A DNA stretch of 64,000 bases, from assembly GCF_024158125.1 (NCBI RefSeq), contig NZ_JAMZFT010000002.1:620001-684000 (forward strand), given 5' to 3'. How positions within the stretch are numbered: position 1 is the stretch's first letter; the number at the start of each line of letters is the position of its first letter. The notes below the pieces were generated by a model. It ran no database searches. It was given only the letters and a program-made list of their open reading frames with translations, and was not told the DNA's origin. Below are positions 1 to 64,000 of this stretch, one piece after another. The position numbers and the translations under genes are program-made. Source of the stretch: Futiania mangrovi (GTDB lineage: Bacteria; Pseudomonadota; Alphaproteobacteria; Futianiales; Futianiaceae).

Positions 1-283
1 GGCTTCCATCGTCGATCGCGGCGTCGATCTTCGGCAGGTCCTGCCAGACGATGCGGCCCGCGCCGAGGTTCATGTGCCCGACCTCGGAATTGCCCATTTG
101 GCCCTGCGGCAGGCCGACGTGGCGTCCGTCGGTGTCGACATGCGCGTTGGGACAGCTTGCCATCAGCCGGTCGAAGACGGGCGTGTCCGCGGCGGCGATG
201 GCGTTGTTCTCCGTCTCCGTGCGCAGACCCCACCCGTCGAGGATGCACAGGACGGCGGGGCGGGGGCGTCGGGTCTCGCTCAT
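1..283 (-). CDS. gpmI: 2,3-bisphosphoglycerate-independent phosphoglycerate mutase, N-terminal part
   Basis: Interconverts 3- and 2-phosphoglycerate in cytosolic glycolysis and gluconeogenesis. Only the first 94 residues lie in the window; the rest runs off the left edge. The N-terminus contains the metal-binding DGWG motif (D16) and the GNSEVGH motif (residues 64-70) whose serine (S66) forms the phosphoenzyme, which is diagnostic of the cofactor-independent enzyme. The ATG at 283 gives the expected short N-terminus. It follows rlmH on the same strand after about 105 bases, as in many alphaproteobacteria. Confidence 0.93.
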
Positions 284-389
284 GGTCGGATCGTTCGCTT
301 CAGGGTCAAAACTTGACGGCAACATAGGCGCGCGCCCGGACCAAGTCCACCGGGCGCGCAGAAGGCCACGATGGTAGGCTCACGCGGCG

Positions 390-857
390 CTAGCCGCCAC
401 GATGATACGGATGTCCTGAAAGAATCGTGATCGCGCGGTAGATCTGCTCCAGCGCCATGACCCGCACCATCATGTGCGGCCATGTCATCTTGCCGAAGGC
501 AAGCGTGCGGTCGGCCCTGTCGCGAACGGTGCGATCGAAGCCGTCCGCCCCGCCGATCATCAGCACGCAATCGCGCCGCCCCGCGTCGCGCCAGTCGGCA
601 AGCAAGGCGGAGAACGCCTCGCTCGACATCTCGGTCCCGCGTTCGTCGAGGGCGATCAGGGCCGTGTCAGGGGGCAGGGAGGCAAGGAGCGCCTGTGCCT
701 CGCCCTCGGCCCCGCCCTTCGCGTCGATCTCCTGCACGCTCACAGGGAAGAGGCCCACGGCACGCCCTGCGGCGTCCGCGCGGGCGCGGTAGTCGTCCAC
801 AAGCTCCCGCTCGGGGCCGCGGCGCAGTCGGCCGACGGCCGTGACGGTCAGGCGCAT
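390..857 (-). CDS. rlmH: 23S rRNA (pseudouridine1915-N3)-methyltransferase RlmH
   Basis: SPOUT-class methyltransferase that methylates pseudouridine 1915 in helix 69 of 23S rRNA on assembled 70S ribosomes. The 155 residues match the family length. The knotted SAM-binding half contains LDERG, the glycine-rich IGGADGF stretch and the C-terminal LEQIYRA...YHR signature, with the final YHR typical of RlmH. It lies 16 bases downstream of rsfS, and the two are probably co-transcribed ribosome-related genes. Confidence 0.93.
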   Translation of the reverse strand: MRLTVTAVGRLRRGPERELVDDYRARADAAGRAVGLFPVSVQEIDAKGGAEGEAQALLASLPPDTALIALDERGTEMSSEAFSALLADWRDAGRRDCVLMIGGADGFDRTVRDRADRTLAFGKMTWPHMMVRVMALEQIYRAITILSGHPYHRGG

Positions 858-873
858 GGATGCACGGCGCCCG

Positions 874-1275
874 TCAGTCGCGCGCCGGTTCCCCGGGCAC
901 GGACCACATCCGCTCGAGGTCGTAGAAGGCGCGCACCTCGGGCCGGAAGATGTGGACGATGACGTCGCCGGCGTCGATCAGCGCCCAGTCGCCCTGGCTC
1001 AGCCCCTCGGTCCGGAGGCTGCCGCCGCGGCCCGCCTCCTTCAGGCGGCGCACCAGCTTGTCGGCCATGGACGAGACCTGACGGTTCGAGCGGCCGGACG
1101 CCACCACCATGTGGTCGGCAAGCGTCGTCTTGCCGCGGAGGTCGATGGAGACCACGTCTTCCGCCTTGTCGTCGTCGAGCGATGTCAGGATCAGGTCGAG
1201 CAGGTCGCGGGACGCCGCGTCGCCGTCGCGCGGGGCTGCCAGGTTCACGGGCGCGGTGCCCGTCTGCGTGGCCAT
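874..1275 (-). CDS. rsfS: ribosomal silencing factor RsfS
   Basis: Binds uL14 on the large subunit and blocks subunit joining, lowering translation in starvation. The predicted 133-residue protein has the RsfS core: the DVVSIDLRGKTTLADHMVVASG region, the GDWALIDAGDVIVHIF segment and the RAFYDLERMW tail. I chose the ATG at 1275, which gives a family-like length. An in-frame GTG at 1320 would add 15 residues; neither start has a convincing Shine-Dalgarno sequence, so the N-terminus is uncertain. The 164 or more bases up to nadD contain no other gene I can support. Confidence 0.9.
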   Translation of the reverse strand: MATQTGTAPVNLAAPRDGDAASRDLLDLILTSLDDDKAEDVVSIDLRGKTTLADHMVVASGRSNRQVSSMADKLVRRLKEAGRGGSLRTEGLSQGDWALIDAGDVIVHIFRPEVRAFYDLERMWSVPGEPARD

Positions 1276-1484
1276 GCGGCCGGTCTCAATGGTCAGGGTC
1301 GGGTTCCTTTCTTGCCACACTGTGCGGGGCGAGACCGGGATGGACCCTGGCGGAGCTGCGGATATGGCCGCGAATACTGTTCAGACAGTGGACCGTCACT
1401 CCCGATCGTGCCTCGTTACGCACCTTGTCAGCTGCCCGTGTCGGCAGCGTGACAGCCAAAGTGTAGGGATTCGGATGGCCGCCT

Positions 1485-2060
1485 TCAAGCGAGCCCGCGT
1501 GCGCGCGCCGCACGAATCTCTGTCGAGGAGGCCGGGTGAAGCCGTCCGTGCAGCAGGCACCAGGCCGGCGCCGACCGGTCGGGGAGCGTGCGGGCGGCGC
1601 CTTCCGGCACGCGGGCGTGCGCCAGCCGGATCGCGAATTTCGCCCCCAGCGCCCGATGCAGATAGCCGGGGCGCGCCACCACCGCGACCGGCATGGTGCG
1701 CGCGATGCGCATCCAGCGGTCCCAGCGGTGGAAGCCGATGAGGTTGTCGCCGCCCATGATCCAGACGAAGCGAACGCCCGGGTGCCGCGCCGTCAGGGAC
1801 GCCAGCGTGTCGGCGGTGTAGCGCGTGCCGATGTGCGTCTCGTAGTCGCTGACGAGGATACGCGGGTGCCGGGCCATCGCAGACGCCGAGGCGAAGCGGT
1901 CGGTGAAGGGCGCCATGCCGCGCGCGCTTTTCAGCGGGTTCTGCGGCGAGACCATCCAGACGACGCGGTCGAGGCCCAGACGCCGCAGGGCGACGAGGCT
2001 TGCGTGCAGGTGGCCCTCGTGCGCCGGGTTGAAGGAGCCACCCATCACGCCCACGCGCAT
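1485..2060 (-). CDS. nadD: nicotinate-nucleotide adenylyltransferase
   Basis: Transfers AMP from ATP to nicotinic acid mononucleotide in NAD biosynthesis. The 191-residue protein begins with the nucleotidyltransferase signature GGSFNPAHEGH (residues 7-17), continues with WIMGGDN near the middle and ends with the SSTEIR motif that contacts the phosphates. The ATG at 2060 is the simplest start; an in-frame TTG at 2117, just inside the 3' end of proA, would add 19 residues, as some alphaproteobacterial NadD proteins have. A perfect palindrome (GCCCGTACGGGC, 2065-2076) sits immediately upstream of the ATG. Confidence 0.92.
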   Translation of the reverse strand: MRVGVMGGSFNPAHEGHLHASLVALRRLGLDRVVWMVSPQNPLKSARGMAPFTDRFASASAMARHPRILVSDYETHIGTRYTADTLASLTARHPGVRFVWIMGGDNLIGFHRWDRWMRIARTMPVAVVARPGYLHRALGAKFAIRLAHARVPEGAARTLPDRSAPAWCLLHGRLHPASSTEIRAARARGLA

Positions 2061-2122
2061 TCCCGCCCGTACGGGCAGGCGGGGCGCGACGGCGGCGGGG
2101 GCGGGCCGTACGGGCAAGACGC

Positions 2123-3421
2123 TCAGGGCCGGGTCTGCCCGGTGCCCCGGACGACGTACTTGAAGCTCGTCAGCTGCTCGACGCCGACGGGTCCGCGCGC
2201 ATGCAGCTTGCCGGTCGCGATGCCGATCTCCGCGCCCATGCCGAACTCGCCCCCGTCGGCGAACTGGGTGGAGGCATTCCACAGGAGGATCGCGGAATCG
2301 ATCTCGTTCAGGAAGGCCTCCGCGGTTTGCGGATCGTTCGTGACGATCGCCTCGGTGTGGTGGCTGCCGTAGGTCTCGATATGGGCGATGGCGCCCTCGA
2401 CCCCGTCCACGATCTTCGCGGAGATGATCTTGTCGAGGTATTCGGTCGACCAGTCCTCCTCGCTCGCAGGCACGACGCGGGGGTCGGCGGTCTGCACGGC
2501 GGCGTCGCCGCGCACCTCGCAGCCCGCCTCCAGCAGGTCCTCGACGATGGGCCCGAGGTGGGTGCGCGCGCACGCCTTGTCGATCAGCAGCGTTTCCGCC
2601 GCGCCGCAGATGCCGGTGCGGCGCATCTTGGCGTTGAGGACAATCTGGCGGGCCATGTCGAGATCCGCGTCGCCGTCGACATAGACGTGGCAGATGCCTT
2701 CGAGGTGGGCGAAGACCGGCACGCGCGCCTCCGCCTGCACGCGGGCGACCAGGCTCTTGCCGCCGCGCGGGACGATCACGTCGATGGTGTCCGCCATCTC
2801 CGCCAGCATGTAGCCCACGGCAGCGCGGTCGGTGGTGGGGACGACCTGGATCGCGGCCTCGGGCAGGCCCGCGGCCTTCAGCCCCGTCACGAGGCAGGCA
2901 TGGATCGCGCGCGAGGAATGCCAGGAATCCGAGCCGCCGCGCAGAATCACCGCGTTGCCCGCCTTGAGGCATAGCGCGCCGGCATCCGCCGTCACGTTCG
3001 GCCGGCTCTCGTAAATGACGCCGATCACGCCGAGCGGTGTCGCCACGCGCGCGATGTCGAGCCCGTTGGGCCGCGTCCATTCGGCGAGCGTGCGGCCTAC
3101 GGGATCGGGCAGGGCGGCAATCTCCTCGATCCCGCGCGCCATCGCCTCGACCCGGTCGGGGGTGAGCGTCAGCCGGTCGATCAGGGCGGGGGAGAGGCCC
3201 CGTTCGTGCGCGGCGTCGAGGTCGTCGCGGTTCGCCTCGACCAGCATGGCGGAGGCATTGCGGATCGCGTCCGCCATCGCCTGCAGCGCGGCGTTCTTGT
3301 CGTCGGTCGAGGCGGTCGCCAGCACGCGGGCCGCGGCGCGCGCATCCGCGCCCAGCGGGGCCATCACGCCCGCGATGTCGAGGCTGTCGTCGTCGGCGGT
3401 GTCCACCAGTCTCACGCCCAT
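2123..3421 (-). CDS. proA: gamma-glutamyl phosphate reductase
   Basis: Second enzyme of proline synthesis: NADPH-dependent reduction of gamma-glutamyl phosphate to glutamate semialdehyde. The 432-residue protein is full length, with the ESRPNVT segment near residue 140, the RGGSDS phosphate loop and the catalytic cysteine in [11 protein letters not shown] (C272). The start is the ATG at 3421, 19 bases after the proB stop. The order obgE-proB-proA-nadD on one strand, with overlaps or tiny gaps, implies a single transcript. Confidence 0.96.
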
Positions 3422-3440
3422 GGCGTCTCTCCCTCTCGTC

Positions 3441-5647
<2,207 letters not shown>

Positions 5648-5663
5648 TCAGTGGTGCGCGACG

Positions 5664-5690
5664 AAAAAGGGGGATGGTGACCCATCCCCC
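5664..5690 (-). terminator. Rho-independent terminator after rpmA
   Basis: Read on the minus strand, a perfect 9-bp stem (arms at 5682-5690 and 5669-5677) closes a four-base loop and is followed at once by five T residues (5668-5664). It lies between the rpmA stop and the obgE start, so most transcripts from the rplU promoter should end here and obgE should have its own promoter or rely on read-through. Confidence 0.85.
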
Positions 5691-5720
5691 TCGCATCGTT
5701 CTATGTCGTGGACGCCCGCC

Positions 5721-5978
5721 TCAGGCGAGCGGCTCCACCGACACGAAGGTCCGGTCGGAGCGGCCGACGTGGAACTTCACCCGGCCTTCGCTCACCGCGA
5801 AGATCGTGTGATCCTTGCCGATGCCGACATTCTCGCCCGGGTGGAACTTCGTGCCGCGCTGGCGCACGATGATGTTGCCGGGGATCACATGCTCGCCGCC
5901 GAACTTCTTGACGCCGAGGCGGCGGCCAGCGGAGTCGCGGCCGTTGCGGGACGAACCGCCTGCTTTCTTGTGTGCCAT
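5721..5978 (-). CDS. rpmA: 50S ribosomal protein L27
   Basis: Large-subunit protein whose N-terminal tail reaches the peptidyl transferase centre. The 85-residue sequence starts directly with [16 protein letters not shown], without the cleavable extension seen in Firmicutes, and has the conserved GKDHTIFA segment. It lies 13 bases downstream of rplU in the standard L21-L27 operon and is followed by a strong terminator. Confidence 0.98.
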
Positions 5979-5991
5979 ATCCGGTTACCCC

Positions 5992-6612
5992 TTACTTCGT
6001 TTCGCCGGCGGCCAGCGCCTTGGCCTGGGAAACCCAGTCCTCGCGCTCGATCCGGCCCTTGAAGTTCAGAACCTCGTCCACGCGGGCGATGTCGTCGGCC
6101 GTGAAGGCCGCGACCTGCGCATATTGCGTGATGCCGAGGGCGTTCAGCTTCTTCTCCAGCACCGGGCCGACGCCGGAGATCTTCTTCAGATCGTCGGCAG
6201 CGCCCTCGGGGGCGGTGAAGAGCGGCGCCGTCTCCGCAGCCTCGGCCTTGGGTTCGGCCTTCGGCTTCTCCGCCTTTGCCTTCGCCGCGGGCTTCGCGCC
6301 GCCGGTCAGGATGTCGGTGATGCGCAGGATCGAGATGTCCTGGCGGTGGCCGTTCTTGCGGCGGGAGTTCTTGCGGCGGCGCTTCTTGAACACCACCAGC
6401 TTCGGCCCGCGCGCCTCGGCCACGACTTCCGCGGCGACGGACGCGCCGTCCACGGTCGGCGCGCCGACGGTAACGGTCTCGCCGTCGCCGAGCATGAGCA
6501 CTTCGTCGAGCGTCAGCGTGGACCCGGCTTCGCCCGGAAGCCGCTCCACCCGGATGACGTCGTTCTTGGCGACCTTGTACTGCTTGCCGCCCGTTCGGAT
6601 GACCGCGAACAT
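5992..6612 (-). CDS. rplU: 50S ribosomal protein L21 with C-terminal helix-hairpin-helix-like extension
   Basis: The first 103 or so residues are a normal L21 ([14 protein letters not shown] at the start, the [19 protein letters not shown]-binding stretch). A charged Ala/Lys/Glu/Pro linker and a segment with [22 protein letters not shown] extend the protein to 206 residues. That segment resembles helix-hairpin-helix modules found at the end of L21 in several alphaproteobacteria. L21 binds 23S rRNA in the large subunit; the role of the extension is not established. First gene of the rplU-rpmA transcript. Confidence 0.96.
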
Positions 6613-6680
6613 GGGATCACTCGCGCTTTATGAATAAAACCCTGGGCCGGGGCGACCTCATGCCTCCCGGCGAAGGTGGC

Positions 6681-6709
6681 GAGATACACGCGCGGCCCCA
6701 CCCTGTCAA
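6681..6709 (-). promoter_or_regulatory. sigma70-type promoter for rplU-rpmA
   Basis: On the minus strand TTGACA (6709-6704) and TATCTC (6686-6681) are separated by exactly 17 bases, close to the housekeeping consensus. Initiation would fall near 6674, leaving a leader of about 60 bases before the rplU ATG at 6612. Confidence 0.7.
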
Positions 6710-6844
6710 GCAAGCCGGGCAGGCAAAATGCCCCGGCGGGCGCGAATCCGCGACTGCGGGGGCTTCGGAGGCGGGCCGGAGGGCGGTGCGGAGTACCCCT
6801 TGCCGGGCGTTCAACCAAAAGCGGCAGAGAGGTGGAAATCGCCT

Positions 6845-6873
6845 CTTGGCGCGGGCAAAGGCTTGGGCTAGGG
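6845..6873 (+). promoter_or_regulatory. candidate promoter for tRNA-Ser
   Basis: TTGGCG (6845-6850) and TAGGGT (6868-6873) are 17 bases apart and lie about 40 bases before the tRNA 5' end, a fitting distance for a processed precursor. The -35 is good and the -10 is weak. The 303 bases from 6613 to 6915 otherwise hold only the divergent rplU promoter and leader. Confidence 0.45.
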
Positions 6874-6915
6874 TGCGCGCCGCTTTCCGGGGTCCCCGTC
6901 CCCGGTCACGGCTGC

Positions 6916-7005
<90 letters not shown>

Positions 7006-7093
7006 TTCGTTTCCAGAGATAGTTCCCCCGGACACGGGGCAGGATCGCCAGGACAAGGCCGCCAGACGCGGGCGGCCGGGCCCGCGGCGGGCG

Positions 7094-9955
7094 TCAGGCG
7101 TTCGCGCGGGCCTGGTTGAGGCGGAAGAGGCGGGCGAGGATTTCCTCGTCGTCGAGTTTTCCCGCCCGCCAGTCCTCGCCCCAGCCATAGGCATCGGCCA
7201 CGGCGGCGTCGAGGGCGGCGTGGGCGTGGTCGAGCCACGCGGGCCGCGCGTTGTAGAGAGCGGTCAGCGTGCGGGTCTTGAGGGTCTTGGCGGCGGCTTC
7301 GTCCCGCGGCAGCAGGCGGTCGGGATAGCCCGCCACAACCTCCGGCACGGCGACGACGAGGTCGGGCGGGTTGAGCCACGCCTCGCGCCGGTCGTTCAGG
7401 GTGCGGGCGGCGTCGGCAATGGCGATGGCGCGCGGATCGGCGGCGTAGGCGTCGGCGGGCGTGTCCGGGGTCAGGCCGTCGGGGAAGGGGAAGGTCTCGA
7501 AACTGACGGTCGGCGTGTATTGGGGGTCGTTTCCGACGCCATGCCACCCGCCCGTCGCAAGTGACCAAACCTCGTGAAAACGCGAATGGAGTATCCCGAA
7601 TGTTGTGTCGTCCTCTCGGGCAACGACCACAACTCTGCTGTCAGGCACCACTAAAGAAGGTGCCCAGACGAAAAGGCGGTGCTTTGCGACGCGGGGCGTG
7701 AAGATGGCCCTGCTCAGGCCATCGAGGGCCGCCTTGAGTCCGGGCACGGTCTCGCCATGCTGCCACCAGTATATTCTGCGTCGCTCGCGTCTATTCTGGT
7801 CGCGAAACGGCTTTACGTGTGTGAGCACATATTCGAATGGCGCTTCGAACAAGCTCGCGTCTTCAAGAGGCATCGTGCCGAAATCAATAATCCAACGCTG
7901 AGAAGGTCTCCGGGTGACATCCATCCCATTGAGAAGGGGGCGCACCACGATGTGATTTGATAGCCCGTTTGGGTTCAGTGGTCTGGCCAGCCAATCACGC
8001 GCGAGGTCTACATCTACATCGAACGGGCCTACCTTGACCGGGCCTTGAAATGCAGTCCGCAGGTTCTGCGCAAGCTTTCGAGCTTTCGTCAGGTCCACGC
8101 CGCCCCCGCTCGCGCTCAGGTCCGAGTAGATTTCGGCGACCTCCGCGCCGTCGAGGCGGGCGGGGCCGCCCTTGCGGGCGTCGAAGCAGACGAGCGAGAC
8201 GCGGACGGCGGCGCCCTCGACCGTCCAGCCCTCGTCCGACCAGGCCTCGAAGATGCGGCCATGCTCGACGATGGGTTTCAGCACCTCCCGGCTGGCCCCG
8301 CCGCGGATCGAATTGGTGGAGACGAGACCGGCGCGGGCGAGGCGGCCTTCGCGCATCATCTCCCACGCCTTGGCGAACCAGTAGGTGACGAGATCGGCCC
8401 CGCCCGGCACCGCGCCCGCCCATGCGGCGCGCAGGGCGGCGGTATAGTCCTCCCCCAACTCCCCGATCATCTTCTTGTTGCCGAGGAAGGGCGGGTTGCC
8501 GACCACCACGTCGGCGTCGGGCCAATCGGCGCGCGTGCCGTCCGCGTTCAGCACGGCGTCACGGCAGGCGATGGTGTCGAGCGGGCGCAGGATCGGGTTG
8601 CGCGCGGCGTCGAAGCCGTTGCGGCGCATCCACTGAATCTCCCCGATCCAGACGGAGACGCGCGCAAGTTCGGCCGCATAGGGGTTCAGCTCGATCCCCA
8701 GCACGCACTCGGGCCCGGCCTGCGGAAACTCCCGGTGCAGGCCCAGCGCCTCGCACTCAAGGTTCACCCGATGCTCGACATCCTTCAGCGCGGTCAGGGC
8801 GAGGTTGAGGAAATTGCCCGACCCGCAGGCCGGATCGAGGATGCGGAACGCCTTGAGCCGGTCGAGAAAGGCAAGCTGGCGGGCGCGCGCCTCGTTCTGC
8901 GCCCTGGTGCGGGCGCTGGCATTCTTCGCAGCCGCCGCGCGGGCGAGGTGGCCTTCGATGGTGGCTTTCTCCTCCGCCCACTCCGCCAGAAGGGGCGCGA
9001 CCACCACGGGGGTGACGATCTGCATGATCTTGTCGCGGTCGGTGTAGTGCGCGCCAAGCTGGGACCGCTTGTCGGGGTCCAGCCCCCGCTCGAACAAGGT
9101 GCCGAGGATGGAGGGGTCGATCTCCGACCAGTCGAGGCGGGCGGCGGCGAGGAGGTCGTCCACGTCCGCCTTCTCCAGCGGCAGGGTGGCGTCATCGTCG
9201 AACAGGCCGCCGTTGAACCAGTCGATCCGCTCGAACCCCACATTGCCGCCCGTGCGCATGGCGGCGAAGAGAAGCCGCGCGTTCTCCGCGAAGTCGCCGG
9301 GCGCACTGGCGGAATGGATCAGCATCCGCTCGAACATCTTGTTGGGCAGAAGCCCCACATCCTCGGCGAACATGCAGAAGACGAGGCGGTTCACGAAATG
9401 GGCGACCGCGTGCCCCTCGTGCCCGCGGGCGCGCAGGCGGTGGGCGAGGCGGGCGAACCGCTCCGCCGCCTCCTCGGTCAGGACCTGGCGGGTCTTGGCG
9501 GGGCGCAGACGCTCCGGCTCGACGAACGCCCAGCGCAGAAGGTCGCGGCGCGCCCCGTCGAGCAGGTCGTCGAGCGCGATCTCGTAGACCTTCTGGACCG
9601 TGTTGGTCCAGTTGGTGTGGATGCGGAACCGCGCCATGTCCGAAACGATCAGGAGGGGCGGGTTCTCCAGCGCGATGGCGTATTGCTGCAGCTGGGCGAA
9701 GGCCTTGTCGAGGTCCTTCTTTTTCCCCTTGTACTCCCACGCGAAGCAGTTGCGCCGCCAGACGTCGGCCCAGCCCTCGCCCCCGGTGGTCTTGGTCGCC
9801 CCCTTCTCGAACGCGAACCATTCGCCCTTCGGGTCGGCGGCGACCGGGTCCGGCACGTCGAGAAGATGGCAAAGGTCCATGAAGTGCGCCTGGGAGGCCG
9901 CACGCTCCGTCAGGTCGACCGCACGCCACTTGGACACGAACTCCAACGGATTCAT
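7094..9955 (-). CDS. MmeI-like single-chain restriction-modification enzyme (type IIG/IIL)
   Basis: Probably one polypeptide that both methylates adenine and cleaves DNA. Near the N-terminus an Asp is followed ten residues later by EYK (D64, E74, K76 from the ATG at 9955), the same D-X9-EXK spacing as the MmeI nuclease site, so cleavage activity is plausible. The gamma-class N6-adenine methyltransferase follows with SAM motif DPACGSGNF (about residues 375-382) and catalytic NPPF (about residue 485). The C-terminal third should be the target-recognition region. At 953 residues it is close to MmeI size. A GTG at 9976 is an alternative start. No separate R, M or S genes are nearby. Confidence 0.85.
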   Translation of the reverse strand: MNPLEFVSKWRAVDLTERAASQAHFMDLCHLLDVPDPVAADPKGEWFAFEKGATKTTGGEGWADVWRRNCFAWEYKGKKKDLDKAFAQLQQYAIALENPPLLIVSDMARFRIHTNWTNTVQKVYEIALDDLLDGARRDLLRWAFVEPERLRPAKTRQVLTEEAAERFARLAHRLRARGHEGHAVAHFVNRLVFCMFAEDVGLLPNKMFERMLIHSASAPGDFAENARLLFAAMRTGGNVGFERIDWFNGGLFDDDATLPLEKADVDDLLAAARLDWSEIDPSILGTLFERGLDPDKRSQLGAHYTDRDKIMQIVTPVVVAPLLAEWAEEKATIEGHLARAAAAKNASARTRAQNEARARQLAFLDRLKAFRILDPACGSGNFLNLALTALKDVEHRVNLECEALGLHREFPQAGPECVLGIELNPYAAELARVSVWIGEIQWMRRNGFDAARNPILRPLDTIACRDAVLNADGTRADWPDADVVVGNPPFLGNKKMIGELGEDYTAALRAAWAGAVPGGADLVTYWFAKAWEMMREGRLARAGLVSTNSIRGGASREVLKPIVEHGRIFEAWSDEGWTVEGAAVRVSLVCFDARKGGPARLDGAEVAEIYSDLSASGGGVDLTKARKLAQNLRTAFQGPVKVGPFDVDVDLARDWLARPLNPNGLSNHIVVRPLLNGMDVTRRPSQRWIIDFGTMPLEDASLFEAPFEYVLTHVKPFRDQNRRERRRIYWWQHGETVPGLKAALDGLSRAIFTPRVAKHRLFVWAPSLVVPDSRVVVVAREDDTTFGILHSRFHEVWSLATGGWHGVGNDPQYTPTVSFETFPFPDGLTPDTPADAYAADPRAIAIADAARTLNDRREAWLNPPDLVVAVPEVVAGYPDRLLPRDEAAAKTLKTRTLTALYNARPAWLDHAHAALDAAVADAYGWGEDWRAGKLDDEEILARLFRLNQARANA

Positions 9956-10146
9956 CTTGCGCAACCGTCGCAACACTCGACGCAGGCGAATGTATAGCGA
10001 AGATCAGGCGCGGGGATAAGTTTTTGGCAGGCGCGCGCGGCGGGGCGGGCGGTGCGCGCGGGCCATGCTCCCATGCGGGCACACAGACGGGCACCCATGC
10101 AAGGGGCGGCGTTGCCGGGCGGGGAGGGCAGGTGCTAGGAGACGCC

Positions 10147-10737
10147 ATGCTCGAATTCGCGCTGGCGGTCGTCTTCCTGATCATCACGCCCGGGCCGGGG
10201 GTGCTCTCGGCGGCGGGGGTCGGCGCGGGCTTCGGCTACCGGGCGGGGTTCGCCTATCTCGCGGGCCTTTGGATGGGGAACAACCTGGTCACGGCCATCG
10301 TGATCTCCGGCGTGGCGGCGGCGGCGCTGGCGCTGCCGTGGCTCCGGGCGATCCTGCTGTGGGGGTCGGCGGCCTACCTGCTGTGGCTCGCGGCGAAGAT
10401 CGCGTTCGCGGGCGCGAAGATCGCCTTCATCCATTCCGAACGCGCGCCGGGGTTCTGGAACGGGCTGGCGCTGCAGCCGATCAACCCGAAGGCCTATGCG
10501 GTCAACACGGCGCTGTTCTCCGGCTTCGCGTTCATGCCCGACGCGCTGATGGCGGAGACGGCGATCAAGCTCGTCATCGTCAACGTCATCTGGCTGCCGA
10601 TCCATCTCGCCTGGCTGTGGGCGGGGGTGAGCCTGCGCCGCCTCAACCTCGCCGCCGGAACGCAACGCGCCATCAACATGGGCATGGCGGCGGCGATGCT
10701 GGCGGTCGTGGCGATCGCGGTGGCGGCGCAGCTCTAG
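10147..10737 (+). CDS. LysE/RhtB family exporter
   Basis: Inner-membrane protein of 196 residues with about six hydrophobic segments, of the LysE/RhtB superfamily that exports amino acids and related metabolites. The N-terminal first helix carries the characteristic TPGPG motif (residues 16-20), followed by GxxxG-rich helices and the QPINPKAY segment near the middle. The ATG at 10147 follows a weak AGGAG; longer in-frame extensions are low-complexity. Substrate cannot be inferred. It converges on dabA. Confidence 0.85.
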   Translation: MLEFALAVVFLIITPGPGVLSAAGVGAGFGYRAGFAYLAGLWMGNNLVTAIVISGVAAAALALPWLRAILLWGSAAYLLWLAAKIAFAGAKIAFIHSERAPGFWNGLALQPINPKAYAVNTALFSGFAFMPDALMAETAIKLVIVNVIWLPIHLAWLWAGVSLRRLNLAAGTQRAINMGMAAAMLAVVAIAVAAQL

Positions 10738-10750
10738 GGCGCGGGTCTGT

Positions 10751-13147
10751 TCAGGACGCGGCGCGCAGCGGCTGGGCGGGGGTGGCGTCGCCGGCCACCT
10801 CCTCCCATTGCAGGCCGGGCAGGTAGCGCCAGGCCATCCGCCCCGCCTCGTCCAGCGCGAATAGGTGCAGCCAGCCATTGTCGAACAGCGCCCGCACGTT
10901 CTCGTGCTTGCGGAGGATGCCGAGGATCGCCTCGCGCGGGGCCTCGATCGCGACGGAGAGGCGCACGGGCTCGTGCACCAGCTTCTCCCCGTCGTGGACC
11001 GACTGCCAGGGCAGCCCAGCACGCAGGAGCCCGCCGTTGCCCTCCACCACGCCGATGCCTCCGGTCACGTTGTGCAGCAGCTTGTTGCCGCCGCCGAACG
11101 CCTCCGGCGCAACGGTCGAGCCGTAGTATTGCAGGCTGATCCAGCTCGCCACCACGACGGGGGCCGTCAGGATCAGCTCCAGCACGCTGAAGTCCTTGTC
11201 CTGGTGCCAGTCGTAGGAGTGCAGGAAGGCCCGGCCCGCGAGGTCGCGGCCCTGTGTGCGCGCCCGTGGCGCGGCGATGAAGGCCTTGCAGCCCGCGAGC
11301 GCCCACTCCGGCCGCACCTCCGCCCAGTCGCGGGCGCGCCGGGCGATATCGCCCTCGGCCTCGGCGCGGGGCAGGCGCAGCGCCCGCTCCCCCCGCGCGA
11401 TCCGGCCCGCCGAGGCGAGCCAGTCCCGAACGCGGGCAAGGTCGGCGGTATGGCCAGCCGTGTCGCAGTCGCCCTCGTAGAGCGTCACCGCGTCGGTCGT
11501 CGTGTCGTGCAGCGCGGCGACGAACAGCGTGTCGTGCGGGATCGCGATGCCCCGGGCAGCCACGCCGTCCCGGACCTCCGGGTCGTTCAGCAGCGCCGCG
11601 AGCAGGCGGGCGTTTACCTCGCCCGAGTAGCCGCCGCACGCGCCGCAGTGGAGCGCGCTCGCATGCGGGTTGTTGACGACGTTCGCGCCGTGGCCCGCGA
11701 GCAGCACCACACGCGCGAACCCGTCCGTCAGCGACATGGCGCGCAGCACCGTCTCCGCCGCGCCGATGCGCGCGTCGAGGCCGAGCGCGGGGTCGAGCCG
11801 GGGTGCGGGGTCGTTCGGGACGTGGCTTTTCACGAGACCGAGGGCGTCGCGCACCAGCTTGCCCGCGTAGACCGGGCCCGTCGCCTCCACGAAGGCGAAG
11901 GAGGAGACGGCGGCGAGCTTGAACCGGCCCCAGGCGCGCTTGGCCCGGGCGGAGAAGCGCGCGGCGGTGTCGGCGGCCGCATCCTCCGGCCCGCCCGCGG
12001 TCGTGTGCAGGGCGGGGTTCAGCAGAACCGGCAGCCGATGCTCGACCACGTCGGAGGCGAACCGCCGGTGCGCGGCGCCGAGGCCGAAGAAGCCCGCGAA
12101 GCCCAGCGTCTCGATGCGCGGATCGACGGATTCGAGCGCGCGGCGGAACACCTCCGAGCGGACGTCGATGCAGAAGGCGGCCTGCAGCGCCGGGCGGTCA
12201 GCGTGCCCACGCTCCACGCTCTCGGCGAGACGGCTTGCGAGGTCGCGCTGGGCAGCCCGGTCGGCGGCGTCCTGCAGGATCGCGTCGACCGCGTGATCCG
12301 GCGTCGGCAGCAGCGGCGCGGCATAGGCGCTCGCTGCCTGCCGCCACTCATCGGCGATGGCGTTGCCGTGCAGCGCGAAGAGCGCATCCTCCCAAAGCAC
12401 CCGGATCGCCAGCAGGTCGGTCACGATGGGATCGGTGCCGCCGGCAAGCTCCGCCTGCCAGAGCCGGTGCCGGGCGACCTGCGCCCAGCCGCCGAGCGTC
12501 ATCAGCAGCCGGTGGAAGTAGAGGGGCAGCGAGGTTTCCTCGAGGCCCAGGCGCTCCGCCGCCGTGGCCAGCACCTCCGCCGCCGTTTCCGGCGCGTCGG
12601 CGACATGGGCGGCGAAGCCGGTGAGGCCGAGGATCTCCGGCGTCAGGTCGTGCGTCGCCGTGGCGCGCCAGACCGTGTAGGCGCCCTTTGCCCGGGGCGC
12701 GGCCCAGAGCGCCTGGCCCGCGTCGAAATAGCCTGCGGCCCAGGCGCCGATCCGCTCCTCGATCAGGTCCGGCCAGTCGGTGCCGCTTGCGGCGGCCGCA
12801 AGGTCGGCGACGGTCGGCAGCGCCTGCGGGGCGGGCGAGGGCAGGTTCGCCGCTGCCTTGAGCGCTGCGAGCGAGGCCGGGCGCGTCGCGTGCGGGGTTG
12901 CCTTGAGCGCGGCCTCGAGGTCGGCGTCGGAGATCCGGCCGTCGGCGATCCGCTCCCGGTACCAGGTGCGCGGCATGGTGACGGAGATGCCGCCCGCGCG
13001 GCCGAGGCGGGCTGCGGTCTCGGCCAATGTCTCCCCGGACTGGCCGAGGAAGGGGTTCACGGCCACGCTCGAGGCGAGCGGCCAGACCGGCGGGATGGCC
13101 CGGGCGGCAGCGTCGGCGGCATGTGCGATGGCGGCGGGCGAGGTCAT
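10751..13147 (-). CDS. dabA: DabA, soluble subunit of the DAB inorganic-carbon uptake complex (DUF2309)
   Basis: The DAB complex is thought to couple a carbonic-anhydrase-like reaction to ion movement, accumulating bicarbonate in the cytoplasm. The 798-residue protein keeps the zinc-site residues known from the family: C326 and D328 in FCIDVRSE, H486 in AGHGAN and C501 in HCGACGG. The H-to-C distance of 15 residues equals that of the Halothiobacillus protein. Its start lies 39 bases after the dabB stop, so dabB-dabA is one operon. It is probably bound to the membrane face through DabB. Confidence 0.92.
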
Positions 13148-13186
13148 GTGCGGGATCTCCTCGTCAGGCGGACGGAACGGGGCGGA

Positions 13187-14746
13187 TCAGGAGGACTTGC
13201 GGACGGACCAGCCGCCCAGCAGCCGGTCGAGAACGGCGTTGGCGTAGAGGCCGTTGGCGAGATGAACGCGCAGCCCCGCCGCTGCCGGGTGATAGGCCCA
13301 GAGCGGGAAGAGGGCCTGCGCGACCGCCACCGCACCGAAACTGATGACGGCCAGGACGATCAGCGCCCACTGCAGCGCACCCGGCGCGGGCGTCGGCGGC
13401 AGGGTGCCTGCCATCAGCCACTCCGACAGCGTCTGCAGCGCGAAGTAGCCCGCCGCGGCTGCGACCGAATAAAGCGCCGTCCGCGCGGTCAGGACCTTGG
13501 GCGCGGCGTCCGCCAGGCCCTGCGCGAGCAGGTAGGCCACGCCGAACACCAGGATGGCGCCGAGCGCGATCGCTTGCGGGGATTTCCCCCCGAAGCCGAA
13601 GACCAGCCCCACGAGGCCGTAGATCGCGAGCGCGGCGAGGAAGGCGCGGCCCACGGCCTTGCCGTCGGGAATGGCGATGGGACCCGGCCGGCGGATCGCG
13701 GCGACGCCCTCGACCGCGCTGCCCGCGGCGAGGAAGGCGTGCGCCTTGTAGAGCGAGTGCGCCACGATGTGCAGGAGCGCCAGCGGGAACAGAGCAAGGC
13801 CGCACTGCAGCACCATGAAGCCCATCTGCGCCACGGTCGACCAGGCGAGCGAGGTCTTCACCGCGGGCTGGGTGAGCATCACGAGGCCGCCGAACAGCGC
13901 GGTGAACCCGCCGATCATGACCAGCACCGCGAGCACGCCCGGCGACAGCAGCATCACGTCGGCGAAGCGGATCAGCACGAAGCCGCCGGCATTGATGATG
14001 CCCGCGTGCAGCAGGGCCGAGACGGGCGTCGGCGTCTCCATCACCTCGGTCAGCCAGCCGTGCGCGGGGAACTGCGCGGACTTGAGCAGGGCGGCGAGCG
14101 CGATCAGGACCGCGGCGGCGACGGCGGCGGCCGGTGCCTCGCCCGTCCGGGCGGCATCGAGGATCGCGGCGATGTCGCCCGTTCCGAAGGCGACCGCCAG
14201 CAGGACGGCCGCACCGAGCAGCGCCATATCACCCGCCCGCGCCGTGACGAACTTCTTGCGCGCCGCCCTCTGCGCCTGCACCCGGTCCGGATAGAACAGC
14301 AGCAGCCGGTGCAGGAACAGGCTCATGGCGACCCAGGCCGAGACGAGCTGGGCGAGGTTGCCGGCCTGCACGAGGAGGAGGACGGCAGCGAGTGCAAGGC
14401 ACAGCCAGCCGGTGAAGGCGCCCTGGCGTGCCTCGCCGTCCATGTAGGTGCGGGCGAAGCGCAGGACGATCCAGCCCACGAAGGAGACGAGGAGCAGCAT
14501 GGAGATGCTCACCCCGTCGAGGCGCACCGACAGGCCGATGCCGAGGACGCCGAGCAGCGGGCTCGTCGCGGGGCCATGCAGGAAAAGCAGGCCGAGGCCC
14601 CCGAGCGCCACCGCAAAGGCGGCGAGGGCGGCGCCTTCGGCGATCGCGGGCACCGGCGCGGGACGCAGGCCGGGACGGCGGAAGGCGAACGCGGCGGCGG
14701 CGAGCAGCAGGGCGGGTGCGAGCAGGGTCAGCAGATAGGTTGGCAC
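13187..14746 (-). CDS. dabB: DabB, membrane subunit of the DAB complex (NADH-Q/Mrp antiporter-like)
   Basis: Polytopic protein of 519 residues related to NuoL/MrpA-type proton channels, with many hydrophobic segments throughout. The antiporter-family signature region KSAQFPAHGWLTEVMETPTPVSALLHAG lies near residues 220-247, and the conserved HSLYKAHAF segment near residue 325. It is shorter than NuoL and adjoins a DUF2309 gene, which identifies it as DabB rather than a complex I subunit. The divergent LysR gene lies 112 bases away and likely controls it. Confidence 0.9.
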   Translation of the reverse strand: MPTYLLTLLAPALLLAAAAFAFRRPGLRPAPVPAIAEGAALAAFAVALGGLGLLFLHGPATSPLLGVLGIGLSVRLDGVSISMLLLVSFVGWIVLRFARTYMDGEARQGAFTGWLCLALAAVLLLVQAGNLAQLVSAWVAMSLFLHRLLLFYPDRVQAQRAARKKFVTARAGDMALLGAAVLLAVAFGTGDIAAILDAARTGEAPAAAVAAAVLIALAALLKSAQFPAHGWLTEVMETPTPVSALLHAGIINAGGFVLIRFADVMLLSPGVLAVLVMIGGFTALFGGLVMLTQPAVKTSLAWSTVAQMGFMVLQCGLALFPLALLHIVAHSLYKAHAFLAAGSAVEGVAAIRRPGPIAIPDGKAVGRAFLAALAIYGLVGLVFGFGGKSPQAIALGAILVFGVAYLLAQGLADAAPKVLTARTALYSVAAAAGYFALQTLSEWLMAGTLPPTPAPGALQWALIVLAVISFGAVAVAQALFPLWAYHPAAAGLRVHLANGLYANAVLDRLLGGWSVRKSS

Positions 14747-14823
14747 CGGTCTTTCCTCACGAAGCGCATTGCGGTCAGGGCGCGATGTGGGTAGCAGGTC
14801 CGCGAGGGAGAAAAAAATTCATT

Positions 14824-14855
14824 GTTTTGGACAAAACGTTCGGTTTAGTAGAACG
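14824..14855. promoter_or_regulatory. two adjoining inverted repeats between dabB and the LysR gene
   Basis: GTTTTG-GA-CAAAAC (14824-14837) is a perfect inverted repeat, and sharing its last base is CGTTC-N9-GAACG (14837-14841 and 14851-14855), also perfect. They end four bases before the LysR start codon at 14859 in the divergent intergenic region, the usual place for a LysR recognition site that controls both the target operon and the regulator itself. Confidence 0.6.
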
Positions 14856-14858
14856 ATC

Positions 14859-15752
14859 ATGGCCGATCTGAACTACAATCACCTGCGCTATTTCCGCGCC
14901 GTCGCGCACGAGGGGAACCTCACGCGGGCCGCAGAACGGCTCAATCTCTCGCAGTCGGCGCTTTCTGTGCAGATCCGCAGGCTGGAGGAGCGGCTGGGCC
15001 ATGCTCTGTTCGAGCGGCGGGGCCGGCAGTTGCACCTGACAGAGGCGGGGCGGATCGCGCTCGACTATGCCGATGCGATCTTCGCAAGCGGCGAGGAATT
15101 GGTCGGCACGCTGCGGCAGACCGGGCGCGCCCGGCAGGCCCTGCGCGTGGGCGCGCTGGCGACCCTGTCGCGCAACTTCCAGATCGGCTTCCTGCGCCCG
15201 GTCCTGGGCCGGGCGGACGTCGAACTGATCCTCCGCTCCGGCAGCCCCGCGGAACTTCTGCGCGCGCTGGAAACCCTGAGCCTCGACGTCGTGCTGACCA
15301 ACCAGCCGCCTGCGCGGGACGCCGCGACCGCCTTCGTCTCGCACCGGCTGGCGGAGCAGCGGGTTAGCCTCGTCGGCACACCCGGCCGGCTCAGGGGCGG
15401 GGGTGGTCTGGCGGATCTGCTGGCCTCGCAGCCGGTGATCCTGCCCACGCCGGAAAGCAGCGTGCGCACGGGCTTCGATGCGCTCGCCGATCGCCTGGGA
15501 CTGCGCCCGCAGATCGCGGCGGAAGTGGACGACATGGCGATGATGCGCCTGCTGGCGCGGGCGGGCGTCGGGCTTGCGGTTCTGCCGCCCATCGTCGTGA
15601 AGGACGAGCTGAACTCTGGCCTGCTTGCGGAGGCCGACCGCCTGCCCGGCATCGCCGAGACGTTCTACGCCGTGACGATGGCCCGGCGGTTCCCGAACCC
15701 GCTTCTGCGCACGCTGCTGGACGCCGGCGCCCGGGAACTGGACGCCGGCTGA
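14859..15752 (+). CDS. LysR-family regulator, NhaR-like
   Basis: Transcription factor of 297 residues. The N-terminal winged helix (LNYNHLRYFRAVAHEGNLTRAAERLNLSQSALS, residues 4-37) is followed by the linker helix and a two-lobed effector domain. The NHLRYF-type N-terminus resembles NhaR, the LysR activator of a Na+/H+ antiporter gene, which is interesting next to an ion-coupled DAB transporter. The ATG at 14859 was preferred because the in-frame upstream region is non-homologous and contains the operator-like repeats. It likely activates dabBA; the effector is unknown. Confidence 0.85.
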   Translation: MADLNYNHLRYFRAVAHEGNLTRAAERLNLSQSALSVQIRRLEERLGHALFERRGRQLHLTEAGRIALDYADAIFASGEELVGTLRQTGRARQALRVGALATLSRNFQIGFLRPVLGRADVELILRSGSPAELLRALETLSLDVVLTNQPPARDAATAFVSHRLAEQRVSLVGTPGRLRGGGGLADLLASQPVILPTPESSVRTGFDALADRLGLRPQIAAEVDDMAMMRLLARAGVGLAVLPPIVVKDELNSGLLAEADRLPGIAETFYAVTMARRFPNPLLRTLLDAGARELDAG

Positions 15753-15756
15753 GGCG

Positions 15757-15960
15757 TCACTTGAACGCGCAGCCCGCCTGCAGGCCCATCGCCTTGAAGA
15801 TGCGCGCCGCCGGGCAGAAGCCCGTGAAGCCCGCCTGCAGCATGTTGAGGCCGACGAACGCCGTCAGCAGCAGCCACAGCGGATCGACAAAATAGGCCAG
15901 CGCCGCGCTGAGCAGGACCATGAAGCCTGCGAACGAGAGAACGGCATTGTCGATGGACAT
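15757..15960 (-). CDS. DUF2892 small membrane protein
   Basis: The 67-residue protein has two hydrophobic helices (about residues 7-24 and 28-45) and the motif FTGFCPAARIF, with a cysteine after the second helix, typical of DUF2892 proteins, which often occur alone or fused to rhodaneses. A strong AAGGAAG ribosome-binding site precedes the ATG. It is divergent from the SqrR/BigR-type regulator, which supports a sulfur-related membrane role; its biochemical function is unknown. Confidence 0.85.
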   Translation of the reverse strand: MSIDNAVLSFAGFMVLLSAALAYFVDPLWLLLTAFVGLNMLQAGFTGFCPAARIFKAMGLQAGCAFK

Positions 15961-16042
15961 GGGTGTCTTCCTTTCGTCTCCGGACCGCGCAGCGGCGGTC
16001 TTGAAGTCAATCGGCCGACGGATGGGCCGCCGGCCCCATTGG

Positions 16043-16074
16043 TTGACACTATATTAGAGGCTGCGTATATTCGC
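16043..16074 (+). promoter_or_regulatory. near-consensus promoter overlapping an ArsR-type operator
   Basis: TTGACA (16043-16048) and TATATT (16066-16071) are 17 bases apart, an excellent sigma70 match. The -10 lies inside an imperfect palindrome, GCGTATATTCGC (16063-16074). The start codon of the ArsR gene (16079) falls where transcription should begin, so the mRNA is probably leaderless or nearly so. Repressor binding over the -10 would block transcription of the regulator and the efflux genes. Confidence 0.7.
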
Positions 16075-16078
16075 AACC

Positions 16079-16399
16079 ATGAAAGTGACATCCTCCGAAA
16101 TCGCGTTTCCTGCCGGGGCGGCGGCAAACATCCTGAAGGCGCTGGCCCAGCGTCACCGGCTCGCGATCGTCTGCCAGCTTCTCGCGGGGGAACGGTCGGT
16201 GGGAGAGCTTGCGGGTATGCTCGGCCTGCGGGATTCCAACGTCTCGCAACATCTCGCGCTGCTGCGCCGGAACGGCGTGGTCCGCGCGCGGCGCGAGAGG
16301 CAGACGGTGCGCTACGGCATCGCGAGCCTTGAGGCACGTCAGATCGTCGAGACCCTGCACATGCTCTATTGCGCGCCTGACCCGGCGCAGCCTTGCTGA
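16079..16399 (+). CDS. ArsR-family repressor of the SqrR/BigR persulfide-sensor type
   Basis: Winged-helix repressor of 106 residues with recognition helix DSNVSQHLALLRRNGVV (52-68) and wing RRERQTVRYGI. It has cysteines at C32 and C98; the 66-residue spacing equals that of the sensing pair in SqrR (C41/C107), which forms a polysulfide bridge when reactive sulfur rises. Metal-binding motifs of SmtB/ArsR are absent. A third cysteine is the last residue. It heads the efflux operon and is divergent from the DUF2892 gene, so both are likely targets. Confidence 0.85.
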   Translation: MKVTSSEIAFPAGAAANILKALAQRHRLAIVCQLLAGERSVGELAGMLGLRDSNVSQHLALLRRNGVVRARRERQTVRYGIASLEARQIVETLHMLYCAPDPAQPC

Positions 16400-16412
16400 A
16401 GGATACCTCCCC

Positions 16413-17396
16413 ATGACAAAGGCTTCCCTCTTCGCCGCGGCGGCGCTCGCCGCCTTCATGGCGCTCCCGGGTGCTCGGGCGCAGGAGGCGTTGACCGTCG
16501 CGCCCGTGCAGATCGCCGACGAGAAGGCCGTGTTCGCGACCGTGGAGAGCCGCAGCGTGGTTCCGGCGCGGGCCCGCATCGGCGGAACCTTGGTCACGCT
16601 TCGCGCCGGCGAGGGCGACCGGGTCGAAGCCGGCCAGGTCATCGGCATGATCGTCGACGACAAGCTGGCCTTGCAGATCCGCGCGCTCGACGCGCAGATC
16701 GCGGGGCTGGAGGCCCAGCGGGCGCAGGCGGCGACAGACCTCGGCCGTGTCGAAGCGCTGGTCAACCGCGGGACGCTGCCGACCGCGCGGCTGGACGAGA
16801 TCCGCACGGCCCTGCGCGTTGCAGAGAACGCGCTGCAGGCGCGCCGGGCCGAGCGTTCGGTGCTGGTGCAGCGGACGAGCGAGGGGGAAATCGAGGCGCC
16901 CGCGTCGGGCCGCGTCCTCGACGTTCCCGTGACACTCGGCTCCGTCGTCATGCCGGGCGAGACCATCGCCACGCTGGCGGAGGAAAACCTCGTCCTGCGC
17001 CTGCGCCTTCCGGAGCGCCACGCGCGCTTCCTCAGCGTGGGCGATCCTGTCCGGCTCGACGGTGCGGCGATGCTGCGGGACGGGCGTGGGCGGGGCACCA
17101 TCGGCCTCGTCTATCCGCAGATCGAGAACGGCCGCGTCGTCGCCGATGCGGAGGTGAAGGGCCTCGGCGATTATTTCGTGGGTGAGCGGGTGCGCGTCTG
17201 GGTCTCGGCTGGCACGCGCGAGGCCTTCGTGATCCCGGCGGACTATCTGTTGACGCGCTATGGCGTCGACTATGTGCACCTTGCGCGCGCGGACGCACCG
17301 CCCATGGAGGTGCCCGTCCAGCGCGGACGGCAAACGCCTGACGGTGTCGAGATCCTCTCCGGCCTCGCGGCCGGCGACCGGCTGGTGCGGCCATGA
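16413..17396 (+). CDS. RND efflux periplasmic adaptor (HlyD/MFP family)
   Basis: Periplasmic adaptor linking an inner-membrane RND pump to the outer-membrane channel. The 327-residue product has a cleavable signal peptide ending in GARAQ (residue about 24), a split lipoyl domain around a coiled-coil hairpin (QIRALDAQIAGLEAQRAQ..., residues 90-150), then beta-barrel and membrane-proximal regions. The ATG at 16413 follows AAGGA. It starts 13 bases after the ArsR gene and overlaps the pump gene by four bases (ATGA). Confidence 0.9.
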   Translation: MTKASLFAAAALAAFMALPGARAQEALTVAPVQIADEKAVFATVESRSVVPARARIGGTLVTLRAGEGDRVEAGQVIGMIVDDKLALQIRALDAQIAGLEAQRAQAATDLGRVEALVNRGTLPTARLDEIRTALRVAENALQARRAERSVLVQRTSEGEIEAPASGRVLDVPVTLGSVVMPGETIATLAEENLVLRLRLPERHARFLSVGDPVRLDGAAMLRDGRGRGTIGLVYPQIENGRVVADAEVKGLGDYFVGERVRVWVSAGTREAFVIPADYLLTRYGVDYVHLARADAPPMEVPVQRGRQTPDGVEILSGLAAGDRLVRP

Positions 17397-20300
17397 AGCT
17401 CGGCCTCTCCGGAAATCTGACGCGGGCGACCATCACATCGCCGCTGACGCCGCTCGCGCTCGTCGCCGCCATTGTCGTCGGGCTGATCGCGCTGGTCACC
17501 ATCCCGCGCGAGGAGGAGCCGCAGATCTCCGTCCCCATGGTCGACATCCTGCTGCAGGCCGACGGGCTGAAGGCGCCCGACGCGGTCGAGCTTGTGACCA
17601 AGCCGCTCGAAGCCATCGTGAAGGGCATCGACGGGGTCGAGCATGTCTACAGCCAGACCGAGGACGACCGCGCCATGGTCACGGCGCGCTTTCTCGTCGG
17701 CACCGACGCCGACGACGCGATCCTGCGCGTGCACGAGAAACTGCGCGCGAACATGGACCAGATCCCGGTCGGCATCCCCGAGCCGCTGGTGGTCGGGCGC
17801 GGCATCAACGATGTTGCCATCGTGACTCTGACCCTCTCGCCCGAACCGGCCGCGAGCACCCGCTGGACGGGCCGCGACCTCTACCAGGTGGCGGAGGAGT
17901 TGCGCATGGAGCTTGTGAAGGTCGAGGACGTGGGCCTCAGCTTCATCTCCGGCGGCACGCCGGCGCAGATCCGGGTCGAGCCCGATCCGGAGAAGCTCTC
18001 GTTGTTCGGTGTCACCCTCCAGCAGCTGATCGGCAAGGTGCAGGGCGCGAACCGCTCCTTCCTCGCGGGCGCCGTGCGGCACGCAGGGAGCATGCGCACG
18101 GTGGTCGCCGGCCAGACGCTGACCGGCGTACCGGACATCGGTCTTCTTCTGCTCACAACGCGCGACGGACGCCCGGTCTATGTCCGCGACGTGGCAGACG
18201 TGGTGGTGGACGAGCACCCGCAGGAAGCACGCGTCTGGACGCTGGCCCCCGACGCGGGCGGCGACTGGCACGCCGCGCCGGCCGTTACGCTCGCCATCGC
18301 CAAGCGCGCGGGAGCGAACGCCGTCGTCGTTGCGGAGAACATCCTGCACCGGCTGGAGACACTCGAGGGCCGCCTGATCCCGGACGGCATCCGCGTCGAG
18401 GTCACGCGCGACTATGGCGAGACGGCGGACGAGAAGGCGAACGAGCTTCTGTTCCATCTTGCGCTCGCGACCGTGTCCATCGTGGTGCTGATCGCGCTCG
18501 CCATCGGCTGGCGGGAGGCGCTGGTGACCCTCGTCGTCATCCCGACGACGATCCTGCTCACCATGTTCGCCGCGAACCTGATGGGCTACACGATCAACCG
18601 GGTCAGCCTGTTCGCGCTGATCTTCTCCATCGGCATCCTGGTGGACGACGCCATCGTGGTGGTGGAGAACATCGCCCGCCACTGGGCCATGAAGGACGGC
18701 CGGTCCCGGATGCAGGCCGCCATCGAGGCGGTGGCGGAGGTGGGCAACCCGACCATCGTCGCGACCATGACGGTGATCGCAGCGCTGCTGCCCATGCTGT
18801 TCGTCTCCGGGCTGATGGGTCCCTACATGGCGCCGATCCCGGCGAACGCGTCCGCCGCGATGCTCTTTTCCTTCTTCGTGGCCGTGGTCCTCGCGCCCTG
18901 GCTGATGGTGAAGCTCGCGCCGAAGGGCGATGCGGCGGCAGCCGCCAGCGGGCACGACCCGCATGACGAAGGCGCGCTCGGCCGCATCTACAGGAAGATC
19001 GCCGCGCCGGTCGTGAAGAACCGGGCGACGGCGTGGACCTTCCTGCTGCTCGTCGGCTTCGGGACCGTCGCGTCGATGGGGCTTTTCGCCACGCAGCACG
19101 TGACGGTGAAGCTCCTGCCCTTCGACAACAAGTCCGAGCTGGCGGTCGTCCTCGACCTGCCGGAGGGGGCGAGCGTGGAGGAGACCGAGCGCACGCTGCT
19201 GAAAGCGGCCGAGATCGCGCAAGACCTGCCCGAGGTCCGCTCGATCCAGGCCTATGCGGGCACGCCTGCGCCCTTCAACTTCAACGGCCTCGTGCGCCAC
19301 TACTATCTGCGCCAGTCGCCTGAACTGGGCGAGCTTCAACTCAACCTCGCGCCCAAGGGCGAGCGCGACCGGGTGAGCCATGCGGTGGCGCTGGACCTGC
19401 GCGAGAGGCTGAAGGCGCTGGCCCTGCCGGAAGGCGCGGTGCTCAAGGTGGTTGAGGTGCCGCCGGGACCGCCCGTGCTTGCCACCCTGCTTGCCGAGAT
19501 CTACGGGCCCGACGCCGAAACCCGCCGCGCGGTCGCGCGCGAAGTGGAGGCGATCTTCCAGGAGGTGCCCTACATCGTCGACGTCGACACCTCCATCGGC
19601 GATCGGCGTCCGCGCCTGCGCGTCGCCATCGACCAGGACCGGCTCGAATATTTCGGTGTGGAGCAATCGGACGTCTACGACACGATCCGCCTGCTGCTGG
19701 GCGGCGTGCCCGTCGGCTATTCGCACCGGGGTGAGGGGCGCAATCCCATCGAGATCTCCGTGAGGCTGCCGAAGTCCGACCTCGCGTGGACCGAACGGCT
19801 CGCCGCGACGCCGGTGCCCGCGAACGCGCAGCCCGGCAATCGCGCGGTCGTGGAGCTGGGCGACGTGGTGCGCATCGCGGAGGAGGAAGGCTCGCCCGTC
19901 ATCTTCCGGCGCAACGGCTTCTTCGCCGACATGGTCATGGCCGAGCTTGCAGGCGAATACGAGGCGCCGATCTACGGCATGCTGGAGGTCGCCGACCGGA
20001 TCGAGGCGCGCGACTGGGGCAAGCTCAACCCGCCCACGATCCGCCTGAACGGCCAGCCGGAGGATGACAGCAAGCCGGTTCTTCTGTGGGACGGCGAATG
20101 GGAGATCACCTGGGTCACCTTCCGGGACATGGGGGCGGCCTTCGCGGTGGCGATCCTCGGCATCTACGTGCTGGTCGTGGCGCAGTTCGGATCCTTCAAG
20201 CTGCCGCTGGTGATCCTGACGCCGGTGCCGCTGACGCTCATCGGCATCCTGATTGGCCACTGGCTGTTCGGCGCGCCGTTCAGCGCGACCTCCATGATCG

Positions 20301-20641
20301 GCTTCATCGCGCTTGCGGGCATCATCGTGCGCAACTCCATCCTGCTCGTGGACTTCATCCGCCACGGGGCGCGGCCAGGCCTCACCCTGCGTGAGGTGAT
20401 CGTCGAGGCGGGCGCGGTGCGCTTCAAGCCGATCCTGCTGACAGCCATCGCGGCGATGATCGGTGCGGCGGTGATCCTGCTCGACCCGATCTTTCAGGGG
20501 CTCGCGATCTCGCTCCTGTTCGGGCTTCTGTCCTCCACGCTGCTGACGGTGCTGGTCATCCCCGCGATCTATGTTGTGCTGCGGGACGCCGATGCGCCGG
20601 CGGTTGCGGGCACTGAGCCTGAGCCGGAGGAACGGACGTGA
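17393..20641 (+). CDS. RND family efflux pump permease
   Basis: Proton-driven inner-membrane exporter of 1082 residues with the usual two-fold repeat: TM1, a large periplasmic porter/docking loop, TM2-6, then a second loop and TM8-12. The paired aspartates of the proton relay lie in the TM4 motif GILVDDAIVVVENIARH (near residue 415). The sequence belongs to the acriflavine/HAE-like branch rather than obvious metal exporters. With an ArsR repressor of the persulfide-sensing type upstream, export of a sulfur-related or sulfide-induced compound is likely, but the substrate cannot be read from sequence. Confidence 0.92.
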   Translation: MKLGLSGNLTRATITSPLTPLALVAAIVVGLIALVTIPREEEPQISVPMVDILLQADGLKAPDAVELVTKPLEAIVKGIDGVEHVYSQTEDDRAMVTARFLVGTDADDAILRVHEKLRANMDQIPVGIPEPLVVGRGINDVAIVTLTLSPEPAASTRWTGRDLYQVAEELRMELVKVEDVGLSFISGGTPAQIRVEPDPEKLSLFGVTLQQLIGKVQGANRSFLAGAVRHAGSMRTVVAGQTLTGVPDIGLLLLTTRDGRPVYVRDVADVVVDEHPQEARVWTLAPDAGGDWHAAPAVTLAIAKRAGANAVVVAENILHRLETLEGRLIPDGIRVEVTRDYGETADEKANELLFHLALATVSIVVLIALAIGWREALVTLVVIPTTILLTMFAANLMGYTINRVSLFALIFSIGILVDDAIVVVENIARHWAMKDGRSRMQAAIEAVAEVGNPTIVATMTVIAALLPMLFVSGLMGPYMAPIPANASAAMLFSFFVAVVLAPWLMVKLAPKGDAAAAASGHDPHDEGALGRIYRKIAAPVVKNRATAWTFLLLVGFGTVASMGLFATQHVTVKLLPFDNKSELAVVLDLPEGASVEETERTLLKAAEIAQDLPEVRSIQAYAGTPAPFNFNGLVRHYYLRQSPELGELQLNLAPKGERDRVSHAVALDLRERLKALALPEGAVLKVVEVPPGPPVLATLLAEIYGPDAETRRAVAREVEAIFQEVPYIVDVDTSIGDRRPRLRVAIDQDRLEYFGVEQSDVYDTIRLLLGGVPVGYSHRGEGRNPIEISVRLPKSDLAWTERLAATPVPANAQPGNRAVVELGDVVRIAEEEGSPVIFRRNGFFADMVMAELAGEYEAPIYGMLEVADRIEARDWGKLNPPTIRLNGQPEDDSKPVLLWDGEWEITWVTFRDMGAAFAVAILGIYVLVVAQFGSFKLPLVILTPVPLTLIGILIGHWLFGAPFSATSMIGFIALAGIIVRNSILLVDFIRHGARPGLTLREVIVEAGAVRFKPILLTAIAAMIGAAVILLDPIFQGLAISLLFGLLSSTLLTVLVIPAIYVVLRDADAPAVAGTEPEPEERT

Positions 20642-20991
20642 GGCGGGCGCTGATCGTCCTTGCCGGCCTCGCCGGGGCGGCGGGCGTCGCCGCGGCGGCG
20701 GTCGCGGCGCACGTCGGGGCCACGCGGATGGACACCGCCGCGCTCATGCTGATGGTGCATGCGCCCGCGCTGCTCGGGCTTGCGGCCCTCGCGTCCGCCG
20801 CGCCCTGGATGGCGCGGGCGGGCTTCGTGCTGGCGCTCGGCGTGGCGCTCTTCTCTGGCGACCTCGTCGCCCGGGACGTGTGGGAGGCGGGCCTCTTCCC
20901 CAATGCCGCGCCCATCGGTGGCGCGCTGACGATTCTCGGCTGGCTCGCGGTGGCGGCCTCCGCGTTCGGTCGGAAGGCCCGGCGGGATTGA
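20638..20991 (+). CDS. DUF423 small membrane protein
   Basis: The 117-residue hydrophobic protein has a first helix with the GAAGVAAAAVAAH pattern and later ALFSGDLVARD, matching the DUF423 (YgdD-like) family. It starts at a GTG overlapping the RND stop by four bases, so it is translated as the last gene of the ArsR-MFP-RND operon. The function of the family is unknown. Confidence 0.8.
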   Translation: MRRALIVLAGLAGAAGVAAAAVAAHVGATRMDTAALMLMVHAPALLGLAALASAAPWMARAGFVLALGVALFSGDLVARDVWEAGLFPNAAPIGGALTILGWLAVAASAFGRKARRD

Positions 20992-21049
20992 TCCGCGACC
21001 CCGCGGACGGCGTAATGGCATATGGCGCCGAGATCGATGGAGACTTCGG

Positions 21050-21616
21050 ATGCGTACATACGGAATTCTGACTGCCTTGACGGTGGCGCTCGCCGTCTTT
21101 ACCGCTTCCGGCCAGGGAGACGCCCGCATGACCGAGGGATCCGGCGCACACGTCTTCCGGTTCGAGGCGATCGAGGGCGGCCCGCTGCCGCTGTCGGACT
21201 TCGCGGGCAAGGCCGTGCTGGTGGTGAACACCGCCTCGCAGTGCGGCTTCACGCGGCAATATGCCGGGCTCCAGGACCTGTGGGAGGGCTACCGTGCGCG
21301 CGGCCTGGTCGTCCTTGGCGTGCCGTCGAACGATTTCGGCGGGCAGGAACCGGGCACGGAGGCCCAGATCAAGGAATTCTGCGAGGTCAATTTCGACGTC
21401 GATTTCCCGATGACCGCCAAGGTCCATGTCCGGGGCGGCGCAGCGCATCCCTTCTATGCCTGGGCGGCGGATACATTGGGTGCCGAGGCCGCCCCGCGCT
21501 GGAACTTCCACAAGTACCTGGTCGCGCCCGACGGCCGTCTCGTGGCGTGGTTCCCGACGCGGACGGAGCCGGACGATCCCGGCCTGAAAGCCGCCATCGA
21601 GGCGGCTCTCCCCTGA
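21050..21616 (+). CDS. exported glutathione peroxidase family protein
   Basis: Thiol peroxidase of 188 residues. The catalytic cysteine lies in NTASQCGFT (C66), the glutamine in SNDFGGQEPG (Q101) and the tryptophan in the RWNFHKY segment, completing the Gpx tetrad. A hydrophobic N-terminus (residues 5-20) looks like a signal peptide, placing it in the periplasm, unlike the common cytosolic BtuE-type enzyme; an internal ATG at residue 27 would give a cytosolic form. It lies close behind the efflux operon on the same strand. Confidence 0.88.
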   Translation: MRTYGILTALTVALAVFTASGQGDARMTEGSGAHVFRFEAIEGGPLPLSDFAGKAVLVVNTASQCGFTRQYAGLQDLWEGYRARGLVVLGVPSNDFGGQEPGTEAQIKEFCEVNFDVDFPMTAKVHVRGGAAHPFYAWAADTLGAEAAPRWNFHKYLVAPDGRLVAWFPTRTEPDDPGLKAAIEAALP

Positions 21617-21644
21617 GTGCGGCTGGGCGCGCAGTTCGCATGAC

Positions 21645-21683
21645 GGAATAACATTCCACTCCCCCGCCGGTCTTTGCTAGCAA
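21645..21683. promoter_or_regulatory. two palindromes upstream of the tricarballylate-type operon
   Basis: GGAAT-AAC-ATTCC (21645-21657) and TTGCTAGCAA (21674-21683) are perfect inverted repeats in the only AT-richer stretch before the operon at 21724. The second contains CTAG, a rare tetramer in GC-rich genomes. One or both may be regulator sites; I did not find a matching copy elsewhere. Confidence 0.4.
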
Positions 21684-21723
21684 GGGACGCGAAACCCGCA
21701 TCGGCAAGCAGGGAGGGAAAGGG

Positions 21724-22617
21724 GTGAGCGAGGGCGCGCGCTACGGCTTCATCGGACTGGGCGTGATGGGGGAGCCCATCTGCCGCAACATGCTGACGAA
21801 ATCGGGTGCGCCGTTCACGGTCCACGACCTGAACCCCGACCCCGTCGCCCGCCTCGCGGCAAAGGGTGCGCGTGCCGCCGTCAGCATCGCCGAGGTCGCG
21901 GCGGCGGCCGACACGATCTTCCTCTCGCTGCCCGGCGGCCCGCAGGTCGAGGCGGTGATCGCCGGTCCCGGGGGGCTGCTCGAGCGCGGTAGGGCCGGTC
22001 AGACCGTGGTCGATACCTCGACCGCGCCCGTGGGCCTGACCCGCGACCTGGCCGCGAAACTGGCGGAGAAGGGCATCCGCTTCGCCGACGCGCCGGTCGC
22101 CCGCACCCGGCAGGCGGCGGAGGACGGCACGCTCTCCATCATGGTCGGTGCCGACGAGGCGCTTTTCGCTGAAATCGCGCCGATGCTGCGCCATGCCGCG
22201 AGCGACGTGACCCTGTGCGGCGCTGTGGGTTGCGGCCAGGTGGTGAAGATCCTCAACAACATGGTCCTGTTCGAGACGGTCGTCGCCCTGTCGGAGGCGC
22301 TGGCGCTGGGCGAGGCCGCGGGCGTCGAGCGCCGTCACCTCTTCGAGACGCTCTCCAAGGGCTCCGCCGACAGTTTCGCGCTGCGCAATCACGGGCTGAA
22401 GGCGATGATCCCGGACCTCTTCCCCACGGGGGCCTTCCCAACCGACTATGCGCTCAAGGACGTCTCCTACGCGCTCGACCTCGCCCGCGAGACGGGCTTC
22501 GAGGTTCCGGGCGCGGCGCTTGCCGAGGCACGCATGAAGGCCGCGCAGGCCGCGGGACACGGCAAGGCCTATTTCCCCGTGCTTGCCCGCGTCATTGGCC
22601 GGAAGGACGGAGCGTGA
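21724..22617 (+). CDS. 3-hydroxyisobutyrate dehydrogenase-type oxidoreductase
   Basis: NAD(P)-dependent beta-hydroxyacid dehydrogenase of 297 residues. The Rossmann motif GFIGLGVMGEPI (residues 8-19), the substrate motif around DAPVARTRQAAEDGTLSIMVG and the catalytic lysine segment GCGQVVKILNN place it in the 3-hydroxyisobutyrate / tartronate-semialdehyde reductase family. The GTG at 21724 is preceded by GGGAGGGAAAGGG. It overlaps the TcuA-like gene by four bases and is the first gene of the operon. The true substrate is probably a hydroxy-diacid but is not known. Confidence 0.85.
   Translation: MSEGARYGFIGLGVMGEPICRNMLTKSGAPFTVHDLNPDPVARLAAKGARAAVSIAEVAAAADTIFLSLPGGPQVEAVIAGPGGLLERGRAGQTVVDTSTAPVGLTRDLAAKLAEKGIRFADAPVARTRQAAEDGTLSIMVGADEALFAEIAPMLRHAASDVTLCGAVGCGQVVKILNNMVLFETVVALSEALALGEAAGVERRHLFETLSKGSADSFALRNHGLKAMIPDLFPTGAFPTDYALKDVSYALDLARETGFEVPGAALAEARMKAAQAAGHGKAYFPVLARVIGRKDGA
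21988..22006 (+). repeat. GGTAGGGCCGG motif, copy 1 of an extended near-identical pair
   Basis: Inside the dehydrogenase gene. Including two bases upstream, 20 of 21 positions (21986-22006) are identical to 22618-22638 at the start of the next gene. Both are translated as GRAG plus Gln or Arg, in the same frame relative to the motif. Confidence 0.6.
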
Positions 22618-24041
22618 GCGGTAGGGCCGGTCGGACCGGCGACGCGGAGGCCCTGTTGCGGGCGCACGACGTGCTCGTCGTGGGCGGCGGAAACGCGGCC
22701 TTGTGCGCGGCGATCCAGGCGCGCCGCGGCGGGGCGTCCGTCCTCGTCGTCGAAGCCGCGCCCAAGTTCTACCGCGGCGGCAACAGCCGCCATACCCGCA
22801 ATCTCCGCTGCGCGCACGACGAAGGGAACGAGGTCCTGACCGGGCCCTACCCGGAGGAAGAGTTCTGGGACGACCTGCTGCGCGTGACCGGCGGCCAGAC
22901 GGACGAGGCGCTCGCCCGCTTCACCATCGCGCAGTCGAAGGAGCTGTGGGACTTCATGACCGGCATGGGCGTGCGGTTCCAGCCCTCGCTCACCGGGTCG
23001 CTGAGCCTCGGGCGGACCAATGCCTTCTTCCTCGGCGGTGGGCGGTCGCTCATGAACACGCTCTATGCGACTGCCGAGCGCATGGGGATCGACATCGTCT
23101 ACGAGGCGGAAGTGACGGCGCTCGATATCGAGGACGGCTTCTTCACCGCCGCCACGGTCGTGCATGACGGGCGGCCCTACCGGGTGGCCGCGCGGGCGCT
23201 GGTGGCGGCTGCCGGCGGTTTCGAATCCAACATCGAGTGGCTGAAGGAGTATTGGGGCGAAGCAGCGGAGAACTTCCGCATCCGCGGCACGCCCTACAAT
23301 CGCGGCACGCTGCTGCGCATGTTGCTCGATGCCGGTGTGGAGCCCGTGGGCGATCCGAAGCAGTGCCACGCGGTCGCCATCGACGCGCGCGCGCCGCAGT
23401 TTGACGGCGGTATTGCCACGCGCCTCGACTGCATCGTCTTCGGCATCGTCGTGAACCGGGAGGCCCAGCGCTTCTACGACGAGGGCGAGGATTTCTGGCC
23501 GAAGCGCTACGCGATCTGGGGCCGCCTCGTGGCCGACCAGCCGGACCAGATCGGCTATGCGATCATCGACAGCCGGTCCGTCGACCTCTTCATGCCGTCG
23601 ATCTTCCCGCCGATCGAGGGTCAGACCATTTCCGAGATCGCGGAGAAGCTGGACCTCGACGCGGCCGCGCTGGAGCGCACGGTGGCGGAGTTCAACGCGG
23701 CGGTACAGCCGGGCGACTTCGATCTCGCTGCGCTCGACGGTTGCCGCACGGAGGGGCTGACCCCGCCCAAGACGAACTGGGCGCGCCGGATCGAGACGCC
23801 GCCTTACCATGCCTACCCGCTGAGGCCCGGCATTACCTTCACCTATCTCGGCGTGCGGGTGAACGCGCGCGCGCAGATCCTCATGGAGGGGGGCATGCCC
23901 TCGGCCAACATGTTCGCGGCGGGCGAGATCATGGCTGGAAACGTGCTGGGCAAGGGCTACCTCGCCGGCATCGGTATGACCATCGGGTCGGTGTTCGGCC
24001 GCGTCGCCGGAACGGAGGCAGGACGCCATGTCCGGAACTGA
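22614..24041 (+). CDS. tcuA: FAD-dependent tricarballylate dehydrogenase-like protein (TcuA family)
   Basis: TcuA oxidises tricarballylate to cis-aconitate, passing electrons to TcuB. The 475-residue protein has the FAD-binding dinucleotide fold VLVVGGGNAALCAA (residues 19-32), the RGGNSRHTRNLR segment, and the C-terminal FAD motif AAGEIMAGNVLGKGYLAGIGMTIGSVFGR, all as in the fumarate-reductase/TcuA branch. The GTG at 22614 overlaps the previous stop by four bases. The 3' end overlaps tcuB by 14 bases, so the pair is translationally coupled. A related polycarboxylate substrate is possible. Confidence 0.85.
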   Translation: MSGRAGRTGDAEALLRAHDVLVVGGGNAALCAAIQARRGGASVLVVEAAPKFYRGGNSRHTRNLRCAHDEGNEVLTGPYPEEEFWDDLLRVTGGQTDEALARFTIAQSKELWDFMTGMGVRFQPSLTGSLSLGRTNAFFLGGGRSLMNTLYATAERMGIDIVYEAEVTALDIEDGFFTAATVVHDGRPYRVAARALVAAAGGFESNIEWLKEYWGEAAENFRIRGTPYNRGTLLRMLLDAGVEPVGDPKQCHAVAIDARAPQFDGGIATRLDCIVFGIVVNREAQRFYDEGEDFWPKRYAIWGRLVADQPDQIGYAIIDSRSVDLFMPSIFPPIEGQTISEIAEKLDLDAAALERTVAEFNAAVQPGDFDLAALDGCRTEGLTPPKTNWARRIETPPYHAYPLRPGITFTYLGVRVNARAQILMEGGMPSANMFAAGEIMAGNVLGKGYLAGIGMTIGSVFGRVAGTEAGRHVRN

Positions 24042-25128
24042 GGCGCTGACAGAAGCGGACCGCCTGATGCGGATCTGCAATGCGTGCCGCTATTGCGAGG
24101 GGCTGTGCGCCGTCTTCCCGGCGATGGAGCGGCGGCGCACCTTCGCAGAGGGTGACCTGAACTACCTTGCCAATCTCTGCCATTCCTGCGGCGCGTGCTA
24201 TTTCGACTGCCAGTATGCCCCGCCGCACGAGTTCGCGGTGAACGTGCCAAGGACGCTCGCGCGGGTTCGGGCGGAGTCCTACGCAGTCTATGCCTGGCCG
24301 CGTGCGCTGGCGGGCCTGTTCGCCCGCAACGGTATGGCCGTGGCGGTCATACTGGCGGTTTCGGTCGCGGCCTTTCTCGGCGGCTTCATGGCGGCGAGCG
24401 ATCCAGCGACCATGTTCGGGCGCGTCACCGGGCCCGGCGCCTTCTACGCCATCATGCCGCACAATGCGATGGTCGCGCTGTTCGGCGCGGCTTTCCTCTA
24501 TGCGATCCTCGCCATGGTCATGGGCTGGCGGGCCTTCTGGAAGGATACCGGGGCCAGCCTGCCGGTGCAGGTAGGGCGGGGCGGCCTGTGGCAGGCGATG
24601 CGCGATGCCGCACGGCTGCGCTACCTCGATGGCGGCGGCATCGGCTGCATGAACGACAGCGAGTATCCGACCGACCGCAGGCGGCACTACCACCACATGA
24701 CCTTCTACGGCTTCCTTCTCTGTTTCGCGGCGACCAGCGTGGCCACGGTCTACCACTACGTCTTTGGCTGGATCGCGCCCTATGGCTGGTTCTCCCTCCC
24801 CGTGATCCTGGGTACGCTCGGGGGCATCGGCATCGTGGTCGGGCCGGTAGGGCTTCTGGCCGCGAAGCTGAAGCGCGACCCGGCGCTGACCGACACCGAC
24901 AGCGCACGCGGCATGGACGCGGCCTTCCTGCTGATGCTGGCGCTGACGGGTCTGACCGGACTGCTGCTGCTTGCCCTGCGGGAGACGCCGGCGATGGGCA
25001 CGCTGCTCGCCATCCATCTGGGCGTCGTCTTCGCGTTCTTCGTAACAATGCCCTATGGCAAGTTCGTGCACGGCCTCTACCGGTTCGCTGCCCTGCTGCG
25101 GCACGCGCTGGAAGGGAGGGCCGGGTAG
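24028..25128 (+). CDS. tcuB: TcuB/CitB-like membrane iron-sulfur protein
   Basis: Reoxidises the TcuA flavin and passes electrons to the quinone pool. The 366-residue protein has two cysteine clusters at the N-terminus (C17, C20, C23, C27 and C51, C54, C57, C61), consistent with two 4Fe-4S centres. About six hydrophobic helices with histidine-containing segments (HYHHMTFYGF, VYHYVFGW) follow and may bind heme. Its TAG stop is part of a GGTAGGGCC motif copy. No tcuC-type transporter follows; uptake may be through one of the nearby MFS or TRAP systems. Confidence 0.87.
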   Translation: MSGTEALTEADRLMRICNACRYCEGLCAVFPAMERRRTFAEGDLNYLANLCHSCGACYFDCQYAPPHEFAVNVPRTLARVRAESYAVYAWPRALAGLFARNGMAVAVILAVSVAAFLGGFMAASDPATMFGRVTGPGAFYAIMPHNAMVALFGAAFLYAILAMVMGWRAFWKDTGASLPVQVGRGGLWQAMRDAARLRYLDGGGIGCMNDSEYPTDRRRHYHHMTFYGFLLCFAATSVATVYHYVFGWIAPYGWFSLPVILGTLGGIGIVVGPVGLLAAKLKRDPALTDTDSARGMDAAFLLMLALTGLTGLLLLALRETPAMGTLLAIHLGVVFAFFVTMPYGKFVHGLYRFAALLRHALEGRAG

Positions 25129-25131
25129 GGC

Positions 25132-25746
25132 CTAGCCGCCCGGCCCCTTGAGCCATCCGGCCATCAGGCCTGGCGCGGGTGTGCCGAAGAGCCGGAGGCG
25201 TCCTGTCTGCTCCAGCACCAGAAGGCCGACCGCTTGCGCGATCCCGGCGGCTGTGCGGGCGCGGGGATTGGCGTCGCCCGCGCGGGCATACCGCCCCTCG
25301 ATCAGGCCGAAGACGCGGATCAGCCGCTCGTTGAGCGCACGGTCGAGGTCCGACGAGAGCCCGGCAGGCTTCAACCCGCGAAACAGGTAGAGGCCGAGCG
25401 CAAGCTCGTCCGGTCTTGCCCGGTAGTACCGGAAAAAGGCGTCGAGCCCGGCCCGTGCCGCGGCGGCCGGGTCGCCTTCCGCCGCGACCGCGTCCGACAC
25501 CGCCTGCATCAGCGCGCCGAGCTGTTCTGACAGGACGGCGGCGTAAATCTCCTCCTTGCCGCGGAAGAGCGGGTAGATCGCCCCCGTGGTGCAGCCGGCC
25601 TCCGCCGCGATGGCGCGCATGGACGCGGCCTCGAGACCATCCGCGACGAACACCCGCTTCGCCGCCTCGACGATCAGGCTGCGCCGGGTCTCCCTCAGCG
25701 TGTCCGCGCGCCGGTCCTTGGCAGCCCTACCGGTCGTGCCGGTCAT
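25132..25746 (-). CDS. TetR-family regulator
   Basis: Repressor-type protein of 204 residues with an N-terminal helix-turn-helix (ASMRAIAAEAGCTTGAIYPLFRGKEEIYAAVL, about residues 41-72) and a ligand-binding domain resembling those of acyl-CoA-responsive regulators. Its ATG overlaps the stop of the crotonase gene upstream (ATGA), so the two are one operon and the regulator probably controls it. It converges on tcuB with three intervening bases. Confidence 0.87.
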   Translation of the reverse strand: MTGTTGRAAKDRRADTLRETRRSLIVEAAKRVFVADGLEAASMRAIAAEAGCTTGAIYPLFRGKEEIYAAVLSEQLGALMQAVSDAVAAEGDPAAAARAGLDAFFRYYRARPDELALGLYLFRGLKPAGLSSDLDRALNERLIRVFGLIEGRYARAGDANPRARTAAGIAQAVGLLVLEQTGRLRLFGTPAPGLMAGWLKGPGG

Positions 25747-26600
25747 TTCGGTGCGTTCATCGGGCGGTCGGCGGTCCAGTCATAGGTGCCGAGGTCGCGC
25801 TCGCGCACCGCCTGCTTCCAGCCCATCTCCTCCGCCCGCCGCTTGAAGGCGAGCCCCTCGGGCGAGTGCCGGGTAATACCGTCGAACACGGTCGCAAACA
25901 TCTGGGTCTGGCGCAGGCCCATCGCCTCGACCGCCTGGTTGATCATCAGCTTGTGCATCATCAGCTGGTTGAGGGGGACGCCCGCGATCCGCTCCGCCAG
26001 CGCCTCGACCTCGGCATCGAGGCCGGCATCCGGCACCGCCTTGTGCACGAGGCCCATGGCCGCAGCTTCCACCCCCGTGATCTTGTCGCCGGTGAACAGC
26101 ATCCGCCGTGCGACCTCCGCGCCCCCCCGATAGACCCACATCGCGGTGGTGGGGCAGCCCCAGACGCGGGCGGGCATGTAGCCGATCAGCGCGCTCTCGC
26201 CCATGAGCACGATGTCGGAGCACAGCGCGATGTCCGAGCCGCCCGCCACCGCATAGCCATGCACCTTGCAGATCACCGGCCGGTAGCTGCGCCAGAGGCT
26301 CATGAAGCATTCCGTATTCCGCATCATGAAGGCGTAGTCCTTCATCGGATCCCACGGCATGTCCTGGGTGACATTGTTGCCCCCCGCAGCCTCCGCGTAG
26401 GCCGTGAGGTCGTAGCCCGCGCAGAAGGCCTCCCCCGCGCCCGAGAGCACGATCACGTGCACGCCTTGGTCCGCGTTCGCCCGCGCGACCGCATCGGCCA
26501 GCGCCTGGGGCAGCTCGTCGTCGATGGCGTTCAGCACCTCGGGGCGGTTGAGCGTGATCCGCGCGATCCGTCCATCCTTCTCGTAAAGCACCTTGCTCAT
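25743..26600 (-). CDS. enoyl-CoA hydratase/isomerase family protein
   Basis: Crotonase-fold enzyme of 285 residues acting on acyl-CoA thioesters in the cytosol. The first oxyanion-hole segment is GAGEAFCAGYDLTAYAE (about residues 54-70) and the second HGYAVAGGSDIALCSDI (about 114-130). The usual hydratase glutamates near the second segment are not obvious (GYMPARVWGC instead), so it may be a hydrolase, isomerase or lyase rather than a true enoyl-CoA hydratase. It is first in a two-gene operon with tetR; a palindromic operator candidate lies 61 bases upstream. Confidence 0.85.
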   Translation of the reverse strand: MSKVLYEKDGRIARITLNRPEVLNAIDDELPQALADAVARANADQGVHVIVLSGAGEAFCAGYDLTAYAEAAGGNNVTQDMPWDPMKDYAFMMRNTECFMSLWRSYRPVICKVHGYAVAGGSDIALCSDIVLMGESALIGYMPARVWGCPTTAMWVYRGGAEVARRMLFTGDKITGVEAAAMGLVHKAVPDAGLDAEVEALAERIAGVPLNQLMMHKLMINQAVEAMGLRQTQMFATVFDGITRHSPEGLAFKRRAEEMGWKQAVRERDLGTYDWTADRPMNAPK

Positions 26601-26660
26601 GCGCGTGTCCTCCGCTTCGCCGCCCCGGACGGCGCCCGCCAGGCCGCCGCCATCCTTATA

Positions 26661-26673
26661 ATAACGGCGTTAT
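26661..26673. promoter_or_regulatory. palindrome ATAACGGCGTTAT, likely TetR operator
   Basis: A perfect 13-base inverted repeat in the only AT-rich stretch of the 209-base gap between the crotonase-tetR operon and the GST gene. On the minus strand it overlaps a possible -10 (CATAAC) placed 17 bases from TTGTCA (26697-26692). The TetR protein encoded by the second gene of the operon is the natural candidate ligand. Confidence 0.55.
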
Positions 26674-26809
26674 GGAAAAATGCAGCAGTTATGACAAGGG
26701 TTGTCGGGCGGGCAGCTGAAAACCGAAAAGGCAGCTGTTCACGCAACTTGGCGCGAAGGTCTCCGGCCGCGTGCGAGGCCGGATGAGGTTGCGCGGCGCG
26801 CGCGGTCCC

Positions 26810-27493
26810 TCAGCCGTGCGGAACCTTTCGTGCCATCCCGTCGTACAGATCCAGCATGCGCTCGCGCCAGGCATGGACGGGGTCGTCTTCCTCGAGCAGC
26901 TGCAGCGGGCTCACGACGCGCGCCCACATGAAGCTTGCGAAGACGGCATAGTCGGCATAGTCCGGCGCATCGCCGCCGACGAAGGACTGCTGGCCTAGAA
27001 CCAGCCGCAAGGGGGCGAGGCTCTTGCGGAAGGCAGGCAGCCGCGCCTCCCGGTCCTTCGCGATCTCGTAGAACGGCATGCCCATCCGTTTCTCGCGCGA
27101 GGTGCGGAAGTAGGCCGCCTGCTCCGGGTTCAGCAGGTCCGGGATGTCGCAGATGACGAGGCGCAGAACCTGGGCGCTGATCGTGACGTCCGTCCAGGCG
27201 ATGACGAAGCGCACATGGGCCTTGTTGCCGTTGAAGAGTGAGGGGCGGTCGGGATAGGCCGCCTCCAGATACTCGGCGATCGCCCAGGAATCCGCCACCA
27301 CCCGGTCGTCGTCGACGAGGACGGGCACCTTGTCCGAATTGGCGAACGCCAGCCGGTCGGCTTCGGTGAAACGCCAGGGCACGACCTCCGCCTCGAGCCC
27401 CTTGTGTGCAAGCGCAAGGCGCGAGCGCCAGCAATAGGGGCTGAAGCGCCGCTCCGGATCCGCGCCGCAAAGTTCGTAAAGCTGTCGTGTCAT
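26810..27493 (-). CDS. glutathione S-transferase family protein
   Basis: Cytosolic GST-like protein of 227 residues: a thioredoxin-like N-terminal domain beginning MTRQLYELCGAD with RFSPYCWRSRLALAHKG, where the serine before PYCWR is the likely glutathione-activating residue, then VPVLVDDDRVVADSWAIAEYLE, which holds the cis-Pro and the glutathione-binding aspartate and serine. An all-helical C-terminal domain follows. The ATG at 27493 has GGAG seven bases upstream; an ATG at 27505 adds four residues. Substrate unknown; no clear operon partner. Confidence 0.87.
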   Translation of the reverse strand: MTRQLYELCGADPERRFSPYCWRSRLALAHKGLEAEVVPWRFTEADRLAFANSDKVPVLVDDDRVVADSWAIAEYLEAAYPDRPSLFNGNKAHVRFVIAWTDVTISAQVLRLVICDIPDLLNPEQAAYFRTSREKRMGMPFYEIAKDREARLPAFRKSLAPLRLVLGQQSFVGGDAPDYADYAVFASFMWARVVSPLQLLEEDDPVHAWRERMLDLYDGMARKVPHG

Positions 27494-27624
27494 CGGGTGC
27501 TCCATGGTGGGATGCCGCCGACCGGTCTCCCGACCGTGTGTGTCACGAAGGCGGCCTGACGGCGGCCACAACCCTAGGCCCGGGCGCCCGGGGCGTCCAT
27601 GCCTGCGGCAGGGGACGTGCGGGC

Positions 27625-27661
27625 AAAAAAAAGCGCGGAGCCAAAGGGGAGAGCTCCGCGC
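27625..27661 (-). terminator. Rho-independent terminator downstream of the CitE-MFS operon
   Basis: On the minus strand a perfect 9-bp stem (27661-27653 with 27641-27633) is followed by eight T residues (27632-27625). It should end transcripts from the MFS gene or the small RNA candidate and insulate the GST gene. Confidence 0.88.
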
Positions 27662-27737
27662 AAATCCGACAGGGATCGGATGAGGTTGAGTGCCGGAAGC
27701 TGCAGCATGTGACCGCTGCCGCTTCCGGCTGCTTATG
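27625..27737 (-). ncRNA. candidate small RNA or stable 3' UTR with three hairpins
   Basis: Read on the minus strand: a hairpin with 9 plus 5 paired bases around a single mismatch (27729-27692), a 6-bp hairpin (ATCCGA/TCGGAT, 27681-27664), then a terminator. This architecture, in a spacer about 110 bases beyond the MFS stop codon, is what an independently transcribed or processed regulatory RNA looks like. I see no strong promoter just upstream (only a weak CATAAG -10), so processing from the MFS mRNA is equally possible. It does not match an RNA family I recognise. Confidence 0.45.
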
Positions 27738-27850
27738 CGACGAAAGTTGTACAGCAGGTCAGCTGGTCCGGCCAGATAAAAAGTCCGTACAAATGCGCGG
27801 GTCAGCCATGCCGCGTGGCCGAGGTGCGCCACGTTGCCGGAGGTCTCGGC

Positions 27851-29077
27851 CTACGTCCGCCTGGTGCGCCGCAGCAGGGCGAGAAGGACGAGAGCCCCTG
27901 CGAGCGGGAAGACCGCCACGGCGCCGAAGGTCAGCGTGTAGCTGCCGATCAGCTTGTAGAGCGCCGAGTAGAGGGCCGGCCCGACTACGACACCCCCGAA
28001 AGTGAAGAACAGCGCGCCCCCCGTCGCCAGGCCCACGTCCTCACGCCGCGTCAGGCGCGCAACGTCCGCCAGGAACACGCCGTTCCAGCCGATGGAGCTG
28101 GCGCCGAACACGCAGAGGACCGCGACCACCGCGGCCGGCGGCCAGTCCGGGCCGAGAAAGGCCGTGACGAGACAGGCCGCCGCGGAGAGCAGTCCGATCA
28201 GGATCAGCACAGGGATGCCGAAGCGGAGCCGGTCCGCCAGCATGCCCCAGATGACGCGCCCGCCCGCGCCGCAGGCCTGCACGAGGGATATGAGCCCTCC
28301 CGCCGCAACCAGAGACCAGTGCAACTCCTGCACCAGCATGGTCACGGTGAAGGCCATCAGGCAGAGCTGCGTCGTGGCGAAGCAGAAGCCCATGAACGAT
28401 AGCGCCCGCAGCTCGGGTTGCCGCCAGACGAGCGCGAGGCCGCTGAGCATCGTTCCGCGCAAGGGTCGCTGCGGCTCCCGCTCCTCGTCCCAGCGCGCCC
28501 GCAGCGGCAGAAGAAGCACGAGCAACAGCACGATCAGCCCGCCCGATACGACGAACGCCGCCTGCCAGCCGATCGCCTCGGTCAGCGGCGGCAGCATGAG
28601 GCCGGCGAGGATCCCGCCCAGCGGCACCCCCGTCTGCTTCAGGGAAAAGACGAGATTGCGCCGCGCGGGCGGGGTGACCCGCTGAAGGATGGAGGAGGAC
28701 GAGGGGTTGGTGAGCCCGTACCCGACGCCCAGCAGAAGCGAGGCTACCACCACGACGGCGAGATTGCCGCTCGCAATGCCGAGAATCCCGACACAGCTCA
28801 TCGCAAGCGCGAAGATGCTCGCCGCGCCCGGTCCCCATCGGCGCACGAGGGGGCCCGCGATCGCGGACATCAGCGCGGCCGAGACATAGATCAGGCTGAC
28901 CTGGTAGCCGACCATCTCCGCACCGACCGTAAAGCTGTCCGCAGCCGTCGGCGCTACGGTCGCAAGCGCAAGCACCGCCAGCGTGGCAAGCGCCTGCACC
29001 CCGGTCACGGCGGCAAGCGTCAGCGGCAGGCCGCCCGGCGGGCGCCCCACCCCGGCTGCGGGGACGTCTGCCGTCAT
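27851..29077 (-). CDS. MFS transporter
   Basis: Major facilitator of 408 residues with 12 predicted transmembrane helices, loop 2-3 basic motif (AGPLVRRWGPGAA) and the second-half equivalent (GRVIWGMLADRLRFG). It overlaps the CitE-like lyase gene by four bases, so it is probably the uptake system for the acid degraded by the neighbouring CoA-pathway enzymes. Itaconate or a related dicarboxylate is a reasonable guess by context only. Confidence 0.88.
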   Translation of the reverse strand: MTADVPAAGVGRPPGGLPLTLAAVTGVQALATLAVLALATVAPTAADSFTVGAEMVGYQVSLIYVSAALMSAIAGPLVRRWGPGAASIFALAMSCVGILGIASGNLAVVVVASLLLGVGYGLTNPSSSSILQRVTPPARRNLVFSLKQTGVPLGGILAGLMLPPLTEAIGWQAAFVVSGGLIVLLLVLLLPLRARWDEEREPQRPLRGTMLSGLALVWRQPELRALSFMGFCFATTQLCLMAFTVTMLVQELHWSLVAAGGLISLVQACGAGGRVIWGMLADRLRFGIPVLILIGLLSAAACLVTAFLGPDWPPAAVVAVLCVFGASSIGWNGVFLADVARLTRREDVGLATGGALFFTFGGVVVGPALYSALYKLIGSYTLTFGAVAVFPLAGALVLLALLRRTRRT

Positions 29078-29994
29078 CGCGGCGCGGCCTCTGCACCCCG
29101 GCTTTCCGCGAGCGCGGCCAAGGCGAGAATGCGCTGGCAGCCGAGGATGACCGGCCGCTCAACCAGCTTGCCGTCCAGCGTGCAGACCGCGCCGCCCGCG
29201 GCCTCGTAGGCCTCGACGATCCGGCGGGCCTGGGCGACTTCCTCGGGCGCCGGGGCGAGGGCGGCGTGGATCGGGGCGATCTGCTTCGGATGGATCGCCG
29301 CGCGCGCGCTGAAGCCAAGCTCGAAGCTGCGCGCAACGTCCGCGAGATACCCGGCGTCGTCGTCCAGCGCGATCCACGGCATCTCGATCGCCGCGAGGCC
29401 GTGACGGGCCGCGGCATGGACGACGCGGGCGCGGGCGTGCACGAGCGCTGCCCAGCCGAAGGGGACGCGAAGATCCGCCGCAAGGTCGGCGCCGCCGAAC
29501 ATCAGCGCGGCCAGCCGGGCGGATGCGCCGCCGATCTCCATGACGTTCTCGAGCCCCTCGGCGGTCTCGATCAGCGCCACGAGGAAGCCCGGCGCCCCGG
29601 CCTCCGCCAACAGGTCGCCCGCCAGGCGCACGTCCCCCGCGGCATCGATCTTGGGCAGCATTAGCCCGTCCCACAAGGCTGCGACATCCGGGGCCGTCAG
29701 GGCCAGCAGGTCCGCGATCCCGGTGCGGGAGCGCACGCCGTTCACCCGCACAAGAACCTTCGGGCCGTCGGGCGCCCGCGGCGTCCGCAGGAACGCGAGC
29801 ACCGCGTCCCGGGCCTCGTCCTTGGCGGCCGGCGCAACCGCGTCCTCCAGGTCGACGATGATCGCGTCGGCCCCGGCGGCGAGCGCCTTTCCGAACCGGT
29901 CGGGCCGCGATCCGGGCACGAACAGGAGCGACCGCAGGACGGGCAGGCCGCCGGGCGACGCGTCGGCGGGAGAGCGACCGGAGGGAGATGTCAT
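29074..29994 (-). CDS. HpcH/HpaI-CitE family CoA-ester lyase, probable citramalyl-CoA lyase
   Basis: TIM-barrel lyase of 306 residues of the CitE/malyl-CoA lyase group: RSLLFVPGSRPDRFGKAL (residues 21-38), DLEDAVAPAAKDEAR with the metal-region acidic residues, VRVNG, LPKID, LIETAEGL and the C-terminal AIHPKQI. Such enzymes cleave malyl-, citramalyl- or citryl-type CoA esters. In a cluster with CaiB and MaoC proteins, cleavage of (S)-citramalyl-CoA to acetyl-CoA and pyruvate is the best fit. It is divergent from the MaoC gene and in operon with the MFS transporter. Confidence 0.82.
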   Translation of the reverse strand: MTSPSGRSPADASPGGLPVLRSLLFVPGSRPDRFGKALAAGADAIIVDLEDAVAPAAKDEARDAVLAFLRTPRAPDGPKVLVRVNGVRSRTGIADLLALTAPDVAALWDGLMLPKIDAAGDVRLAGDLLAEAGAPGFLVALIETAEGLENVMEIGGASARLAALMFGGADLAADLRVPFGWAALVHARARVVHAAARHGLAAIEMPWIALDDDAGYLADVARSFELGFSARAAIHPKQIAPIHAALAPAPEEVAQARRIVEAYEAAGGAVCTLDGKLVERPVILGCQRILALAALAESRGAEAAPR

Positions 29995-30025
29995 GAGAAA
30001 GAGCTTTCCATGCGTCTTGGCTTAT

Positions 30026-30049
30026 GCGAATTTATACGGACAAATTTGC
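30026..30049. promoter_or_regulatory. inverted repeat between divergent lyase and MaoC genes
   Basis: GCGAATTT (30026-30033) and AAATTTGC (30042-30049) form an inverted repeat with one mismatch around an 8-base spacer, in the AT-rich centre of the 105-base divergent region. It is a candidate site for the local GntR regulator encoded at 36355, or another factor. Confidence 0.45.
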
Positions 30050-30099
30050 AGGGGCAACCCGGCCATAGTATCGGAAAATCGACAGGGACAATCCGCGAC

Positions 30100-30597
30100 A
30101 TGCCAGCGTCCAGTGCAACCCGGACCATCGTTTCCAGCCCGGGCCGCTATCTCGAGGACTTCGAGGTGGGCGACGTCTACGAGCATCGCCCGGGCCGTAC
30201 GATCACCGACGCGGACAACATCAACTTCAGCCTGATGACGATGAACCGGCACCCGCTTCATTGCGACCAGGCCTATGCGGCGAAGTCGGAATTCGGCAGG
30301 CCGCTCGTCAACAGCGCGCTGTCGCTCTCGATCGTCGTCGGCATGACGGTCGACGACGTGAGCTACAAGGCGATCGCCAATCTCGGGTGGGAGGAGATCA
30401 GGCTGATGGCGCCCGTCTTCCCCGGCGACACGGTCTATGCACGCTCCGAGGTGCTGGAGAAGCGGGCATCCAAATCGCGCCCGACGCAGGGCATCGTGAC
30501 CACGCGGACCGAAGGCTACAAGTCCGACGGAACGGTCTTCATGAGCTTCGTCCGGAAAGCGCTGGTGCCCAAACGCGGACACGGCGTCGGCGACTGA
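30100..30597 (+). CDS. MaoC family hydratase, probable itaconyl-CoA hydratase type
   Basis: Hot-dog-fold acyl-CoA hydratase of 165 residues. The active-site segment NFSLMTMNRHPLHCDQAYAAKSEFGRPLVNS holds the conserved histidine and aspartate region. The later GDTVYARSEVLEKRASKSRPTQGIV is typical of mesaconyl/itaconyl-CoA hydratase relatives. The ATG at 30100 begins just before conserved sequence; longer in-frame starts fall in the regulatory region. First gene of the plus-strand half of the cluster, divergent from the lyase. Confidence 0.83.
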   Translation: MPASSATRTIVSSPGRYLEDFEVGDVYEHRPGRTITDADNINFSLMTMNRHPLHCDQAYAAKSEFGRPLVNSALSLSIVVGMTVDDVSYKAIANLGWEEIRLMAPVFPGDTVYARSEVLEKRASKSRPTQGIVTTRTEGYKSDGTVFMSFVRKALVPKRGHGVGD

Positions 30598-30699
30598 GCG
30601 CGGACAGCGCGCGCATGGGGCCGGCCCGCCAAGGAGCCGTCAGCCCTGCCGGCAAGGGTAACGAGAGCCCGAAGGGGCCAGACCAACGGGAGAACGCCA

Positions 30700-32127
30700 A
30701 TGAACGTCCATGCCCCCCTCGACGCGGGGACCGACACGGCCACTGCCCCGATCCGCGAGGCGCTGGCCGCCTTCGCGGCGCAGACCGATCACGCCGACAT
30801 TCCGGCGCAGGTTCGTACGCGCGCCGTGCATCACATGCTCGACGCGGCGGGCATCGCACTCGCCTCGACGCGGTATGACTTCGCTCTGCGCACGCTGACC
30901 GCGTTGCGCGGGCTCGGCGGCGAGGGGCCTGTGCCCGTAATCGGCATGCCCGCCCATCTGCCGCCGCGCGACGCGGCGATGGTCAACGGGCTCTTGTGCC
31001 ACGGGCTCGACTTCGACGACACCCACATCGCGGGCGTCGTGCATCCGACCGCGAGCGTCTTCTCCGCGGTCCTGTCGGCGGTCCATCATGCGGGTGCGAG
31101 CGGCCGCGACATGGTGACCGCCTATGTGATCGGGGTCGAGGCTGCGGCGCGCATCGGCATGGTCGCGCGCGGCGGCTTCCACCAGGTCGGCTTCCATCCG
31201 ACCGGCATGGTGGGCGTCTTCGGCTGTGCGCTCGCTGCCGGGCGGATCTTCGGCCTAACCGAGAAGCAACTGGCACACGCGCAAGGCATCGCGCTCTCGC
31301 TCGCCTCGGGAAGTCTGGAATTCCTCGAGGACGGCGCCTGGAACAAGCGCTTCCACCCGGGCTGGGCCGCCAATGCCGGGATCACGGCGGCGGCGCTGGC
31401 GCGTGAGGAGTTCTTCGGTATTACCCGGCCCTACGACGGCCGTTTCGGGCTCTACAATTCCTATCTGGGAGAGTTGTCCAAGGCCTGCGACCTGTCGCTC
31501 GCCACTGCCGGTCTCGGCGAGACGTGGGAGCTGATGAACACGGCGATCAAGCCCTACCCGGCGTGCCATTTCACCCATGGCTGCATCGACGCGGCGCAGG
31601 CGCTGGCGCAGCAGGGCATCGGCGCAGACCGGATCGCGTCCATCGTCGCGCTCGTCCCGGCGGAAGTGGTGAAGACCGTGTGCGAGCCGGAGGCGAACAA
31701 GAAGCGCCCGGCCAACAGCTACGACGCGCAGTTCTCGATCCCCTATCTCGTGGCCACGCCCTTCGTGCGCGGGCGCTTCACGCTGGCGGAGCTGGAGGAC
31801 GAGGCGTTGACCGACCCGGCGATCCTCGCGCTGGCCGACCGCGTGTCCTACCGGGCCGACCCGGACTCGCCCTTCCCGCGGGCATACTCGGGCGAGGTGA
31901 TCGTCACGCTCAAGGACGGGACGGAGCACCGGCACCGCGAGCATGTGAACCGCGGCGCCGCAGATCGCCCCCTGACAAATGCCGAGATCGTCGAGAAGTA
32001 CGAGGGCAACGCGGCCATGACGCTGGCCCGCGGCGAGGCGGAGCGGTTCAAGGCGGCCCTCCTCGGGCTCGATGCCGACGAGCCGGCAGCCGGTCTCCTG
32101 GCCACGCTCGGCCGGCCAAGCGCCTGA
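30700..32127 (+). CDS. MmgE/PrpD family protein
   Basis: The 475-residue protein belongs to the family that includes 2-methylcitrate dehydratase PrpD and cis-aconitate decarboxylase. Recognisable segments are NGLLCHGLDFDDTH with HPTASVFSAVL (residues about 94-125), GFHPTGMVGVFGCA and the conserved KPYPACHFTHGCIDAA region (about 285-300). Members act on tricarboxylic acids with no metal cofactor. In this cluster it could process aconitate, methylcitrate or an itaconate-related acid; which cannot be decided from sequence. Confidence 0.85.
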   Translation: MNVHAPLDAGTDTATAPIREALAAFAAQTDHADIPAQVRTRAVHHMLDAAGIALASTRYDFALRTLTALRGLGGEGPVPVIGMPAHLPPRDAAMVNGLLCHGLDFDDTHIAGVVHPTASVFSAVLSAVHHAGASGRDMVTAYVIGVEAAARIGMVARGGFHQVGFHPTGMVGVFGCALAAGRIFGLTEKQLAHAQGIALSLASGSLEFLEDGAWNKRFHPGWAANAGITAAALAREEFFGITRPYDGRFGLYNSYLGELSKACDLSLATAGLGETWELMNTAIKPYPACHFTHGCIDAAQALAQQGIGADRIASIVALVPAEVVKTVCEPEANKKRPANSYDAQFSIPYLVATPFVRGRFTLAELEDEALTDPAILALADRVSYRADPDSPFPRAYSGEVIVTLKDGTEHRHREHVNRGAADRPLTNAEIVEKYEGNAAMTLARGEAERFKAALLGLDADEPAAGLLATLGRPSA

Positions 32128-32167
32128 TTTCACTGGTCGAGGGGCCGTGCGGCGCGCGGCCCTACCG

Positions 32168-32178
32168 CCAGCCCTACC
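32168..32178 (-). repeat. GGTAGGGCTGG motif between two catabolic genes
   Basis: Minus-strand copy in the 90-base gap between the MmgE/PrpD and acyl-CoA dehydrogenase genes. A second, partial copy (GGTAGGGCC) lies a few bases to the left, ending near 32158, so the gap contains two direct copies. Confidence 0.6.
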
Positions 32179-32217
32179 CTTGTTGCTCCACCGCTTTCTG
32201 ACCGAGGATTTCCCCCG

Positions 32218-33396
32218 ATGACTGCCGATGCCGCCCGCACGCTCGAGGCAGAGCGTCTTGAACAGGAACGCATGATCCTGGACAGCATCGACCGCTGGCT
32301 GGAGCGCGACGTCCGCCCGCAGGTGATGCATCTCGAGCACAACGACATCTATCCCGACGACATCGTGGAGCAGATGAAGGCGCTCGGCCTGTTCGGCGCG
32401 ATCATCGACGAGGAGTACGGCGGCCTCGGCCTGCGCCCCTCGGTCTATGCCAAGATCATCGAGCGCATCTCGACCGTGTGGATGTCGCTCTCCGGCATCA
32501 TCAACAGCCACCTCATCATGGCGTTCATCGTGCAGCGCAAGGGCACGGAGGCCCAGAAGCGGGAGCTTCTGCCCCGCTTCGCCACCGGCGAACTGCGCGG
32601 CGGCCTGGCGCTCACCGAGCCCGATTGCGGCACCGACCTGCAGGCTATCCGCACGACCGCGCGCAAGGTCGGCGATCATTATGTCGTGAACGGCACGAAG
32701 ACCTGGATCTCGAACGGCATCAAGGGCTCGGCCTTCGCGCTTCTGGTCAAGACGGACCCGGCGGCCGATCCGCGCCACAAGGGCATGTCCATGTTCATCG
32801 CCGAGAAGGGCGACGGTTTCCGCGTCAGCCGCAAGCTGGAGAAGCTCGGCTACAAGGGCATCGATTCCGCGGAGCTGATCTTCGAGAACTACAAGGTCCC
32901 GGAAAGCCGCCTGATCGGCGGCGTCGAGGGCGTCGGCATGGCGTGCGCCATCTCCGGGCTGGAACTGGGCCGCGTCAATGTTGCGGCGCGCGGCGTCGGC
33001 GTCGCGCAGGCCGCCCTCGACGAGGCGGTGAAATACAGCCAGCAGCGCCAGACCTTCGGCAAGCCGATCCACCAGCACCAGGCCATCGCGCTGAAACTCG
33101 GCGACATGGCGACGCGCGTCATGGCCTCGCGCCTGCTGACCGAGCAGGCGGCGAACGCGCTGGACCGGGGGGACCGCTGCGACTACGAGGCGGGCATGGC
33201 CAAGCTGTTCGCGACGGAATCGGCGGTGGAGAATTCGCTGGACGCCATGCGGATCCACGGCGGCTACGGCTATTCCAAGGAGTTCGTGGTCGAGCGTCTC
33301 TACCGGGACGCGCCGCTCCTGTGCATCGGCGAGGGCACGAACGAGATCCAGCGCCTGCTCATCGCGCGGCGCCTCATCGAGAACAACCCGGCCTGA
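32218..33396 (+). CDS. acyl-CoA dehydrogenase
   Basis: FAD-dependent dehydrogenase of 392 residues, oxidising an acyl-CoA at the alpha-beta bond and passing electrons to ETF. The usual three domains are seen: N-terminal helices, middle beta domain (ALTEPDCGTDLQAIRTTA, TWISNG) and C-terminal helices ending IHGGYGYSKEF and CIGEGTNEIQRLLIARRLI, where the glutamate of EGTNEIQR is the likely base. Similar dehydrogenases accompany CaiB/MaoC/CitE genes in itaconate and methylsuccinate-type clusters. Confidence 0.9.
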   Translation: MTADAARTLEAERLEQERMILDSIDRWLERDVRPQVMHLEHNDIYPDDIVEQMKALGLFGAIIDEEYGGLGLRPSVYAKIIERISTVWMSLSGIINSHLIMAFIVQRKGTEAQKRELLPRFATGELRGGLALTEPDCGTDLQAIRTTARKVGDHYVVNGTKTWISNGIKGSAFALLVKTDPAADPRHKGMSMFIAEKGDGFRVSRKLEKLGYKGIDSAELIFENYKVPESRLIGGVEGVGMACAISGLELGRVNVAARGVGVAQAALDEAVKYSQQRQTFGKPIHQHQAIALKLGDMATRVMASRLLTEQAANALDRGDRCDYEAGMAKLFATESAVENSLDAMRIHGGYGYSKEFVVERLYRDAPLLCIGEGTNEIQRLLIARRLIENNPA

Positions 33397-33427
33397 CGCC
33401 GGACCAGCATCACGGGAGAGAGACGCG

Positions 33428-34624
33428 GTGCTTCCCCTTCACGGCATGACGGTGATCGCGGTCGAGCAATATGGCGCGGGGCCCTTCGGCTCCATGCTGC
33501 TCGCCGACATGGGTGCGGATGTCATCAAGATCGAGAACCCGGCAGAGGGCGGCGAGGTCGGCCGGCACGTCGGGCCATTCTACTTCGACAAGGGCGACAG
33601 CCATTTCTACCAGGCGTTCAACCGCAACAAGCGGTCGATCACGCTGAACCTGAAGCACCCGGAAGGCCAGCGCATCTTCCGCGCGCTCGTGGCGAAGGCG
33701 GACGCGACGCTCGACAATCTGCGCGGCGACCTGCCCGAGAAGCTGGGCGTCACCTTCGACGCGCTGAAGGACGCGAACCCGAAGATCGTCTGCGCGCACC
33801 TGTCGGCCTACGGACGCACGGGAAGCCGGAAGACCTGGCCGGGCTACGACTATCTGATGCAGGCGGAGACGGGATATCTAAGCCTCACGGGCGAGCCCGA
33901 CGGCCCGCCCGCGCGCATGGGACTCTCCATCGTCGACATGATGACCGGCCTGCTCGCGGCCTATGCGCTGACCTGCGGCGTGTTCGGCGCGCGGGAGACG
34001 GGCAAGGGGCGCGACATGGACGTCAGCCTGTTCGACACGGCGCTGCACAACCTCTCCTACCTCGCGACCTGGTACCTGAACGGGGGCCACGTGCAGGGGC
34101 GCGAGGCGCGCTCGGCGCACCCGTCGCTTGTGCCGTCGGCGCTCTACCGCACGAAGGACGGCTGGATTTTCCTGATGTGCAACAAGGAAAAGTTCTGGCC
34201 GATCCTGGCGGAAAAGCTGGGCCATCCCGAGTGGGCGGACGACCCGCGCTTCCGCACCTTCAAGGACCGGCTCGAAAACCGCGACCTCGTCACCGAGATC
34301 CTCGACGCCGCGCTGATGCAGAAAACGACCGACGAATGGACGGCAATCCTGGGCGGCGCGGTGCCCGCGGCCCCCGTGCACAACGTCGCGCAGGCGCTGG
34401 AGAACCCGTTCGTGGCCGAACGCGGCGGCGTCGCGGACTTCGCCCGGCGTGCCGGCGAGGCGGGACCGCCGGTCCGGATGCTGACCGGGCCCGTCCGGGT
34501 CGGCGGCGCAGAGGTGCCGGCGCGTGCGGCACCCGCACTTGGCGGCGATACGGCGGACGTGCTGTCGACCATCGGCCTCGGCCCGGACGACATCGCCCGC
34601 CTGCGCGCCGACCGCGTGATCTGA
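33428..34624 (+). CDS. CaiB/BaiF family (class III) CoA-transferase
   Basis: Transfers CoA between carboxylic acids through an aspartyl-CoA anhydride intermediate. The catalytic aspartate is D170 in MGLSIVDMMTG, matching the family position near 169. The N-terminus has the usual YGAGPFGSMLLADMGADVIKIE. The GTG at 33428 is preceded by GGGAGAGA. With the MaoC and CitE genes this gives a complete activation-hydration-cleavage route, so a succinyl-CoA:itaconate type specificity is plausible. Confidence 0.88.
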   Translation: MLPLHGMTVIAVEQYGAGPFGSMLLADMGADVIKIENPAEGGEVGRHVGPFYFDKGDSHFYQAFNRNKRSITLNLKHPEGQRIFRALVAKADATLDNLRGDLPEKLGVTFDALKDANPKIVCAHLSAYGRTGSRKTWPGYDYLMQAETGYLSLTGEPDGPPARMGLSIVDMMTGLLAAYALTCGVFGARETGKGRDMDVSLFDTALHNLSYLATWYLNGGHVQGREARSAHPSLVPSALYRTKDGWIFLMCNKEKFWPILAEKLGHPEWADDPRFRTFKDRLENRDLVTEILDAALMQKTTDEWTAILGGAVPAAPVHNVAQALENPFVAERGGVADFARRAGEAGPPVRMLTGPVRVGGAEVPARAAPALGGDTADVLSTIGLGPDDIARLRADRVI

Positions 34625-34643
34625 TCGAGGGGGGACGTCCGCC

Positions 34644-34865
34644 ATGGCCGATGAGGAGTTCGCGCGCGCCTATCTCGCCCGCTCCTTCGGGATGACCGTC
34701 GACGACGCCACGCTGGCGCTGGTGGCGGGTCTGATCGAGAAGACCCCGCGCGTGCTGGAGGCGCCCCTTGCGGAGGCGCGGGCGGCGGCTGCGGAACGCA
34801 CGCTGTTCGACGTCGCGCCCAACCGGCATGCCGCGCTCATGCTGGGCAAGGAGCCTGTGCGATGA
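34644..34865 (+). CDS. AtzG/DUF4089-like small amidase subunit
   Basis: The 73-residue helical protein (FARAYLARSFGMTVDDATLALVAGLIEKTPRVLEAPL) resembles AtzG, a GatC-like partner that stabilises the AtzE amidase. It overlaps the following amidase gene by four bases (ATGA), so the two subunits are made together. The assignment rests on size, residue pattern and context. Confidence 0.7.
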   Translation: MADEEFARAYLARSFGMTVDDATLALVAGLIEKTPRVLEAPLAEARAAAAERTLFDVAPNRHAALMLGKEPVR

Positions 34866-36256
34866 GCGACCCGGCGCTGATGACGCTGACCGAAGCGGCG
34901 GCCGCCGTGCGCGCCGGGGATGTGACCTCCCAGGCGCTGGCCGAGGCCTGCCTCGCCCGCATCGCTGCGGCGCAGGACACGCTCAACGCCTTCATCGCCG
35001 TCGATGCGGAGGGTGCGCTCGCGGCCGCGCGCGCCTGCGACCGCGAGGCGCGGGAGGGCCGCTTCCGCGGGCCGCTCCATGGCGTGCCGCTTGCCCACAA
35101 GGACATGTTCTACCGCAAGGGCCAGCGCTGCACCTGCGGCTCGAAGATCCGGGCCGGTTTCGTCCCCGACGAGACGGCGGAGGTGCTCGAACGGCTCGAC
35201 GCTGCGGGCGCGGTCACGCTCGGCACCCTGCACATGTCGGAGTTCGCGATGGGGCCGACGGGCCACAATGCGCAGATCGGCCGCTGCCGCAACCCGTGGA
35301 GCCCGGAGCATGTCACCGGCGGATCGTCCAGCGGGTCGGGTGCCGCGGTCGCGGCGCGGCTGGCTTTCGGGGCGCTTGGCTCCGACACCGGCGGATCGGT
35401 GCGGCTGCCGGCGGCGTTCTGTGGCGTCGTCGGCCTGAAACCGACGCAAGGCCTGCTCAGCCAGCACGGCATGATGGGGCTGTCGGAGAGCATGGATTGC
35501 GCGGGGCCGCTGGCGCGGTCCTCGGCCGATGTCGCGGTGCTGATGGACGTGCTGACCGGGCAGGGGACGCACCATGCCGATGTGCTGTCGCGGCCGGTGT
35601 CCGGCCTGACCGTGGGCCTGCCAACGAGCTATTATTTCGACGGCGTCGAGCCGGAAGTGCAGGCAGCGCTCGATGCCGCACGCCGCGTGCTCGAAGGCGC
35701 CGGGGTGCGGGTGGTGGACGTCGACGTGCCCGACCATTCGGCCTTCGCCGAGCTTGCCAACCTGGTCTTCACACCGGAGGCGGCGGCGCTTCACCTGCCC
35801 TGGCTGCTCGAACGTCCGGAGGATTACGGGCCCCAGGTCCGCGCCCGACTGATGCAGGGGCTGACGATCCCGGCAGTCCAGCATCTCCAGGCCAAGCAGC
35901 TTCGCGTGCTCCATGCCCGCGCCATGATCGAGGGTCCGCTAGCCGCCTGCGACGCCTTGCTGACGCCGGCGCTGCGCAGGCGCGTGCCCACGGCGGCAGA
36001 GACGGACGTGGCCGCGGGCACGGCCATGGCGGCGACCATCGCGGCGGTGTCGGACATGACGCGGCCACTGTCGTACCTCGGCCTTCCCGGGCTTGTGACG
36101 CCCGTTGGGCGGGACAGTGCCGGGCTGCCGGTCGCCATGCAACTGATCGGACGGCCGCGACAGGAGGCAACGCTCCTGGCGCTCGGCCATGCGCATGAGA
36201 GCACGACGGACTGGCTGGCGGCGGTGCCGCCCGTGCCGGGGCGGCCGGCGTCCTGA
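34862..36256 (+). CDS. amidase-signature hydrolase, AtzE/GatA-like
   Basis: Ser-cisSer-Lys amidase of 464 residues. The triad is visible: K80 in LAHKDMF, a cis-serine in the GGSSSGSG loop (154-160) and nucleophile S179 in DTGGSVRLPA. It forms a pair with the AtzG-like subunit just upstream, as 1-carboxybiuret hydrolase AtzE does with AtzG. It is not a gatA, because gatC/gatB are absent. Its place behind the CoA-pathway genes suggests the operon may also release an acid or ammonia from an amide. Confidence 0.85.
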   Translation: MSDPALMTLTEAAAAVRAGDVTSQALAEACLARIAAAQDTLNAFIAVDAEGALAAARACDREAREGRFRGPLHGVPLAHKDMFYRKGQRCTCGSKIRAGFVPDETAEVLERLDAAGAVTLGTLHMSEFAMGPTGHNAQIGRCRNPWSPEHVTGGSSSGSGAAVAARLAFGALGSDTGGSVRLPAAFCGVVGLKPTQGLLSQHGMMGLSESMDCAGPLARSSADVAVLMDVLTGQGTHHADVLSRPVSGLTVGLPTSYYFDGVEPEVQAALDAARRVLEGAGVRVVDVDVPDHSAFAELANLVFTPEAAALHLPWLLERPEDYGPQVRARLMQGLTIPAVQHLQAKQLRVLHARAMIEGPLAACDALLTPALRRRVPTAAETDVAAGTAMAATIAAVSDMTRPLSYLGLPGLVTPVGRDSAGLPVAMQLIGRPRQEATLLALGHAHESTTDWLAAVPPVPGRPAS

Positions 36257-36354
36257 AGCCGGACCTTGATCCCGGATGCGTTGACCTGCGGGGCGGTGCG
36301 GTATATCGGGCGCGTTCCGGCGGGCGTGGCTCCAGGGGACCGGGGAGGTGGCGC

Positions 36355-37119
36355 ATGACAAGGGCGGTCGAGACGGCTGACGAGGGGGATGGACGCGACA
36401 TCCCGCTCTATCTCGAACTCGTGAACACGCTTCTGGAGGAGATCCGCGCCGGGCGCTATGCCACGGGCGCGCGACTGCCGACCGAGCATGAGCTTTGCGA
36501 CCGTTTCGCGGTCAGCCGCTACACGGTGCGCGAGGCCTTGCGCCGCCTGCAGGAGATGGGCTTCGTCGAGCGCCGCCAGGGCATGGGTACCGTGCTCATC
36601 TCGGACCAGGGCAGCGGCCAGTTCGTCAACTCGATCAGCCGGCTCGACGAGCTTCTGCAGTATGCAAGCTCCACCCGGCTCGAAATCCTGTCCATCGACC
36701 GCATCGTGCTGCAAGGCGACCAGGCGCGCCGCCTGCACTGCGAGGCCGGGACGCAATGGTACAGGATCAGCGCCCTGCGCCGCAGCGAGGTGGCGAACGA
36801 ACCGCTCGGATACTCGGAAATCTACGTCGATCCGGAGTTCGAAGGCGTGCTCGCCCGCGTCGGGGCGGAACGCAAGGCGGTCTACGCCATGATCGAGCAG
36901 GATTACGGCGTCCGCATCCGCGAGGTGCAGCAGGACATCGAGGCGGCCGCAGCCGATCTCAACATGGCCTCGCGCCTGTCGGTGGCGGCGGACGATCCGC
37001 TGCTCATCATCGCGCGGCGCTACTACAGCGAAGAGGGACGCCTGGTGGAAATGTCCCTGAATACCCATCCGGGCGGACGCTTCCGGTACGAGATGACCCT
37101 GCAGCGGGGGAACTGGTAG
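36355..37119 (+). CDS. GntR-family regulator, HutC subfamily (UTRA domain)
   Basis: The 254-residue protein has an N-terminal winged helix (LPTEHELCDRFAVSRYTVREALRRLQEMGFV, about residues 42-72) and a C-terminal UTRA ligand-binding domain. Its likely promoter combines TTGACC (36281-36286) with TATATC nearby. The stop codon TAG is part of a GGTAGGGCCC motif copy. It lies directly after the catabolic operon and probably represses or activates it in response to a pathway acid. Confidence 0.88.
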   Translation: MTRAVETADEGDGRDIPLYLELVNTLLEEIRAGRYATGARLPTEHELCDRFAVSRYTVREALRRLQEMGFVERRQGMGTVLISDQGSGQFVNSISRLDELLQYASSTRLEILSIDRIVLQGDQARRLHCEAGTQWYRISALRRSEVANEPLGYSEIYVDPEFEGVLARVGAERKAVYAMIEQDYGVRIREVQQDIEAAAADLNMASRLSVAADDPLLIIARRYYSEEGRLVEMSLNTHPGGRFRYEMTLQRGNW

Positions 37120-37146
37120 GGCCCGGTCAGAACACGGTAGGGCCGG
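37115..37146 (+). repeat. two direct GGTAGGGCC motif copies
   Basis: GGTAGGGCCCGG starts at 37115, overlapping the stop codon of the GntR gene; GGTAGGGCCGG lies at 37136-37146. A third copy, GGTAGGGCCG, begins at 37464 in the same intergenic region near the next start codon. Confidence 0.6.
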
Positions 37147-37503
37147 GTTCGGACGGGGCTCTGGCAATCGTCGCTTGTTGCCTGCGCGGCATCGGGACCG
37201 GCGTCCGGCTGTTCGAAAGGCGCGGATTTGTGGGCTTCCTGCCACATCATGGTTAAAAGTGCCACTTCGTGTCTTGACATCTTTGCAGAAAATCCAATCA
37301 CTTGTGCGGTAAAGTGCGTTTGTGCTGTTAACCTTTTTGTATATCTGGCTCGATTGATGCGGTCTTGCGCGGTCTGACCTTGCAGGCCGACGCGCCCGGA
37401 AGAGGCGCAGAGAGCGGATGGTCCTTCCGGCCTGCAGGGGGCGGCAGGCGCAAACTGTAGCGTGGTAGGGCCGCACATGTCGGGACTTGAAGGTGGCGGG
37501 GAC
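37120..37503. other. 384-base intergenic region before the methyltransferase gene
   Basis: Contains three GGTAGGGCC motif copies and an AT-rich core (about 37255-37350) with TTGACA at 37274-37279 and GTTAACC near 37328. No -10 sits at a proper distance from the TTGACA, so I cannot place a promoter with confidence. The AT-rich core is unusual for this window and likely carries the control region of the methyltransferase. No coding capacity is supported. Confidence 0.5.
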
Positions 37504-38439
37504 ATGAAGGATCGCATCGGGCAGGCTCTGGACCTGACGCATCGTGCCGTGACCTCCGGACGGCAGGGCGTGCTGTCGCGCCAGCTCACCGACCTTATCC
37601 TCATGCTTGGCGACGTGCGCCGCTCCATGGCACCGCAAGACTGGGCAGCGATCGTGCGCCTGTGCCGGCAACATCCGCTGCTCGATGCGCTCCATGCCGA
37701 TCCCTTGACTTCGCGGGCCTACACCAAGCCCGACGGCTACCCCGGCGATGCGCGGCTTCTCGACCTGATCTACGGCCGTGGCAACTATGCCGCCGCGCTG
37801 GCGGAAGCTGATGCGCTTGGCCGCTCGGTTTATGCGTATACGCGCATGGCGCCGTCGTGCATGGCAGTGCGCAACCGCTGCGACATGGCAGCCGACGCTA
37901 TCGGGGAAACGCTGCGCACCCGGGACAGCGCACGCATTCTCTCGGTCGCGTGTGGCAATCTGCGTGAGGCGGAGCGGGTGCCATGGGCTTTCGTCGGCAA
38001 TCTCGACCGCTTCACCGCGCTGGATATGGACGAGGTGTCGCTCGCCGACATCGAGGCGCGCCGGCTTCATCCGAACGTCGCGTGCGTGAAGGCGCCGATC
38101 CGCGACCTGATCCTCGATACCATCGACGAGACGGACTTCGACCTGATCTACGCGCTCGGCATCTACGATTACCTGAACCGGCGCACGGCCAGGCGGCTGA
38201 CCCGCAGCCTGGCGAAGCGGCTGCGCCCGGGGGGACGGCTTGTCGTTGCCAACTTCGCCAAGGACGCGATCGATATCGGGTACATGGAAACGTACATGGA
38301 CTGGTACCTGATATACCGCGACGAGGCGGACATGCTGGATGCAGCGAGCGACATCGACGAGGGGGCCACGGCGTCGCGCAGGGTCTACCGCGACATCTCG
38401 GGTCAGCTCGTGTTTCTCGACCTGGTGAAAGCGGGCTGA
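37504..38439 (+). CDS. SAM-dependent methyltransferase resembling 3-hydroxypalmitate methyl ester synthase (PhcB-like)
   Basis: The 311-residue protein has an N-terminal helical domain containing KPDGYPGDARLLDLIYG and a Rossmann methyltransferase domain with motif I ILSVACGNLREAERV and the later ALDMDEVSL and GGRLVVANF. This combination resembles proteins annotated as makers of the fatty-acid methyl-ester signal of Ralstonia (PhcB type). I chose the ATG at 37504, which has AGGTGG seven bases upstream; an ATG at 37477 and GTG at 37462 are in frame. It converges on a membrane histidine kinase gene. Function by similarity only. Confidence 0.6.
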   Translation: MKDRIGQALDLTHRAVTSGRQGVLSRQLTDLILMLGDVRRSMAPQDWAAIVRLCRQHPLLDALHADPLTSRAYTKPDGYPGDARLLDLIYGRGNYAAALAEADALGRSVYAYTRMAPSCMAVRNRCDMAADAIGETLRTRDSARILSVACGNLREAERVPWAFVGNLDRFTALDMDEVSLADIEARRLHPNVACVKAPIRDLILDTIDETDFDLIYALGIYDYLNRRTARRLTRSLAKRLRPGGRLVVANFAKDAIDIGYMETYMDWYLIYRDEADMLDAASDIDEGATASRRVYRDISGQLVFLDLVKAG

Positions 38440-38590
38440 GCGGCGGGCTCCCCCGAAGGGCATGTATTCGCTCACGGCCCTGAAATATGAAACCCCCCGT
38501 TACCGCTCTCGCCAGTCCGGGGGGCTTCGGTCCGATGTCGACGCGTCGTTCGGACAGGTATGAGACTCGCCGAAAACCCTTAATGGCCGG
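38440..38590. other. convergent intergenic region
   Basis: Between the methyltransferase and kinase stops lies a possible stem, CCCCCCG with CGGGGGG, around a 17-base loop near 38490-38525, but with no T-run on either side, so it is at best a weak bidirectional terminator. Nothing else is seen. Confidence 0.4.
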
Positions 38591-40171
38591 TTAAGCGGCA
38601 GACGTTTTTCGTGCGATCGCCGACGCAGGTGCCGTGCCGGAATCTTCCGCGGCGTCACCCGCTGCGGCAGGTGCCTGCCTGCCATCCTCGCCAAGGGCCG
38701 CGCGCAGCGATGCCGCGGCATCGCGCAGTGCGCCGGCCCCGCTGTCGTCGCCCGCGCGTCTCCCGTCCCCGCTTCCGTCTGCCGGCGTCCCCGGAGCGGC
38801 TGCGAACGAGATGCGGAATTCGGTGCCGACATCGGGTGTGCTGCGCATGTCGAGCTCCGCATCATGGAGATCGACGATCTTCTTGACGAGCGGCAGGCCG
38901 AGACCGGCCCCACCCTTGGACCGCGCGAAAGCATCCTCGAGCTGTACGAAGGGTTCGAACACCCGCTCCTGCTCGTCGGTAGGGATGCCGCAGCCCGTGT
39001 CGCGCACGACGAGCAGCGTGCCGCCGCCGCCGTCGGCCGCAGCGACGACGAGGTCGATGCGGCCGCCCGCCTCGGTAAACTTCATTGCGTTGGTAAGCAG
39101 GTTCACGAGCAACTGCCTCATCAGCCGCGGGTCGGCGTGCACCATGTGCGGGCCATCCCCCGGGTCCATCGACAGGGCGATCTGCTTCTCTGCCGCCTGG
39201 TCGCGGAACAGGGTCATGGTGTCCTCGGCCAGCCGGGCAAGGTCGATGTCTTCCGCTTCCACCCGCAAGGTGCCGGCCTCGGCCTTCGACAGGTCGAGGA
39301 TGTCGTCGATGATCGTGCAGAGGAAGCGGCCGCTCTTGTGAATGTCGCTCGTGTAGGCCTTGTAGCGTTCGTTTCCGAGCGGCCCGAAATACTCGCCCAT
39401 CATCATTTCGCTGAACCCGATGATGGCGTTGAGCGGCGTGCGCAACTCGTGGCTCATGGTCGCGAGGAACTGGCTCTTGGCATGGTTGGCGGCCTCCGCC
39501 TTGGCCTGCAGCGCCTCCGCCTGCCGCCGTGCCTCGGCAAGCACCTCGTTCTGAACGAAGATGCTGCGCATGAAATGGTCGAGCGCATAGGACGAGAAGA
39601 CCGTGACGCCGGCGGCCACGCTGAGGAAGAAGACATTGTTGGCGAGCGCCCACGAGGGAATCGGGTTGATGAGCGTCGCCGTCACGATGTAGCAGACGAA
39701 TAGGGCACCGCAGATTATGGCGCCGCGCATGAAATGGATACGCAGCACGACGCCGCAATAGATCAGCGAGATCACCAGGCCGCCGTAATAGAGATGGCGT
39801 GCCGGCGCGTCGATGATCGCGGTCATCATGATGATGCTGAAGCCGGAGGTGGCCATCGCGATCGAAAGGATCAACTGCGAGTGTGACCAGATCCAACGCG
39901 TGTACGTCATCATGAAGGCAAGCAGCAGCACCGGGCACACGAACATGAAACGGATCGCATAAAGTTCGTGCACATAGGCAGAGGCGATCATCTGGTCGAG
40001 GACGCCGAACACCGCGAACAGCAGGGCGCCGAGCAGCAGGGCGATGCGGATGATCGGAAGCGACTGAGAGAGATAGGCGACGACATAACGCGCTTCGACG
40101 TCTGCGTCGTGAAAACGCAGGGTGAAGCGGTTGTACCGCCGCTCGAAGTCGCGTCCCAGGTCGGTTGTCAT
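38591..40171 (-). CDS. membrane sensor histidine kinase
   Basis: The 526-residue protein has about six transmembrane helices (roughly residues 35-200), a coiled linker ([26 protein letters not shown]) and a HisKA-HATPase core with H241 in [12 protein letters not shown], the N box LLTNAMKF, and G boxes DTGCGIP and GGAGLGL. A 60-residue Ala/Gly/Asp-rich tail follows. There is no response regulator next door. A TTG at 40189 is an alternative start. The multi-helix sensor resembles kinases that read hydrophobic signals; its convergence with a PhcB-like gene is suggestive. Confidence 0.85.
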
Positions 40172-40298
40172 CCGCGCGTTTGCCGCCAAAAAACTGCAAG
40201 CGAATGTATTGGATTTTCAGTAAACGAAGGGTGAAGTGGCCCTTTGGGCCGGAGAATTTCCCTTGAAAATTAGGGCGTCATCGCGATGTCGGCCCGCG

Positions 40299-41585
40299 TC
40301 AGCGGTGCGCGGCTCCCGGCTCCGTCCGCCCGGACCGGAACAGGCGGCCTCGCTCGGTCACGAGCAGGATGACGACGGTCGCCGCGCCCGATCCCGCGAA
40401 GCCCAACGCCATGGGCGTGGCCGTTCCGTCGAAGGACTGCCCGATCGCATAGCCGATCAGCCCGCCGACGAGGACGGTCGTCGCGCCGATCACCGAGGAC
40501 GCGATGCCCGCGATATGGCCCTGCGGCTCCATCGCGAGCGCGTTGAAGTTCGAGAAGACCAGCCCTACCAGCAGCATCGAAGCCGACAGCAGCGGCACGA
40601 ATACCCAGGCGTCGAGCAGGCCAACCTCCGCGAAACCCGCCATCAGCAGAGAGATGCCGAGATAGAGGAAAACCGCGGTATGGCTGAGCAGCCGCATGCC
40701 CAGCCGCTCGACGAGGCGGGCATTGACGAAGGCCGACACCGCGATGCCGGCGGCGCCGAGGGCGAAGACCGCGGGAAACCAGACGCCGAGGCCCATGACG
40801 TCGACCAGCACCTGCTGGGCCGAGTTGATGAAGCCGAACATCGCCCCGAAGAACACTCCCGCCGCCAGCATGTAGCCCACCGTCTGCCGCGATCCGAACA
40901 GGGAACGCAGCGCGGCGAGGATGACATAGGGCCGGATCGCGCGCCGGTGCTCGGGCCGCAGGGTCTCGGGCAGGAACGCCGCGCACAGGGCGAACATCAC
41001 GAAGGAATAGACCGCGAGCAGGCCGAACACAGCGCGCCAGTCGGCGACGAACAGCACGGCCTGCCCCAGGGTCGGGGCGAGAACCGGCACCGCCATGAAC
41101 ACCATCATGACGAGCGAGACGACACGCGCCATGCGCCTGCCCTCGTAGCAATCGCGGATCGCCGCCGTCGCGATCACGCGCGGCGCAGCCGACCCCGCGC
41201 CCTGGATCACCCGGGCGATCAGCATGGTCGTCATGTTGGGCGCCACGACGCACCACAGGGCGGCGGCGAAATAGACCGCGAGCCCGGTTAGAAGCACCGG
41301 CCGGCGGCCATACCGGTCGGAGAGCACGCCCATCACGAACTGACCGCCCCCGAAGCCGAGCAGATAGGCGGAGACGACCATCTGAACCTCGTTCGGGTCC
41401 TGCAGCGCAAAGCTCCCGGAAATCAGCGGGAAGGCCGGCAGCATGACGTCGGTTGCGAGCGCGTTGAGACCCATCAGGCCCGCGATCAGGCCGACGAAGG
41501 CCGCAAACCCCAGCGGCGCATGGCGCGGGGAAGGCGATGGGGCGCCCGCTGGCCGCGCCGGTCGAGGCAGGTCTGTCGGCTGCAT
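40299..41585 (-). CDS. Bcr/CflA-type MFS efflux transporter
   Basis: The 428-residue protein has 12 predicted helices. The motifs LATDVMLPAFPLI in helix 1 and GQFVMGVLSDRYGRRPVLL in loop 2-3 mark the drug:H+ antiporter-1 Bcr/CflA group. VIQGAGSAAPRVIATAAIRD (helix 5 region) is also typical. The ATG at 41585 begins the conserved protein; upstream in-frame sequence is Pro/Arg-rich and unlikely. Probable drug or metabolite exporter; no regulator is adjacent. Confidence 0.88.
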   Translation of the reverse strand: MQPTDLPRPARPAGAPSPSPRHAPLGFAAFVGLIAGLMGLNALATDVMLPAFPLISGSFALQDPNEVQMVVSAYLLGFGGGQFVMGVLSDRYGRRPVLLTGLAVYFAAALWCVVAPNMTTMLIARVIQGAGSAAPRVIATAAIRDCYEGRRMARVVSLVMMVFMAVPVLAPTLGQAVLFVADWRAVFGLLAVYSFVMFALCAAFLPETLRPEHRRAIRPYVILAALRSLFGSRQTVGYMLAAGVFFGAMFGFINSAQQVLVDVMGLGVWFPAVFALGAAGIAVSAFVNARLVERLGMRLLSHTAVFLYLGISLLMAGFAEVGLLDAWVFVPLLSASMLLVGLVFSNFNALAMEPQGHIAGIASSVIGATTVLVGGLIGYAIGQSFDGTATPMALGFAGSGAATVVILLVTERGRLFRSGRTEPGAAHR

Positions 41586-41666
41586 GCAAGGCAACTTAAG
41601 CGGACGCGGCGGAGCGCGCCATTCCGCGCCGCGCATGGCAGGTCAGATGCTCCGGGCGCAGCCGAG

Positions 41667-41694
41667 GGAATAGCAGCGGGGCGACGCGCGTTTC
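41667..41694 (+). promoter_or_regulatory. ECF-type promoter of the sigma/anti-sigma operon
   Basis: GGAATA (41667-41672), 16 bases, then CGTTTC (41689-41694). This is identical in both elements and spacing to the site upstream of the sulfite-oxidase-family gene, which strongly suggests that the ECF factor encoded just downstream recognises both. Distance to the GTG at 41823 is about 130 bases. Confidence 0.72.
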
Positions 41695-41822
41695 TTCTTG
41701 CCGTCAGGTCTCGACCCGAAGCCCCGCGAACCCACTGGCAAGGCACCCGCGTCCGGGCTAGCCTTGTCCCCGGCGAAGAAAGGCCGGGAAACGGCAGGCG
41801 GCGAAAGGACGCAAGGGCAGGG

Positions 41823-42350
41823 GTGTCGGAACGGGTCAGACAGGCGCTGCTGGCGCATCGTACGCGGCTCTTCGGTTATGCGATGAGCCTGGCGGGCGAC
41901 CGCGAAGCGGCTGAGGATCTGTTGCAGGACTGTGCGGTCAAGGCCCTGGCCGCCGCGCGGGTCCCGGCGGATGCACCGGCGTTGCGCGCGTGGCTCTTCC
42001 GGATCCTGCGCAATGCGTGGATCGACCGGGGGCGCAGGTTGGGGCAGGTCGCGCTCGTCGCACTGGACGAGGCGGCCGCGCAGGAGGCGCCGGACGCGGT
42101 TTGCGACCGGCGCATGATCGATGTGGTGACCGTACGCCAGGCGCTGGGAACGCTGACGCCGGCCGGGCGCGAGGTCATCGCGCTGGTGGATTTCGCCGGG
42201 TTCAGCTACCAGGACGCGGCGGACATCCTGGATGTGCCCGTGGGCACGGTGATGAGCCGGCTGTCGCGGGCGCGCGGACAGATCCTTGCGGCGGTCGCCG
42301 CGGGAAACGTGCACCCGCTGGCACGGCGCCGCGGGCGATTGGGAGCGTGA
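41823..42350 (+). CDS. ECF RNA polymerase sigma factor
   Basis: The 175-residue protein has sigma2 (LFGYAMSLAGDREAAEDLLQDCAVKAL ... LFRILRNAWID, residues 16-65) and sigma4 (AGREVIALVDFAGFSYQDAADILDVPVGTVMSRLSRAR, about 120-157) and no sigma3. The start GTG at 41823 has AAGGGCAGGG upstream. It is followed after 7 bases by a membrane anti-sigma factor. It likely drives its own operon and the sulfite-oxidation unit at 43293. Confidence 0.93.
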   Translation: MSERVRQALLAHRTRLFGYAMSLAGDREAAEDLLQDCAVKALAAARVPADAPALRAWLFRILRNAWIDRGRRLGQVALVALDEAAAQEAPDAVCDRRMIDVVTVRQALGTLTPAGREVIALVDFAGFSYQDAADILDVPVGTVMSRLSRARGQILAAVAAGNVHPLARRRGRLGA

Positions 42351-42357
42351 CGAACGG

Positions 42358-43170
42358 ATGCGTGCCGGGGCGAAATTTTCCCGCGAAATGCTGAACGCCT
42401 ACGTTGATGGCGAAACGGACGCCTGGACCTCTGCCGAAATCGCCGAGGCAGTGGCCGGCGATCCGCGTCTTGCCGCCGAGGTGGCTGCGCTGGCGCAGGC
42501 GAAGTCCGCGGCCGCCGGCGCATTCGCCCAATGGGCAGGTCCGGCGCCGGACATCGCGGCGCTGCGCCCGGCCGGGGGCCGCACCGCGGACCGGCGCCTG
42601 GCCTGGTGGGCGGGCGGGCTGATCGCGGCGTCGCTCGCGCTTGCCGCCGTGCTCGGCCCCGCGGTCTGGCCGTTTGCCGTTTCGCCAGACCCCGTGCGCG
42701 CCTGGGCCGGCCACGCCGTGGCGGAGTTCGAAATCTGGGCCGACGCGCAGCAGGGCGAGACCGGGCTCAGCGGCGCGGCCGGATCGACCGTTCTCGTCGC
42801 CGGTCTGCCGCATGCGATCCCCGACCTTTCGATCGCGCGGCTGAGCGTGGCGCATCTGGAAGTGATGCAGGCCGCGGACGGCCCCGCCATGTTCGTCGGC
42901 TACCTGGGCCGGAACGGTTGCCGGCTCGGCTTCTGGGTGACGCCCGCGCCGGAGGGCCTGGAGGAGAGCCTGGTCCTTGGCGGCGGCCGCGAAGGCATGC
43001 GGCTCGCGCGCTGGCGGGTGGGGGATACCGGTTACGCGGTGCTGGCCCGTGGCATGGACGATCGGCGCTTCGACGCGGTGACGGCGGTTCTGCAGGCCGA
43101 GAGCCGGCGCGGCGGGGCATCGGACACCCGTGTCGCGGGCCGTGTCTACCGCGCGCCCTGCGTGGGTTGA
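42358..43170 (+). CDS. membrane anti-sigma factor
   Basis: The 270-residue protein has a short cytoplasmic N-terminal anti-sigma segment (SREMLNAYVDGETDAWTSAEIAEAVAGDP, 9-37) lacking the zinc-binding HxxxCxxC motif, one transmembrane helix (about residues 82-102) and a periplasmic C-terminal domain of about 165 residues. It sits directly behind the ECF gene and should hold the sigma factor inactive until a periplasmic signal, perhaps sulfite or redox stress, is sensed. Confidence 0.85.
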   Translation: MRAGAKFSREMLNAYVDGETDAWTSAEIAEAVAGDPRLAAEVAALAQAKSAAAGAFAQWAGPAPDIAALRPAGGRTADRRLAWWAGGLIAASLALAAVLGPAVWPFAVSPDPVRAWAGHAVAEFEIWADAQQGETGLSGAAGSTVLVAGLPHAIPDLSIARLSVAHLEVMQAADGPAMFVGYLGRNGCRLGFWVTPAPEGLEESLVLGGGREGMRLARWRVGDTGYAVLARGMDDRRFDAVTAVLQAESRRGGASDTRVAGRVYRAPCVG

Positions 43171-43189
43171 GCGGCCGCCAAAAAGAACT

Positions 43190-43217
43190 GGAATAATTCG
43201 AATACGTCCTGCGTTTC
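43190..43217 (+). promoter_or_regulatory. ECF-type promoter of the sulfite oxidase unit
   Basis: GGAATA (43190-43195), 16 bases, CGTTTC (43212-43217), the same pattern as at 41667. It lies about 75 bases before the ATG at 43293, in the 122-base gap after the anti-sigma gene. Confidence 0.72.
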
Positions 43218-43292
43218 CTCTCTTCGAGGCTGTCCGTGCGTGCCGCTGACCGGCACGTGGATTCGATGGCAGTCCGCGAGGGGAGGAGACGC

Positions 43293-44639
43293 ATGTCCAA
43301 GCGAGAGAAGACCGAAACCGCGCGCGCCAGCCGCACGCCCGAGGAAATCCGCACGATCTACGCCGAAAACCCTGAGAAGGCCGACTGGCTGGTGTTCGGC
43401 CGCAAGCCGAATTCCGACCGCCGCGGGTTCCTGAAGGGCGCCGGTCTCGCCACCATGGGCGCGATGCTGGGAACCGCGATCCCGTTCCACCGGAACATGC
43501 CGGAAGGCCTGATGCCCGCGGCGTTCGCACAGGATACGGGCATCGACCTGATGGCCGAGAAGCAGGGCCTCACGGTCCTGGGCGACCGGCCGCTCAACGC
43601 CGAGACGCCCGCGCACCTGCTGGACGACAAGGTCACGCCCTACGAGCGGTTCTTCGTCCGCTCGAACGGCCTTTACCCGCAGACCGCGCTCGACATGAAG
43701 GCGGACGACTGGACGCTGACCATCGACGGCGAGGTGGAAAACCCGCTCACCCTGACCATCGCCGACCTGAAGTCGCGCTTCGAGACGGTGACGCAGCAGC
43801 TCTGGATCGAGTGTGGCGGAAACGGGCGCGCGTTCTTCAATCCGGGCGCCTCGGGCAACCAGTGGACCGTCGGCGCGGTCGGCTGTCCGGAATGGACCGG
43901 TGTGCGGCTCGCCGACGTGCTGAAGGCCGCGGGCCTGAAGCCGTCTGCAGTCTATACCGGGCACTATGGCAATGACGTGCACCTCTCCGGCGACCCGGAG
44001 AAGGAGGTGATCTCGCGCGGCGTGCCGATCGAGAAGGCCATGGGGCCGGAGTGCATGATCGCGTGGGAGATGAACGGCCAGCCCGTTCCCGCCCTGCACG
44101 GCTTCCCGCTGCGCCTCGTGATTCCGGGCTATCCGGGTTCGGCCTCGCACAAGTTCCTGAACCGCATCTGGGTCCGCGACAAGGAGCACGACGGCTCCAA
44201 GATGACGGGCTACTCCTACCGGATGCCGGCCTATCCGGTCGCGCCGGGAACGGAAGTTCCGAAGTCCGACATGGTCGTGATGATGGAAATGCCGGTGAAG
44301 TCGCTGATCACCTTCCCGCAGACCGGGGTCGAGGTGAAGGCGGGCGAGGCCACGGAAGTGCGCGGCCACGCATGGTGCGGCAAGGGCGACGTCGCGGCGA
44401 TGCACGTCTCGCTCGACTTCGGCCAGACCTGGGCCGAGGCGGAGCTGGATGCGCCGCGCAATTCCTTCGCCTGGCAGCACTGGCGCGCCAAGGTCACCCC
44501 GCCGCAGGCCGGCTATTACGAGGTCTGGGCGCGGGCGACCGACAAGGACGGCGTTACCCAGCCGCCGGTCGTGCCGGGCTGGAACCCGCGCGGCTATGGC
44601 AACAACATGCAGCACCGGATCGCGATGTTCGCGGTCTGA
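43293..44639 (+). CDS. sulfite oxidase-family molybdopterin oxidoreductase, Tat-exported
   Basis: Probable periplasmic sulfite dehydrogenase passing electrons to cytochrome c. The 448-residue protein has a twin-arginine signal (SDRRGFLKGAG, R43-R44) after an unusually long 42-residue N-region, as in SoxC relatives. The molybdenum-ligand cysteine is C174 in WIECGGNGR; a C-terminal Mo-co dimerisation domain follows (about residue 330 onward). A cytochrome c gene follows and an ECF promoter precedes it. The ATG at 43293 follows GGGAGGAGA. Related enzymes may use other oxyanions, so sulfite is likely but not certain. Confidence 0.88.
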   Translation: MSKREKTETARASRTPEEIRTIYAENPEKADWLVFGRKPNSDRRGFLKGAGLATMGAMLGTAIPFHRNMPEGLMPAAFAQDTGIDLMAEKQGLTVLGDRPLNAETPAHLLDDKVTPYERFFVRSNGLYPQTALDMKADDWTLTIDGEVENPLTLTIADLKSRFETVTQQLWIECGGNGRAFFNPGASGNQWTVGAVGCPEWTGVRLADVLKAAGLKPSAVYTGHYGNDVHLSGDPEKEVISRGVPIEKAMGPECMIAWEMNGQPVPALHGFPLRLVIPGYPGSASHKFLNRIWVRDKEHDGSKMTGYSYRMPAYPVAPGTEVPKSDMVVMMEMPVKSLITFPQTGVEVKAGEATEVRGHAWCGKGDVAAMHVSLDFGQTWAEAELDAPRNSFAWQHWRAKVTPPQAGYYEVWARATDKDGVTQPPVVPGWNPRGYGNNMQHRIAMFAV

Positions 44640-44672
44640 CGCAGTCCCTCAGCCTCTCCCGGGGGCCTCGGC

Positions 44673-44725
44673 CCGGATCGGGGGTGCCGGATCGCCAGCA
44701 TGCGGCGGTCCCGCCCCCGATCCGG
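44673..44725 (+). other. long perfect hairpin between oxidoreductase and cytochrome genes
   Basis: A 12-bp perfect stem (44673-44684 with 44714-44725) encloses 29 bases in the 125-base gap between the two genes. There is no T-run after it, so it is more likely an mRNA-stabilising or processing element that adjusts the ratio of the two proteins than a full terminator. Confidence 0.55.
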
Positions 44726-44764
44726 AGTCCGGACGGCGAGGCTTCACCGTAGACGGATAATTCC

Positions 44765-45355
44765 ATGCAAGATCTGAAGGCTTTCGCGCTCGGTGTCGTT
44801 CTCTCTGCGGCGGCGGGCATCGTCGGCTATCACCTGCTCTCGGCGCCTTACGAGCAGCCGATCCCCGACCCCGCACAGCTTGCCGAGACGCGGGCGCGCA
44901 TTGCCGCCGAGGTCCGTGCCGAGGCGGAAGCCCGCGCCGCCGCGGAAGCGGAAGCCAAGCGCAAGGCGGAAGAAGAGGCCCGCGCCGCAGCGGAGGCGTC
45001 GGCCGCCGCAGCCCGGGCCCGTGCCGCGAACCCGATGGGCGCGCCGCGCGCCGGCTTCAATCCGCTGATGCCGGGCGGGGGAGCGGCGGGCGCGCAGCCG
45101 ACGACGAGCAAGTCCGGCGTGCCGCTCAACGAGGAATTCGGGAACCTGCCGGACGCGCCCGGCATGGAGGAAACCTTCTACACCTGCACGGCCTGCCACT
45201 CGACGGCGATCATCAAGCAGCAGCACGTCACAGACGCGCGCTGGGACGATCTGTGGCAATGGATGATCAACACGCAGGGCATGCCGGAGACGGACGAGGA
45301 GACGAAGAAGATCGTCCTCGACTATCTGAAGACGCACTTCTCCTCCGAACGCTGA
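44765..45355 (+). CDS. membrane-anchored cytochrome c, electron acceptor of the upstream enzyme
   Basis: The 196-residue protein has an N-terminal membrane helix (about residues 7-24), a roughly 60-residue Ala/Glu/Arg-rich helical rod, a flexible Gly/Pro/Ala segment and a C-terminal cytochrome domain of about 80 residues. One heme site, CTACH (C141, C144, H145), is present, with a methionine in the NTQGMPE segment as probable axial ligand. The gene order matches SorT-SorU-type sulfite dehydrogenase operons. A terminator-like hairpin follows. Confidence 0.87.
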   Translation: MQDLKAFALGVVLSAAAGIVGYHLLSAPYEQPIPDPAQLAETRARIAAEVRAEAEARAAAEAEAKRKAEEEARAAAEASAAAARARAANPMGAPRAGFNPLMPGGGAAGAQPTTSKSGVPLNEEFGNLPDAPGMEETFYTCTACHSTAIIKQQHVTDARWDDLWQWMINTQGMPETDEETKKIVLDYLKTHFSSER

Positions 45356-45380
45356 ATCCGAAAGAACCCGCGGAAACACA

Positions 45381-45413
45381 AGGGGTAGGGCCGGTAGGGC
45401 CCTGCCCCTTTCC
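45381..45413 (+). terminator. hairpin terminator built from GGTAGGGCC copies
   Basis: Left arm 45381-45392 and right arm 45398-45409 pair over 12 positions with one T-G pair and a 5-base loop, followed by TTTCC. Two overlapping direct copies of GGTAGGGCC (from 45384 and 45393) lie in the left arm and loop. Placed 25 bases after the cytochrome stop and just before the convergent isomerase gene. Confidence 0.65.
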
Positions 45414-45425
45414 TGTGCAGGCGGG

Positions 45426-46265
45426 TCAGCTTGCGTCGCGGTGGCGCTCGATGCAGGTGGCCAGCACCTCGTCCGGGTCGCGCCGCCACCAATTGTCCTT
45501 CGAGAAGATCTCGACCTCGTGCAGGCCGGTGTAGCCCGCCGCTTCCACGAGGCCGCGCAGGCGCTTCAGGTCGATCACCCCGTCGCCCATCATGCCGCGG
45601 TCGAGCAGCAGGTCCGTGGTCGGCACCAGCCAGTCGCAGATGTGGTAGGCGAGGATGCGCCCCGCCCGGCCCGCGCGCGCGATCTGCGCCTCCAGGTCCG
45701 GGTCCCACCAGACGTGATAGGCGTCGATGGCGACGCCGACGCCGTCGCCCAGTCGGTCGCAGATGTCGAGCGCCTGGGCGAGCGTGTTCACGCAGGCCCG
45801 GTCGGCGGCGTACATCGGGTGCAGGGGCTCGATGGCGAGCGGCATGCCTGCAGGGCCCGCCGCCTCCAGCAGCCTTGCGATGCCGTCCTCGACCATGCGG
45901 CGGGCGTCGCGGATGTCCTTCGAGCCGTCGGGCAGCCCGCCGACCACGAGGACGAGGCAGTCCGCGCCCAGCGTCACGGCCTCCTCCAGCGCCTTCAGAT
46001 TGTCCTCGTGCGCGGCCTTGAGCCCCTCGGGCGTTGCCGCCGGGAACATGCCGCCGCGGCACAGGCCGGTCACGCGCATGCCGTGGTCGCGGACGATCCG
46101 TGCGCTTTCGGCCAGCCCTACCGCCGCAACCTGGTCGCGCCAGGGGGCGATGGCGCCGATGCCGGCGCGCGCGCAGCCCTCGACCGCCTCGCGCAGGCCC
46201 CATTGCTGGCGCACGGTCGCGAGATTGATCGAAAGCCGGTCGAGCGTCGGCGTGTCCACGGTCAT
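45426..46265 (-). CDS. sugar phosphate isomerase/epimerase family TIM barrel
   Basis: The 279-residue protein of the AP-endonuclease-2 superfamily, related to xylose isomerases, inosose dehydratases and hydroxypyruvate isomerases. Likely metal ligands are the glutamate in AIEPLHP, the aspartate in DAYHVWWD, the histidine in AYHICDW and the glutamate in HEVEIF. It is the last gene of a five-gene run with overlaps or gaps of at most about 20 bases starting at the DHDPS-like gene near 50456. The substrate is unknown. Confidence 0.82.
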   Translation of the reverse strand: MTVDTPTLDRLSINLATVRQQWGLREAVEGCARAGIGAIAPWRDQVAAVGLAESARIVRDHGMRVTGLCRGGMFPAATPEGLKAAHEDNLKALEEAVTLGADCLVLVVGGLPDGSKDIRDARRMVEDGIARLLEAAGPAGMPLAIEPLHPMYAADRACVNTLAQALDICDRLGDGVGVAIDAYHVWWDPDLEAQIARAGRAGRILAYHICDWLVPTTDLLLDRGMMGDGVIDLKRLRGLVEAAGYTGLHEVEIFSKDNWWRRDPDEVLATCIERHRDAS

Positions 46266-46271
46266 CGCAGT

Positions 46272-47435
46272 TCAGCCCACGCCGCGCACGGCCATGAGCT
46301 GGCCCATGCGCCGGCACGCAAGCTCCGGATCGCGCAGCAGACCCGCCGCGTCGGCCAGCCGGAACAGCTCGGCCAGGTGCAGGGTGGAGCGCGCGCTCTC
46401 CTGCCCGCCGATCATGGTGAAATGGTCCTGAAGCCCATTTGCCCACGCCAGGAACACGATGCCCGTCTTGTAGAAGCGGGTGGGTGCCTTGAAGATGTGG
46501 CGCGACAGCGGCACGGTCGGCGCGAGGATCTCGTGGAAGCGCGCCTCGTCGCCCTGCGACAGCGCCGCGAGCGCGGCGGCCGCCGCCGGTGCGATGGCGT
46601 CGAAGATGCCGAGCAGCGCGTCGGAATGGCCCGCCTCGTCGCCCGCGATCAGTTCCGCATAGTTGAAGTCGTCGCCCGTGTACATGCGCACGCCCGCGGG
46701 CAGCTTGCGGCGCATGGCGATCTCCTTCTCCTTCGACAGGAGCGAGATCTTGATGCCGTCCACCTTGGCGGCGTTGTCGGCGAGGACGGCCAGGCAGGTG
46801 TCCATCGCCGCCATGTGGTCCTTCGATCCCCAATAGCCTTCGAGCGCGGGATCGAACATCTCGCCCAGCCAGTGGATGATGACCGGCTCCTTCACCTGGG
46901 AGAGGACGCGGCCATAGACGCGGGCGTAGTCGTCTGGTCCCTTCGCACAGGCGGCGAGCGCCCGGCTCGCCATCAGGATGATGCGGCCGCCGACCTTCTC
47001 GATGGCGGCGATCTGCTGCTCATAGGCGGCGATCACGTCGTTGACGGTCTGGCCGGGAGCGGGCGCGAGGTGGTCGGTGCCCGCGCCGGAAAAGACGAGG
47101 CCCTGCGGATGGTCCTTCGCGGCCTCGACCGAGCGGCGGATGAGCTCCAGCGCGGTCGTCCAGTCGAGGCCCATGCCGCGCTGGGCGGTGTCCATCGCTT
47201 CCGCCACGCCGAGGCCGAGGTCCCAGAGCGAGGTGCGGAAGGCAATCGTCCGCTCCCAGTCCACGGCCGCGTCGAGCCAGGGGTCGGCCTCCGCCAGCGG
47301 GTCGCAGACGACATGGGCGGCTGCGAAGGCGACGCGGTTGAAGCCGCCCGCCTGACGGGCCGGGTAGTCGCGGGGCGGGGCGGTCACGAAGCGCTCGGTG
47401 CCGCCGCCCGGCTTGGGAAGGATCACGTGGGGCAT
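46272..47435 (-). CDS. DUF993 (dihydrodipicolinate synthase-like) protein
   Basis: The 387-residue protein is recognisable as DUF993 from segments such as RFVTAPPRDYPARQAGGFNRVAFAAAHVV near the start, GLVFSGAGTDHL, IIHWLGEMFDPALEGYWGS and MYTGDDFNYAELI. The family is a TIM-barrel aldolase relative without a proven reaction that often sits with Gfo/Idh/MocA dehydrogenases and sugar isomerases, exactly the arrangement here. Spacing to both neighbours is under 20 bases. Confidence 0.8.
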   Translation of the reverse strand: MPHVILPKPGGGTERFVTAPPRDYPARQAGGFNRVAFAAAHVVCDPLAEADPWLDAAVDWERTIAFRTSLWDLGLGVAEAMDTAQRGMGLDWTTALELIRRSVEAAKDHPQGLVFSGAGTDHLAPAPGQTVNDVIAAYEQQIAAIEKVGGRIILMASRALAACAKGPDDYARVYGRVLSQVKEPVIIHWLGEMFDPALEGYWGSKDHMAAMDTCLAVLADNAAKVDGIKISLLSKEKEIAMRRKLPAGVRMYTGDDFNYAELIAGDEAGHSDALLGIFDAIAPAAAAALAALSQGDEARFHEILAPTVPLSRHIFKAPTRFYKTGIVFLAWANGLQDHFTMIGGQESARSTLHLAELFRLADAAGLLRDPELACRRMGQLMAVRGVG

Positions 47436-47454
47436 GGGGTGGGCGCCTTCCGTC

Positions 47455-48606
47455 TCAGAGCGTCAGCGCGGGCACATCGAGCCACTTGCGTTCGCGCCAG
47501 CTTTCAAGCCCGAGTTCCGCAAGCTGCACGCCCTTGGCACCCTCCATCAGCGTGTATTTCCAGGGCGTGTCCTCGACGATGTGGCGCAGGAACATCTCCC
47601 ACTGGATCTTGAAGCCGTTCTCGTTCGCGCCTCGGTCGGGCACCTCGGCCCAGTCGTCGAAGAAATTGTGGGTCTGCGGCTGGTCCGGGTTCCAGACGGG
47701 CTTGGGCGTGTTCACACGGTCCTGCGTCCAGCAGCGCGTGAGGCCCGCCACCGCCGAGCCGTTCACGCCGTCGGCCTGGAAGGTCACCAGGTCGTCGCGC
47801 CGCACCCGCACGCACCAGGAGGAGTTGAGCTGCGCGACAACGCCGCCCTCAAGCTCGAACGTCGCATAGGCCGCGTCGTCGGCGTCGGCGTCATAGGGCT
47901 GGCCCTGCTCGTCCCAGCGCTGCGGGATGTGCGTCGCGCCGCGGCAGGAGACGGCCTTCACCTCCCCGAACAGGTTGTCGAGCACGTAGCGCCAGTGGCA
48001 CAGCATGTCGAGGATGATGCCGCCGCCGTCCTTCGTGCGGTAGTTCCAGCTCGGCCGTTGCGCGGGCTCCAGGTCGCCCTCGAACACCCAGTAGCCGAAC
48101 TCCCCCCGGACCGACAGCAGCCGGCCGAAGAAGCCCGCGTCCTTGAGCCGCTTCATCTTGAGGAGGCCCGGCAGGAACAGCTTGTCCTGCACCACGCCAT
48201 GCTTGATGCCCTTCGCCTGCGCATGGCGCGCGACGTCGAGCGCGTCGGAGAGCTTGTCGGCGATCGGCTTCTCGCAATAGACGTGCTTGCCTGCGTCGAT
48301 CGCCTTGCGCAGAAGCTCGCAGCGCATCTGCGTGGTCCCTGCGTCGAAGAAGATCGGGCAGGTCTCGTCCTTCAGCGCGGCGTCGAGGTCCGTGGTCCAG
48401 CGGGTGAGGCCGTGCGCCCTGGCGAGGCCTGCGATCTTGTCGGCGTTGCGCCCGACGATCAGCGGCTCCGGCATCAGCCGGTCGCCGTTCGACAGCGCGA
48501 CGCCGCCTTGCGCCCGGATCGCCAGTATCGAGCGGATCAGGTGCTGGTTCATCCCCATGCGGCCCGTGACGCCGTGCATGATGATGCCGATGGACCGTTC
48601 AGCCAT
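47455..48606 (-). CDS. Gfo/Idh/MocA family NAD(P)-dependent oxidoreductase
   Basis: The 383-residue protein has an N-terminal Rossmann domain, although the GxGxxG turn is degenerate (GIIMHGVTGRMGMN), then the EKPIADKL motif with catalytic lysine (about residue 116) and a C-terminal alpha/beta domain. These enzymes oxidise or reduce cyclic polyols and sugars. Its start is only 6 bases after the ABC ATPase stop, placing it in the same operon. Confidence 0.85.
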   Translation of the reverse strand: MAERSIGIIMHGVTGRMGMNQHLIRSILAIRAQGGVALSNGDRLMPEPLIVGRNADKIAGLARAHGLTRWTTDLDAALKDETCPIFFDAGTTQMRCELLRKAIDAGKHVYCEKPIADKLSDALDVARHAQAKGIKHGVVQDKLFLPGLLKMKRLKDAGFFGRLLSVRGEFGYWVFEGDLEPAQRPSWNYRTKDGGGIILDMLCHWRYVLDNLFGEVKAVSCRGATHIPQRWDEQGQPYDADADDAAYATFELEGGVVAQLNSSWCVRVRRDDLVTFQADGVNGSAVAGLTRCWTQDRVNTPKPVWNPDQPQTHNFFDDWAEVPDRGANENGFKIQWEMFLRHIVEDTPWKYTLMEGAKGVQLAELGLESWRERKWLDVPALTL

Positions 48607-48612
48607 TGGGGC

Positions 48613-49413
48613 TCACTCCATTCCGAGAAGGTCGTAGATGCGCCGCGCGTAGACGCCGAACTCCGGCGATTGCCGCATGTCGAGGCGGCGGGGATAGGGA
48701 AGGTCGATGGCGAAGAAATCGGCCATGCGCGCGGGCCCGGCGGTCAGCACCGCGCAGTGCGAACCCATGAGCACCGCCTCCTGGATCGAATGCGTGACGA
48801 ACAGGATCGTCTTGCCGCTTTCCGCCCAGATTCGCAGAAGTTCGAGGTTCATCCGCTCCCGCGTGAGCGCGTCGAGCGCGCCGAACGGCTCGTCCATCAG
48901 CACGAGCTTCGGATCGTGGACGAGCGCGCGCGCGATCGCGGCGCGCTGCTGCATGCCGCCCGACAGCTCGTAGGGCCGCTTCTCCTCGAAGCCTTCGAGG
49001 CCGACAAGTTTCAGCAGGTCGCGGGCGCGCTCCTTCGCCTCCTGCATGGGCAGGCCCAGGATTTCCGCCGGCAGCAGCACGTTCTGCAGGATTGTGCGCC
49101 ACTTCAGAAGCAGGGGCTGCTGGAACACCATGCCGACGTCGCGGCCGGGCTGGAAGGGATGGGCGGGGTCGCCGATCTCAACCGTGCCGCCGTCGTGGCC
49201 GTGCAGGCCGGCGAGGATCTTCAGCACGGTCGTCTTGCCGCAGCCCGACGGGCCAACAAGGGCCACAAGCTCCCCCTCGGTCACCGACATGGTCACGTCG
49301 GACACGGCCAGGAACTCCTGCCCGCCGGTGCGATAGATCTTCTTCACGCCCTCCATGCGGATGAAGGGCCGCCCGGTTTCTGCGGGCGCGGGTGTCGCCG
49401 TCATGCCAGCCAC
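48613..49413 (-). CDS. ABC transporter ATP-binding protein (SsuB/TauB/ThiZ type)
   Basis: The 266-residue ATPase has Walker A GPSGCGKTT (about residues 53-61), the Q loop VFQQPLLLKW, signature LSGGMQQR, Walker B LVLMDEPFGALD and the H loop FVTHS. It groups with ATPases of nitrate/sulfonate/pyrimidine-precursor importers, fitting the NMT1-like binding protein at 51289 and permease at 55768, which are encoded in separate units. It overlaps the DHDPS-like gene by 13 bases. Confidence 0.88.
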   Translation of the reverse strand: MAGMTATPAPAETGRPFIRMEGVKKIYRTGGQEFLAVSDVTMSVTEGELVALVGPSGCGKTTVLKILAGLHGHDGGTVEIGDPAHPFQPGRDVGMVFQQPLLLKWRTILQNVLLPAEILGLPMQEAKERARDLLKLVGLEGFEEKRPYELSGGMQQRAAIARALVHDPKLVLMDEPFGALDALTRERMNLELLRIWAESGKTILFVTHSIQEAVLMGSHCAVLTAGPARMADFFAIDLPYPRRLDMRQSPEFGVYARRIYDLLGME

Positions 49414-50456
49414 CTTTCACGGTTCCCGGCGACGAAGGAATTGTCGGCCAGGTGCGGATAGGCCGCGCACACGCGGTCGATCTCGTCCGCCTGGCCCGGG
49501 CCCAATCCCTCTTCGGGATCGAGCAGGACCATGTTTTCAAGCAGGCCCTGCCGGCGCAACACCTCGTGGCACCCGGCGATGCATCCGGCGAAGTCGTTGG
49601 CGACGTCGAACAGCGCGCCGTTTGCGTCGGTCAGTTGCGCGTCGAGCGTAAGCAACTCCGCCGGGATCTGTCCGCTGTCGGCGGCGGCGTGCGCGCGCTC
49701 CAGCATCTCGACCGCGGTCTTCGTCCAGACCGACCACTGACCAAGCAGGCCACCCCGGATGCACAGCGTCACCTCGTCCGCCCCGCGCCGCACCCGGTAG
49801 GGCGTCAGCAGGTCGAGCAATATGTGGTCGTCATTGCCCGTGTAGAGGGTGATGCGCTCCTCCGCGCCCGCCTCTGCCACGCCACGCACGACGTCCAGCG
49901 TACGGTAGCGGTTGAAGGGCGCGATCTTGATGGCGACGGCGTTGTCGATCTCCGCAAACCGCTGCCAGAATCGCGCGGACAGGTCCGGCCCGCCCACGGC
50001 GCGCTGCAAATAGAAGCCGACGATGGGCATGACGCGCGCGACCGCCGCGCAATGGGCGACCATCTCGTCTTCGGACGTGCCGCCGAGGGCTGCGAGCGAC
50101 AGGAGGCCTGCGTGATAGCCGAGGGCGCGCGCCGTCTCCGCCTCCCTTACCGCCTGCGCCGTGGGTCCGGCGAGGCCCGCGATCATCACCAGCGGCCGGC
50201 CGGTCCAGTCGGCGGCGGTCTCCATCGCCGTGCGCAGGACAGGCGCGTAGAGGCCCGCTTCGCGGATCGCGAACTGCGTCGTGTGCACGCCGACCGCGAG
50301 CCCGCCCGCGCCCGCGTCGATGTAATAGCGGGTGAGCGCGCGCTGGCGGCGGGTGTCGAGCGTGCGGTCCGGGGTCAGCGCCAGGGGGTGGGCAGGAATG
50401 ACCACGCCGCGCCGCAAATTCTCCAGAACCGCCCCGGGAATGTCCTGCCAGTGCAC
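49401..50456 (-). CDS. dihydrodipicolinate synthase family aldolase-like protein
   Basis: TIM-barrel protein of about 351 residues of the DapA/NanA superfamily, with GAGGLAVGVHTTQFAIRE near residue 50, GFYLQRAVGG and VAIKIAPFNRYRTLD, whose lysine is the Schiff-base candidate. Such enzymes cleave or form C-C bonds using pyruvate-like ketoacids. The GTG at 50456 has AGAGG nine bases upstream; GTG at 50465 is possible. An AAGTAA-N7-GTTAT operator sits immediately upstream. First gene of the putative five-gene catabolic operon. Confidence 0.8.
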   Translation of the reverse strand: MHWQDIPGAVLENLRRGVVIPAHPLALTPDRTLDTRRQRALTRYYIDAGAGGLAVGVHTTQFAIREAGLYAPVLRTAMETAADWTGRPLVMIAGLAGPTAQAVREAETARALGYHAGLLSLAALGGTSEDEMVAHCAAVARVMPIVGFYLQRAVGGPDLSARFWQRFAEIDNAVAIKIAPFNRYRTLDVVRGVAEAGAEERITLYTGNDDHILLDLLTPYRVRRGADEVTLCIRGGLLGQWSVWTKTAVEMLERAHAAADSGQIPAELLTLDAQLTDANGALFDVANDFAGCIAGCHEVLRRQGLLENMVLLDPEEGLGPGQADEIDRVCAAYPHLADNSFVAGNRERWLA

Positions 50457-50471
50457 CGCCTTCACCCTCTT

Positions 50472-50491
50472 AAGTAACCGTGTGGTTATTT
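50472..50491. promoter_or_regulatory. operator site A, AAGTAA-N7-GTTAT
   Basis: A 20-base palindrome with 8-base arms and one mismatch (AAGTAACC, GTGT, GGTTATTT) directly before the DHDPS-like gene and after the end of the first TetR gene. It is one of four sites with the same spacing in this region and the most symmetric of them. Confidence 0.7.
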
Positions 50492-50514
50492 CTAGGAGCG
50501 GCCCGCCGGAGAAG

Positions 50515-51195
50515 TCAAGCGTCCCGCCGCAGCGGACGCAGATAGCCGAGCACCACTTCCACCATGTGCGCACGGCGGCGTGCCAGTTGCTCCGGCGCCT
50601 CCAGGTCGCGGTCGAAGATGAAGGAGAGGGTGTGCCGGTTCGACAGGTAGAAATATCCCAGAGACGCGATGGAGATGTAGAGGTCGACCGGATCGACGCC
50701 GGAGCGGAAGACACCCTCCGCCTCGCCCTTGCGCAGGATCTGCGCGATCATCTCGGCGAAGGGGGAGTGCATGGCGCGCGCCTGCGACGAGCGTTTCAGA
50801 TGGCGCGCGCCGTGCAGGTTCTCGGAATTGAGAAGGCTAATGAATTCAGGGTGTTCGATGTAGTGATCCCAGGTTGTCTCGACCAGCTTGCGCATCGCCT
50901 CCGCCGGCGGCAGGTGCTCAAGGTCGAGGGCCCGTTCGCGCGTGCGGATCGCCGCATAGGCGTTTTCCAGCACGGCAAGGAACAGCGCCTCCTTGTCGCC
51001 GAAATAGTGGTAGAGCATGCGCTTGTTGGTGCCTGCGCGCGCCGCGATGTCGGCGATCCGGGCGCCTGCCAGCCCGCGGTGCGAGAACTCGTGCGTCGCG
51101 GCTTCCATGATCCGGCGGCGGGTCCGCTCGGGGTCGCGTTTCTGCGGGGTTGCGGGCTTTTCCGCCCGGCGTTCCGGCTTGACAGCGGTTTCCAT
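50515..51195 (-). CDS. TetR-family regulator (first of two paralogues)
   Basis: The 226-residue protein has an N-terminal HTH (GARIADIAARAGTNKRMLYHYFGDKEALFLAVLE, about residues 45-78) and an all-helical ligand domain containing LLNSENLHGARHL, shared word for word with the second TetR at 55115. The NKRMLYHYFGDKE recognition region resembles RutR-like regulators. The ATG at 51195 has AAGGG eight bases upstream. It probably binds the AAGTAA-N7-GTTAY sites beside its own start and beside the operon downstream. Confidence 0.88.
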   Translation of the reverse strand: METAVKPERRAEKPATPQKRDPERTRRRIMEAATHEFSHRGLAGARIADIAARAGTNKRMLYHYFGDKEALFLAVLENAYAAIRTRERALDLEHLPPAEAMRKLVETTWDHYIEHPEFISLLNSENLHGARHLKRSSQARAMHSPFAEMIAQILRKGEAEGVFRSGVDPVDLYISIASLGYFYLSNRHTLSFIFDRDLEAPEQLARRRAHMVEVVLGYLRPLRRDA

Positions 51196-51208
51196 CGCAA
51201 GCACCCTT

Positions 51209-51228
51209 AAGTAATCAGTGAGTTACAA
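51209..51228. promoter_or_regulatory. operator site B, AAGTAA-N7-GTTAC
   Basis: AAGTAATCAGTGAGTTACAA, in the divergent gap between the TetR gene (start 51195) and the binding-protein gene (start 51289). The spacing of the half-sites equals that of sites A, C and D. It could control both genes. Confidence 0.68.
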
Positions 51229-51288
51229 TCATGCGGCTGGACCGCGGCGTCAATCGGAACCGGTTACCAGACCCAATGGGGAGAAGTC

Positions 51289-52275
51289 ATGCGGAAGGGA
51301 TGGATCGCGCTGGCAGCGCTGTTCGCCGTGTCGTCGGCACAGGCGGCGGAAAAGACGGAAATTGATTTCGTCCTCAACTGGATCGCCGGTGGCGACCATG
51401 CCCCCTACTACTACGCCCAGCAGGAGGGCTGGTACGAGAAGGCGGGCATCGACCTGAACATCGAGCAGGGCAAGGGGTCGGCCGCCGCCGTCCAGCGCAC
51501 CGGCATCGGTCAGACCGACATCGGTCTCGCCGACATGGGCACCGCGCTGGTCGCGCGCGGCAAGGGCGCCAACGTCGTGGCGGTGATGAACGTCTACGCC
51601 AACTCGCCCTACGGCATGTACTGGCTGAAATCCTCGGGCATCAAGGGCATCCAGGACTTCCCCGGCCACAAGATCGGCAACCCGCCGTCGGATGCTGCCC
51701 GCGCCATGTGGCCGGCGCTTGCCAAGAAGAACGGCCTCGACCCCAATTCGGTCACCTGGGTCAATGTGCAGCCGAACGCCAAGCTCGCGGCGCTGAAGGC
51801 CAAGTCGATCGACATCACCACGTCGTTCTACAACATCCACCACATCTTCCAGCGCGAGCTGGGCGATGACATGGGCTTCTTCAAGTGGTCGGAGCTGGGC
51901 ATCAACCCCTATGGCAACTCGCTGTTCGTGAACGCGAACTTCCTGGGCGAGAACCAGAAGGCGGTGCAGGCGTTCGTCGATGTCACGCAGCGCGCCTTCC
52001 GCTTCTGCGTCGATAATCCGCAGCCCTGCGTGGAGGCTCTGGTGGCGGCGAACACCGGCCTGAAGGTCGACAACGAGCTGCAGAACTGGGCGCTCGTGGT
52101 CGAGCTGATGACCGACAAGACCTCGCAGAACGTTGCGTTGGGCGCCTTCGACGATGCGCGGATGAAGGACGACTACGCGCTGGTTGAGACCTATTTCGAC
52201 CTCGAGCAGCCGTTCGACGTGAAGACGATCTACACCAACGCCTTCCTCGACAAGTCGATCAAGATGCCGAAGTAA
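51289..52275 (+). CDS. ABC transporter substrate-binding protein, NMT1/THI5-like
   Basis: Periplasmic binding protein of 328 residues with a signal peptide ending in SSAQAAEK (about residue 20), then the typical NMT1/THI5 start EIDFVLNWIAGGDHAPYYYAQQEGWYEKAGID. The family binds thiamine-pyrimidine precursors, riboflavin, sulfonates, nitrate and aromatic acids; the ligand here is unknown. It is monocistronic, with operator B upstream and a strong terminator downstream, so it can be made in excess over the membrane components encoded elsewhere in the region. Confidence 0.87.
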   Translation: MRKGWIALAALFAVSSAQAAEKTEIDFVLNWIAGGDHAPYYYAQQEGWYEKAGIDLNIEQGKGSAAAVQRTGIGQTDIGLADMGTALVARGKGANVVAVMNVYANSPYGMYWLKSSGIKGIQDFPGHKIGNPPSDAARAMWPALAKKNGLDPNSVTWVNVQPNAKLAALKAKSIDITTSFYNIHHIFQRELGDDMGFFKWSELGINPYGNSLFVNANFLGENQKAVQAFVDVTQRAFRFCVDNPQPCVEALVAANTGLKVDNELQNWALVVELMTDKTSQNVALGAFDDARMKDDYALVETYFDLEQPFDVKTIYTNAFLDKSIKMPK

Positions 52276-52302
52276 GGCAGCAACGACAGAGCACGCGACA
52301 GG

Positions 52303-52331
52303 GGGCCGCCGGGGCGATCCGGCGGCCCTTT
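52303..52331 (+). terminator. Rho-independent terminator after the binding-protein gene
   Basis: A perfect 10-bp GC stem (52303-52312 with 52319-52328), 6-base loop and TTT. It lies between the convergent stops of the binding-protein and GNAT genes. Confidence 0.75.
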
Positions 52332-52342
52332 GCGTCTGCGCG

Positions 52343-53170
52343 TCAGGCGAGTTCGGGCCCGGCGATGGCGGCGATGAGGTCTGGCGTGCCCGCGGGCGCG
52401 GCGCCGAGCGCCATTCGCGTGAAGGGACGCAGGCGCTGGAAGCCAAGTCCTTCAAGCATCACCGCAAAGCCGGGAGCGGCGTCGCGGGCGTCGACGCTGA
52501 CCGCCGCGCCCTCGCCGATCTGCGCCAGGACCTTGCGGAAGAGCGACTGCGCGCGCGCCGGATCCGCCGCGACGACGGGGCCGATGTGATGGGCGGCGCG
52601 CCCGTCGCGCGACAGGGCGAAACCGTCGGCGGCGAGCGCGTGAGGACCGCGTGCGGCGAGGTGGGCGAGCACCTCCGGCCGCGCGACGCCAAGCGCCCGG
52701 GCGTCGAGCGCAGCGGCGCGCTCCAGCACCGCCGGATCGGGCAGGGCGGGGGGCGGGCAGGGCCTGACCTCGCCCGGCCGCTTCCAGCGCGTGATCTCGA
52801 AGCGCGCCTTGAAGCCCTGCCGCCGATAGATCGGCAGGCCCTCCGGCGTCGCGTCGAGCTGCGGGGGCAGGCCGCGCGCCAGCGAGGCGGCGACGGCATG
52901 GGCGAGCAGGCGGCTCGCGTGACCCGAGCCCCGCGCGCGCTTCAGCGTCAGCACCATGGAGACCCAGGCGGTTGCGGGCCGATAGGGCAGGAGCGCCGCA
53001 CTTGCGACGACCGTACCCTCCTCGCGCACGCCCCAGACCGCACCCCGGTCGAGGAACACCTGCCAGTCGGCGGCGACCTGGTTCCAGCTCGCGTCTGCCG
53101 ACAGCGCGAGGAGATCGGCCATGTCGCCCGCGCTCAAGGCCTCGATGGGCGGGACCTCAGAACTTGCCAT
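52343..53170 (-). CDS. GNAT family N-acetyltransferase
   Basis: The 275-residue protein has a GNAT domain in its first half: VSMVLTLKRARGSGHASRLLAHAV is the acetyl-CoA-binding motif A (R/Q-x-x-G-x-G/A form, about residues 75-95). The C-terminal half resembles a second, degenerate GNAT fold (YRRQGFKARFEITRWK, HHIGPVVAADPARAQSLF), as in tandem GNAT proteins. Its start overlaps the epimerase stop by 14 bases, so it is the last gene of the PhyH unit. Substrate unknown. Confidence 0.8.
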   Translation of the reverse strand: MASSEVPPIEALSAGDMADLLALSADASWNQVAADWQVFLDRGAVWGVREEGTVVASAALLPYRPATAWVSMVLTLKRARGSGHASRLLAHAVAASLARGLPPQLDATPEGLPIYRRQGFKARFEITRWKRPGEVRPCPPPALPDPAVLERAAALDARALGVARPEVLAHLAARGPHALAADGFALSRDGRAAHHIGPVVAADPARAQSLFRKVLAQIGEGAAVSVDARDAAPGFAVMLEGLGFQRLRPFTRMALGAAPAGTPDLIAAIAGPELA

Positions 53171-54197
53171 CGCGGACCTGGAAGCCCGTCGGCTTGCCGA
53201 GCGAGGGCATGCCGCGGGCGATCCAGTCGGCCTGCCAGTCGATCAGCTGGGCGAGCGGCACTTTCGGATAGCCGAAGAGACGCGCAGCCTCGGCGGCATT
53301 GTTGAGCCAGCCCGTCTCGGCCTCGGTCCCCGCGATCTTCACTTCCAGCCCGAAGCGGTGGCCGAAGGCGTGGGCAAGCGCGCGGATCGACACGATTTCC
53401 GGCCCGGTGACGTTGAGCGGCGAGATGGGCGCGGTCGCATGGGCTAGCGCACGCAGGATCTGGCTGTTGGCGTCGCCCTGCCAGATCACGTTCGCATGTC
53501 CCATGGTCACGTCCAAGGGCTGGCCGGCGAACACCAATGTGCCGACGTCGTGCAGGACGCCGTAACGCATGTCGATCGCGTAATTGAGCCGGATCAGGCG
53601 CCCTGCCGTGCCGTTCAGGGCGGAGTAGTGCTCGAACACCCGTTCGCGCGCCAGGCACGACCAGGCATATTCGCCCGGCGGCGGATTTGGGGCGACCGCC
53701 TCTGCCGGGCCGCCGTGCGCGATGGGTGCGAACGGATAGACGCAGCCCGTCGACAGCGCGACGATGCGCGACGCCGCGAACCGCTCCGCCACGTGGGCGG
53801 GGGCCAGCGCGTTCATCGCCCAGGTCAGGCTTTCCGAGCCTGTCGAGCCGAACTTGCGGCCCGCCATGTAGACGACGTTCTTCACGTCCGGCAGCTTGGC
53901 CAGTGCGTCGCGGTCGAGGAGATCGCAGGCCACGGTCTCCACACCCTGCGCCTCGAGCTTCTCGGCGAGGCCCTTCTCGGAGAAGCGGGCCACCGCGATC
54001 ACGCGCTTGTCCGGTGCGGCGCGCTTTGCCAGCCGCGCCAGCGTCGGCCCCATCTTTCCGCCCGCGCCGAGCACGATCAGGTCGCCGTCGAGACCGCCGA
54101 AGTCGCGCTTCAGCCCTTCGTCCGGCGTGGTCATCAGGTCTTCGAGCATCGCCTCGTCGGCGATACGGCCGGGCAGGCCGCCGGTCTGGTCCGTCAT
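53157..54197 (-). CDS. NAD-dependent epimerase/dehydratase family protein
   Basis: Extended short-chain dehydrogenase-like protein of 346 residues. The dinucleotide motif is LIVLGAGGKMGPTLARLAK (about residues 39-57), the NNVVYMAG-like segment KNVVYMAGRKFG follows, and VALSTGCVYPF is the serine region. The usual YxxxK is replaced by YAWSCLARE, with the lysine missing, so it may be an atypical enzyme. It lies 25 bases after the dioxygenase gene and overlaps the GNAT gene. Confidence 0.8.
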   Translation of the reverse strand: MTDQTGGLPGRIADEAMLEDLMTTPDEGLKRDFGGLDGDLIVLGAGGKMGPTLARLAKRAAPDKRVIAVARFSEKGLAEKLEAQGVETVACDLLDRDALAKLPDVKNVVYMAGRKFGSTGSESLTWAMNALAPAHVAERFAASRIVALSTGCVYPFAPIAHGGPAEAVAPNPPPGEYAWSCLARERVFEHYSALNGTAGRLIRLNYAIDMRYGVLHDVGTLVFAGQPLDVTMGHANVIWQGDANSQILRALAHATAPISPLNVTGPEIVSIRALAHAFGHRFGLEVKIAGTEAETGWLNNAAEAARLFGYPKVPLAQLIDWQADWIARGMPSLGKPTGFQVRDGKF

Positions 54198-54222
54198 CCC
54201 TCGCAACACCCCGTTTCCATTG

Positions 54223-54993
54223 TCAAGTGATGCGCAACACGAGGGAGTGATCGTAGGGCAGCGCAGGCTTTGCGAACACCACGTCATTGCGCACATAGTG
54301 CATGGCACAGGCGCGCCGCCAGCGCAGCGAGCGGTTGTCCGCCGACCGGTGCACCGTCCCGCCATGATGGAAGGACACCCCGCCCTTCGGCACGGGCGCG
54401 GGCCGCATGTCGAGCGTGTCGACGATCCCGTCCGCGATCTGCAGGTCGAAGGGCCGGTCCTGCGGCGCGGCGTGCGGCAGGATCGCACCCTTGTGCGTGC
54501 CGCGCCCGTAGCGCAGGCAGCCGTTTTCCTCATCCGCGTCGTCGAGCGCGATCCACGCGGTCACGAGACCCTCCGGATCCGACGGCCCGAAATAGAAGCT
54601 GTCCTGGTGCGCGGGCTTCGGCCCGCCCCCTTGCGGCGGCTTGAAGAAGATCTGGCTGAAATAGACCGACACGCCCGGACCGATCAGGTCCTCGACCAGC
54701 GCGACGAGGCGCGGGTCGCGCGCCAGCGCCGCGAAGAAGGCCCGGTGATGATGCGGATTGTCGAGCTTGCGCAGGACGTTCGCCATGGCCGCCCCGCCAT
54801 CGACATACCAGGCCCGTTTCTCCGGCGTGAGGCCTTCGAGAAACTCCCGCCCCCAGGCCTCCGTCTCCGCGACGGCGGTGTCCATGCGGGCCGTATCGAA
54901 CACGCCCGGCACGGTGACGTGGCCGTCCTCCGCATAGGTGGCGTGGATGGCGCCCATGTCCGGCGCGGCGCGGGCTGCGGTCGTCGTGCGCAT
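54223..54993 (-). CDS. phytanoyl-CoA dioxygenase (PhyH) family Fe(II)/2-oxoglutarate oxygenase
   Basis: The 256-residue jelly-roll oxygenase keeps the facial triad: H129 and D131 in AHQDSFYF and H215 in GTVHRSADN, with a nearby arginine to bind 2-oxoglutarate. Such enzymes hydroxylate, demethylate or desaturate small molecules using O2 and 2-oxoglutarate. It is first in a PhyH-epimerase-GNAT unit with operator C 20 bases upstream. It may open the pathway by hydroxylating the imported compound; that is inference. Confidence 0.87.
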   Translation of the reverse strand: MRTTTAARAAPDMGAIHATYAEDGHVTVPGVFDTARMDTAVAETEAWGREFLEGLTPEKRAWYVDGGAAMANVLRKLDNPHHHRAFFAALARDPRLVALVEDLIGPGVSVYFSQIFFKPPQGGGPKPAHQDSFYFGPSDPEGLVTAWIALDDADEENGCLRYGRGTHKGAILPHAAPQDRPFDLQIADGIVDTLDMRPAPVPKGGVSFHHGGTVHRSADNRSLRWRRACAMHYVRNDVVFAKPALPYDHSLVLRIT

Positions 54994-55012
54994 CGGCTCC
55001 TCCCCGAGCAGT

Positions 55013-55032
55013 AACTAACTGAATGGTTACAT
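55013..55032. promoter_or_regulatory. operator site C, AACTAA-N7-GTTAC
   Basis: AACTAACTGAATGGTTACAT, one mismatch from AAGTAA-N7-GTTAC, 20 bases before the PhyH start codon on the minus strand. An additional AGTAAC just to its left (55010-55015) may broaden the site. Confidence 0.63.
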
Positions 55033-55114
55033 GCGAGGCACGCAGCGTCAAGACGTCCGGGTACGGGCCGCCAGGGGCGGCGGAGAAGGGAATGTGAAAG
55101 GCGGCAGCGGGCGG

Positions 55115-55759
55115 TCAGCCCTTCATCACCATCGCGCGGACGGATGTGCGCATGTGCGCGTGCCAGCTGTCGCGGGCCGCGGGTGTCCCCAACGGCTCCC
55201 CGAAGAAGATGGAGAGCGTGGCGTTGTTCGACAGGAAGAAATAGGCGAGCGCGACGACCGTGATGTGCAGCCGGGTGGCGGTCAGACCGTCGCGGAAGAG
55301 TCCCGCCGCACGGCCCCGGTCCAGCAGCGCGTCGAGCTTGGCGGCGAACGGCGCCTCGATCTCGCGCACGCGCTGGGACTGGGACAGGTGCCGTGCCCCG
55401 TGCAGGTTCTCGCTGTTCAGCAGCGTGATCGCCTCCGGGTTGGCGGTGTAGTAGCCCCAGATGAAGTCGACGTAGCGCATCAGCGCGTCTTCCGGCGGCG
55501 CGTCGAGGTCCAATGCGCCGGCAGCGGTGCACAATTCCTCGTAGATCGCCTCGATGACGGCGCGAAAGAGCCCCTCCTTGTCGCCGAAATAATAGTAGAG
55601 CATGCGCTTGTTCGCGCCGGACGCCTCGGCGATCGCATCCACCCGCGCGCCGTCGAGGCCGTGGTCGGCGAAGGCGCGGCGGGCGGCGGCCAGAATGCTG
55701 GCGCGCGTCCGGTCGGGATCGCGCGTCGCGCGGGGCGCGGTGGCGGCGGACTGGCTCAC
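55115..55759 (-). CDS. TetR-family regulator (second paralogue)
   Basis: The 214-residue protein closely resembles the TetR at 50515: HTH with GANKRMLYYYFGDKEGLFRAVIE (about residues 43-65) and the shared LLNSENLHGARHL in the ligand domain. It starts at a GTG 8 bases after the permease stop, so it is co-transcribed with the permease. Having two paralogous regulators inside one set of linked operons suggests either two related effectors or a hierarchical switch. Confidence 0.87.
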   Translation of the reverse strand: MSQSAATAPRATRDPDRTRASILAAARRAFADHGLDGARVDAIAEASGANKRMLYYYFGDKEGLFRAVIEAIYEELCTAAGALDLDAPPEDALMRYVDFIWGYYTANPEAITLLNSENLHGARHLSQSQRVREIEAPFAAKLDALLDRGRAAGLFRDGLTATRLHITVVALAYFFLSNNATLSIFFGEPLGTPAARDSWHAHMRTSVRAMVMKG

Positions 55760-55767
55760 GCCCGGTC

Positions 55768-56589
55768 TCAGTCGGACCGGACGCGGGTGTCGGCGGAAAT
55801 CGTCAGCATCTCGAGCACCATCACTACCCCGTACAACACAACCCCGATCAGCGTGATCAGCAGCACCGCCATGAACATGGCCGCGGTGTCGAGCGTCACC
55901 TGAACCTGCAACATGAGGTAGCCGAGACCTTCCTCGGATGCAATGAACTCGCCCACGACGGCGCCCGCGACGGCCAGAACCGTCGCGACCTTCATGCCCG
56001 AGAAGACGTAGGGAAGGGAGCTTGGCAACTGGATCTTGCAGAAGATCTGCCAGCGCGACGCCTTGAGCGAGCGGGCGAGGTCGAGCAGGTCGGGCTCCAC
56101 CTCCTTCAGGCCGCGCGCGGTCGTCAGCAGGATGGGCAGCACGCAGATCGCGAACACGATCAGCACGTTCGGCGTGAAGCCATAGGAGAACCACACGATG
56201 AACAGCGGGCCGAGCGCCACCTTGGGGATCATGTTGAGGCTGACCATCAGCGGCATCACCGCCTGGTCGACGATGCGCGACCAGGACGACAGCAGCGCGA
56301 CACCGACGCCGAACAGCACGGCGATGCCGTAGCCCACGAAAATCTCCGCCGCGGTGACGGCGGTGTTGTGCACCCAGTCGTAGGCATCCCACAGCGAGCC
56401 GACCGTCTCCAGCGGGCTCGGCATGATGTAGCCGGGGATCTCGCCCAGCGTCACCCAGGCCTGCCACGCCAGCACCAGCGCGACATGCGCCGCGACGGCG
56501 ATCCAGTTGCGCCGGACGAGCGCCACGGCCCGCCCGCCCAGGCTGGCCCCGTCCTCCCGCGCGCGCGGCGCGACAACATCGCTGGACAT
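55768..56589 (-). CDS. ABC transporter permease (SsuC/TauC/ThiX type)
   Basis: Inner-membrane permease of 273 residues with about six helices and the coupling-loop EAA motif (DLARSLKASRWQIFCKIQLPSSLPYVFSGMK, about residues 165-195). It belongs to the same importer class as the ATPase at 48613 and the binding protein at 51289; no other permease is nearby, so the three genes probably make one transporter. The ATG at 56589 faces a divergent MetE-like gene, with operator D between them. Confidence 0.88.
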   Translation of the reverse strand: MSSDVVAPRAREDGASLGGRAVALVRRNWIAVAAHVALVLAWQAWVTLGEIPGYIMPSPLETVGSLWDAYDWVHNTAVTAAEIFVGYGIAVLFGVGVALLSSWSRIVDQAVMPLMVSLNMIPKVALGPLFIVWFSYGFTPNVLIVFAICVLPILLTTARGLKEVEPDLLDLARSLKASRWQIFCKIQLPSSLPYVFSGMKVATVLAVAGAVVGEFIASEEGLGYLMLQVQVTLDTAAMFMAVLLITLIGVVLYGVVMVLEMLTISADTRVRSD

Positions 56590-56621
56590 GTTCGCGGTCT
56601 CTCCCGTACTAGTATCGGTGT

Positions 56622-56641
56622 AAGTAACTATCTGGATACTC
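56622..56641. promoter_or_regulatory. operator site D, AAGTAA-N7-GATAC
   Basis: AAGTAACTATCTGGATACTC, one mismatch from the GTTAC right half, centred in the 108-base divergent region between the permease and the MetE-like gene, so it could control both. Confidence 0.6.
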
Positions 56642-56697
56642 CGTCCTCCGTGCTGGCCCGTCAAGCGCCGCCGGAGCCGAACCGAACGAGGGACATC

Positions 56698-57720
56698 ATG
56701 GCCGAACCGAGGATCAAGACAACCGTCGTGGGCTCCTACCCGGTGCCGGACTGGCTGGCGGCGCTTCCCTCGGAACAGGCGGTGATCGACGCCACGCGCG
56801 TGGTCCTCAACACGCAGGAGAAGGCGGGCATCGACCTCGTTGCCGACGGGGAGCTTTACCGCTTCGACGTGAACCACCCCGAGACGAACGGGATGATCGA
56901 GTATTTCGTGCGCCCCATGGGCGGCATCCGCGCCGACCTGACCTTCCGCGAGGTGCAGGCGTTCCGGGCGCAAGAGGGCATGAAGTTCCGCACCAGGCCC
57001 GCGGGCCTCGTCACCGGGCCGGTGACGTCGGGCACCCTCGACCTGCCGGCGGCGTGCGCGCGGGCCAAGGCGCTGGCGACGAAGCCGCTCAAGTTCACGC
57101 TGACGGGGCCGCACATGCTGGCCAAGACGCTGCAGGACACGCATTACGGCAGTCTGCCGAAACTGGCCATGGCCATCGCCGAGGCGCTGGCCGAGCAGGT
57201 CGCCCTGCTCGACGCCGACGTGGTGCAGATCGACGAGGCGAACCTGCCGGGTCATCCGGAGGAATGGGAGTGGGCGGCGGAGGCAGCCAACATCGTGCTG
57301 TCCGCCGTCAAGACGACGCCCGCGATCCACCTGTGCTTCGGAAATTATGGCGGGCAGAGCGTGCAGAAGGGCACCTGGGACACGCTGATCGGCTATCTCA
57401 ACACACTAAAGGTCGACCACATCGTCATGGAAATGGCGCACCGGCCCATCGAGGAGGTGGCGGCGTTCAAGGGCCTCGACCCGAAGATCGGGCTCGGCCT
57501 CGGCGTCGTGGACATCAAGCGTACCGAGGTGGAAACTGCCGACACCATCGCCCACAGCATCGAGCGCGCGGCGGGCATCGTCGGCGCGGACCGCATCCGC
57601 TACATCCATCCCGATTGCGGGTTCTGGATGCTCAAGCGCTCCATCGCGGACCAGAAGATCGCCGCCCTGGTGAAGGGGCGCGATCTCTACGAGGGACGTG
57701 CTGCGCGGGCCGTCGCCTGA
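56698..57720 (+). CDS. MetE C-terminal-like (cobalamin-independent methionine synthase II) methyltransferase
   Basis: TIM-barrel protein of 340 residues corresponding to the catalytic half of MetE. Zinc-site residues are recognisable: H211 and C213 in IHLCFGNY, the glutamate in VMEMAHRP and C307 in HPDCGF. Stand-alone forms lack the MetE N-terminal domain and may transfer methyl groups from unusual donors or act in catabolism. The ATG at 56698 is the start; it is divergent from the ABC permease and probably in the AAGTAA-N7-GTTAY regulon. Confidence 0.83.
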   Translation: MAEPRIKTTVVGSYPVPDWLAALPSEQAVIDATRVVLNTQEKAGIDLVADGELYRFDVNHPETNGMIEYFVRPMGGIRADLTFREVQAFRAQEGMKFRTRPAGLVTGPVTSGTLDLPAACARAKALATKPLKFTLTGPHMLAKTLQDTHYGSLPKLAMAIAEALAEQVALLDADVVQIDEANLPGHPEEWEWAAEAANIVLSAVKTTPAIHLCFGNYGGQSVQKGTWDTLIGYLNTLKVDHIVMEMAHRPIEEVAAFKGLDPKIGLGLGVVDIKRTEVETADTIAHSIERAAGIVGADRIRYIHPDCGFWMLKRSIADQKIAALVKGRDLYEGRAARAVA

Positions 57721-57724
57721 CCGC

Positions 57725-58801
57725 TCAATCTGGACGTGTGGCGGGACGGGAGGCGGGCCGGGCCGGGCCCGCCATCAGCCGCACGCCCAGCGGCAGCAGC
57801 ACCCCCATGGCGATGAGCCGCATCGCATGGTGGATGCCGACATATCCGGCATCGAGGCCCAGCACGGCGGCGAGCAGCGGCATCACGTCCGCGCCGCCGG
57901 GCGAGTAGCCGAGCAGGACCTGTCCGAACGGCAGGCCGAGCAGGCCGCTCGCCCCCCACGTCAGCAGGAGCATGACGGCGAGCGTGACGAGCACCCCGAG
58001 AACGCACACCGGGAACTTGCGCAGAAGTTCCGTTGCCGACGTGCCGGCAAAGCGTGCGCCGATCAGGCCCCCCACGGTGACGAGCAGCACGGACGAGACG
58101 GCGTCGGGGAGCCGGCCGAGCGGAAAGCCCGCCAGGGCGGCGGCCCCGGCCCCTGCCATCCCGCCGAGAAGGGGCGGTGCGGGCAGGCGCAGGGCGCGGG
58201 CGACCGCGATCCCGGCAAGCCCGGCTGCGACGGGAACGAGTGCGGCTGCACCCGGGGGCGGCGTCGCGGCGCGCACGGCCTCGGCGCCTTCGGGAACCTC
58301 CAGCAGGATCGGCAGGAGCGCGATGAGCAGGGCAAGCCGCAGGCTTTGTGCGACCGCTACGATGCGCACGTCCGCGCCCCGGTCGACGGCGCTAGCGATC
58401 ACCATCATCAGGTGGCCGGGATAGACCGACAGGAAGGCGGTCGTGCGGTCGAGACGCCCGAAGCGCATGATGACCGCCATGCCGGCACCCAGCGCGAGGA
58501 CGAGAACCGCGACCTGGGCCGCGAGGCTCGGCACCCAGCGGCCGGCCTCGCCGACCACCTGCGGGCTGAGGCTGCCGCCCACCATGATCCCGATGAGCGA
58601 GAGGACGCCGAACTGGAACCAGTGCGGATAGGCGAGCCTGAACCCCGCCAGCGAGGCTGTCAGCGTCGCCGCCATCGCCCCCAGGAGCAACGGCGCGGGC
58701 AGGCCGAGGGCGGTGAAGAGCCCCGCGCCCGCGACCGCCAGTGCGACGGTCGCGGTCGTGCCGGCCGGATAGATCGCACTCCGCCGCACCACGCGGCTCA
58801 A
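57725..58801 (-). CDS. AbrB family membrane protein
   Basis: Hydrophobic protein of 358 residues with two similar halves (PAPLLLGAMAATLTASLAGF and PAPPLLGGMAGAGAAALAGF), the duplication typical of the AbrB/TIGR03082 family of membrane proteins. About ten helices are predicted. Proposed roles include regulation or transport, but no substrate is proven. It converges on the MetE-like gene with 4 bases between, and lies 33 bases after the lyase gene on the same strand. Confidence 0.8.
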   Translation of the reverse strand: MSRVVRRSAIYPAGTTATVALAVAGAGLFTALGLPAPLLLGAMAATLTASLAGFRLAYPHWFQFGVLSLIGIMVGGSLSPQVVGEAGRWVPSLAAQVAVLVLALGAGMAVIMRFGRLDRTTAFLSVYPGHLMMVIASAVDRGADVRIVAVAQSLRLALLIALLPILLEVPEGAEAVRAATPPPGAAALVPVAAGLAGIAVARALRLPAPPLLGGMAGAGAAALAGFPLGRLPDAVSSVLLVTVGGLIGARFAGTSATELLRKFPVCVLGVLVTLAVMLLLTWGASGLLGLPFGQVLLGYSPGGADVMPLLAAVLGLDAGYVGIHHAMRLIAMGVLLPLGVRLMAGPARPASRPATRPD

Positions 58802-58834
58802 CCGCGCGCCGGGCGGCTGCCGGCGGGGCGAGGG

Positions 58835-59713
58835 TCAGTCGGCATGCTTCTTGTCGAAATCCCAGACCCGTTCGAAGCCCATCAGGCGGCTGAAGTCCTC
58901 GAACTTGTACAGCCGGTCGAGGGCCCCCTCGGTGGTGCCGGTCTCACGGAGCGTCGTGTATACATCCTCGACAGCGCGGCCCATGGCGAGGAACGCCGTG
59001 CCCGGGTAGATCGCGATCTTGTAGCCGAGCTTCTCAAGCTCCGCCTTCGGCAGGAGCGGGGTCTTGCCGCCCTCGACCATGTTGGCGAGCAGGGGCTTGT
59101 CGATCGTGCGGCAGATCTTTTCCATCTGCTCGACGGTCTCGGGCGCCTCCACGAAGATGATGTCGGCGCCGGCCTCGGCATACATTTCGGCCCGGCGCAG
59201 CGCCTCGTCGAGGCCCAGCGTGGTCAGCGCGTCGGTGCGCGCGATGACCAGGAAATCGTCGCTGTCGCGCGCCTCGACCGCGACGCGGACCTTCTTCGCC
59301 ATATCCTCGGCCGGGATGACGCGGCGGCCGGGGGTATGGCCGCACTTCTTCGGAAACTCCTGGTCCTCGAGCTGGATCGCGGCGATGCCCGCAGCCTCGT
59401 AGCCCTTGACCGTGTGATCGACGTTCAGCAGCCCGCCGTAGCCCGTGTCGGCATCGGCGATCAGCGGCGTCGAGGTGCCGCGCGCGATGGAGCCTGCGCG
59501 GCCCACCATGTCGGTGTAGGTGGCAAGGCCCGCATCCGGCAGGCCGAGATAGGAGGCTACCGCGCCGTAGCCGGTCATGTAGAGAGCGTCGAAGCCCATC
59601 CTGTCCGCGACGCGCGCCGAGATCATCTCGAACACGCCCGGCGCGGCGATCAGTCCGGGCTCCTGCAGACGCTGCCTGAGCGAGCGGCGCTTGTCGGATG
59701 CGGTCGCGGCCAT
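58835..59713 (-). CDS. isocitrate lyase/PEP mutase family C-C lyase
   Basis: TIM-barrel lyase of 292 residues with the catalytic motif KKCGH (122-126, C124) and metal-site segments DADTGYGG, QLEDQEFP and ARTDA. KKCGHTPGR with IARTDA is seen in 2-methylisocitrate lyase and 2,3-dimethylmalate or oxaloacetate-acting relatives, so it should cleave a substituted malate or isocitrate to pyruvate or glyoxylate plus an acid. The ATG at 59713 follows GGAGGAGA. It is divergent from a GntR gene with a FadR-type operator between. Confidence 0.85.
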   Translation of the reverse strand: MAATASDKRRSLRQRLQEPGLIAAPGVFEMISARVADRMGFDALYMTGYGAVASYLGLPDAGLATYTDMVGRAGSIARGTSTPLIADADTGYGGLLNVDHTVKGYEAAGIAAIQLEDQEFPKKCGHTPGRRVIPAEDMAKKVRVAVEARDSDDFLVIARTDALTTLGLDEALRRAEMYAEAGADIIFVEAPETVEQMEKICRTIDKPLLANMVEGGKTPLLPKAELEKLGYKIAIYPGTAFLAMGRAVEDVYTTLRETGTTEGALDRLYKFEDFSRLMGFERVWDFDKKHAD

Positions 59714-59761
59714 GATGCTGTCTCCTCCACTGGTGCAGGGTTCTTTAGTGTCTGGCCAGAG

Positions 59762-59771
59762 TTGTATACAA
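59762..59771. promoter_or_regulatory. GntR operator TTGTATACAA
   Basis: Perfect 10-base palindrome in the divergent region between the lyase (start 59713) and the GntR gene (start 59834). It matches the known TTGTATACAA-like recognition pattern of FadR/VanR-type GntR proteins. Confidence 0.75.
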
Positions 59772-59833
59772 TAATGGGGCCTTGGAGCAAGGCACAGCTG
59801 CTGCGGGGCGGACCCGCGAAGGAGGCATGGGCG

Positions 59834-60538
59834 ATGGGGGCGGAACCGAAGCACGGGCACGCGGCGGCGCGGGCCTATGCGGAGATCAAGGCGGGCATCC
59901 TGCGCAACCGCTGGCCGGACGGGGCGCACCTGCGCGAGCAGGAACTGGCGGAGACACTGGGCGTCAGCCGGACGCCCGTGCGCGACGCGCTGCGCCGGCT
60001 GGCGTCGGAGGGGCTCGTCGAGATCGAGACCCATGTCGGCTGCCGCGTGCGCGGGTGGAAGCCGGCCGACATCGACGAGATCTTCGGGCTGCGGACGGAA
60101 CTCGAAGGCTATGCCGCCCGGCGCGCGGCGACGCGGCTCGATCCGCATGCGCTCGGGGAACTCGAGGATCTGTGCAAGCGCATGGAGGATATCCTCCGCA
60201 CCGACGTGAACGACCCCGCGACGCGGGACCGGATCGCCCCGCTCAACGAACGCTTCCACGCGATCATCCTGGAGGCAGCGCAGAACAGCCGCCTCGCGGG
60301 CCTGGTGCGGCAGGTGGTGTCGATCCCCCTCGTGCTGCGCACCTTCGCCCGCTACGAGCCGGCCGAGATCACTCGCAGCATGGCGCAGCACCGCGAGCTT
60401 CTCGAGGCGTTCCGGGCGCGCGAGCCGGGATGGGCAGAGGCCGTGATGCGGGCGCACATCCATGCGGGGCACGCGGTGATGAAACGCGCCGTGGCCGCGG
60501 CTGCGGATGCCGCGGCGGAGGCCCCCGTAGCCGATTGA
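59834..60538 (+). CDS. GntR-family regulator, FadR subfamily (FCD domain)
   Basis: The 234-residue protein has a winged helix (LREQELAETLGVSRTPVRDALRRLASEGLVEIE, about residues 33-65) and an all-helical FCD domain (IFGLRTELEGYAARRAA onward), which usually binds a carboxylate through metal-coordinating His/Asp residues. The ATG at 59834 has AAGGAGG eight bases upstream, clearly better than the in-frame ATG at 59774 that lies next to the operator. It likely represses itself, the lyase and the TRAP transporter. Confidence 0.9.
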   Translation: MGAEPKHGHAAARAYAEIKAGILRNRWPDGAHLREQELAETLGVSRTPVRDALRRLASEGLVEIETHVGCRVRGWKPADIDEIFGLRTELEGYAARRAATRLDPHALGELEDLCKRMEDILRTDVNDPATRDRIAPLNERFHAIILEAAQNSRLAGLVRQVVSIPLVLRTFARYEPAEITRSMAQHRELLEAFRAREPGWAEAVMRAHIHAGHAVMKRAVAAAADAAAEAPVAD

Positions 60539-60552
60539 TTCCGGAATTTCCG

Positions 60553-60562
60553 TTGCATACAA
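60553..60562. promoter_or_regulatory. second GntR operator TTGCATACAA
   Basis: Differs in one base from the site at 59762. It lies 110 bases upstream of the TRAP binding-protein gene, tying transporter expression to the same regulator. Confidence 0.65.
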
Positions 60563-60672
60563 TCGCTTCTGCGCTACACAGGTGAAAACGCGGCAACAGA
60601 CGTGCAGTCTGACGAGCCGCGGACGAATCAACATTGCCGGCCGGCAGGCTGGCGCCCTAGGGAGAACATCCT

Positions 60673-61671
60673 ATGAAGAAACTCCTCGCCTCCACGGCAC
60701 TCGCGCTCGGTGCGCTCGTCGCCGTAACCGTCCCGGCGCTCGCCGAGCGGACCCTGCGCCTTTCGGTGCAGGTGGCCGTCAACCACCCGGTCGGCGCCAA
60801 CACCGTGACGTTCAAGGACGAGCTCGAGAAGATCTCCAACGGCGCCATGAAGGTGGAGATCTACGACGCCGCCCAGCTCTACAAGGGCAGCGAGATCCCG
60901 CAGGCCGTCGGCTCCGGCGCGATCGACCTGGGCGTCGTGCTGGTCGACGAGTACGCGGGCACGATCCCGGCGGCGGGCCTGTTCTCCGTCGCCTTCATGT
61001 TCCCGACCTACGAGGTGCTGGCCAAGGCCGCCGACCCATCGAGCGCGGTGCGCCAGAAGATCGACGAGATGATCCGCCAGACCGGCACGCGCGTGCTGTG
61101 GTGGCAGGACTACGGTCCGGTGCAGCTCCTCTCGAACGGCACCGCGATCGTCAGCCCCGCGGACATGAAGGGCAAGAAGGTCCGCGCGCTCGGCAAGCCG
61201 TCCGGCGACTTCATCGAGGCCGTGGGCGGCGTGCCGGTGAAGATCAGCGGCTCGGAGCAGTTCCTCGCCTACCAGCGCGGCACCGTCGACATCGGCATGA
61301 CCGGCGTCACCGCCATGAAGTCGCGCAAGATCTACGAGGTCATGGACCACGTCACCATCACCAACCATGCCCTGGCGGAGTTCCTTGTCGTGATCAACGA
61401 CAAGCTCTGGGACTCGCTCAGCGACCAGGAGCGGGAGTGGCTGACGGCGGCCGCGCGCGTGGCCGAGATGGACATGCGCAACAAGACCAAGGACGACCAC
61501 ATGGCGGCCGAGAAGTTCCTGCGCGAGGAGACCAAGACGACGGTCGTCACCCTGACGCCGGAGCAGGTGCAGGCATGGCAGAAGGCGGCCGAACCGGCGG
61601 TCGACGCCTACATCAAGGCGGCCGGGCCGGTCGGCCAGGAGCTGGTCGACGCCGTCCGCGCGCTTTATTGA
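60673..61671 (+). CDS. dctP: TRAP transporter substrate-binding protein DctP
   Basis: Periplasmic binding protein of 332 residues with a signal peptide ending VPALAE (about residue 25) and the DctP pattern: VNHPVGANTVTFKDELEKIS near the start, and VRALGKPSGDFIEAVGGVPVKI, where the arginine (about residue 173) normally pairs with the ligand carboxylate. It captures an organic acid for the DctQM membrane complex. The ATG at 60673 follows AGGGAGA. First gene of the dctPQM operon. Confidence 0.92.
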   Translation: MKKLLASTALALGALVAVTVPALAERTLRLSVQVAVNHPVGANTVTFKDELEKISNGAMKVEIYDAAQLYKGSEIPQAVGSGAIDLGVVLVDEYAGTIPAAGLFSVAFMFPTYEVLAKAADPSSAVRQKIDEMIRQTGTRVLWWQDYGPVQLLSNGTAIVSPADMKGKKVRALGKPSGDFIEAVGGVPVKISGSEQFLAYQRGTVDIGMTGVTAMKSRKIYEVMDHVTITNHALAEFLVVINDKLWDSLSDQEREWLTAAARVAEMDMRNKTKDDHMAAEKFLREETKTTVVTLTPEQVQAWQKAAEPAVDAYIKAAGPVGQELVDAVRALY

Positions 61672-61692
61672 TCCCGGCGCGCAGAGGCTGAC

Positions 61693-62301
61693 TTGGCCAC
61701 TTCGAAACCCCCGCTGCCGGCCACGCATCCCGTGGCCGGCAGCCGCGTTCTGGCGCTCGTCGACGGCGTGGCGTGGGCGTGCGCGCGCCTCGGCGACGTG
61801 CTGCTGGTGCTCATCACCATTTTCCTGACCTATGAGGTCGTGGCGCGCTACGTCTTCTTCGCGCCGACCAAGTGGACGCAGGACGTCTCGATCGTGCTGC
61901 AGATCTGGTTCGCCTATCTCGGCATGGCGTTCGTGCTGCGCCAGCGCCAGATGATCCGCATCACGGCGCTGCTGACCGTGGCGGGTCCGGCGGTGCGCCG
62001 CGCGGCGGAGGCGTTCTCGCTGACCGTGATCGCCGCCTTCTGCCTGGTCGCGGTCATCTATGGCTGGGACATCATGATGGATTCGATCCGGCTCGGCCGG
62101 CGCCAGCCGACCATGCTGGAAATGCCCAACTGGATCGGCGAACTGCCGGTCATCGTGGGCTTCGCCCTGCTGTTCGTGCAGGCCGTGGCCGACCTGATCC
62201 GCCTGCCGTTCCGTCCGGCGCCGGAGTTTTCGCCCGCGGGCGAGCACGGGCCCGCCGAAGACGACGCCGAAGCCGCATCCGCCGAGGGGCCGCGCAAATG
62301 A
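61693..62301 (+). CDS. dctQ: TRAP transporter small permease DctQ
   Basis: The 202-residue protein has four predicted helices and the family segment YEVVARYVFFAPTKWTQDVS (about residues 48-67), with the tryptophan typical of DctQ. The start is a TTG at 61693 with AGAGG six bases upstream. A 30-residue acidic tail ends the protein and the stop overlaps dctM by four bases. Confidence 0.88.
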   Translation: MATSKPPLPATHPVAGSRVLALVDGVAWACARLGDVLLVLITIFLTYEVVARYVFFAPTKWTQDVSIVLQIWFAYLGMAFVLRQRQMIRITALLTVAGPAVRRAAEAFSLTVIAAFCLVAVIYGWDIMMDSIRLGRRQPTMLEMPNWIGELPVIVGFALLFVQAVADLIRLPFRPAPEFSPAGEHGPAEDDAEAASAEGPRK

Positions 62302-63572
62302 CCCTGCTGATCGTCGTCGCGGCGCTTCTGCTTCTTCTGTTCGTCGGCCTGCCCGTGGCGTTCGCGCTGGCGGGCCTCGGCACGGTCATGCTTGCGCTCA
62401 AGGGTCTGCCGCTGGTCATGGTCGCGCAGAACCTGCACGGCGCGATCGACAATTTCGTGCTGCTGTCGGTGCCGCTGTTCCTGTTCATGTCCAACGTCCT
62501 GCTGCGCGGCGGCGTCGGGCGCGACCTGTTCGATGCGGTGCAGTCCTGGGTCGGGCACTGGCCGGGCGGTCTCGGCATTGCGGCGCTCCTGTCCTGCGGC
62601 ATCTTCTCGGCGATCTCGGGAAGCTCGGTCGCGACCGCCGCGACGGTCGGCACCGTCGCCATTCCGGAAATGACGCGGCGCGGCTATTCGACCTCGTTCA
62701 CGCTGGGGCTTCTTGCGGCGGGCGGCACGCTCGGCATTCTCATTCCACCGTCGATCCCGCTCATCGTCTACGGCGTCATCACGGAAGAGAGCATCGGCAA
62801 GCTGTTCCTCGCCGGGGTCGGTCCGGGTCTGCTGCTGATCGCGCTGTTCTCGGTCTATTGCGTCCTCTACGCGAGCTTCACGAAGAACCACATCCCGAGC
62901 GAGAAGGCGACCTGGCGGCAACGCCGCGACACGACGCTGCGCGCGCTGCCCACCGGGCTTCTGGCCTTCATCATGCTGGGCGGGATCTATTCCGGCGTCT
63001 TCACGCCCACCGAGGCGTCCGCGATCGGGGCAAGCTGCGCCATCCTGCTGACGGCCGTGCTGCTGCGGACGTTGAACTGGCGCGGGTTCATGCTGGCCGT
63101 GCGCGATTCGGTCGCCACCACCATCGTGCTGTTCCTGATCGTCATCGGCGCGAAGATCTTCGGCAAGGCGGTCACGCTCTACCAGGTGCCGGCGCAGGTG
63201 TCGCAGCTGGTGGACACCCACGTCGCGAGCGCGGACCTGTTCCTCGTCATCGTGGCGGGGATCCTGCTGTTCATCGGCCTGTTCCTGGAAAGCCTGTCGA
63301 TGCTGCTGATCATGGTGCCGGTGCTGCTGCCGACGGTGCTCGGCCTCGGCATCGACCCGATCTGGTTCGGCATCTTCTTCGTCATCCTGATCGAGGTGGC
63401 GCTGATCACGCCGCCGGTCGGCATGAACCTGTTCGTGATCCAGGCGGTGGCGAGAACGCCGCTCGGGACGGTGGTGAAGGGGGTTGCGCCCTTCATCGGG
63501 CTGATGATGCTGTCGGTCGTGCTGGTCTGGATGTTCCCGGACATCGTGCTGTACATCCCCTTCAGGATGTAA
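62298..63572 (+). CDS. dctM: TRAP transporter large permease DctM
   Basis: Sodium-coupled transport subunit of 424 residues with about 12 helices. Conserved segments are SVPLFLFMSNVLLRGGVGRDLFDAV, SGSSVATAATVGTVAIPEM, GTLGILIPPSIPLIVYG and TPPVGMNLFVI. It forms the transport channel with DctQ, taking substrate from DctP. It overlaps dctQ by ATGA. Confidence 0.94.
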   Translation: MTLLIVVAALLLLLFVGLPVAFALAGLGTVMLALKGLPLVMVAQNLHGAIDNFVLLSVPLFLFMSNVLLRGGVGRDLFDAVQSWVGHWPGGLGIAALLSCGIFSAISGSSVATAATVGTVAIPEMTRRGYSTSFTLGLLAAGGTLGILIPPSIPLIVYGVITEESIGKLFLAGVGPGLLLIALFSVYCVLYASFTKNHIPSEKATWRQRRDTTLRALPTGLLAFIMLGGIYSGVFTPTEASAIGASCAILLTAVLLRTLNWRGFMLAVRDSVATTIVLFLIVIGAKIFGKAVTLYQVPAQVSQLVDTHVASADLFLVIVAGILLFIGLFLESLSMLLIMVPVLLPTVLGLGIDPIWFGIFFVILIEVALITPPVGMNLFVIQAVARTPLGTVVKGVAPFIGLMMLSVVLVWMFPDIVLYIPFRM

Positions 63573-63628
63573 CGGCGCGCGCCGGGGCGCGGGGCCGGGA
63601 CGGGCACGAACGACGGGAGTGACGGCGC

Positions 63629-64000
63629 GTGACCGACGAGCAGATCCTGATCCTCGCGATCCTGGGCGTCATCGCCGCGATGTTCCTCTGGGGCCGGTGG
63701 CGGCACGACATGGTGGCGCTGGGCGGCCTCATTGCCTGCGTGGCCGCGGGGCTCGTGCCCGGCGAGGAGGCGTTCTCGGGCTTCGGGCACCCGGCGGTTG
63801 TCACGGTGGCCGCGATCCTGGTGCTCAGCCGGGGGCTGCAGACCTCGGGCGCGGTCGACATGCTGACGCAGCGGCTCCTGCCGTCCGGCTCCGGGCCTGT
63901 CGCGAGCATGGCTGCGATCACGCTCTTCGCCGCGGTGCTCTCGGGTTTCATGAACAATGTGGGGGCGCTCGCCCTTCTGATGCCGGTAGCGCTGCAGGTG
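63629..64000 (+). CDS. SLC13/CitM-type permease, N-terminal part
   Basis: Starts at a GTG at 63629 and runs off the right edge (124 codons visible). The product begins VTDEQILILAILGVIAAMFLWGRWRHD, with further hydrophobic helices and the SGFMNNVGALALLMPVAL segment of the divalent-anion:Na+ symporter group. It could import a di- or tricarboxylate or sulfate. Lies 56 bases after dctM on the same strand, perhaps in the same operon. Confidence 0.78.
   Translation, partial: MTDEQILILAILGVIAAMFLWGRWRHDMVALGGLIACVAAGLVPGEEAFSGFGHPAVVTVAAILVLSRGLQTSGAVDMLTQRLLPSGSGPVASMAAITLFAAVLSGFMNNVGALALLMPVALQV

Follow-up and report, generated by a model that had tools for sequence, protein, structure and literature searches.

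Paired predicted promoter sites and a conserved cysteine pair at an ECF-linked sulfite oxidase locus of Futiania mangrovi

In Futiania mangrovi the gene for a periplasmic molybdopterin enzyme of the sulfite oxidase family adjoins a gene pair predicted to encode an ECF sigma factor and its membrane-anchored anti-sigma factor, and the same bipartite sequence stands ahead of both transcription units. One question then is whether the linked sigma factor reads both copies of this sequence and, if so, by what signal it would be released. Within the window, by which we mean the whole stretch of 64,000 nucleotides that was analysed, GGAATA-N16-CGTTTC occurs on the forward strand at 41667-41694 (GGAATAGCAGCGGGGCGACGCGCGTTTC), 156 nt upstream of the GTG of the ECF gene, and at 43190-43217 (GGAATAATTCGAATACGTCCTGCGTTTC), 103 nt upstream of the ATG of the oxidase gene (Table 1). 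The original prediction of identical elements ahead of these genes, separated by equal 16-base spacers, is exact, and both copies lie on the appropriate strand; the sequence common to the two promoters is the core only, the spacers themselves being different. With spacers of 15-18 bases permitted, these are the only two sites in the window against 0.01 expected by chance, and none of 100 shuffles gave two. The genome scan for the bipartite site that had been suggested was run, and among 3,391,920 bases the exact motif is found at these two positions alone, both at the sulfite oxidase locus. Five further matches have one mismatch, and two more (CGTCTC, with another spacer) appear when CGTYTC is accepted as the -10 element and spacers of 14-18 bases are permitted. 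All seven lie inside long open frames, most of which are G+C-rich at third positions, and for this reason no regulon target beyond the locus is proposed.

Table 1. Features of the sulfite oxidase locus in window coordinates
Feature	Position	Strand	Details
Predicted ECF promoter, sigma/anti-sigma operon	41667..41694	+	-35 GGAATA 41667-41672, N16, -10 CGTTTC 41689-41694
ECF sigma factor, 175 aa, GTG start	41823..42350	+	PF04542 and PF08281 over cut-off
Membrane-anchored anti-sigma factor, 270 aa	42358..43170	+	no Pfam over cut-off; weak zf-HC2 in homologues
Predicted ECF promoter, sulfite oxidase unit	43190..43217	+	-35 GGAATA 43190-43195, N16, -10 CGTTTC 43212-43217
Periplasmic molybdopterin sulfite oxidase/dehydrogenase, 448 aa, SorA-like	43293..44639	+	PF00174, PF03404; TAT-type signal RRGFLKG
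c-type cytochrome, 196 aa, SorB-like	44765..45355	+	N-terminal anchor, Ala/Glu-rich tether, C-terminal haem motif CTACH

Among the NCBIfam models, the sigma factor passes the cut-off for the sigma-70/ECF superfamily only. In a tree of ECF factors it falls, with weak support, outside the clade of those without a linked sulfite oxidase; the unlinked factors, RpoE6 included, form one separate group, and the deep branches with the window and RpoE4-like rows have a support of 72/92. The product of the following gene is read as an anti-sigma factor because its modelled domain plan, a helical N-terminal domain, one membrane helix (residues about 81-106) and a periplasmic beta domain, is that of an anti-sigma factor. 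In the AlphaFold2 model (mean pLDDT 79.9) the helical and the periplasmic domains are both confident, and the weak zf-HC2 match is N-terminal in the 16 of 21 homologues that show it. The best solved relative of the oxidase is SorA of Starkeya (2blf, E 3.5e-53), with the catalytic Cys aligned, and by fold family and this alignment the enzyme would work like SorA and SorT; it is not filed as SorA. Since its scores, 249.8 bits against NF052245 (SorA, cut-off 600) and 226.6 bits against NF052247 (SorT, cut-off 570), lie under the NCBI cut-offs, the substrate is one that we infer. In the same alignment the active-site VRYH of SorA corresponds to VRSN, the Asn of which is nearly invariant in this group of oxidases, a possible change beside the molybdenum site. 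The cytochrome matches NF052246 (SorB) under the cut-off (E 6e-7) and 2blf_B with an E of 0.002; its N-terminal anchor and long Ala/Glu-rich tether, which gives a TolA-like match, have no counterpart in the structurally solved SorB, which has 81 residues. No match to the oxidase was found in viral contigs.

This kind of circuit is already known from the sulfite responses of Sinorhizobium RpoE4 and Starkeya SigE, in each of which an ECF factor and its anti-sigma factor are joined to a sulfite oxidase and a c-type cytochrome. The Sinorhizobium precedent for ECF control of a sulfite dehydrogenase invoked in the original prediction proves to be stronger than was stated, and its choice of sulfite stress as a sensible signal agrees with both systems, in which RpoE4 and SigE control sorT and sorA via GGAAT/CGTC promoters with sulfite as the signal (PMC3511301, PMC6527743). 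The sites concerned were mapped by 5'-RACE or RNA-Seq (PMC6180224). The RpoE4-EcfR4-SorT-SorU-Azu2 system of S. meliloti (ECF26) shares with the window the order sigma factor, anti-sigma factor, sulfite dehydrogenase and cytochrome c, the cysteine pair of the anti-sigma factor discussed below, and a GGAATA-N16 promoter ahead of the sigma gene, which in S. meliloti reads GGAATA-N16-CGTCTC (PMC6180224). It differs in this -10 element, in the 15-base spacer at sorT (PMC6180224) and in the presence of an azurin gene, whereas the oxidase of the window is nearer to SorA and its cytochrome is anchored by a tether; the ECF factors are 44% and the anti-sigma factors about 30% identical. Starkeya novella SigE-SorAB likewise combines a linked ECF and anti-sigma factor with a SorA-like oxidase and a c-type cytochrome, and carries a GGAAT/CGTC promoter ahead of sorA (PMC6527743), but sigE has no such promoter and SorB is small compared with the anchored 196-residue protein of the window. 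At the present locus, the ECF gene is followed by that for a membrane-bound anti-sigma factor adjoining the oxidase gene, and a GGAAT(A)/CGT(C/T) element lies upstream of the gene for the sulfite-oxidising enzyme (43190-43217). The locus is thus very probably an RpoE4/SigE-type (ECF26-like) sulfite-response module, comprising a linked ECF factor, two promoters, sulfite as the signal, and the oxidase and cytochrome as output.

Which sigma factor reads the oxidase-side site can be judged from relatives of the oxidase gathered from whole genomes and named genome contigs, these being the best 80 oxidase matches and not a random sample. In these the ECF, anti-sigma, oxidase and cytochrome genes were found by profiles, and the DNA was then scanned for GGAAT-N-CGT(T/C). 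Of 21 named-genome loci in which an ECF gene is linked, 20 carry the motif ahead of the oxidase gene, always with a spacer of 16, compared with 1 of the 58 unlinked loci (Fisher p 1.6e-16, a rough guide only, as related loci are non-independent), and additional ECF-linked loci in other genomes are consistent with this pattern. Where the flanks are complete the contrast is 12/12 against 0/45, and a reversed-motif control found nothing in 90 loci. The sole ECF-linked exception (L077) keeps GGAATA-N16 and has an altered -10 element; at the sole unlinked locus with a site (L106) the contig stops shortly upstream. Because the site comes and goes with the ECF gene, it is most simply read by the neighbouring ECF factor, and a 16-base spacer found only where an ECF gene is linked provides a clean rule for finding such circuits. 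Scored against the motif of the relatives, the cores of the oxidase-side and ECF-side sites reach 23.8 and 16.1, respectively, the best score in shuffled 350 bp sequences having a maximum of 13.0. The oxidase-side site is close to certain, and the sigma-side site is weaker, yet above chance.

Another sigma factor might nevertheless be the reader, either EcfG, which recognises GGAAC-N16/17-CGTT, or one of two other ECF factors of this genome whose genes have GGAATA-N15/N16-CGT upstream, an explanation that we consider improbable. EcfG itself was rejected: its -35 element, GGAAC, is present at neither site in the window, both of which read GGAATA, and the site co-occurs with a linked ECF gene. 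Among the 31 sites found in relatives GGAAT is followed by A in 30, in most cases with AA or AT next, and GGAAC appears in none, a count to be read in the light of a scan pattern that itself demanded GGAAT. A general stress sigma factor is disfavoured also because the unlinked relatives include many Alphaproteobacteria, the site being found at none of the 45 fully flanked unlinked loci and so tracking the linked ECF gene rather than the lineage. The two further ECF genes carry GGAATA-N15-CGTTGT at -69 (L154, G000:C1:731552) and GGAATA-N16-CGTCCA at -233 (L155, G000:C1:1321438), and in S. meliloti RpoE1, RpoE4 and RpoE6 act in overlapping fashion on rpoE4 and sorT (PMC6180224). Their products are possible paralogues whose promoter use may overlap with that of the window ECF factor, which would give partial cross-talk as in S. 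meliloti, with the linked factor remaining the preferred reader.

Five RpoE6-related ECF genes without an oxidase gene (L192, L195, L196, L202, L204) have GGAATA sites at about -104 with a spacer of 15, and spacer length, 15 in the kin of RpoE6 as against 16 in the oxidase-linked loci, may separate two regulons. In Chelativorans xinjiangense (L063:5600-6030) an oxidase gene 76% identical to that of the window has no linked ECF gene; upstream of it lie just a C-terminal remnant of an anti-sigma gene, still ending ...SCLG, and a promoter one base off, GGAACA-N16-CGTCTC, such that the locus looks like a decayed circuit.

For the sigma-side site the nearest relatives (L143, L144, L183) show no counterpart upstream of the ECF gene, and the case for autoregulation is therefore made from the single genome. 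Loci of identical gene order in S. meliloti Ak57 and Aminobacter do have the site ahead of both the sigma gene, at a distance of 99-100 nt, and the oxidase gene, and in S. meliloti RpoE4 regulates its own gene (PMC3511301, PMC6180224). The oxidase promoter could be real and be read by the linked ECF factor with the copy at 41667 no more than a chance match, the sigma operon using some other promoter, as has been reported from St. novella, where sigE is not autoregulated, its promoter being one that SnSigE fails to drive (PMC6527743). This would accord with the absence of the site in the nearest relatives, with a G+C-rich spacer lacking the AA or AT that follows GGAATA in most oxidase-side sites, and with the leader of about 120 nt that transcripts starting from this promoter would carry. 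Such a coincidence appears unlikely, however, given an exact match of 12 bases with the right spacing, place and orientation, for which the expectation is about 1e-5 per few hundred bases, a score exceeding that of every shuffled upstream region, and the similarly placed sites in Ak57 and Aminobacter. We regard autoregulation as a likely, lineage-specific property of the F. mangrovi module. Of the autoregulated ECF circuit originally envisaged, the predicted control over the molybdoenzyme and cytochrome is supported by the relatives, and the sigma-side half is the weaker.

In the circuit that we propose, the anti-sigma factor would in the resting state keep the ECF factor at the membrane and, on the appearance of periplasmic sulfite, release it. 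The freed sigma factor would then direct transcription from both GGAATA-N16-CGTTTC promoters, raising expression of its own operon as well as of the oxidase-cytochrome unit, and the oxidase would convert sulfite to sulfate, passing electrons to the anchored cytochrome and thereby removing the signal. Release may proceed via a conserved pair of periplasmic cysteines, possibly a disulfide cleaved by sulfite.

These residues, Cys188 (codon 42919-42921) and Cys268 (codon 43159-43161), are both invariant in the alignment of homologues. Each of the 48 enzyme-linked anti-sigma factors, that of the window included, carries one Cys within GxxGCxx and another close to its C-terminus, the two being about 75-100 residues apart and the distance from the second to the end being 2-4 residues except in L188 (11 residues), even though these proteins are diverse, with 20-36% identity to that of the window. 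By contrast, none of 12 homologues whose ECF gene is not beside an oxidase gene in the DNA examined, S. meliloti EcfR6 among them, has the pair (Fisher p 9e-13 for 47 linked and 12 unlinked). Relative to the membrane helix, both cysteines lie on the periplasmic side. Disulfides form in the periplasm, and sulfite splits disulfides (sulfitolysis). Cys188 and Cys268 may form a periplasmic disulfide whose cleavage by sulfite would constitute the signal; in the AlphaFold2 model residue 268 is marked as a beta bridge with a confidence of about 60, a mere hint. How the anti-sigma factors sense sulfite has been called unknown (PMC6527743). The conserved cysteines are not discussed in the main text of either published paper on the RpoE4/SigE sulfite response, and a literature search combining sulfitolysis with anti-sigma factors found no paper in the collection searched.

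Sulfite could equally be sensed without the pair, the disulfide being structural, as periplasmic disulfides frequently are, and release following from proteolysis or from the binding of another ligand. We give this alternative an even chance. The sensor region weakly resembles the MucB/RseB fold (best E 9.4e-3, TM 0.2), which would suit a proteolysis-gated pathway, but the pair is present in every linked anti-sigma factor despite their low identity, and because it is absent in unlinked homologues of the same architecture its occurrence follows the enzyme rather than the fold. For sensing through the cysteines there is a further matter, as in S. meliloti sulfite supplied in the medium failed to induce the response and is assumed by the authors to be generated inside the cell (PMC3511301). 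A purely periplasmic sensor has to explain this, for example through export or loss of the added sulfite. In Sulfitobacter a gene for a TDT-family transporter, a candidate sulfite exporter, lies directly 5' of the ECF-anti-sigma-oxidase operon (L171:2557-3699). The occurrence of the pair in every oxidase-linked alphaproteobacterial anti-sigma factor examined, and in no unlinked homologue, reduces the question of sensing to an experiment on two residues. Outside this group, the beta-proteobacterial ECF-linked oxidase operon of Methylibium sp. T29 (L206:2102-4858), sought as independent support, has neither the GGAATA promoter nor the cysteine pair; its anti-sigma candidate looks unrelated and has a single cysteine, and the operon would represent a different solution to ECF-oxidase linkage.

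The cysteine pair, which brings a testable question to the window itself, is one point of added interest; the other, a probable intragenic promoter, concerns the relatives, since a scan of the window ECF gene found no internal GGAATA-N16-CGT site. Ten loci (L083, L090, L097, L105, L117, L124, L146, L151, L152, L179) carry this motif inside the sigma gene and upstream of the anti-sigma gene, in the linker that joins sigma domains 2 and 4 and in a fixed frame (E-Y-x5-R). A position at the LRN motif of sigma region 2 was rejected, as the codons there mismatch. The ten, in which the sigma operon is convergent to the oxidase unit, belong to one well-supported clade (16 rows, 100/100), whose remaining six rows have the motif in partly decayed form. 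Codons at the site are frozen: Arg is CGT in 15/15 and Glu is GAA in 14/14, although CGT makes up about 17-21% of Arg codons in these sigma genes and other Arg columns reach at most 69% for one codon. Such freezing in the sigma genes of one clade signifies a regulatory site under selection inside coding sequence, and the site is probably an internal promoter, dependent on the sigma factor, that serves the anti-sigma gene and acts as a brake on the circuit. A comparable proposal has been reported once, for an internal ecfR6 promoter inside rpoE6 of S. meliloti (PMC6180224). The RpoE6-EcfR6 system (ECF26) resembles these relatives, and not the window, in having a GGAATA-type promoter within the sigma gene (PMC6180224); it differs in lacking a sulfite oxidase and the cysteine pair, and its internal site lies at the 3' end of rpoE6 with a spacer of 15. 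Taken jointly, we put forward, tentatively and at rather less than even odds, that sulfite is sensed directly by splitting the disulfide between the GxxGCxx and C-terminal cysteines, which would free the tail and release the sigma factor, and that in the related clade the intragenic promoter supplies extra anti-sigma factor as the brake. At three further loci (L149, L150, L182) an intragenic site occurs at another position in the linker.
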